The notes beneath the pieces are model-generated. The model had not been told where the DNA came from and ran no database searches. It was given only the letters and a program-made list of their open reading frames with translations. 24,197 nt of DNA from a virus. Position numbers and translations under genes: made by a program. Below, one piece after another: positions 1-24,197 of the stretch (positions are counted from its first letter, which is position 1; each line of letters starts with the position of its first letter). The stretch lies in IMG/VR virus record IMGVR_UViG_3300018041_000061, positions 1-24,197 of that record, one strand, 5' to 3'.

Positions 1-2268
1 GAATTGTTTGGAAACTTTAAAAGCACACCAATATTCAAGTCTATATTTGAGCCGGTTTCTAGGGCGTTTAGTGTTTATCAGTCAGAAATCAACACCATCA
101 ACGACAAGATGGACGTAGCTCTTAAAGCTATATCCAAATCTTATGGCAGAAATCCTAACAAGGTGCAGAAGTCAAAACAAAAGATAATGGCATACTTGCT
201 TCAGAAGGAGTTTCAAGCAAACCCAAACAGCAAAGAAGTAAATAGCGCAAAGGCATTCCTAGATGAAACCATCAAATACATAGAGGAAAGCGAGGAACAA
301 AACAACTACTCTGAAAGGGACCTTGAAAATCTAAAAGAACTAAGAGACACCCTGTTCTCTACTGACCAGGTAGACTTGGGCGCAATATTTGATACGTTCA
401 ATAGCGCAGAAAAGAAAGCCATCAATGTTATTGACCAAATAAACAGCGAGCTATCTCCTAAAGTTTCCTTTACCTCCACTATCATCAGAGGTCGCAAGGT
501 AGGGGCTATTAACCAGTACGTTCACCACAACGCGCTTGTAGAAAAGTCAACTGCCGATAAGGTTACAGACTTGAACGTTGCTGATGTATTCAACCGTTCA
601 ATGATGCCGTCTACAAAAGCAAAGAGCTTAGAGGAAAGAACTGGAAAGGTAACACCATTGGTGTTCGATCCCTTCTCTTCAACACAGAGGGGAGCTAGAT
701 ACTTGTTAATGGACTACTACTTGACAGAGCCAATTAGGACTGCAAGAAGGAGCCTAAAGCACGCAGAAAACCAGGTTAAGGGGAAGAAGAAAAGAGTAAT
801 TAAAGCCATAGAAGGAGCGCTAGAACAAGCCTTATCAAACACGCTAGTAAATACGTATACCGACACTACTGCGCTTGAAGACGCAATATCTTACGTTGAA
901 AAGACGGGATACAGAGCTATGCTGGCTAGCATACCAAGGGCTATAGCGGAATTAAGCTCAAACTTAGCATATGTTGCGCTATATGATCCAAAGTCATTCT
1001 TTAGTGGTATAAATAACTACAAGGGCGTGATGATGTCTGAAGATGGTCTGGACGTAATGAAGAACTTAAGGTCTCAGCAAATTGAAAGACTATACCCGGC
1101 CAGTCAATTATCTGGAAGACTCATTGACAGTCAAGTGATGTCTCAAGCAGCCGGGATCAAGTCCGGTAAGTCTCTTAATGCAGTGACTAACGCCGCAAGT
1201 ATAATATATAACTACAGCGGAAAGCAAGTAAAAAACTTTGCAGAAACCACTGCCGACTTTTTGATATCTACTCCAGATAAAATGATCATGAAGCCTTTGT
1301 GGTTTGGAGCTTTTGCTAGTGAGTTTAAAAAGCAAACCGGTCAGGATGTAGACTTTGGCAAGCTGTCTAAAAATGACGAGGTGTATATGACCAAGTATAA
1401 AAAAGCATTAGAAGCTGCAACCGCTAAAGCAGACGAGTCAAGCGTAAGGGTAGGTGCTTCAGATAACCCATTCACGGGAATACTAAAGGGAGCTTCTACA
1501 CCTAATCAGTCTGCAATGAAGCAGTTCTTTAATAAGTTCAACAACTTCATGACCAGATTCTTAATATATGAATACTCAACCGCCAGAACTGGAGTTTATG
1601 CACTTATGGGTAATGGAAGTATATCAAAAAAACAGGGAGGAGCAATCCTAGGAGCTACAATGGCTAGAATGATTACGTATAGCTTCTTGTCAACCGAGAT
1701 GATAGACGTATTTATGAGCCTACTTGGATTTGATGACGACGAAGAAGACGAAGATACTTTATTGCAAAAGGTTGGACAGGCAACTGGTTCTGCCTTAACA
1801 GGGCTATTACTAGGTAGAAACTTTGGTAATCTTATTAAGGCTCCAATAAATATAGGTACTGAGTACGTTAACGAAAACTTCTTAGACTTTTTAAGAGAAG
1901 GTGATTACGATCCTTACAAAAACTCATTGCAGTACACAATAATACCTAAAGACGAAAGAAAGAAGGGTCAGGCAATTGAATACATCAAAGGGTTCTCTGG
2001 AGCATTTGGACCAGCTATATCAACAGCCGCTAGAACTATTGAGGTAGCAGCTAGATCACCAAAGACTCCAGATGCCGTAGAAAGAAGAATGAAAGAGCTT
2101 ACCACCAGAACTCCATTAGAAATACTAGGAAACACTGGATACATACCTCTATACAAGGACGTAAGAAGAATTATGATGCACGAGTTGTACAAGGATATGA
2201 AAAAAGCAAAAAGCTCCCAAAAAGGGAGCTCTACTGGAAAACCAAAGCCTATAGTGCTTGGAGATTAA
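1..2268 (+). CDS. Large phage virion-associated protein, C-terminal 755 codons (5' end outside window)
   Basis: The frame is open from base 1 and no convincing start exists (the TTG at base 4 is just an in-frame codon), so this is the C-terminal part of a longer protein ending at TAA 2266-2268. It is mostly helical and alternates charged segments with amphipathic or hydrophobic helices, for example near residues 300-325, 540-565 and 580-605. A strongly acidic stretch (DDDEEDED) lies near residue 580 and a basic tail at the end. Composition and size resemble the C-terminal regions of giant phage internal-virion or 'polyvalent' proteins (LPD38-type domain); I recognise this only loosely. It is the only rightward gene at the left end and converges with the leftward genes that end at 2269, with no gap. 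Its last codons contain the leftward terminator. CDS is certain; function is a guess. Confidence 0.9.
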   Translation, partial: ELFGNFKSTPIFKSIFEPVSRAFSVYQSEINTINDKMDVALKAISKSYGRNPNKVQKSKQKIMAYLLQKEFQANPNSKEVNSAKAFLDETIKYIEESEEQNNYSERDLENLKELRDTLFSTDQVDLGAIFDTFNSAEKKAINVIDQINSELSPKVSFTSTIIRGRKVGAINQYVHHNALVEKSTADKVTDLNVADVFNRSMMPSTKAKSLEERTGKVTPLVFDPFSSTQRGARYLLMDYYLTEPIRTARRSLKHAENQVKGKKKRVIKAIEGALEQALSNTLVNTYTDTTALEDAISYVEKTGYRAMLASIPRAIAELSSNLAYVALYDPKSFFSGINNYKGVMMSEDGLDVMKNLRSQQIERLYPASQLSGRLIDSQVMSQAAGIKSGKSLNAVTNAASIIYNYSGKQVKNFAETTADFLISTPDKMIMKPLWFGAFASEFKKQTGQDVDFGKLSKNDEVYMTKYKKALEAATAKADESSVRVGASDNPFTGILKGASTPNQSAMKQFFNKFNNFMTRFLIYEYSTARTGVYALMGNGSISKKQGGAILGATMARMITYSFLSTEMIDVFMSLLGFDDDEEDEDTLLQKVGQATGSALTGLLLGRNFGNLIKAPINIGTEYVNENFLDFLREGDYDPYKNSLQYTIIPKDERKKGQAIEYIKGFSGAFGPAISTAARTIEVAARSPKTPDAVERRMKELTTRTPLEILGNTGYIPLYKDVRRIMMHELYKDMKKAKSSQKGSSTGKPKPIVLGD
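2200..2230 (-). terminator. Intrinsic terminator of the leftward unit, buried in the opposing gene
   Basis: AGCTCCC (2212-2218) and GGGAGCT (2224-2230) form a perfect 7-bp stem with a 5-nt loop. Read leftward, the stem is followed by a T-rich run (complement of the A-rich 2200-2211). Read rightward there is no T run after the stem. The site lies inside the last 25 codons of the rightward gene ending at 2268, so its bases serve both as codons and as a terminator for transcripts arriving from the other side. Confidence 0.8.
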
Positions 2269-2487
2269 TTAACTTTTCTCGTGCTTGAAGTGAATATTGC
2301 CATCTTCGTCAATCCAATGTGGTTGTTCGTCGGTGGCAATAGACGCCTTCTCTTTGTTCATCTGTAGTAGGCGCATCTTAAAAACCATGGCTTCGTCGTA
2401 ATTCTCAAACTGCTCTACCCATTTTTGGTTGACGTATACACGCCACTCTTTTTTACCGTTGGTGTAACCCTCTACTATGTCAATCAT
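2269..2487 (-). CDS. Small hypothetical protein, 72 aa
   Basis: Not recognised. Last gene of the leftward unit. I chose the ATG at 2485-2487, which overlaps the end of the upstream gene by 8 bases; an upstream in-frame ATG at 2520 would add 11 hydrophobic residues and overlap the neighbour by 41 bases. The protein has a short beta-rich centre (EWRVYVNQKWVEQF) resembling a small fold that binds a partner, then a charged helix and a tail containing HWIDEDGNIHF. It stops exactly where the convergent rightward gene ends. Confidence 0.75.
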   Translation of the reverse strand: MIDIVEGYTNGKKEWRVYVNQKWVEQFENYDEAMVFKMRLLQMNKEKASIATDEQPHWIDEDGNIHFKHEKS

Positions 2488-2731
2488 CTTTACCAATAAA
2501 TTCTTTAAAATAATCAGCATCCATTACATCTACGTATATCGGCGTATGCTCACCAACGTACGCTCCCCATACATTATAAGACAAAAAGTCGATTGCATCC
2601 TCTTCGGACATTTCATCTTCCTCCATTAGTACTTCGCACATTAGGTACTTGTCGTAAATAACTCTTTGACTGTACATTTCGATACCAATGATCGCTTTGT
2701 CAAATCCGTCTGCTGTTAAATATTCACTCAT
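2480..2731 (-). CDS. Small acidic hypothetical protein, 83 aa
   Basis: Not recognised. It has a strongly acidic middle (residues about 37-47, EEDEMSEEDA) followed by an aromatic segment. Its ATG overlaps the TGA of the upstream 179-aa gene (ATGA, 2728-2731), a sign of translational coupling, and its own end overlaps the next gene by 8 bases. No signal peptide or membrane segment. Confidence 0.8.
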   Translation of the reverse strand: MSEYLTADGFDKAIIGIEMYSQRVIYDKYLMCEVLMEEDEMSEEDAIDFLSYNVWGAYVGEHTPIYVDVMDADYFKEFIGKDD

Positions 2732-3267
2732 AATTTATTCTCCCAATATAAATCTTCGCCTCGGCGATAAAGTTTTGTTTGTTCGTTATACTTGTCACTT
2801 GTGAAGTGATTGTCTTTGTACCTACAATAATTATTAGGCTGTAGTGCAAATTGTCCCGTCTTAAGCTCTACGAGGCTCAAAGGCTTATGTTCGTGTTGGT
2901 ACCTGCTAAATCCATCATGCCAATCAACGATAATGCCTGTATGGCGTCCTATGCCAGCCCTAGTCTCTACAATTAATCCTTCTAAGTATTCTAGCTGTAC
3001 AACGTCCATGTCTTCACCCATGCACTTCCAGGGCATCAATTCTTCGTGGTCCAAAGAAAAATCCTTCTCCATAGAAATCGCATGAAGAGGGAGCCCACTC
3101 CAATGAGCTCCACTCTCTAATACGACATGACAAAGAAGAAGTTGATAAGGCCTTCCATACACGGCGTGCCATATGGCTGGTGTGACACCCTCGGGCATGT
3201 TAGGTCCTAGAAATTTATTGTCTACGTTTACGTAGAAGTGATATGGTAAGTTTGCGTGCTTACTCAA
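2728..3267 (-). CDS. Hypothetical phage protein, 179 aa, TTG start
   Basis: Not recognised. Rich in His, Trp and Tyr, with conserved-looking stretches such as WHDGFSRYQHEHKPLSL near residues 115-131. No ATG is available near the N terminus (the first internal Met is residue 24), and the reading begins with TTG at 3265-3267. That TTG overlaps the TGA of the upstream metallophosphoesterase by four bases (TTGA), like the ATGA junctions elsewhere, which supports a genuine coupled TTG start. Its position next to the phosphoesterase suggests co-expression, not a shared function. Soluble; no transmembrane segment. Confidence 0.8.
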   Translation of the reverse strand: MSKHANLPYHFYVNVDNKFLGPNMPEGVTPAIWHAVYGRPYQLLLCHVVLESGAHWSGLPLHAISMEKDFSLDHEELMPWKCMGEDMDVVQLEYLEGLIVETRAGIGRHTGIIVDWHDGFSRYQHEHKPLSLVELKTGQFALQPNNYCRYKDNHFTSDKYNEQTKLYRRGEDLYWENKL

Positions 3268-4382
3268 AATAAATGTGTTAGTCGTGCTACTTGACCATTG
3301 TCCTTGCAGTGCAAGAATCCCTCGATGGCTTTAGGGTTATGCTGATATCCGTTTCTGTGGTGCCATCCGTCAGTCCCAGAAGGCGAACGTAAGCTCTCTA
3401 CAGTAACACCAATATAATCCTTAGCGTTCTTGTGGTGTACGTGGTGTGTATACACGTATCTGTGTTTGGTATTTGACCAGTCAGCAGATGACTCTTGAGC
3501 CATAAGGAGGGGCAAGTCATTATTCTTAGCCCCATCCCCATGAGTTGTACCAATCAAATTATTACCATACTTGTAATATTTTCTATGCGCTATAGAGCAG
3601 TCGAACGTGACCGCACTGCACGTTTTGAACCATGTCTGTATAACATCCGCCAAAAAGAATCCATTCATGTAATCGTGGTTTGATGGATTGTATACGAAGT
3701 GTACTGGAGCAAAGTGAAGCAGCCTTTGAATGATGTCAACATATAAACGCTTTGCCTTTAAGAAGTTATCATACCACATGCCGTCGGTGTCCTGTGGTGT
3801 ACCAGACGTAGTAGTTCTTTTAGGGCTGTCTACGTGCAGTATGTCGTTACCCGCAACAAAAAGGATTTGGTCCACTTTAAAACCACTTGCCTTTCTGAGT
3901 ATTCCCTCAACTCCTTCACGCACACGATTCACGGCTATCTCGCAGTCGTAATCTTCTCCAGTCTCAAATGCAGAGCATAACTTTCCAATGTGAACGTCAG
4001 CAGGATCGATAACGAGCAAATGAGGGTTCTCTTGAGGCGTATAATAAATCTTTGGATACTCTGGAGCGTGTTGCTCCATCTCCGCAATAATCTCGTCTCT
4101 AAGGTCCTCGTATGTCTTTTGGTTTTCAGTTTTAGCATGTATAGATATATGCTTTCCTTTATACCAATAGTGACCAACTTGACTGACGGGTATTCCAAAC
4201 TCTTCGCAGTACGCTTCTAGCGCCTTATGTGGGCCTTCTTTGGACCAATTGCTAATGTTTCTTCTGATTGAGTCTTGATCCTCTTTTAGTTCAAACTCTT
4301 TTTTAATCTTCTTGGCTATCTTGGTGTGACTTAGACTTTCATCTCTAAGCAACTCGACAGCTCTTTCATAATAAGGTTTCAT
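3264..4382 (-). CDS. Calcineurin-like metallophosphoesterase with N-terminal HTH region, 372 aa
   Basis: The five signatures of the calcineurin-like phosphoesterase fold are present in order: DPADVH (D129, H131), AGND (N179, D180), NPSNHD (N235, H236), THGDG (H281) and THHVHH (H313-H317). They would bind two metal ions that hydrolyse phosphoester bonds. The first 50 residues look like a helix-turn-helix (LSHTKIAKKIKKEF followed by a second helix), suggesting DNA binding, as in phage phosphoesterases of the Mre11/SbcD-like or DNA-repair type. A small linker domain (about 60-110) joins the two. It overlaps the upstream 60-aa gene by 17 bases. The substrate (DNA end, cyclic nucleotide or phosphoprotein) cannot be read from the sequence. 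Confidence 0.9.
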   Translation of the reverse strand: MKPYYERAVELLRDESLSHTKIAKKIKKEFELKEDQDSIRRNISNWSKEGPHKALEAYCEEFGIPVSQVGHYWYKGKHISIHAKTENQKTYEDLRDEIIAEMEQHAPEYPKIYYTPQENPHLLVIDPADVHIGKLCSAFETGEDYDCEIAVNRVREGVEGILRKASGFKVDQILFVAGNDILHVDSPKRTTTSGTPQDTDGMWYDNFLKAKRLYVDIIQRLLHFAPVHFVYNPSNHDYMNGFFLADVIQTWFKTCSAVTFDCSIAHRKYYKYGNNLIGTTHGDGAKNNDLPLLMAQESSADWSNTKHRYVYTHHVHHKNAKDYIGVTVESLRSPSGTDGWHHRNGYQHNPKAIEGFLHCKDNGQVARLTHLF

Positions 4383-4548
4383 CTGTATGGTATTCTTTGA
4401 TTGTATTTAGTATTTCTAGTATCTCATCGCATATGCGAACAACTTCGTCATTGTCCTTTTCAATCATTGCTTCGTACATCTCAGCTATCAAGTCAGCTGC
4501 TTGCTCAGACACTCTATTCGTGTATTCTATGTGTTCCAGTATTCCCAC
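4366..4548 (-). CDS. Small helical acidic protein, 60 aa, probable GTG start
   Basis: Not recognised. Almost wholly helical and acidic (repeated Glu/Asp with Ile/Leu spacing), as in small phage regulators or antitoxin-like adaptors. The frame could begin at TTG 4555-4557, but those bases are part of a -7-like box; the GTG at 4546-4548 sits 6 nt after that box and is preferred, matching the GTG start of phoH in this window. It is the first gene after the terminator that closes the NrdJ unit and overlaps the phosphoesterase start by 17 bases. Confidence 0.65.
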   Translation of the reverse strand: MGILEHIEYTNRVSEQAADLIAEMYEAMIEKDNDEVVRICDEILEILNTIKEYHTDETLL

Positions 4549-4554
4549 GTCAAA

Positions 4555-4562
4555 CAAAAATA
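4555..4562 (-). promoter_or_regulatory. Bacteroidota-type -7 box overlapping a terminator
   Basis: Read leftward the bases are TATTTTTG, matching TAnnTTTG. The box consists of the base of the terminator stem plus its T tract, so one short stretch would end the upstream transcript and start the next. No clear -33 TTG was found at the usual distance. Confidence 0.45.
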
Positions 4563-4586
4563 GCCCACTGAGTTAACAATGGGCCA
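4556..4586 (-). terminator. Intrinsic terminator downstream of nrdJ
   Basis: Read leftward, a 9-pair stem (complement of 4578-4586 with complement of 4561-4569, including two G-U pairs) encloses an 8-nt loop and is followed by TTTTT (complement of 4556-4560). It lies 20 bases beyond the NrdJ stop codon and ends the helicase/nucleotide-metabolism segment. Confidence 0.8.
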
Positions 4587-4605
4587 TTTGTTGATAGATT
4601 GTTGA

Positions 4606-6459
4606 TTAAATCTCGCAGTTACCTCCAGCGCATGCTAGGTTCTCTTTGAGGGTTGTATTGTCCTCCATTTCAACGATATCTTTAACGTCAATGTCGTGGA
4701 TTTTACCAACCAACTCGTCGTATTTCTCCTTCGTAATGGTTTCAAAAGGAGTCTGTACGTAGGTGCCTAAATCCTCTGGAAGGAACGACAAACCAGCATA
4801 GCTGTCTTGATTCTCCCACAACCACTCACCAACAGTTGACCACTCGTCTTGCTTGATGGTTACAGTCGCAGATACGTTATGTGTGTTATTACCTTTAACG
4901 TGACCTGGCTTAACCCATCTATCGTGTATATCTTTCACTCGCTCTAAAAATTCAATGGCATTCTCCTCAGAACGCAATACGGAGCCCTCTGGAGCCATTT
5001 GAGGGACAGAGATAACAGCTTGGGTATCTGGCTTGAATACATCGTCCTCAAGGAGCTCTGGATGCCTTACAGATAAGTATGTGTACATAGCCTCGTTCTT
5101 ACCCACACGGATACGACGTATGTAGTGTTGATCGTGCCATGCATGGATTCCGCTAGAGGTACCCAACACCAATGAAGACGTACCACTTGGCTTTACGCAT
5201 GTAATCCGGTAGGCTTCGTTGACTCCTATCTGCTCAGCTATCAATTGATTTGCCAAATTAGCTACACTTGCAGCTCTTTTTAGGTCAAGCTTTTGAACCT
5301 TGCCGCTAGCGATACCTGTCATACCAATTCCCAACAACGCCTCCTTCTCAGTGGTGTTCTTCCAAACAGAACGCAAGTAATGAAAGTCAGTGTAAGAAGC
5401 TTGAAGCGTTCCGATTACCGCCGCACAATGAGCACGATGGTTTAAATCGTCTTGGTCCTCAACATCAGACGCGTTTATCTCAACCAAATTACAGAACTGG
5501 TTTGGACGCAACGCAATCTCAGCGCAAGGATTTATTCCACTATCATCATCGTTAGTAAAGAAAATGCCAGGCTCTCCGCTGTTAGACAGCTCAACCTTCT
5601 TCCATAAATCCAAGAACTGCTCCTTAGTTACCTCACCACGCTTCATTACTGCGCTATTGTTAGCACGTCCACGCTGTGGGTTAACTTCCCACCAATTACC
5701 AAACTTACACGTAAGCATGTCTTGGTCGTCTAGGTCAAATAAGCTAATCATAGCCGAACGACGAATTCCGCCGGATAAAACAGCGTCTGCAATATGACAC
5801 AAAATATCATGACACTCTAAAGACGTTAGCTTTTCTCCATCCTTCTTGGTAGACAGTATGGCCTCAATCTGAGATAAGCAAACCTTCAAAGGTTCTGGGC
5901 CTGGAGCAACACCACCGCTAGTGATTAAACGCTCACCCTTTGCTCTGATAGAACGGAAGTCAAAACGAGGCTTCCAAGAAATCAAACCAAAGTAAGATTT
6001 CATTAGAACCTTGATAGCATCAGCCCATCCCTCAATGGAGTCACCAACCAAATACTTCTTGGCCTTCTCTTGCTTAGCAATAGCTGGAAGCTTTTCGATG
6101 TCTGCATTACGCACAGAGTATCCAACGCCTGTTCCAGACAACAACAAGAACATAGTCTCACTAAACGCTTTGAAGTGATCGATAGGTAAGTAGGAACAGT
6201 TAAACAAACGAACTGGGTTTACTTCGATGGCCTTACCACCAAACTGCAACGAACGCATAGAAGGCAATACTTTCTTGTCGTACACAGCTTCGTAAACTTG
6301 CTCAATCAACGGCTCCAAATTTGGGAACTTCTCGATGTGCATGTTCTTGTTTCTAGTTACTAACTCTTCCCAAGTCTCTCTTCTGTTTTTCTCGGGGATG
6401 AACTTGGAATACTTCATCCAAGTTGTGATGTCTGATAATATTTGTTGTTCTTGTCTCAT
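4606..6459 (-). CDS. nrdJ: Adenosylcobalamin-dependent (class II) ribonucleotide reductase, 617 aa
   Basis: Reduces ribonucleotides to deoxyribonucleotides for phage DNA synthesis, using coenzyme B12 to make a thiyl radical. Visible signatures: the first active-site cysteine in FNCSYLP (C88); SGGVAPGP; the NPCAEI block with N310, radical cysteine C312 and E314; the partner cysteine in QFCNLVEIN (C323); the phosphate loop PSGTSS; and the C-terminal redox pair CAGGNC (C610, C615) that re-reduces the active site. It is somewhat shorter than the roughly 740-residue monomeric Lactobacillus enzyme, with trimmed insertions between R265 and N310. No intein or intron interrupts it. It is 1 base from the MazG stop. 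The host must supply B12. Confidence 0.95.
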   Translation of the reverse strand: MRQEQQILSDITTWMKYSKFIPEKNRRETWEELVTRNKNMHIEKFPNLEPLIEQVYEAVYDKKVLPSMRSLQFGGKAIEVNPVRLFNCSYLPIDHFKAFSETMFLLLSGTGVGYSVRNADIEKLPAIAKQEKAKKYLVGDSIEGWADAIKVLMKSYFGLISWKPRFDFRSIRAKGERLITSGGVAPGPEPLKVCLSQIEAILSTKKDGEKLTSLECHDILCHIADAVLSGGIRRSAMISLFDLDDQDMLTCKFGNWWEVNPQRGRANNSAVMKRGEVTKEQFLDLWKKVELSNSGEPGIFFTNDDDSGINPCAEIALRPNQFCNLVEINASDVEDQDDLNHRAHCAAVIGTLQASYTDFHYLRSVWKNTTEKEALLGIGMTGIASGKVQKLDLKRAASVANLANQLIAEQIGVNEAYRITCVKPSGTSSLVLGTSSGIHAWHDQHYIRRIRVGKNEAMYTYLSVRHPELLEDDVFKPDTQAVISVPQMAPEGSVLRSEENAIEFLERVKDIHDRWVKPGHVKGNNTHNVSATVTIKQDEWSTVGEWLWENQDSYAGLSFLPEDLGTYVQTPFETITKEKYDELVGKIHDIDVKDIVEMEDNTTLKENLACAGGNCEI

Positions 6460-6460
6460 G

Positions 6461-6850
6461 TTAAAATTTCTTTCCGTGTTTGTAAGGGCGTAAGCTGTTG
6501 TATTTCATTTTCATCTCGATGTGCTTTTCAAGGTCAATCTTTAAACCTCCGCACATATCAAATAAGCGAATAGCAACATCTGCTAGTTCGTCCTCAAAAG
6601 AAGACTTGACATTTGACTCAAATTTTCTCTTCCAAGCGGCAACCATTTCGCCATTTATCCTATCATTTTCGACATACTTGTAAAGCTCCTTAGCCTGGAA
6701 TTGATCGCAGTAATGGTTTTTTCTCAAAGCCTCTAGAGCTTCGGATAATTCGCTCACTACGAGCATTAACATTTCGGGTACGTTTCTTTCTTCGTCCCAA
6801 AATCCTTTTTGTTTTGCAACACCGTGTGCGCTTTTAATCAGTTTTTCCAT
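6461..6850 (-). CDS. MazG-like nucleotide pyrophosphohydrolase, 129 aa
   Basis: All-alpha NTP pyrophosphatase family. Two acidic metal-binding helices are visible: SELSEALE (E34, E37) and FEDELADV (E88, D91), the ExxE...ExxD pattern that binds Mg2+ and cleaves NTP or (d)NTP to the monophosphate plus pyrophosphate. A single catalytic domain is present, as in phage MazG-like proteins; bacterial MazG has two. A role in nucleotide-pool cleaning or (p)ppGpp handling is known for the family but not proven for this protein. Overlaps the VRR-NUC gene by 17 bases and lies directly upstream of nrdJ. Confidence 0.85.
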   Translation of the reverse strand: MEKLIKSAHGVAKQKGFWDEERNVPEMLMLVVSELSEALEALRKNHYCDQFQAKELYKYVENDRINGEMVAAWKRKFESNVKSSFEDELADVAIRLFDMCGGLKIDLEKHIEMKMKYNSLRPYKHGKKF

Positions 6851-7085
6851 AATGTACTTCTACGTTAAATCCTAGTTTTTTTAGTTCTTCAATTCTGTAC
6901 TTCTGTAATGGTGACAGTTTACCATTTGCTCTTTTTACTTCGGAGAAGAGCACTCCTTTTTCGGGATGAATAGCGATAAGATCCGGTATGCCATTCTTGT
7001 TTGTCTTTATAAGCTTAATGACATAATAACCATCGGCTTCTAATTCTTTTATTCTCTTTGTTTGTACCTTCTGTTCGCTCAGCAT
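6834..7085 (-). CDS. VRR-NUC family nuclease, 83 aa
   Basis: Compact PD-(D/E)XK-fold nuclease. The family pattern is complete: GIPDLI (G32, P34, D35), then SEVKRANGKLSPLQ (E49, K51, G55, L57, Q61). The D, E and K residues form the metal-dependent catalytic site, and the Q lies in the following helix. Phage single-domain VRR-NUC proteins cut structured or branched DNA and often lie beside an SF2/SNF2 helicase, as here: the helicase gene ends 4 bases upstream. Start ATG at 7083-7085, 7 nt after a -7-like box. Confidence 0.9.
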   Translation of the reverse strand: MLSEQKVQTKRIKELEADGYYVIKLIKTNKNGIPDLIAIHPEKGVLFSEVKRANGKLSPLQKYRIEELKKLGFNVEVHYGKTD

Positions 7086-7089
7086 GAGC

Positions 7090-8334
7090 CTACAAAGATA
7101 GCAAATCCTTCTTGAAATGTGAGAGGGTATAGTTCTTTTTGTTATTCACAGTTTTGTATATATCACGCTCTATTCCGCAGTCAGAAAAAATCCAGTAGAC
7201 CTTGTTGTATCCCCTGTCTTTAGTAGTCATTCGGTCCCTTGCCTGCCAATAAGAAGTGGCACTAAAGTCGATATTATAGAACACCAAGTACTCCGCATTT
7301 CGTAAGGATATACCCTCACGACCACTTACAATTTGTAAGGCTATAACCTGATATCCCTCTTCGTCGAACTTTTTAAGTTCAGTTGTTAAACAATCTCCGA
7401 ACACTTCTTTGAGTGCGTTTAGCTCTTCGACGAATTTGTAAAATATTCCGATCTTCTTACCTTCAAACTTTTTCTTGATGAACTCAGCCTTGTATGGACT
7501 AATGACCATGGAGTTGCCGGACTCAAACTTGACAGTGCCAGAGTATATCTGATGAAGCTTCTGCATCATCTTAGCTCCAGTATCAGCAAGTATGACCTCC
7601 TCCTTTCCCTCCACAACAGAATCCTTCTTCAACTTCTTGGCTATATCAATAACTACAGGAGGAGCACTCGCCGTCAATACCTCTTCGTCTATATGAGACT
7701 TGAAGCCCGACTCGCCTTGCGTCCACGAAATCATGAACTCACGGGTAACCCCCTCAACTAACTTCTGCGACGCGTCGCTGTAATCATTAACCATCATGGA
7801 TCCAATCTTACGTTGCTTTATGTTAACGAATTCATGCGCCCATTTGTAGAAATTCTTGTACTGAGCAAAAGGACTCCTATGTCCAAGAACCCAGAACTGG
7901 TGATACATCTGTGAGTAAGACTCTGGAGACGGCGTACCAGAAAGGTACACAACGTCTGGGTAGTTGTTCTTGAACAATATGGCATTAACAGCCTTTGTCC
8001 TTCCACTTGGCTTAGGAAACGCACCCATGCCATGAGCCTCGTCAAGGATGACCATGTCGTACTGGTGAACCGAATATTTGTGAACGCTCTCGTAGTTTAC
8101 CACGTCCATAGCAAACTTGCAGTCAAACTTCATGTAGTCCTCCAGTATGCTGTCTATGGCCTTCTTCTTTGTTACAAATAATACACTCTTTTTGTTACGG
8201 TTCTTTACCACCTGTAAAGCGGTAAGAGTTTTCCCCGTCCTAACCTCCATGGCCAAGTAAACATATCCACGCTTACTAATTATGTCGCTAGCGTCGCTAG
8301 CTATCTTCTCTTGATAATCTCTTAATACAATCAT
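7090..8334 (-). CDS. SNF2-like superfamily 2 helicase, 414 aa
   Basis: ATP-driven DNA translocase. Motifs in order: Q-motif-like LRDYQ (residues 4-8), Walker A variant EVRTGKT (30-36), DEAH box LDEAH (97-101), motif III LSGTPSPES (131-139), and C-terminal motifs V and VI in IVSGREGISL and YWQARDRM, which carry the arginine fingers. The length is a minimal two-RecA-domain core without the large insertions of chromatin SNF2 enzymes. Together with the downstream VRR-NUC protein it probably acts in fork processing or recombination. Its ATG overlaps the primase stop (ATGA, 8331-8334), so translation is probably coupled. Confidence 0.9.
   Translation of the reverse strand: MIVLRDYQEKIASDASDIISKRGYVYLAMEVRTGKTLTALQVVKNRNKKSVLFVTKKKAIDSILEDYMKFDCKFAMDVVNYESVHKYSVHQYDMVILDEAHGMGAFPKPSGRTKAVNAILFKNNYPDVVYLSGTPSPESYSQMYHQFWVLGHRSPFAQYKNFYKWAHEFVNIKQRKIGSMMVNDYSDASQKLVEGVTREFMISWTQGESGFKSHIDEEVLTASAPPVVIDIAKKLKKDSVVEGKEEVILADTGAKMMQKLHQIYSGTVKFESGNSMVISPYKAEFIKKKFEGKKIGIFYKFVEELNALKEVFGDCLTTELKKFDEEGYQVIALQIVSGREGISLRNAEYLVFYNIDFSATSYWQARDRMTTKDRGYNKVYWIFSDCGIERDIYKTVNNKKNYTLSHFKKDLLSL
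7093..7100 (-). promoter_or_regulatory. Possible internal -7 box before VRR-NUC / MazG / nrdJ
   Basis: Read leftward the bases are TATCTTTG, a perfect TAnnTTTG match, located in the last codons of the helicase gene and 7 nt before the VRR-NUC ATG. No clear TTG was found at -33. It could give an extra, nearly leaderless transcript for the nucleotide-metabolism genes, or be chance. Confidence 0.4.
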
Positions 8335-10688
8335 TTTCCTTCAATCATAAAATATTTACCCCTCATGTCTCTAGCCCACTTGGCAGAAGTCTTAAACTTG
8401 TAGTTTATGTATGCATCTATCCAACGGTAGAACACTCTGTTGCTTAGCTTCTGAAAGTCACTATTGTCACTAACAAATGCGTTATGCAAGTCTTGACCAT
8501 ATATCCTTTCGTTAATCTTAAAGAACTCTTCATTCTGCTGGTCAGTAGCCCACTCCACAAACTCCTCAACAGTCTCAGCAATCAACCTACGAATCTCAAG
8601 GTTAGTAAACTTACTCTTGATAAAGCCCTCATTCAAGTAAACTTGCAAGCAAGATATCATGTAGTTATCAAATAACAACCACTCCTCCTCGTCCCAATCA
8701 GAGAACAACAAACGTCCAAACTCATGCTCTGGAGTGAACTCCTTGCTATAGTAAGCAGAGAACTCAACCTCCCACTTACGTCTCTCAAATGAATTACCCT
8801 TTCCCTTTATGGCATAGTTTGTGGTTATGATAACCTTCGGGGCATTCTCAAATGGTATCTTAATCGCGTCTCTGTTTTTCTTTTCCACCGTGATACCCTC
8901 AGTTACAATACTGAACAAACGCTCAAAGTCAAACTTTTTGCGTACGTCATCAAATGTCAGCACTTGTGTGTCCGTAGACAGCAACTGATACGGGAATGAC
9001 TTCTCAAAGCTAAACGCCTTACCGTCTAAGATTACTAGGTTCTTCATCTTGCCGATAGCAGAAACGAATATACCCTTCCCCGTTCCGCCTTCTGGGTTCT
9101 GAGTTATGACCTCGTCGTTTACAATCACTGCCGGACAGTAGCCTAAGTTCTTGTATCCGTGTAGCATGTATCCGATTGTACTCTCAAGCGTACGTGCTCT
9201 AGCATCGTCACCTCCAGAGACATTAAATACAAACTGCTTGTAGTCACAATCTGCTACTGGTTGTACCTTGAAATCCCTCTGAATAACTTGCTTCTTCCAC
9301 ACGTAACCACCAAGGTCCATATAGTCTATGGTCTCAATGCTGTCTCGCTTCACACACACGGCGCAGTTTCTGTAGTACAGATAAGCCGTATCCTTTGTGT
9401 CGCTAACGAAGTATACGTCCACAGGGTCTAGCAAGTTTAAGAACTCTTCCTTGAAGTACTTGGTCTTCTCAGCAAAGAAGTTATAGATATTAATCTCTGC
9501 ATTTTCCCTTACGTATCCGAGTACGAAGTCTTTTATCTCTTCCTCAGACGTATCGTCTATAAGGTTGTTTTTTACCTTTACGAACACATACGATTTGGTT
9601 CCCTCTGGAGAATACTTGTAGTATCCATTGTCCTCCAAGAACTCCTTGAACTCATAGTGAAGTAAGCTAACCGCTCCCCTTTCCGATACCGTCCAGAACT
9701 TCGGTATGGCTAAGTCCTTCTCCACCTCCTCTAGCACTGAGTCTATTACCTCGTCTTCGACCCCCGACTCTCTCAAGTCTAGACGCAAGTCCTTTTTTGG
9801 CACGCCATGCTTAAATCTGTTGCGCACTTCGTCGTACTTCTCCACGTCCTCAAAGAACTTGGTGTTGAAGTTCTCCTTCTTAGAGTATGCACTATTTACC
9901 GTGGTTAGTATCTCCTTTCCAGAAAATCCCTCATGCTCAAACTGCATACACTCTGAAGCTGCTATGTCTTGTGCTATACCAAAGTCATTGAATGCAGCAG
10001 CTAATACATACACATTGTTGTTTCTCTCTCCCTCTACGATTCCATACTGACGTTCCCACCATAGCTTCAGACGTCGTATAATCTCATCTGAGCGAGTTAA
10101 TCTGATTTTTGGTAGTAGAGTATCATCGACGCTGTATTGTTTAATCTCTTGCGCCATATCGGTCCATGTGAGAGATTTTTCATTTACATACAGCAACGGA
10201 TCGTACGACTCGTAACAAACCCTAGATATATTTTTAGACGTGGTGTCAAAATGATCGTCGTTGAAGTGGTCTTGTAGGGAGTTGAAGTAGTGCTTGTGGT
10301 TCATGGAGTCTTTAGGAATCTTCACGATTACCTTAAGACCATTACCAGACGGAGAGATAAAGCAAGAGTATACGTATTGGTCAGATATGATGCGATTACG
10401 AGCCTCCATTACCTCCTTCTTGTTTGCGTAACCATCGAAGTCCAAGCAGATAAAACCACTATGGTCTATCAGCGAACTATCGTTACGCTTGTTAAATGTT
10501 CCAGAGAAGCAGATGGCCGGAAGCGTAGACTTCAGCTTGTTCATCTTCTCTTTGTCTTTCTCGTTGCGAATAGCATTAACAACTTCCTTGCTTTTGCCGT
10601 TCTTGATTCTATCAAGGATTAAACCAATCTCTCTGTAAAACGGAGTAGAGGTGTCCTTGATGCTTTTAAATATGGTTATTTCACTCAT
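8331..10688 (-). CDS. Primase-helicase: BT4734/VirE-type N-terminal domain plus SF3 helicase, 785 aa
   Basis: Replicative primase fused to a helicase. Residues about 55-170 resemble the VirE-N/BT4734 domain (FSGTFN, CLDFDGY with D83 and D85, SPSGNGLKV at 112-120), an archaeo-eukaryotic-type primase relative common in Bacteroidota elements. Residues about 205-280 look like a primase C-terminal helical domain. Residues about 500-700 are a D5/SF3 helicase: Walker A GGTGKG (534-539), Walker B VLTFDD (576-581), motif C KVIITTN near 615, then conserved Arg residues. First gene of its leftward unit. Its ATG is 2 nt from an array of ATGTTG repeats that fills the upstream region. Confidence 0.9.
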   Translation of the reverse strand: MSEITIFKSIKDTSTPFYREIGLILDRIKNGKSKEVVNAIRNEKDKEKMNKLKSTLPAICFSGTFNKRNDSSLIDHSGFICLDFDGYANKKEVMEARNRIISDQYVYSCFISPSGNGLKVIVKIPKDSMNHKHYFNSLQDHFNDDHFDTTSKNISRVCYESYDPLLYVNEKSLTWTDMAQEIKQYSVDDTLLPKIRLTRSDEIIRRLKLWWERQYGIVEGERNNNVYVLAAAFNDFGIAQDIAASECMQFEHEGFSGKEILTTVNSAYSKKENFNTKFFEDVEKYDEVRNRFKHGVPKKDLRLDLRESGVEDEVIDSVLEEVEKDLAIPKFWTVSERGAVSLLHYEFKEFLEDNGYYKYSPEGTKSYVFVKVKNNLIDDTSEEEIKDFVLGYVRENAEINIYNFFAEKTKYFKEEFLNLLDPVDVYFVSDTKDTAYLYYRNCAVCVKRDSIETIDYMDLGGYVWKKQVIQRDFKVQPVADCDYKQFVFNVSGGDDARARTLESTIGYMLHGYKNLGYCPAVIVNDEVITQNPEGGTGKGIFVSAIGKMKNLVILDGKAFSFEKSFPYQLLSTDTQVLTFDDVRKKFDFERLFSIVTEGITVEKKNRDAIKIPFENAPKVIITTNYAIKGKGNSFERRKWEVEFSAYYSKEFTPEHEFGRLLFSDWDEEEWLLFDNYMISCLQVYLNEGFIKSKFTNLEIRRLIAETVEEFVEWATDQQNEEFFKINERIYGQDLHNAFVSDNSDFQKLSNRVFYRWIDAYINYKFKTSAKWARDMRGKYFMIEGK

Positions 10689-10850
10689 AATGTTGGTTTA
10701 TGTTATAATATGTTGAAGTTATGTTGCGAAGAACCGCATAAAACCTCAGTTTATGTTGATATGTTGAATTAATCCCCTACGCGTATAAGGAGTTTTGTTT
10801 ATCAAAACCTCGTTACGTAAAGAGTAAGGGAATAGCATTTTGCGTCAATG
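10688..10850. repeat. Iteron-type control element, copy 1
   Basis: Six ATGTT(G/A) hexamers begin at 10690, 10700, 10710, 10721, 10753 and 10761. They are followed by TAAGGAGTT (10786), a 6-bp hairpin GTTTTG/CAAAAC (10792-10808), then GTTACGTA, AGAGTAAGG and ATTTTG. The element aligns without gaps to 19673-19835 (constant offset 8,985); I counted 109 identical bases of 160. It fills the space between the terminator at 10860-10882 and the ATG of the primase-helicase. No TAnnTTTG box was found on the leftward strand here. Candidate phage-specific promoter/operator or replication origin. Confidence 0.75.
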
Positions 10851-10859
10851 TGTAGTGGT

Positions 10860-10882
10860 AAAAAAAGGGGACCGAAGCCCCC
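10860..10882 (-). terminator. Intrinsic terminator with UUCG loop, end of the recombination unit
   Basis: Read leftward: GGGGGC, loop TTCG, GTCCCC (complement of 10867-10882; six pairs with one G-U), followed by seven T residues (complement of 10860-10866). The C(UUCG)G tetraloop makes the stem unusually stable. It lies 22 bases past the stop of the SSB-like gene and just before iteron element 1. Confidence 0.9.
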
Positions 10883-10903
10883 TCTCAATGGAAGATATAA
10901 AAA

Positions 10904-11188
10904 CTAGAAAGGCATTTCGTCTTGTACTGGTTCAGAGTTCGTCTCCCCTGGTTTCTCTGTCTTGTGTACGCCACCCTCAGTGAATAGTACACGTCCGTTA
11001 CCCAAGTAGTTACGCTTGGCTTTAGAGTCACGCTCGTCCTTTGACTGCGCCTCCCACGCAGATACAGAGTTTCCATACTGATCGGTTTCGTCAGCTACGT
11101 TAATGGTAAGGTTTACATACTTACCGTTCTTCATGCGACCCTTAGTAATTTTAGTCGCGTCAATTGATAATGAAATTAAATGTGCCAT
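10904..11188 (-). CDS. Single-stranded DNA-binding-like protein, 94 aa
   Basis: Small beta-rich protein (ISLSIDATKIT, KYVNLTINVADETD, a KAKRNYLGNGRVLF strand) ending in a flexible acidic tail, QDEMPF. That tail matches the (D)DDIPF-type tip with which SSB proteins recruit replication and repair partners. OB-fold assignment is inferred; it is shorter than the roughly 170-aa bacterial SSB. The open frame extends upstream to 11320, but the extra 44 codons are the antisense-like shadow of the exonuclease gene, so I start at ATG 11186-11188, 5 bases after the exonuclease stop. Last gene of its unit, in the classical phage SSB-exonuclease-annealing order. Confidence 0.75.
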   Translation of the reverse strand: MAHLISLSIDATKITKGRMKNGKYVNLTINVADETDQYGNSVSAWEAQSKDERDSKAKRNYLGNGRVLFTEGGVHKTEKPGETNSEPVQDEMPF

Positions 11189-11193
11189 AATTA

Positions 11194-11907
11194 TTATAAT
11201 GTTAAATGGTTTACAAAATTGTTTACGTCTTCTGTTGCATCTGGGCCGAAGTACGTCGCCCATACATTCACGGCTGCTATTGCCTTCTGCTCTCCTCCTT
11301 GTAGGAATCTTTGTGAGCATTCAACGACAGCAGTTCTTAGTGTTCCTTTCTCCATAACCAAGAACACAACGGGTACTCCAAACAACTGTTGGTATACATA
11401 TGCTTGTGAGTCGTAGTTGTATTTCCTAGCTGAATACTTGAAGTCGTCAATCCTTGACGTGGTCTTGAGGTCTATGATTACATCGTCCTTTAACACGTCG
11501 GCCTTACCCTTCCAAGGAGCGCCGAAGATTTCTCCAACGGCTGGCTCCTCGTAGGCATTCGTTCCAACATGAATGAGATCGTATAATTCAAAGTTATCCT
11601 CTATCTTCTTGGCCATCCGCCGAATCTCTTCAGCTTCCGAATCAAGTAATATAACCTCGCCTTCAGATTCCTCTTTGTACTTGTTAGTGTTGCGACTACT
11701 CGCAGATATGGTTCTGAAATTGAAAGCCTTACCAGGCTCAAGGACAAGGGTATGTAAATAACTGCCCTTAACCATTTCTGGAGTTTTCTCTCGTTGAACA
11801 CCATAGGACTGAGGATTGCTAAGCAGAGTACCAATATCAGAATTAGATAGGTATTTCTTGCCATACTCTCCGTAATAATGCTCATCATCTCTTAGCTTGT
11901 CAATCAT
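11194..11907 (-). CDS. PD-(D/E)XK exonuclease (RecE/lambda-exo-like), 237 aa
   Basis: Probable dsDNA exonuclease that makes single strands for the annealing protein encoded next to it. Visible signature: KGSYLHTLVLEP (H52) near the N terminus, acidic E120/E121, GKADVL with D137, DLKTT with D146 and K148, and YDSQAYVYQ (Q168). This is the arrangement of the phage PDDEXK nucleases formerly called DUF3799/Cas4-RecB-like. Its ATG overlaps the ERF stop by four bases (11904-11907), so the pair is coupled as in other two-component recombination systems. Confidence 0.88.
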   Translation of the reverse strand: MIDKLRDDEHYYGEYGKKYLSNSDIGTLLSNPQSYGVQREKTPEMVKGSYLHTLVLEPGKAFNFRTISASSRNTNKYKEESEGEVILLDSEAEEIRRMAKKIEDNFELYDLIHVGTNAYEEPAVGEIFGAPWKGKADVLKDDVIIDLKTTSRIDDFKYSARKYNYDSQAYVYQQLFGVPVVFLVMEKGTLRTAVVECSQRFLQGGEQKAIAAVNVWATYFGPDATEDVNNFVNHLTL

Positions 11908-12464
11908 TTTTGATCGTTGATAAACTTGATTACGTCATTACCGAGCGTGTACTTTTTAGCTACCTCTTTCTTGATTTCCTCTACGCCATAACCCATTCCT
12001 ATCCATTCGATAATCTTAGGTTCTGCCGCCTTCCAAGCCTTGCTCTTCATCGTTAACTTCTGTAGAACAGGTGTGGCTGCTGGCTGTGAAGCAGCGTGTG
12101 CGTCGTCGTCATCAATGTTCAAGACTAATAAACTAGTCAAGCTGTAACGACGAGCGTAACTCATGGCTGACCCAATCGCCTGTGGATTGTTAGGGTCTTT
12201 CATGACTAGGTCGTGCTCGCACTCTAGGTGCTCTCCAGACTCGCTATGAGTCAATCTCGTAATCAAGACATCCCCCATAGGCGCTTGTGTTACTACAATA
12301 CCAACCTCCGTAAGGACTGGCATTACGCTGTCCAAAATGTTGGCTAGACTCGCGTACGAGCTTTTGAAATGTGGATTTTTTGAGTCCTTTTTGATTTTCT
12401 GGACTTTCTGTTGGAACTCGAACATCGCTTTGTTCAAGTTCGTTGTTTTTTCTGATGTTCTCAT
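11904..12464 (-). CDS. erf: ERF-family single-strand annealing protein, 186 aa
   Basis: Recombination mediator that anneals complementary single strands. ERF-type signatures: LNKAMFEFQQKVQKIKKDS near the N terminus, HFKSSYASLANILDSV, GIVVTQ, and the conserved IGSAMSYARRYSLTSLL segment near residues 97-115, followed by the acidic DDDDAHAA linker. The C-terminal 50 residues (after about 137) form a short helical region that may bind SSB or the exonuclease. The start chosen is the only ATG that precedes the conserved N-terminal segment. Its first 221 bases overlap the DUF3310 frame. Confidence 0.88.
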   Translation of the reverse strand: MRTSEKTTNLNKAMFEFQQKVQKIKKDSKNPHFKSSYASLANILDSVMPVLTEVGIVVTQAPMGDVLITRLTHSESGEHLECEHDLVMKDPNNPQAIGSAMSYARRYSLTSLLVLNIDDDDAHAASQPAATPVLQKLTMKSKAWKAAEPKIIEWIGMGYGVEEIKKEVAKKYTLGNDVIKFINDQK

Positions 12465-12672
12465 TATAGTGTGTAATTAGTTTTTGTAAATACCAGTGGG
12501 CTTTTTCTATATCCTCTAGCCCATTCTTTTCTTCGTATCTCCAAAGATACTTAATAACATTCGCTACGCAAACTGCTTCTATCCCCAACTTATTCACAGT
12601 TGCGGCTTCAATAGCGTCGATCGCTTCGACCTTTCCGTTCTTGTAGTGGTTTGGATTGATGTTGTCTTTCAT
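12244..12672 (-). CDS. DUF3310 protein with a long C-terminal extension over erf, 142 aa
   Basis: The first 70 residues match DUF3310 phage proteins: INPNHYKNGKVEAIDAIEA, then VIKYLWRYEEKNGLEDIEKAHWYL in pieces. In other phages these are small factors of unknown role, sometimes called nucleotide kinase-like. The domain ends almost exactly where erf begins (12464), but the frame stays open for 221 bases inside erf in another frame. Residues 71-142 are therefore an out-of-frame reading of erf with low-complexity features (Ser, Gly, Tyr). The start ATG overlaps the upstream TGA (ATGA, 12669-12672). Confidence 0.8.
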   Translation of the reverse strand: MKDNINPNHYKNGKVEAIDAIEAATVNKLGIEAVCVANVIKYLWRYEEKNGLEDIEKAHWYLQKLITHYNENIRKNNELEQSDVRVPTESPENQKGLKKSTFQKLVRESSQHFGQRNASPYGGWYCSNTSAYGGCLDYEIDS

Positions 12673-12824
12673 TTGTTAAATTTAATTGTGTCTCCTTCTA
12701 GCACACAAGTATTAAATACAACCAGTGTGCCCGTGTCTTTTGTATCTACATTTACAGCCGTGCATGTGGTGCTATCCATGTTGCCAGCCATAATTGATAG
12801 AATGATTAATGTTAATGTCTTCAT
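12669..12824 (-). CDS. 51-aa secreted or membrane-associated small protein
   Basis: Not recognised. Begins MKTLTLIILSIMAG, a short hydrophobic leader typical of a signal peptide, followed by a small Thr/Val-rich domain with two cysteines (in TTCTAV and FNTCVL) that could form a disulfide outside the cytoplasm. Its TGA overlaps the DUF3310 ATG (ATGA), which supports it as a real gene. Confidence 0.65.
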   Translation of the reverse strand: MKTLTLIILSIMAGNMDSTTCTAVNVDTKDTGTLVVFNTCVLEGDTIKFNK

Positions 12825-12834
12825 AATGTGTCTT

Positions 12835-12891
12835 TTAAGGTGAAAAAAGGTTTAATATTGTGCTTTTTATTACACTTGCCGTTTGCTTCAT
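12835..12891 (-). CDS. Possible 18-codon peptide gene
   Basis: ATG at 12889-12891 overlaps the TGA of the 60-aa gene (ATGA), as at other junctions here, and the frame runs 18 codons to TAA at 12835-12837 (MKQTASVIKSTILNLFSP). The coupling geometry is the only support; it may instead be spacer. Confidence 0.25.
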   Translation of the reverse strand: MKQTASVIKSTILNLFSP

Positions 12892-13070
12892 AATGTTTTA
12901 TTTAATTTTTTTAATAAGTGATTTTCATAAACTCTAGTGATGTGCCGGACTTCAGCGGTTATTATATTACCTCCTACATTCACGGTTACTCTTTTCTTGT
13001 TCTTTGTAACTACTCTACCGAACTTGGTTCCGTTCATGGTAGACACCGCAACAATGTCGTTAACCTTCAT
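12888..13070 (-). CDS. Small basic SH3/KOW-like protein, 60 aa
   Basis: Not recognised by family. The first 45 residues alternate short strands with glycine turns (VNDIVAVSTMNGTKFGRVVTKNKKRVTVNVGG), a pattern of small SH3-like barrels that bind nucleic acid or ribosomes; the tail is a basic helix. It overlaps the upstream gene by 11 bases and ends in an ATGA junction with a possible 18-codon frame. Confidence 0.75.
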   Translation of the reverse strand: MKVNDIVAVSTMNGTKFGRVVTKNKKRVTVNVGGNIITAEVRHITRVYENHLLKKLNKTL

Positions 13071-13410
13071 TGTTAAGCTTTTTAGTATACAACTTCTTTA
13101 GCCTAGACAACTCAGCTATTCTCTTCTTGTGCCTAACCTCATCTTGTGATGCTATTATCTTGTCTAAGGTCTTAATCGCCAACTCCAATGAAGCTTTGTA
13201 GAATCCCTTCTCTGCAAAATTAAGAACCTCCATCTGTGTTAGTTCCTTATACCAATAACCACCTACCATACAATTATACAACTGAACTGTTCCGTCCTTG
13301 TATCTCTCAATTTTACATCCGTTAACGATTGTATACTTGTGGTTTAGACCTTTAAAAATACAGCCATAGTCCTTGGCTTGCTCCCATAAATCTTCTAAAT
13401 AGTATTTCAT
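13060..13410 (-). CDS. Hypothetical protein, 116 aa
   Basis: Not recognised. The N-terminal half is aromatic and beta-rich with three cysteines (YGCIF, NGCKIERY, LYNCMVGG); the C-terminal half is a basic helix rich in Lys, Arg and Leu that could be a coiled coil. Its ATG overlaps the glucosaminidase stop by four bases (13407-13410). Confidence 0.75.
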   Translation of the reverse strand: MKYYLEDLWEQAKDYGCIFKGLNHKYTIVNGCKIERYKDGTVQLYNCMVGGYWYKELTQMEVLNFAEKGFYKASLELAIKTLDKIIASQDEVRHKKRIAELSRLKKLYTKKLNNEG

Positions 13411-13910
13411 TTTCTCATTGATTTAATTAATCTTACGTAACCTTTTGCTTCTGCGTACCTTCCGTCTATGTTCTTGAGGTACTTGTTCTGTACCCTCACA
13501 TAATCCTTTAAGCAGTCTCTGTACGTCTTGTAGGCGTTGTGACCTCTGTTCTTGCCAATGCTTAGTGGGCTGGAACTATTGCGTATTCCGGCTAAGTTCT
13601 TATTCTCGCGACATATAGCCGACGTATAGTTGCCCGTCTCTATGCGAAACTGGGCAACCGCTACGTTCGGCAACACGCAACCAAGCCTAACCAACTCAGC
13701 ACAAATCGCTGAATCATTCAGAGCAATATCTTTTCGTTCCACTATCATCGTGTCTGTTTTATGAATGATACGAGTCTTGCGTATTACCTGTACTTCCTTG
13801 TTCGCTATGTACGAGAAAGCAAATACGTTCAATGCAAGCATCACATAAAATGGAGCCTTGTAATTGAATGCGTTTTCGACCTCAAGGGTCTTCTTGTTTA
13901 CTTTAAGCAT
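13407..13910 (-). CDS. Membrane-anchored glucosaminidase-like peptidoglycan hydrolase (GH73-type), 167 aa
   Basis: Residues 19-36 (APFYVMLALNVFAFSYIA) form one transmembrane helix after a basic N terminus, so the enzyme part would face outward as a signal-anchor protein. The catalytic domain shows the FlgJ/AcmA-type pattern: AVAQFRIETGNYTS with the likely catalytic E91, ENKNLAGIR (the usual N-NL-GI block), then YKTYRDCLKDYVRVQNKYL and the closing GRYAEAKGYV. It cleaves the glycan strand of murein. It sits among leftward genes, not with the amidase, so it may act at a different time (perhaps lysis with a built-in anchor). It overlaps the next gene by 8 bases. Confidence 0.82.
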   Translation of the reverse strand: MLKVNKKTLEVENAFNYKAPFYVMLALNVFAFSYIANKEVQVIRKTRIIHKTDTMIVERKDIALNDSAICAELVRLGCVLPNVAVAQFRIETGNYTSAICRENKNLAGIRNSSSPLSIGKNRGHNAYKTYRDCLKDYVRVQNKYLKNIDGRYAEAKGYVRLIKSMRK

Positions 13911-14304
13911 ATTCTTTCTTTATCCAAGTGTTTCCGTTCATGTCAATGTATGAGTCCGACTCCTTGTTATGAATTGACTCATAGTTTAATTCTGATTTGG
14001 TGAGCATCTCTGCCTCGTCTTTATAAAAACCTTTCATCTCTGCCCACATCTCCAAGTTTCTGATCGAGTATAGGACAGTTGTATGGTCTCTATCCAACAA
14101 CGAGCCTATCTCGGTTAGACTGATGTTTGTTTTGTCTCTCATCATCTTTGAGAATATAGCCCTACAGACCACGCATTCTCTTTGTCTGCTGTTCTTTGCA
14201 AACCAATGTACCCTGTTTAATCCACACGCGTTCTCAATTGAAGTTGTGATGTCTTCTACTTCTTTCAGTAGGTAATTACTAAATGCTTTGTTTCTTACTT
14301 TCAT
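13903..14304 (-). CDS. DnaA domain IV-like DNA-binding protein, 133 aa
   Basis: Residues about 38-85 match the C-terminal DNA-binding domain of DnaA: RQRECVVCRAIFSKMM (the basic-loop helix), LTEIGSLLDRDHTTVLYSIRNLE (helix-turn-helix with the DRDHTTV recognition signature, 71-77). There is no AAA+ ATPase part, so this is not an initiator by itself; it could bind DnaA-box-like sites as a regulator, decoy or origin-binding factor. It overlaps its diverged paralogue by 26 bases. Confidence 0.85.
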   Translation of the reverse strand: MKVRNKAFSNYLLKEVEDITTSIENACGLNRVHWFAKNSRQRECVVCRAIFSKMMRDKTNISLTEIGSLLDRDHTTVLYSIRNLEMWAEMKGFYKDEAEMLTKSELNYESIHNKESDSYIDMNGNTWIKKEYA

Positions 14305-14611
14305 CTTTTATTTTATTGTGTATTTCTATAAAGTATGTGTACTCTTTTGCTTTCTTTCTCTTCCATCTGTTTACTTCCTGTATGGCTCTGGTTACATTAG
14401 ATTGGTTTCGATCAATCATTTCTGCTATGTCTTCCACTCCAAGCAAAGTTAAATTGTACACTTCGTAAATCCAAGTATATCTTAACACTCGGTTGGTTCT
14501 GTTCATGCGTCGCGTATCGAGGTACGAGTCTGTGTCTTGACCCGTAACCTCATTGATACAACGCTCAATAACTTTAATGATACCTCTGTCTTTCTTTGGT
14601 ATATACAACAT
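14279..14611 (-). CDS. Second DnaA domain IV-like protein, diverged recognition helix, 110 aa
   Basis: Same arrangement as its neighbour: TNRVLRYTWIYEVYN in place of the basic-loop helix, then LLGVEDIAEMIDRNQSNVTRAIQEV, where DRNQSNV (67-73) replaces DRDHTTV. Scaffold residues (D, R, V and hydrophobic positions) persist, but the base-reading residues differ, so another target sequence is expected. Probably an ancient tandem duplication. The RK-rich helix after the motif (RWKRKKAKEY) could help DNA binding. Confidence 0.72.
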   Translation of the reverse strand: MLYIPKKDRGIIKVIERCINEVTGQDTDSYLDTRRMNRTNRVLRYTWIYEVYNLTLLGVEDIAEMIDRNQSNVTRAIQEVNRWKRKKAKEYTYFIEIHNKIKDESKKQSI

Positions 14612-14616
14612 GTCGT

Positions 14617-14937
14617 TTAAAGTTTTTTTAACGCATTAAATAGTTGTTCGGTCTTTTCGATTTCTTTATCGTACTCATCTTTTTCTTTGTAAAAATCAAT
14701 GGAGTTCTCGATAGTTCCTCTCGTACCTTTCTCTAGCTCATCTCTGGATGGAATTCTATTTCCATACGCATCACGATGTTCCTTGTCCGGCAGGTAGCAC
14801 TCGCCCGAGCGAATTAATAACATCGCCTTTCTACCCATGCTACCTTCCATTTTCCATACTGAGCCGTCATCAATCATTCTCTGCATCTTGTGAACGCCTC
14901 TTGCTTTTTGTAATTTAATTAAGTCCGTTGCTTTCAT
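14617..14937 (-). CDS. Hypothetical protein, 106 aa
   Basis: Not recognised. The N-terminal part is basic (TDLIKLQKARGVHKMQRM), the centre contains GSMGRKAMLLIRSGECYLP, and the C-terminal 40 residues are a charged helix. Starts at ATG 14935-14937 and overlaps the upstream gene by 23 bases; it is separated by 5 bases from the second DnaA-like gene. Confidence 0.75.
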   Translation of the reverse strand: MKATDLIKLQKARGVHKMQRMIDDGSVWKMEGSMGRKAMLLIRSGECYLPDKEHRDAYGNRIPSRDELEKGTRGTIENSIDFYKEKDEYDKEIEKTEQLFNALKKL

Positions 14938-15148
14938 TTTTTTTTGCTTCTAAAAATTCTTCAAACATATCAATTTGACACTCGTAAATCTGCTGATGGT
15001 ATTCGTCGTAGAACTCCTCCAATACACGTAGCATTTCGCCGTGTGTCTCGCCGTTGTAGTTGGCTAAGTGCCTTACGTCTTCTGTGTCCAAAAGTACACC
15101 ACCTCGGTATACCTGTCCTTTTTCTGCTAATAATTCTTTTAGTGTCAT
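14915..15148 (-). CDS. Hypothetical acidic helical protein, 77 aa
   Basis: Not recognised. Starts MTLKELLAEKGQVYRGG; the C-terminal half is a long acidic helix rich in Glu, Tyr and Gln. The DNA before the ATG is A/T-rich with no Shine-Dalgarno site, and the gap to the next upstream gene is 2 bases. Confidence 0.75.
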   Translation of the reverse strand: MTLKELLAEKGQVYRGGVLLDTEDVRHLANYNGETHGEMLRVLEEFYDEYHQQIYECQIDMFEEFLEAKKNESNGLN

Positions 15149-15150
15149 AA

Positions 15151-15435
15151 TTAAAATTCTTTTTGTGATGCGTTAAGGGGTTCTTTGTTCTCCTTCATAT
15201 TTGAGAAGTGGTCAATCATTAACTCATTGATTACCTCAATTAAGTGGTCTTCTACTTTGTAAAAGAAATCGTTAAGGAGTATATCCTTATCAAGGTTATC
15301 TATAGCCGCCCTCTCGAACGTATCATAACCAACTTCCTCTAATACGCAGTCCAAATCGATTCTGTTCCAAGTGAGAGCCGAGTTATATACATAGCCCTTC
15401 TCTGATAATTTTCTAAATAATGTTGTTGTATTCAT
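15151..15435 (-). CDS. Hypothetical acidic protein, 94 aa
   Basis: Not recognised. ATG at 15433-15435 is chosen over a TTG three codons upstream because it is the first ATG and follows an A/T-rich leader. Helical, acidic; one helix (HLIEVINELMIDHF) is amphipathic. Confidence 0.75.
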   Translation of the reverse strand: MNTTTLFRKLSEKGYVYNSALTWNRIDLDCVLEEVGYDTFERAAIDNLDKDILLNDFFYKVEDHLIEVINELMIDHFSNMKENKEPLNASQKEF

Positions 15436-15475
15436 AATATTCAAATTTAATTTAGTTAGTTTATCAATGCAAGTT

Positions 15476-16042
15476 TTATTTGTCTTTTATTTCTTCAAGT
15501 ATTATTTCCAATTCATACATCGATATATATCCCTTGACGTCGTTTAGTCTTTCTTTCTTGTCATCGAAACTTTCATAATAAGAAAGTTCTGATAACACTC
15601 CCTCAATCCCTTCGCTAAGGTATCTGTAGGATAGGTAGTTGTACATATCATCTTTTAGGTTGTTGTCCTCATCCACGCTATAGAACCCGCCAAAGTCACA
15701 CCCACTCTCGTCGTACTCGCCTTTAGCCGTTAGGTTGAACTTCTCGCATAGTAGCGCCACGAATGGAACTACGGGAGACCAAGCCGAAGAACCTATCAAA
15801 TTAAGTTCAGTATCGTATACATCTATGTCGTCTATGTCAAGCCACTTAGAGCCGAACATGTCGTATACGTCCGTTGGTTCTGATGGAACGTCTAGCCCAA
15901 GTGCCGCATAGAACGTCTCATACCAAATGAGCCCATCGTTTTCAGCGTTAAGAGACTCAGCATGTCTGAGTGCGTCGTGTAGTTTTTGTAGGTCTTCTTT
16001 CTTTCCAGAAAAAGAAACCCAATTTGAACAATAGTTTGGCAT
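15476..16042 (-). CDS. Api92/YubB-like protein, 188 aa
   Basis: The N terminus MPNYCSNWVSFSG followed by a helix matches the start of Api92-like (YubB, former DUF1281) phage and plasmid proteins with a ferredoxin-like fold, and SSAWSPVVPFVALL is the usual tryptophan-proline block in the middle. The function of that family is unknown. The C-terminal 60 residues are an acidic helical extension. The ATG is preceded (leftward) by an A/T-rich leader with repeated TAAA units that is shared with the neighbouring 90-aa gene. Confidence 0.75.
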   Translation of the reverse strand: MPNYCSNWVSFSGKKEDLQKLHDALRHAESLNAENDGLIWYETFYAALGLDVPSEPTDVYDMFGSKWLDIDDIDVYDTELNLIGSSAWSPVVPFVALLCEKFNLTAKGEYDESGCDFGGFYSVDEDNNLKDDMYNYLSYRYLSEGIEGVLSELSYYESFDDKKERLNDVKGYISMYELEIILEEIKDK

Positions 16043-16054
16043 AGTTTTATTTAT

Positions 16055-16327
16055 TTATAGGTGTCCTCCGTATGTGTTTTCGTCGTCTTCAAAAAAGTCA
16101 AATCGATGCTCTGATTCCATTAGCGAATCCTCCATACCATTGCCCAGCCCAAGCCCAAGCGATACGGGTGTTTGGCCTAACTCATTATCAATCTCTTCTT
16201 GATATAAGTCTTGATTCTCCCACAACCATACTTGTATGTCGTGGAGTCCTACGTCCGATGGAACGTCAATAGTTACTGATGCTATCTTATGATAGACTTG
16301 TCTCGTTGTGATTGTTACTTTCTTCAT
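16055..16327 (-). CDS. Hypothetical acidic protein, 90 aa
   Basis: Not recognised. Residues about 1-25 form beta strands (KKVTITTRQVYHKIASVTIDV); the rest is acidic. It contains WLWENQD (residues 33-39), which also occurs in NrdJ, encoded there by the same 21 bases (see findings). Its leader, read leftward, is TAAATAAATAAAACT before ATG, nearly the same as that of the Api92-like gene. Confidence 0.75.
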   Translation of the reverse strand: MKKVTITTRQVYHKIASVTIDVPSDVGLHDIQVWLWENQDLYQEEIDNELGQTPVSLGLGLGNGMEDSLMESEHRFDFFEDDENTYGGHL

Positions 16328-16331
16328 AGTT

Positions 16332-16856
16332 TTATTTATTTAGTTCATCAAATTGTTTAACCTTATAGTCAGCGTCTGTCATTAGTCTTACCTTTCCGTC
16401 AACCTCAACGTACATAATATCATCTTCTTCGTACCATTCGGTGTATAAAAAACATCCATCTTCGTACAATAACTCTCTGAGTTTGTCTTTGTCAATGATG
16501 CCATCCATTTTATCTTTTTTGTAGTTTCCATAGTCTTGGTTATAAACAATCTTCAAATAATCAATTAAATCTCTTTCATATTTGATGTAGTAGTCGTCAC
16601 CGCATAACCATCCTTCGTCCATGCCTTCTCCCGTTACGTCACATCTACGGGCATGGTATATGCGTTCAGAAGGGTTGTCTCTAACTAGTTTTACTTCCCA
16701 CTCCTCTTCATCCTTTTCGAATTGCTCCATACGTTGTTCTTCAATACTTTGTATGAAGTCCGCATCTTGAATCATAGAAAGTGCGTGTTCTCTGTCATCT
16801 GCTTCAACCACTCTAGTGATTGTTTGCGTGATTGTTTGTGTGATTTCGTATTTCAT
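16332..16856 (-). CDS. Hypothetical phage protein with CDVTGEGMDEGW motif, 174 aa
   Basis: Not recognised. N terminus is Thr/Gln-rich beta (MKYEITQTITQTITRVVEA). The middle segment RRCDVTGEGMDEGWLCGDDYYIKYERDLIDYL, with two cysteines 14 residues apart, looks conserved and possibly metal-binding; the C terminus is acidic. Its ATG overlaps the TGA of a 52-aa gene (ATGA, 16853-16856). Confidence 0.78.
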   Translation of the reverse strand: MKYEITQTITQTITRVVEADDREHALSMIQDADFIQSIEEQRMEQFEKDEEEWEVKLVRDNPSERIYHARRCDVTGEGMDEGWLCGDDYYIKYERDLIDYLKIVYNQDYGNYKKDKMDGIIDKDKLRELLYEDGCFLYTEWYEEDDIMYVEVDGKVRLMTDADYKVKQFDELNK

Positions 16857-17011
16857 TTTGTTTCTTTTTTAAGTGTTGATACTTGTGCTTCTAATCTCTC
16901 AATGTAATTCATCAAGGCATCGATGTAGTATACATCGTCTTCTTTTAACTCTTCAAGTCTGAAACTTTTGAAGTAGTCAAATGCTTGGTCTACTCTGTCT
17001 ATTAAATTCAT
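16853..17011 (-). CDS. 52-aa helical protein
   Basis: Not recognised. Starts at ATG 17009-17011 and ends in a TGA that overlaps the next ATG. Almost fully helical, with heptad-like leucine/isoleucine spacing near the C terminus (YIERLEAQVSTLKKE), so it may form a short coiled coil. It fills the gap between two larger genes. Confidence 0.65.
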   Translation of the reverse strand: MNLIDRVDQAFDYFKSFRLEELKEDDVYYIDALMNYIERLEAQVSTLKKETK

Positions 17012-17015
17012 AGTT

Positions 17016-17243
17016 TTAAAAGTTGTAACATTCGACTACCTCAATGGTATTGTCTGATTTAACTTCTGCCCATTGCTGAACAAAACAACCACAGCAATCG
17101 TGTGGGCATCCGCAATGCGATCTATAGGTTAGTCTTTTTGCCTCTGATTCAAGTTCCTTTCTACTTACGTTTTTGTAAGTGTACAAGTACTTGATTGAGT
17201 CATTGTCATAGTCTAAATCCTCTTTTTTAATTGGTTGTAACAT
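17016..17243 (-). CDS. Cysteine-cluster small protein, 75 aa, downstream of hammerhead ribozyme A
   Basis: Not recognised. Residues about 43-53 contain HCGCPHDCCGC, five cysteines and two histidines in eleven residues, strongly suggesting a bound zinc ion or Fe-S type centre; flanks are charged. Its ATG (17241-17243) lies exactly 22 nt after the predicted cleavage site of ribozyme A, so its mRNA would begin with a 22-nt A/U-rich leader carrying a 5'-hydroxyl. Confidence 0.75.
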   Translation of the reverse strand: MLQPIKKEDLDYDNDSIKYLYTYKNVSRKELESEAKRLTYRSHCGCPHDCCGCFVQQWAEVKSDNTIEVVECYNF

Positions 17244-17259
17244 AATAATAATTTTAATT

Positions 17260-17315
17260 GGTTAAGACGTGAGCCTTAGCCCACGTTTCGGATACTCAAT
17301 CCTCATCAGTTAACC
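17260..17315 (-). ncRNA. Hammerhead self-cleaving ribozyme A (stem I open)
   Basis: Read leftward from 17315: stem I GGUUAA; core CUGAUGA; stem II GGAU/AUCC with loop UGAGU; core GAA; stem III ACGUGGGC/GCUCACGU (8 pairs, one G-U) with loop UAAG; cleavage nucleotide C (complement of 17266); stem I partner UUAACC. Every invariant core position is present and all three stems pair. Self-cleavage is expected between the complements of 17266 and 17265. The UGA stop of the gene ending at 17306 is inside the core. Type I topology. A stem I-loop II tertiary contact could not be identified. Confidence 0.93.
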
Positions 17316-17527
17316 TCTCGTAAGTAGTGTTGCCTAGTACCCTCGCCGCCTTTAGCCTCGTCATGTAAATAAGTCAGAGCCTCTGAGTATCTGCTCTGCA
17401 AATACTTCTGTATGTCTGACCATTCATACCCTTGGTCTAGCAGTTCGTCAATTACCGAGTAGAATGCTCTCGGTAGGTCTCTATGCGTAATTCGATCGAT
17501 ACGCTCGTTTCTTTCTTTCTTATCCAT
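17306..17527 (-). CDS. Hypothetical protein, 73 aa, ending inside ribozyme A
   Basis: Not recognised. Highly charged helical protein (KKERNERIDRITHRDLPRAF, then a Tyr/Glu-rich helix). The frame is open for 22 more codons upstream, but these lie in the preceding gene; ATG at 17525-17527 follows that gene by 2 bases. The last codons (GAG GTT AAC TGA) supply the first strand of stem I and the start of the ribozyme core, so the C-terminal sequence and the ribozyme constrain each other. Confidence 0.75.
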   Translation of the reverse strand: MDKKERNERIDRITHRDLPRAFYSVIDELLDQGYEWSDIQKYLQSRYSEALTYLHDEAKGGEGTRQHYLREVN

Positions 17528-17529
17528 AA

Positions 17530-17799
17530 TTATCTGTCGTAAAATTGGTCGTAAATGTCGTGTTTGCTTTGTTCTAATTCGTCTTCGTACCACTGATAAA
17601 ACTCATCAATGACGTCTTGGTATATCCAATCGTCGATTGAGTGTACTTTGTCAGATGATAAGTGCAAGTCCTCTACATCTTCGCAGTGTATCATTCCCGA
17701 TACCTCAAGCGTAATAACTCTGTTATCGCTCAGTTGATAATCCTCGTATGTTGCCCATACGTTGTAAAAGTTTCCGTCTTCGTGTTGAAATTCTATCAT
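17530..17799 (-). CDS. Very acidic hypothetical protein, 89 aa
   Basis: Not recognised. Rich in Asp, Glu and aromatic residues throughout (for example YQWYEDELEQSKHDIYDQFYDR at the end, shown in part), negative net charge, and no basic patch; this is the profile of phage DNA-mimic or inhibitor proteins, but that is only a resemblance. Its ATG overlaps the TGA of the 35-aa membrane protein. Confidence 0.75.
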   Translation of the reverse strand: MIEFQHEDGNFYNVWATYEDYQLSDNRVITLEVSGMIHCEDVEDLHLSSDKVHSIDDWIYQDVIDEFYQWYEDELEQSKHDIYDQFYDR

Positions 17800-17903
17800 T
17801 TCTTTGGTTTTTTAAGGTCTAACAATGCGACAACCCCACAAGTTGCCAAGAAAAACAAGGCTATGAATAAGCCCATGAATAGTTGAAATTGTCCGTGTGT
17901 CAT
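17796..17903 (-). CDS. 35-aa single-pass membrane protein
   Basis: Starts at ATG 17901-17903 (overlapping the upstream TGA) and ends in a TGA overlapping the next ATG. Residues about 8-29 (LFMGLFIALFFLATCGVVAL) form one transmembrane helix, followed by the basic tail DLKKPKK, which suggests an N-out, C-in orientation. Could be a holin-like or membrane-regulatory miniprotein; nothing else supports either. Confidence 0.7.
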   Translation of the reverse strand: MTHGQFQLFMGLFIALFFLATCGVVALLDLKKPKK

Positions 17904-18088
17904 GATATACCCAATATTTCGTCACGTTGCTCTTCAAGTGACATAACCTTGGTGTGTATGTCGTAAACTAGACCATTGTAATCTACCCAATCTTGGACGT
18001 CGCAATAAGCATCTAGGAATGCTGTTAATTTCTCAATCTTGTCTTCTAACTGATTGAGTTCTTGGTTTTTTTCTGCTGATAAATGCAT
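17900..18088 (-). CDS. Coiled-coil protein, 62 aa, downstream of ribozyme B
   Basis: Not recognised. Two helices with heptad spacing (NQELNQLEDKIEKLTAFL and VMSLEEQRDEIL) joined by a Trp/Tyr-rich turn, an antiparallel helical hairpin by appearance. Its ATG (18086-18088) is exactly 22 nt after the predicted cut of ribozyme B, in a leader nearly identical to that after ribozyme A. Its TGA overlaps the following ATG. Confidence 0.75.
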   Translation of the reverse strand: MHLSAEKNQELNQLEDKIEKLTAFLDAYCDVQDWVDYNGLVYDIHTKVMSLEEQRDEILGIS

Positions 18089-18104
18089 GATAATAAATTT
18101 AATT

Positions 18105-18156
18105 GGTTAAGACGCCCCGTAGGGCGTTTCGACTATTGAAGTCTCGTCAGTTAACC
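18105..18156 (-). ncRNA. Hammerhead self-cleaving ribozyme B (stem I open)
   Basis: Read leftward from 18156: stem I GGUUAA; core CUGACGA; stem II GACU/AGUC with loop UCAAU; core GAA; stem III ACGCCC/GGGCGU (6 perfect pairs) with the stable tetraloop UACG; cleavage nucleotide C (complement of 18111); stem I partner UUAACC. All invariant nucleotides are present. Compared with ribozyme A, stems II and III differ at many positions but each change is compensated, while stem I and the core are identical. The cut is expected between the complements of 18111 and 18110. Stem I begins at the last base of the upstream TAG stop. Confidence 0.93.
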
Positions 18157-18407
18157 TAGTCATCGCCTATGTTCAACTTCCCATCGGTATCAAACCATGG
18201 GTAATACTCGTCAGACGTTTCAGACGTCATGTCGTGGGTGTCATAGAATCCCGAATAGTCAGCCAACTTTAGGTCGTGACATACACAGATAATTTGCTCT
18301 TCGTCACCATAGATTGGGTGCTCATAAAACGTGATTCTTTGCTGCTTGTGGTTGGTCATTGAGTCTAACTCAAACGGGTTGTAACTCATTAATTTGTCGT
18401 AATTCAT
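18156..18407 (-). CDS. Hypothetical acidic protein, 83 aa
   Basis: Not recognised. ATG at 18405-18407 is preferred; the open frame continues 50 codons upstream but only as the shadow of the next gene. Sequence is rich in Asp, Tyr and His, with ICVCHDLKLADYSGFYDTHDM in the middle (two cysteines and two histidines). Ends LNIGDD with TAG, whose last base begins ribozyme B. Confidence 0.72.
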   Translation of the reverse strand: MNYDKLMSYNPFELDSMTNHKQQRITFYEHPIYGDEEQIICVCHDLKLADYSGFYDTHDMTSETSDEYYPWFDTDGKLNIGDD

Positions 18408-18426
18408 AATAGTATATTTTAAAGGG

Positions 18427-18693
18427 TTATAGTATTTGTTGTGTCCAGTAGCCCATCCCGTCGAAGCCTTCAGCCCTCTCGGTGATGAACTCGTCAAATA
18501 GTTGCTCGATGCGATGCTGAGCCTCTTTCTTGGTGCGTTGTGGGTCAGTGTAAGCATTGGTCTCGATGTGCTTAATCTCCCATGGGCAATTGCCTACATC
18601 GAATAGGTTGTAGTACCTCATGTCTTCAACTTGGAACGTCTCGCCGCGATACGTTACATGGTATCGTCCGGCATCAATTTTAGTTACTTTCAT
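18427..18693 (-). CDS. Hypothetical protein, 88 aa, first gene of the leftward unit
   Basis: Not recognised. Beta-rich first third (KVTKIDAGRYHVTYRGETFQV) then a helical, charged C-terminal half. It is the most upstream leftward gene, so its ATG (18691-18693) follows a long untranslated stretch with several hairpins. Confidence 0.75.
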   Translation of the reverse strand: MKVTKIDAGRYHVTYRGETFQVEDMRYYNLFDVGNCPWEIKHIETNAYTDPQRTKKEAQHRIEQLFDEFITERAEGFDGMGYWTQQIL

Positions 18694-18748
18694 AATGGTT
18701 GGTCGGCAGTAAGGGTCGCGAGCCCAATCGCAGTCTGAGTGTCTGCCG

Positions 18749-18795
18749 ATGTTACGCCGTTGGTATGTAGTGTCCGTTACATGTTACGCTGTCGG
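18749..18795. repeat. Near-identical 15-bp direct repeat, three helical turns apart
   Basis: ATGTTACGCYGTYGG occurs at 18749-18763 and 18781-18795, start to start 32 bp, with two differences. Each begins with ATGTTA, the same hexamer seen in the iteron elements, where repeats 4 and 5 are also 32 bp apart. Probably a protein-binding pair on one face of the helix. Confidence 0.5.
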
Positions 18796-19672
18796 AGGGA
18801 CAGCACCAAGCGTAAGAATTTAGACCCCCTTCGCACCATGCATATACTACTTTTAATTTGTTAACTACGTCTTGCGTAGGTCTGAGGCGGTAAACCTCAT
18901 GCACACCTTGAAGGCTCGGGATTTCGATTTCTACATCATGGTCTTGCTTAGGTTCTCAGCCTACCATTTGGTGGTACAAGACTAGTAGGGCTTACACGTG
19001 GCCAATCCGTTGAGTCGGGGATGGTCGGTGGTAAGTATGTAACAGAACGATGAACAAATATTCAAAAACAGAATTGACATATCCTAATTTTGATGCGAAA
19101 AATATGCATTTTTTTTGCGATTTATTTAGTTGATTGCTCGTGAGTGAGTTGCAAGTTGTTGATATTCATTAACTTGAGTTACACTGACGTAGTTAAATTT
19201 TTTTTCTTGATGGGGGGCATGGGTTACACTCTGTCTTCTGACGTGTAAATCTTTCCTTTATCGATAAATGGAATAGCGTGTGCGTGTAAGTAATCCGGCC
19301 GACATATGCAAGTGTTCGGTTTATTTTATGACATTCAGATGACATTCACAGTCGAAACCGCTCTTCTGGGTGAGATAAACCATGTACAAAATCCATGTAA
19401 TACTTTCTCTTGTATCGTAGTTAAGCGATAGAGTTGCACACCTTTATTGTTTATTTCCGATGAAGCATGTTGTTGCGTAGTTCATCGGCAGATAGCGATA
19501 GAGATAGCGGAGTTTATCGATGTTATCCGATTAAGCACACCAAAAAAGTCAAAATATCTGCATGAAAATTTCCATTTTGACACCCCCCCTATCGAATTTA
19601 AATCGGTTTTCGTATCGGGCCGGCTGCTGTAATTTGTATATATAACCCAAATACTACTCATTTCTGACGTAA

Positions 19673-19835
19673 ATATGTTGAATTATGTTGAAATATGTTA
19701 AAGTAATGTTGTGCGGATTGGCGTAAACATTGGATTTATGTTGATATGTTATAAAAAGCTTCCGTGTACGTAAGGAGTTATTTTTTGAAAACTTACGTTA
19801 CGTAGAGAGTAAGGAAACGTCATTTTGGAGCAATC
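19673..19835. repeat. Iteron-type control element, copy 2
   Basis: Six ATGTT(G/A) hexamers begin at 19675, 19685, 19695, 19706, 19738 and 19746, the same spacing (10, 10, 11, 32, 8) as copy 1. TAAGGAGTT (19771), GTTACGTA (19797), AGAGTAAGG and CATTTTG follow at identical offsets. A 7-bp hairpin ACGTAAG/CTTACGT (19768-19798) is specific to this copy. Both copies point the same way on the top strand although one precedes a leftward gene and the other a rightward one. That suggests both serve leftward units or act as DNA sites (origin, operator) independent of the adjacent gene. Confidence 0.75.
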
Positions 19836-19854
19836 CTACATAATTGAAATGGTT

Positions 19855-19862
19855 TAACTTTG
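19855..19862 (+). promoter_or_regulatory. -7 box of the amidase gene
   Basis: TAACTTTG matches TAnnTTTG and stands 4 nt before the ATG at 19867, so transcription should begin at or next to the start codon. No clear -33 TTG; the preceding iteron element may supply activation instead. Confidence 0.6.
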
Positions 19863-19866
19863 CGGT

Positions 19867-20508
19867 ATGGATATAAGTGAAATCAATTTAAAGAGTGTGG
19901 TCTTTGATGACTACTATGCGTCGACGAAGACAAAAAACCAGATATACTTGCATCACACTGCTGGTTCTGCTGAGGGCGAGAGGCAGTTTGGTTTTTGGCA
20001 AGGCGATCCGATTAAGGTAGCTACGTGTGTATGTGTAAGTCGTAACGGCGAGGTGGTCCAGGGTTTCAGTAGTAAGTACTGGGCATATCACTTGGGCATG
20101 AGGGGAACACATTTTGCGACACATGGGTTACCGTACAAGAACCTTGACATGGGCAGTATTGGTATAGAGATATGTAGCTGGGGCTGGTTAACGGAGAAGA
20201 ACGGCAAGTTTTATACGTATGTTGGCAGTGAGTTGCCGAGTCATAGAGTGATGAAGTTAAACCAACCGTATCGCGGACATCAGTACTGGGAGGACTACAC
20301 GGACGAGCAGGTTGAGAGTGTTCGCAAGTTGTTATTGTTGTGGAAGGATCGTTACGGTATTGATATTAGTTACAACGATGACATATGGGACATAAGCAAG
20401 CGGGCGTTAGCTGGAGAGAACGGAGTGTTCACACACAACAGCGTTCGTCCCGACAAAACGGACGTTTATCCAAATCCGAAGTTAGTGGCTATGCTGAAGG
20501 GGTTATAA
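19867..20508 (+). CDS. N-acetylmuramoyl-L-alanine amidase endolysin (Amidase_2), 213 aa
   Basis: Zinc amidase that cuts the bond between MurNAc and the stem peptide, releasing progeny phage. Visible T7-lysozyme/PGRP-type features: IYLHHTAG with the zinc ligand at H29/H30; WAYHLG; the SIGIEICSWG strand; and the closing block THNSVRPDKTD with H190, K197 (catalytic) and D199 (zinc ligand). No signal peptide or cell-wall binding domain, so it needs a holin or other export route that is not identified here. First rightward gene after the control region, from a probable leaderless promoter. Confidence 0.92.
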   Translation: MDISEINLKSVVFDDYYASTKTKNQIYLHHTAGSAEGERQFGFWQGDPIKVATCVCVSRNGEVVQGFSSKYWAYHLGMRGTHFATHGLPYKNLDMGSIGIEICSWGWLTEKNGKFYTYVGSELPSHRVMKLNQPYRGHQYWEDYTDEQVESVRKLLLLWKDRYGIDISYNDDIWDISKRALAGENGVFTHNSVRPDKTDVYPNPKLVAMLKGL

Positions 20509-20512
20509 GTTG

Positions 20513-20520
20513 TATATTTG
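20513..20520 (+). promoter_or_regulatory. -7 box without a following gene
   Basis: TATATTTG, a perfect TAnnTTTG match, 5 bases after the amidase stop. The next start codon is beyond a terminator (20568-20592), so a transcript from here would be short and non-coding. Confidence 0.35.
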
Positions 20521-20592
20521 TCTTGTTATTCAACAAACGATAAAAGTTTATAGTTTTGCATCATTAGATGGGGTCTTCGGGCCCCATTTTTT
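20521..20592 (+). ncRNA. Candidate small non-coding RNA between amidase and the lysine-rich genes
   Basis: Bounded by the TATATTTG box and the strong terminator, giving an RNA of about 65-70 nt. It contains an upstream hairpin (AAAC...GTTT and ATAAA...TTTAT, with one mismatch, about 20534-20557) followed by the UUCG terminator stem. No reading frame of useful length. Could equally be an ordinary intergenic spacer in which only the terminator matters. Confidence 0.3.
20568..20592 (+). terminator. Intrinsic terminator with UUCG loop after the amidase gene
   Basis: ATGGGGTC (20568-20575), loop TTCG, GGCCCCAT (20580-20587): eight pairs including one G-U, then six T residues. Same tetraloop as the terminator at 10860-10882. 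Confidence 0.92.
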
Positions 20593-20618
20593 GTGTTTTA
20601 AAAGTTTTAGTATCTTTG
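20591..20618 (+). promoter_or_regulatory. Complete Bacteroidota-type promoter for the lysine-rich cassette
   Basis: TTG (20591-20593), 17-bp spacer, TATCTTTG (20611-20618): the best promoter in the window. The ATG follows 5 nt later at 20624, so the message should be leaderless. The -33 box overlaps the end of the T tract of the preceding terminator. Confidence 0.7.
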
Positions 20619-20623
20619 TTGAC

Positions 20624-20839
20624 ATGAACGGACCAAAGAAACCAAAGAAGTTAGCTGGAGAGAACACTGGCAAGGTGAAGAAGGCTAAGTTTGGCCGCTA
20701 TGCGTTGGTGCAAGAGCCTACCATGAGTGGTTTAATGAAGGGAGATACAATTGTTGTTGGGAATAAGCCAATGACAGATGGATATATCATGGGCGGTGAC
20801 TACAAGGTTACCAAAATTGGACGTAAAAAATACAAATAG
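20624..20839 (+). CDS. Small basic protein, 71 aa
   Basis: Not recognised. The frame is open further upstream, but the ATG at 20624, 5 nt after a full promoter, is clearly the start. N terminus is lysine-rich (GPKKPKKLAG, KVKKAKFG), followed by a beta-rich part (YALVQEP, MKGDTIVVGNKP, GGDYKVTKIG). First of four consecutive basic genes; stop codon 2 bases before the next ATG. Confidence 0.8.
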   Translation: MNGPKKPKKLAGENTGKVKKAKFGRYALVQEPTMSGLMKGDTIVVGNKPMTDGYIMGGDYKVTKIGRKKYK

Positions 20840-20841
20840 TT

Positions 20842-21357
20842 ATGCCAACTTATAAAAAGAAAACAACAGCAAAGAAGGGTGGACCTGGAAAGGGTGGACC
20901 TGGAAGTGGGAGTTCTAGTAAGAAGTCTCCATCTAGTATGTTCAAGGTTGCGCCTATGCCAAAAGCAAAAGCACCTGTAACTAAAAAAAGCAGTGCAACT
21001 GAGCGTCGTGCTGAGATAAAGAGATTAGGTGAGCAGATGAAGGCTCTGAACGAAAAGAAGAGAGGACTTAGTAAGTCTGGTAAGGCTACTACAATGGGAC
21101 CTGGTAAGAAATTGTCTTCAGCAGAGCAAAAAGCTCAAAGAGACAAGATAAATAAGCAGATGGCTAATCTTAGAAAAAAGAGATCTAGTTTAACTACGAC
21201 TCGTGAGGTTATTAAGTCTAAGGTAAAGAGGACAACTGAGAAAATGAGAGGAAGTACTACCGCTGGTGCTGGAAAGAACGGCAAGTGTACTCCAGTTCAG
21301 GTAAAAGCGGGTTCTTGTAACCCTAAGAAAAATAAAACATTAGGAGGTAAATTTTAA
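20842..21357 (+). CDS. Histone-H1-like lysine-rich protein, 171 aa
   Basis: Extremely basic (Lys/Arg throughout, few acidic residues) and low in hydrophobic residues except short helices. Gly-Pro-Gly repeats at residues 14-24 (GGPGKGGPGSG) resemble disordered histone-like tails; the middle (ERRAEIKRLGEQMKALNEKKR, then a second similar Lys/Leu helix) could bind DNA. One CxnC pair (C149, C159) near the end. Suggests DNA condensation or virion nucleoprotein, but no family is recognised; could also be a scaffold-like packaging factor. Confidence 0.8.
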   Translation: MPTYKKKTTAKKGGPGKGGPGSGSSSKKSPSSMFKVAPMPKAKAPVTKKSSATERRAEIKRLGEQMKALNEKKRGLSKSGKATTMGPGKKLSSAEQKAQRDKINKQMANLRKKRSSLTTTREVIKSKVKRTTEKMRGSTTAGAGKNGKCTPVQVKAGSCNPKKNKTLGGKF

Positions 21358-21359
21358 AT

Positions 21360-21644
21360 ATGAAAAACAAACACGGAAGGGATTTAAGCACTCCGCTAGC
21401 CCCTACATACGGAGGACCTGGGCCAATCACAAAAAAGATGGCTGGTAAGGTTACTGAAATTGCTGCTGAGAGCAATACAAAGTTGAAGAAGAAGAATAAA
21501 GCTGCTAAAAAACAGAAACGAAAGGCTACTGCTGCAAAAGTTGCGGCTGGTGCTGCTGTTGTAGGTGGAATTATTTACGATAGTATCATGTCATCAAGAG
21601 GTGACAGAAGTAATCCAAGATATTCAAAAGACCCAACAAAATAA
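21360..21644 (+). CDS. Basic protein with one hydrophobic helix, 94 aa
   Basis: Not recognised. Residues 41-55 are nearly all Lys/Arg/Ala (KLKKKNKAAKKQKRK), followed by an alanine/glycine-rich hydrophobic helix (AAKVAAGAAVVGGIIYDSIM, about 57-77). This may be a transmembrane or amphipathic helix in a minor virion protein. ATG 2 bases after the preceding stop. Confidence 0.75.
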   Translation: MKNKHGRDLSTPLAPTYGGPGPITKKMAGKVTEIAAESNTKLKKKNKAAKKQKRKATAAKVAAGAAVVGGIIYDSIMSSRGDRSNPRYSKDPTK

Positions 21645-21647
21645 ATT

Positions 21648-21899
21648 ATGGCAAAGTATAACAGAGATACACCGCTACCGAGTAGCGATCCAATGTTCAA
21701 GAAGAGAACAGTTGGTGTAATGACGGTTAAGGAAGCAAAGGCTAGAAAAGACGCATACGAGTCTCAGACTGGTAAAAAGTATGTACCAAAAAGTGCAAAT
21801 GAACCCGTACGAGCACCTAAAAGTTTTGCTAGCGAAGCAGCTAAGAAAGCGTGGTTTGCTAAGAACGCTCCAGAGAGAATGAAAAAAAAGAATAAATAA
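21648..21899 (+). CDS. Lysine-rich small protein, 83 aa
   Basis: Not recognised. Basic throughout, with tandem similar phrases (KEAKARKDAYES, SEAAKKAWFAKNAPERMKKKNK) and no membrane segment. Last gene of the lysine-rich cassette; a terminator follows 22 bases after its stop. Confidence 0.78.
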   Translation: MAKYNRDTPLPSSDPMFKKRTVGVMTVKEAKARKDAYESQTGKKYVPKSANEPVRAPKSFASEAAKKAWFAKNAPERMKKKNK

Positions 21900-21921
21900 A
21901 CTAGGGATTAACCAATATAAA

Positions 21922-21949
21922 GGGGAGCTAGAGATGGCTCCCTTTTTTT
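21922..21949 (+). terminator. Intrinsic terminator after the lysine-rich cassette
   Basis: GGGAGC (21923-21928) pairs with GCTCCC (21937-21942), extended by one G-U pair, around an 8-nt loop, then seven T residues. It is followed without a gap by a -7 box for phoH. Confidence 0.88.
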
Positions 21950-21950
21950 G

Positions 21951-21958
21951 TATATTTG
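21951..21958 (+). promoter_or_regulatory. -7 box of phoH, one base after a terminator
   Basis: TATATTTG, a perfect TAnnTTTG match, starts one base after the T tract and 4 nt before GTG at 21963. The message would be leaderless. No -33 TTG seen. Confidence 0.6.
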
Positions 21959-21962
21959 CAGC

Positions 21963-22646
21963 GTGACGGATCACAACGAAGAGGTGTTCAAGGCTAAAAG
22001 AAAACCAAAAACGCCAATTAAATTCAAAATACAGCTCAACGAGGAGCAAAAGTTAGCCAAATCGACCATTTTAGAGAGCCACATTACGGTAGTGACGGGT
22101 GCGGCGGGATCTGGAAAGACATTATTGGCTACTGCGGTTGGATTGGACCTATTATTTCGCCGAGAGGTGGAGAAATTGATTATAACCAGGCCTGCGGTGG
22201 TTGCCGGAGAGGACTTGGGGTACTTACCAGGGGATATTTCAGAAAAAATGGACCCGTGGTTGCAGCCAATCTACCAAAACTTCTACAATTTGTACGGAAA
22301 AGACAAGATTGACGCAAAAATTCAAGAGGGCGCCATTCAGATACTACCACTTGGCTTCATTCGTGGACTGACATTTACGGACGCGTTCATAATAGCCGAC
22401 GAAGTGCAGAATTTAACCCATAAACAGACAGAAGCGTTATTGGGGCGTTTGGGAAGCGGCTCAAAGATGGTACTGTGCGGAGACGTTGCCCAGATTGACT
22501 TAAAAAATAAAAAAATGAGCGGACTATCGTTCTTGCGGAGGGTTGAGGAGGAGGTAGATGGCTTTAAGTTTGTCAGTTTGAAGCAAAATCACCGACACGA
22601 GGTGGTACAGAAGGTTTTAGACGTGTATAAACTGTACGAAGACTGA
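21963..22646 (+). CDS. phoH: PhoH-like ATPase, 227 aa, GTG start
   Basis: P-loop ATPase of the PhoH family, found in many marine phages; the family is proposed to act on RNA, but its role is unresolved. Walker A GAAGSGKT (46-53); ITRPAVVAGEDLGYLPG, a family signature (74-90); Walker B FIIADEVQN (142-150); and a conserved glutamine/arginine block near KMVLCGDVAQID. The frame opens at an upstream TTG (21948), but that TTG is in the terminator T tract; GTG at 21963, 4 nt after the -7 box, is the start. Confidence 0.92.
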   Translation: MTDHNEEVFKAKRKPKTPIKFKIQLNEEQKLAKSTILESHITVVTGAAGSGKTLLATAVGLDLLFRREVEKLIITRPAVVAGEDLGYLPGDISEKMDPWLQPIYQNFYNLYGKDKIDAKIQEGAIQILPLGFIRGLTFTDAFIIADEVQNLTHKQTEALLGRLGSGSKMVLCGDVAQIDLKNKKMSGLSFLRRVEEEVDGFKFVSLKQNHRHEVVQKVLDVYKLYED

Positions 22647-22683
22647 CAATAAGTCGTTGTTTAGTTGTTTGGCTAACATTTTG

Positions 22684-22691
22684 TACATTTG
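22684..22691 (+). promoter_or_regulatory. -7 box of groL
   Basis: TACATTTG (TAnnTTTG) with TTG at 22665-22667 (16-bp spacer), 18 nt before the groL ATG. This gene thus has an A/T-rich leader, unlike the leaderless phoH before it. Confidence 0.55.
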
Positions 22692-22709
22692 TAACAAATT
22701 AAATTTAAT

Positions 22710-24197
22710 ATGATTGTAAAAAACATTGAATTCAACAGGGAGAAACTGTTGGTAGGGCTAGCAAAGCTCAACGATGCGGTAAGCAGCACCATGGGACCGA
22801 TGGGTCGAACGGTGTTAATGGAGTCAGAGAACCATATTGGTGGCGTAACGGTAACAAAAGACGGCGTCACGGTAGCTAGGGGCATTACATTAGAAGATCC
22901 AATTGAGAATTTAGCGGTAACACTGATGAAGCAGGCGGCTGACAGAACGGCTACGGTTGCTGGAGACGGTACGACCACGTCAATTGTGCTGACACATGCC
23001 ATTATTGACATGTTTATCGCCCTTGGAATACAGCCTACTGCGTATAACCTAAGAAAAATCAAGGAAGACGCCGAGTATGTGATTGACAAAATCAAGGAGA
23101 TGGCTATTCCTGTGACAGACGAGACCTTATTAGACGTAGCCACTATATCGGCAAATAGCGATAAAGAGATTGGTGAGTTAGTACACGACGTATACACTAA
23201 GGTAGGTCGAGACGGAGTGGTAACGGTAGAGCGTTCAAATACCAGCAAGACATACAGCGAGATGTCTAATGGTATGCGTATCAGTCGTGGATGGCAGAGT
23301 CCGTACTACATCACAGACCAAAAGAAGCGAGAGGCTATACTAGACAACCCATACGTATTGGTTACGGACAGAGAGATTCAGAGCTTACAGAGCATTGAGC
23401 ACATACTTGGTCCAGTATTAAGAGACGGCAAGAGCGTATTAATTATTGGCGAGATGAACATGCAGGCGACGAATGCGTTGAACATGAACGTAGCCAAGGG
23501 TACGATTAAGGCGGCTAATATACTGCCACCACAGTTTGGTTACAAGAGAAAACAATTGATGCAAGACATTGCTGCCGCTACGGGTGCTAAGTATATTAGT
23601 GACGACGTGGGTGATGACTTTGGATTGATTAACATTGCTGACCTTGGGCGTGTTGACAAGGCGATTGTGGGTAAGGACTCTACGATTTTGGTCAGAGAGG
23701 ACGACGCACTAGCCAAGGAGCGTATCGAGGCGGTACGAGAGATGGAGGTAGAGGACGAGCAAGACAAGAAGTTCCAGGAGGAGCGTATTGCTACGTTGAA
23801 CGGAAGCGTGGCTGTGATATACGTTGGGGCCAATACAGACATCGAGCAAAAAGAAAAATTCGACCGCGTTGATGACGCGGTGTGTGCAACGAAGGCCGCG
23901 ATAGAGGAGGGCATATTACCTGGTGGTGGATATGCGCTGCTGAAAATAAGTGAGAGTATGGACGAGAAGAATGTAATGACGGCTGCTATAACGGCGCCGT
24001 TTTATATGATCCTTGAGAACGCTGGCTTTGACATGGACCTAATCGAGGACGTGTGTAAGAGGTTTGATGAGGATGGAGTAGGATTCAATCCGGTGACTGA
24101 AGATTTTGTTGATATGGTAGTACAAGGCATTGTGGACCCGGCCAAGGTTACACGCTGTGCTATTGAGAATGCCGTGAGTGTCGCAACGACAATTTTA
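22710..24197 (+). CDS. groL: GroEL-type chaperonin, first 496 codons (3' end outside window)
   Basis: Group I chaperonin subunit that folds proteins in a double ring. The equatorial nucleotide site is intact: MGPMGRTVLM, TKDGVTVA (D51, equivalent to E. coli D52), GDGTTTS (85-91), and RVDDAVCATKAAIEEGILPGGGYALL with the catalytic aspartate. The apical domain keeps QSPYYIT and IIGEMNMQATNAL...MNVAKGT, equivalents of the substrate-binding helices, with substitutions (for example NMNVAKG where E. coli has VVNTMRG). The sequence reaches the segment equivalent to about residue 512 of 548 in E. coli. No groES is in the window, so it may use a host or elsewhere-encoded cofactor. Own promoter at 22684. 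Confidence 0.95.
   Translation, partial: MIVKNIEFNREKLLVGLAKLNDAVSSTMGPMGRTVLMESENHIGGVTVTKDGVTVARGITLEDPIENLAVTLMKQAADRTATVAGDGTTTSIVLTHAIIDMFIALGIQPTAYNLRKIKEDAEYVIDKIKEMAIPVTDETLLDVATISANSDKEIGELVHDVYTKVGRDGVVTVERSNTSKTYSEMSNGMRISRGWQSPYYITDQKKREAILDNPYVLVTDREIQSLQSIEHILGPVLRDGKSVLIIGEMNMQATNALNMNVAKGTIKAANILPPQFGYKRKQLMQDIAAATGAKYISDDVGDDFGLINIADLGRVDKAIVGKDSTILVREDDALAKERIEAVREMEVEDEQDKKFQEERIATLNGSVAVIYVGANTDIEQKEKFDRVDDAVCATKAAIEEGILPGGGYALLKISESMDEKNVMTAAITAPFYMILENAGFDMDLIEDVCKRFDEDGVGFNPVTEDFVDMVVQGIVDPAKVTRCAIENAVSVATTIL

Follow-up and report, generated by a model that had tools for sequence, protein, structure and literature searches.

Two minus-strand segments of the window, a 24,197-bp stretch that makes up a whole IMG/VR virus record, read as complete type I hammerhead ribozymes for which cleavage is predicted: complement(17260-17315) and complement(18105-18156), hereafter copies 1 and 2. 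We consider it probable (about 0.8) that they are junction-type phage type I hammerheads that cut the operon mRNA into units with defined ends. The layout, covariation, recurrence, position and spacing of these ribozymes are direct observations. The sequence-only reading of the window had already proposed that both motifs cut the polycistronic message; its overall interpretation is supported in part and proved too narrow.

Hammerhead motifs in a phage operon

The leftward operon of the window is composed of many small genes followed by those for a protein with a BT4734-like N-terminal domain, a helicase and a class II ribonucleotide reductase, and the rightward side encodes an amidase, PhoH and a Cpn60-type chaperonin. 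The chaperonin gene (GroEL-type, 22710-24197) adjoins the PhoH gene, and its best-listed phage matches are less than 45% identical; several of the best come from Flavobacterium and Bacteroides phages. Window start codons mostly follow A/T-rich leaders without Shine-Dalgarno signals, and these leaders together with the chaperonin matches indicate that the host is probably a member of the Bacteroidota. The divergent gene sets are separated by ~1.2 kb (18694-19866) that holds only short ORFs of 61 aa or less and is likely a promoter or origin region. A distant DNA search of INPHARED with the window locus returned no match.

Copy 1 (17260..17315, minus strand), assigned as a type I hammerhead from its sequence, its minimum free energy (MFE) fold and model R2, reads GGUUAA-CUGAUGA-GGAU-UGAGU-AUCC-GAA-ACGUGGGC-UAAG-GCUCACGU-C-UUAACC from 17315 to 17260 on the minus strand. 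Stem I pairs 17310-17315 with 17260-17265 (GGUUAA/UUAACC), the core CUGAUGA occupies 17303-17309, stem II pairs 17299-17302 with 17290-17293 (GGAU/AUCC, loop UGAGU), GAA lies at 17287-17289, and stem III forms eight pairs between 17279-17286 and 17267-17274; C17 is at 17266, with the cut predicted between 17266 and 17265. Copy 2 (18105..18156, minus strand; type I with stem I open, on the same three grounds) reads GGUUAA-CUGACGA-GACU-UCAAU-AGUC-GAA-ACGCCC-UACG-GGGCGU-C-UUAACC from 18156 to 18105. Its stem I pairs 18151-18156 with 18105-18110 (GGUUAA/UUAACC), the core CUGACGA is at 18144-18150, stem II pairs 18140-18143 with 18131-18134 (GACU/AGUC, loop UCAAU), GAA is at 18128-18130, stem III forms six pairs between 18122-18127 and 18112-18117, and the cut is predicted between C17 (18111) and 18110. 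Both copies contain, in order, the elements of the hammerhead class (CUGANGA, GAA, the A15.1-U16.1 pair and H17), and in both stem I is open-ended while loops close stems II and III, as in type I. The coordinates, cores, C17 and eight versus six stem III pairs given by the sequence-only reading for two complete hammerheads all held up, as did its placement of hammerheads within a phage operon of small genes.

As isolated segments, both copies reach their MFE in the precise secondary structure of a hammerhead (copy 1, −18.1 kcal/mol, z −2.6; copy 2, −17.5 kcal/mol, z −3.0). With 20–30 nt of flanking sequence copy 1 keeps the hammerhead fold, and the MFE structure of copy 2 opens stem I. Model R2, whose training set includes both copies, scores them at 67.1 bits (E 1.3e-14) and 73.9 bits (E 2.4e-16), respectively. 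A terminator reading of the two motifs was rejected, as there is no terminator-like site at either.

Each motif fills a gap between two leftward genes. The 82-aa gene upstream of copy 2 (PHROG 11770; 18156..18404, minus) ends in a UAG stop (18158-18156) whose final G also belongs to stem I of the ribozyme, and the gene downstream encodes 62 aa with no confident family (17900..18088, minus). At copy 1, the 72-aa upstream gene (no family; 17306..17524, minus) terminates in a UGA (17308-17306) that is the UGA within the CUGA core, and the downstream gene encodes 75 aa with a weak PHROG 20892 match (17016..17243, minus). The distance from predicted cut to AUG is exactly 22 nt for both, giving the predicted leaders UUAACCAAUUAAAUUUAUUAUC after copy 2 (18089..18110, minus, directly before the AUG at 18088) and UUAACCAAUUAAAAUUAUUAUU after copy 1 (17244..17265, minus, directly before the AUG at 17243). 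The copies are ~845 nt apart and flank the genes between 17306 and 18088. Gaps in the leftward operon are mostly ~30 nt or less, or are overlaps; apart from one of 63 nt (12825-12887), none is as large as those at the ribozymes (62 and 67 nt). Since only two of ~23 junctions in the operon carry a ribozyme, processing of the message would be partial.

Homologues of the gene upstream of copy 2 were found at two other loci. In one, at 58% identity (locus L260), a ribozyme occupies the same 3' junction and a second lies directly before the gene's own start codon; the other, at 54% (locus L261), has no ribozyme at the equivalent junction. The junction element has thus been kept across considerable divergence in L260 and lost or replaced in L261, where its absence indicates that it is dispensable. 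Both junctions of the L261 homologue instead carry a repeated leader, approximately AAATAAAATCCTAGAAATAGGTGTAAAA before ATG (L261:2440-2500 and 2740-2780), which includes a small CCTA-GAAA-TAGG hairpin and may serve as a different kind of junction element. A search for relatives of both genes flanking copy 1 found none.

Relatives, covariation and stem architecture

When IMG/VR was scanned for exact matches to a pattern that kept stem I and the core of the window copies but left stems II and III free, at least 119 stretches matched; with two core bases swapped, the pattern matched none in the whole viral collection. A narrower sub-pattern matched 15 stretches in the full collection, 3 of them among the 119 matches listed, from which a rough extrapolation, subject to large Poisson error, puts this stem I class at ~600 stretches. 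A second IMG/VR scan, with stem I free and U after GUC excluded, matched at least 120 stretches. Within 2.24 Mb of fetched sequence, a structural descriptor requiring all three stems gave 402 matches (361 distinct).

Chance resemblance is a concern for any short window, and the bare core pattern, with no stems required, does occur six times here against 1.8 expected; it was rejected as evidence for ribozymes because it is too weak. Six scrambled cores gave no match in the same 2.24 Mb once three stems were required, and this excludes chance as an explanation we could credit. The scrambled cores also bear on a structured RNA serving translational control, protein binding or 3'-end stabilization, in which the hammerhead resemblance would be incidental. 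The site between stop and start codons would suit such an RNA, and its stems could shield a 3' end; a hairpin function, however, needs no catalytic core, and the invariant unpaired positions are exactly the catalytic core, which makes this explanation highly improbable.

The sequence-only reading took the differences between the two window copies as strong evidence for selection on RNA structure. Two copies alone are thin evidence for this, and the case instead comes from 92 and 109 related copies. In alignment A1, composed of 92 copies collected by sequence pattern with stems II and III not required, pairing holds in 97% of stem II cells and 99% of stem III cells, and the variable pairs are of several types; overall, 98.9% of cells are paired. 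The covariation score of 0.528 compares with 0.106 for shuffles and at most 0.085 for slid structures. Alignment A2 (109 copies with both kinds of stem I) shows two-sided changes at all six stem I pairs, its 100% pairing being partly by construction because its members were selected by the stem descriptor. The fair tests are A1 for stems II and III and, for stem I, a set of 141 copies chosen without use of stem I, with stem III set first. Positions 1–6 of stem I pair in 97–99% of these 141 copies, among which 60 distinct stem I sequences occur; pairing is never seen at position 7 and is at chance level at positions 8–9. In the shuffled control of the same copies the five inner positions pair in 43–54%. 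Compensating change is seen even between near-identical phages: the cultured elemo Flavobacterium phages carry two ribozyme versions that differ on both sides of two stem II pairs and are otherwise near-identical. All three stems covary strongly, so that three helices around the core are backed by covariation, and selection on the hammerhead structure is supported.

The relatives share a narrow anatomy. Stem I is exactly 6 bp in 342/361 distinct copies, almost always with G-C closure, and is flanked by A on both sides (95–99% and 95–97% of the 361). In 138 of the 141 copies chosen independently of stem I, pairing ends at exactly 6 bp with A opposite A. Stem I therefore stops after six pairs, A facing A and with no outer helix, and neither a bulge nor an outer helix of the classic kind is present. 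Variants of the UUAA class show concerted changes in the outer pairs, for example GGUUAA/UUAACC, GAUUAA/UUAAUC and AGUUAA/UUAACU. Loop II conforms to U-N-A-N-U (U 96–100%, A 93–95%, U 90–96% of the 361 copies), and H17 is C in 334/361 and A in 27/361. Hammerheads are fast at low Mg when loop II makes a tertiary contact with a loop or bulge of stem I. The constant stem I length, A...A flanks and loop II of these relatives would be consistent with a tertiary contact taking the place of the usual stem I bulge.

The lack of a match above the Rfam threshold, which the sequence-only reading had named as refuting it, did occur but proved a poor test of these elements. At the gathering threshold neither window copy matched a hammerhead model. 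In E-value mode, copy 2 aligned end to end with RF00163 (Hammerhead_1) at 25.5 bits, below the gathering cut-off of 34 bits, and weakly with RF03152 (RAGATH-1) at 22.4 bits, under the cut-off of 56.3 bits; copy 1 was absent from the matches at E ≤ 10. The lack of a match reflects the threshold of Rfam rather than the RNA, as the subfamily scores ~25–30 bits against a required 34. Across 34 loci, only one of ~100 descriptor copies passes the RF00163 gathering score, and at nine loci only 5 of 31 copies reach this model at E ≤ 1. Copies in cultured phages are likewise missed. Standard annotation thus under-counts these phage ribozymes, nearly all of which escape the Rfam type I model. One ribozyme-bearing phage contig carries a DUF805b cis-regulatory RNA above the Rfam cut-off on its minus strand (L063:250-282).

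The cultured carriers are elemo phages of Flavobacterium sp. BAL314 and Pelagibacter phages. The Pelagibacter phage copies (L131:2652-2726, L133:2991-3063 and L134:2942-3014) have the same ribozyme with a GUA cleavage triplet and lie near MarR and integrase genes, with the annotated start codon farther away than usual. In the elemo phages, the ribozyme is covered by an annotated antisense ORF (L262:567-674 in MT497017.1, for example QLF85237.1; L132:3962-4069), which is probably a gene-caller artefact. A further copy (L129:4223-4289) has CCGA in place of CUGA with all stems intact and may be an inactive or altered ribozyme. The GUUAAC class is rare in bacterial genomes (genome_contigs), with four stretches of which one, from Fructobacillus (L130), is a false match that scores only 23 bits and lacks the stems. 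A plasmid search with one probe gave no match.

Position and spacing at gene junctions

The ribozymes occupy a fixed place between genes. An ORF with its AUG 15–35 nt past the predicted cut follows 77.6% of judgeable copies, compared with 13.1% of random positions on the same strands, and the distance from predicted cut to AUG has a median of 24 nt with quartiles of 22 and 28. Upstream reading frames mostly end in or against the ribozyme, their stop codons clustering at −3, −2, +3, +7 and +17 from its 5' end. In copies of the UUAA class the leader rarely has a Shine-Dalgarno-like core (19/171), whereas 103/159 copies with a different stem I have one; the device thus accompanies translation starts of both kinds. 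The proteins encoded downstream are short (median 79 aa) and not related to one another, 317 ORFs falling into 251 clusters with no dominant PHROG. The idea of one conserved downstream gene was rejected on this basis, and the element therefore serves the junction rather than a particular gene.

The absence of a common downstream gene could also be read in favor of weak ribozymes or hammerhead-like relics of no functional importance, spread by recombination at junctions as selfish or passenger DNA. Ribozymes are found at only some junctions and are missing from the equivalent junction in L261, and the core is changed in some copies, as with CCGA in L129. Relics would, however, be expected to decay, and the near-perfect conservation of core and stems, together with extensive compensatory change even between near-identical cultured phages, makes this explanation unlikely.

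Whole records carry one to seven copies, and many have one. At 80 fetched loci with at least two copies, all copies lie on one strand (80/80), with a median spacing of 513 nt. Two copies per operon, regarded as unusual in the sequence-only reading, are thus common among these relatives, and a 2011 paper had already described clustered hammerheads in phages (PMC3088659). The window and its multi-copy relatives have the arrangement of such clusters, with two or more neighboring hammerheads that flank phage genes (Perreault 2011).

Tandem, same-strand copies ~513 nt apart would also be suited to ligation, in which active ribozymes would serve mainly to let the piece between two hammerheads, released with 5'-hydroxyl and 2',3'-cyclic phosphate ends, rejoin through the ribozyme or a host ligase such as RtcB into a circular or spliced mRNA. 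The window copies have a common stem I, which might let one product base-pair through its 5' end with the next 3' ribozyme. If circle formation were selected, within-genome identity of stem I should exceed that of stems II and III. Outside the UUAA class, within-locus identity is instead 22.6% for stem I versus 31.3% and 25.2% for stems II and III, so a common stem I is not supported as a sign of circular RNA formation outside that class. The many records with a single copy also argue against ligation, and Perreault et al. sought such products and detected none (PMC3088659). We regard a main role in ligation as improbable.

Proposed role and relation to known hammerheads

Hammerhead self-cleavage occurs 3' of nucleotide 17 and leaves a 2',3'-cyclic phosphate on the upstream product and a 5'-hydroxyl on the downstream product. 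From this established chemistry, each ribozyme is predicted to fold as the leftward operon is transcribed and to cut its own transcript after C17. The upstream mRNA would then end in the structured ribozyme body with a 2',3'-cyclic phosphate, and the downstream mRNA would begin with a 5'-hydroxyl and a 22-nt leader holding the translation start region. In this way, the polycistronic message would be broken up into pieces that each carry one gene or a few and have defined ends. The most likely role of the junction hammerheads is therefore to split polycistronic phage mRNA into gene-length pieces with short 5'-hydroxyl leaders, and splitting might in turn alter the stability or translation of each piece. 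Going further, and only tentatively, we suggest that self-cleaving ribozymes could be a standard and widespread mRNA-maturation device of dsDNA phages: a cassette of ~50 nt that fits after a stop codon and ahead of the following ribosome-binding region, is used in hosts with or without Shine-Dalgarno initiation, and leaves each downstream mRNA with a short leader whose 5'-hydroxyl may escape recognition by host 5'-end-dependent RNA decay.

What bacterial and phage hammerheads do biologically has yet to be settled (PMC6155905). A subfamily whose architecture and placement relative to stop and start codons are constant, and for which cultured hosts exist, makes this question directly accessible to experiment.

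The principle of message processing by phage hammerheads is already known from Perreault et al. (PMC3088659). Clustered prophage hammerheads flank single genes or short blocks of varying identity, and message processing was proposed for them; three arrays cleave in vitro, and the A. tumefaciens array also cleaves in E. coli (PMC3088659). The window resembles these clusters in having several hammerheads close together flanking genes. The published clusters, however, are of types I, II or III, many lie near integrases in bacterial genomes and many have a pseudoknot (PMC3088659), whereas the window subfamily is uniformly type I, with a 6-bp stem I, A...A flanks and a location in the stop-to-start gap. 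The HHphage ribozyme of haloviruses HF1 and HF2 is positioned 13 nt before a start codon, and a mapped mRNA 5' end lies 3 nt or less from its cut site (PMC3088659). It is like the window copies in preceding a start codon closely within an operon of a lytic dsDNA virus, but its core has insertions near C3 where the window copies have the standard core, and a single HHphage heads its operon whereas the phage subfamily places several ribozymes at internal junctions. Among the Rfam models, RF00163 has the same topology and core as the window copies, which score below its gathering cut-off, and the extra upstream hairpin of RF03152 was not noticed, in an informal look, as a constant feature of the phage subfamily. 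The literature searched described no junction subfamily that is uniformly of type I, has a 6-bp stem I between A...A flanks, is this abundant in phage contigs and is nearly missing from Rfam annotation; Dataset S1 of PMC3088659 may contain some members. Relative to these systems, the apparent novelty lies in the standardized junction subfamily itself, in how abundant it is in phage contigs and in how little of it Rfam annotates.
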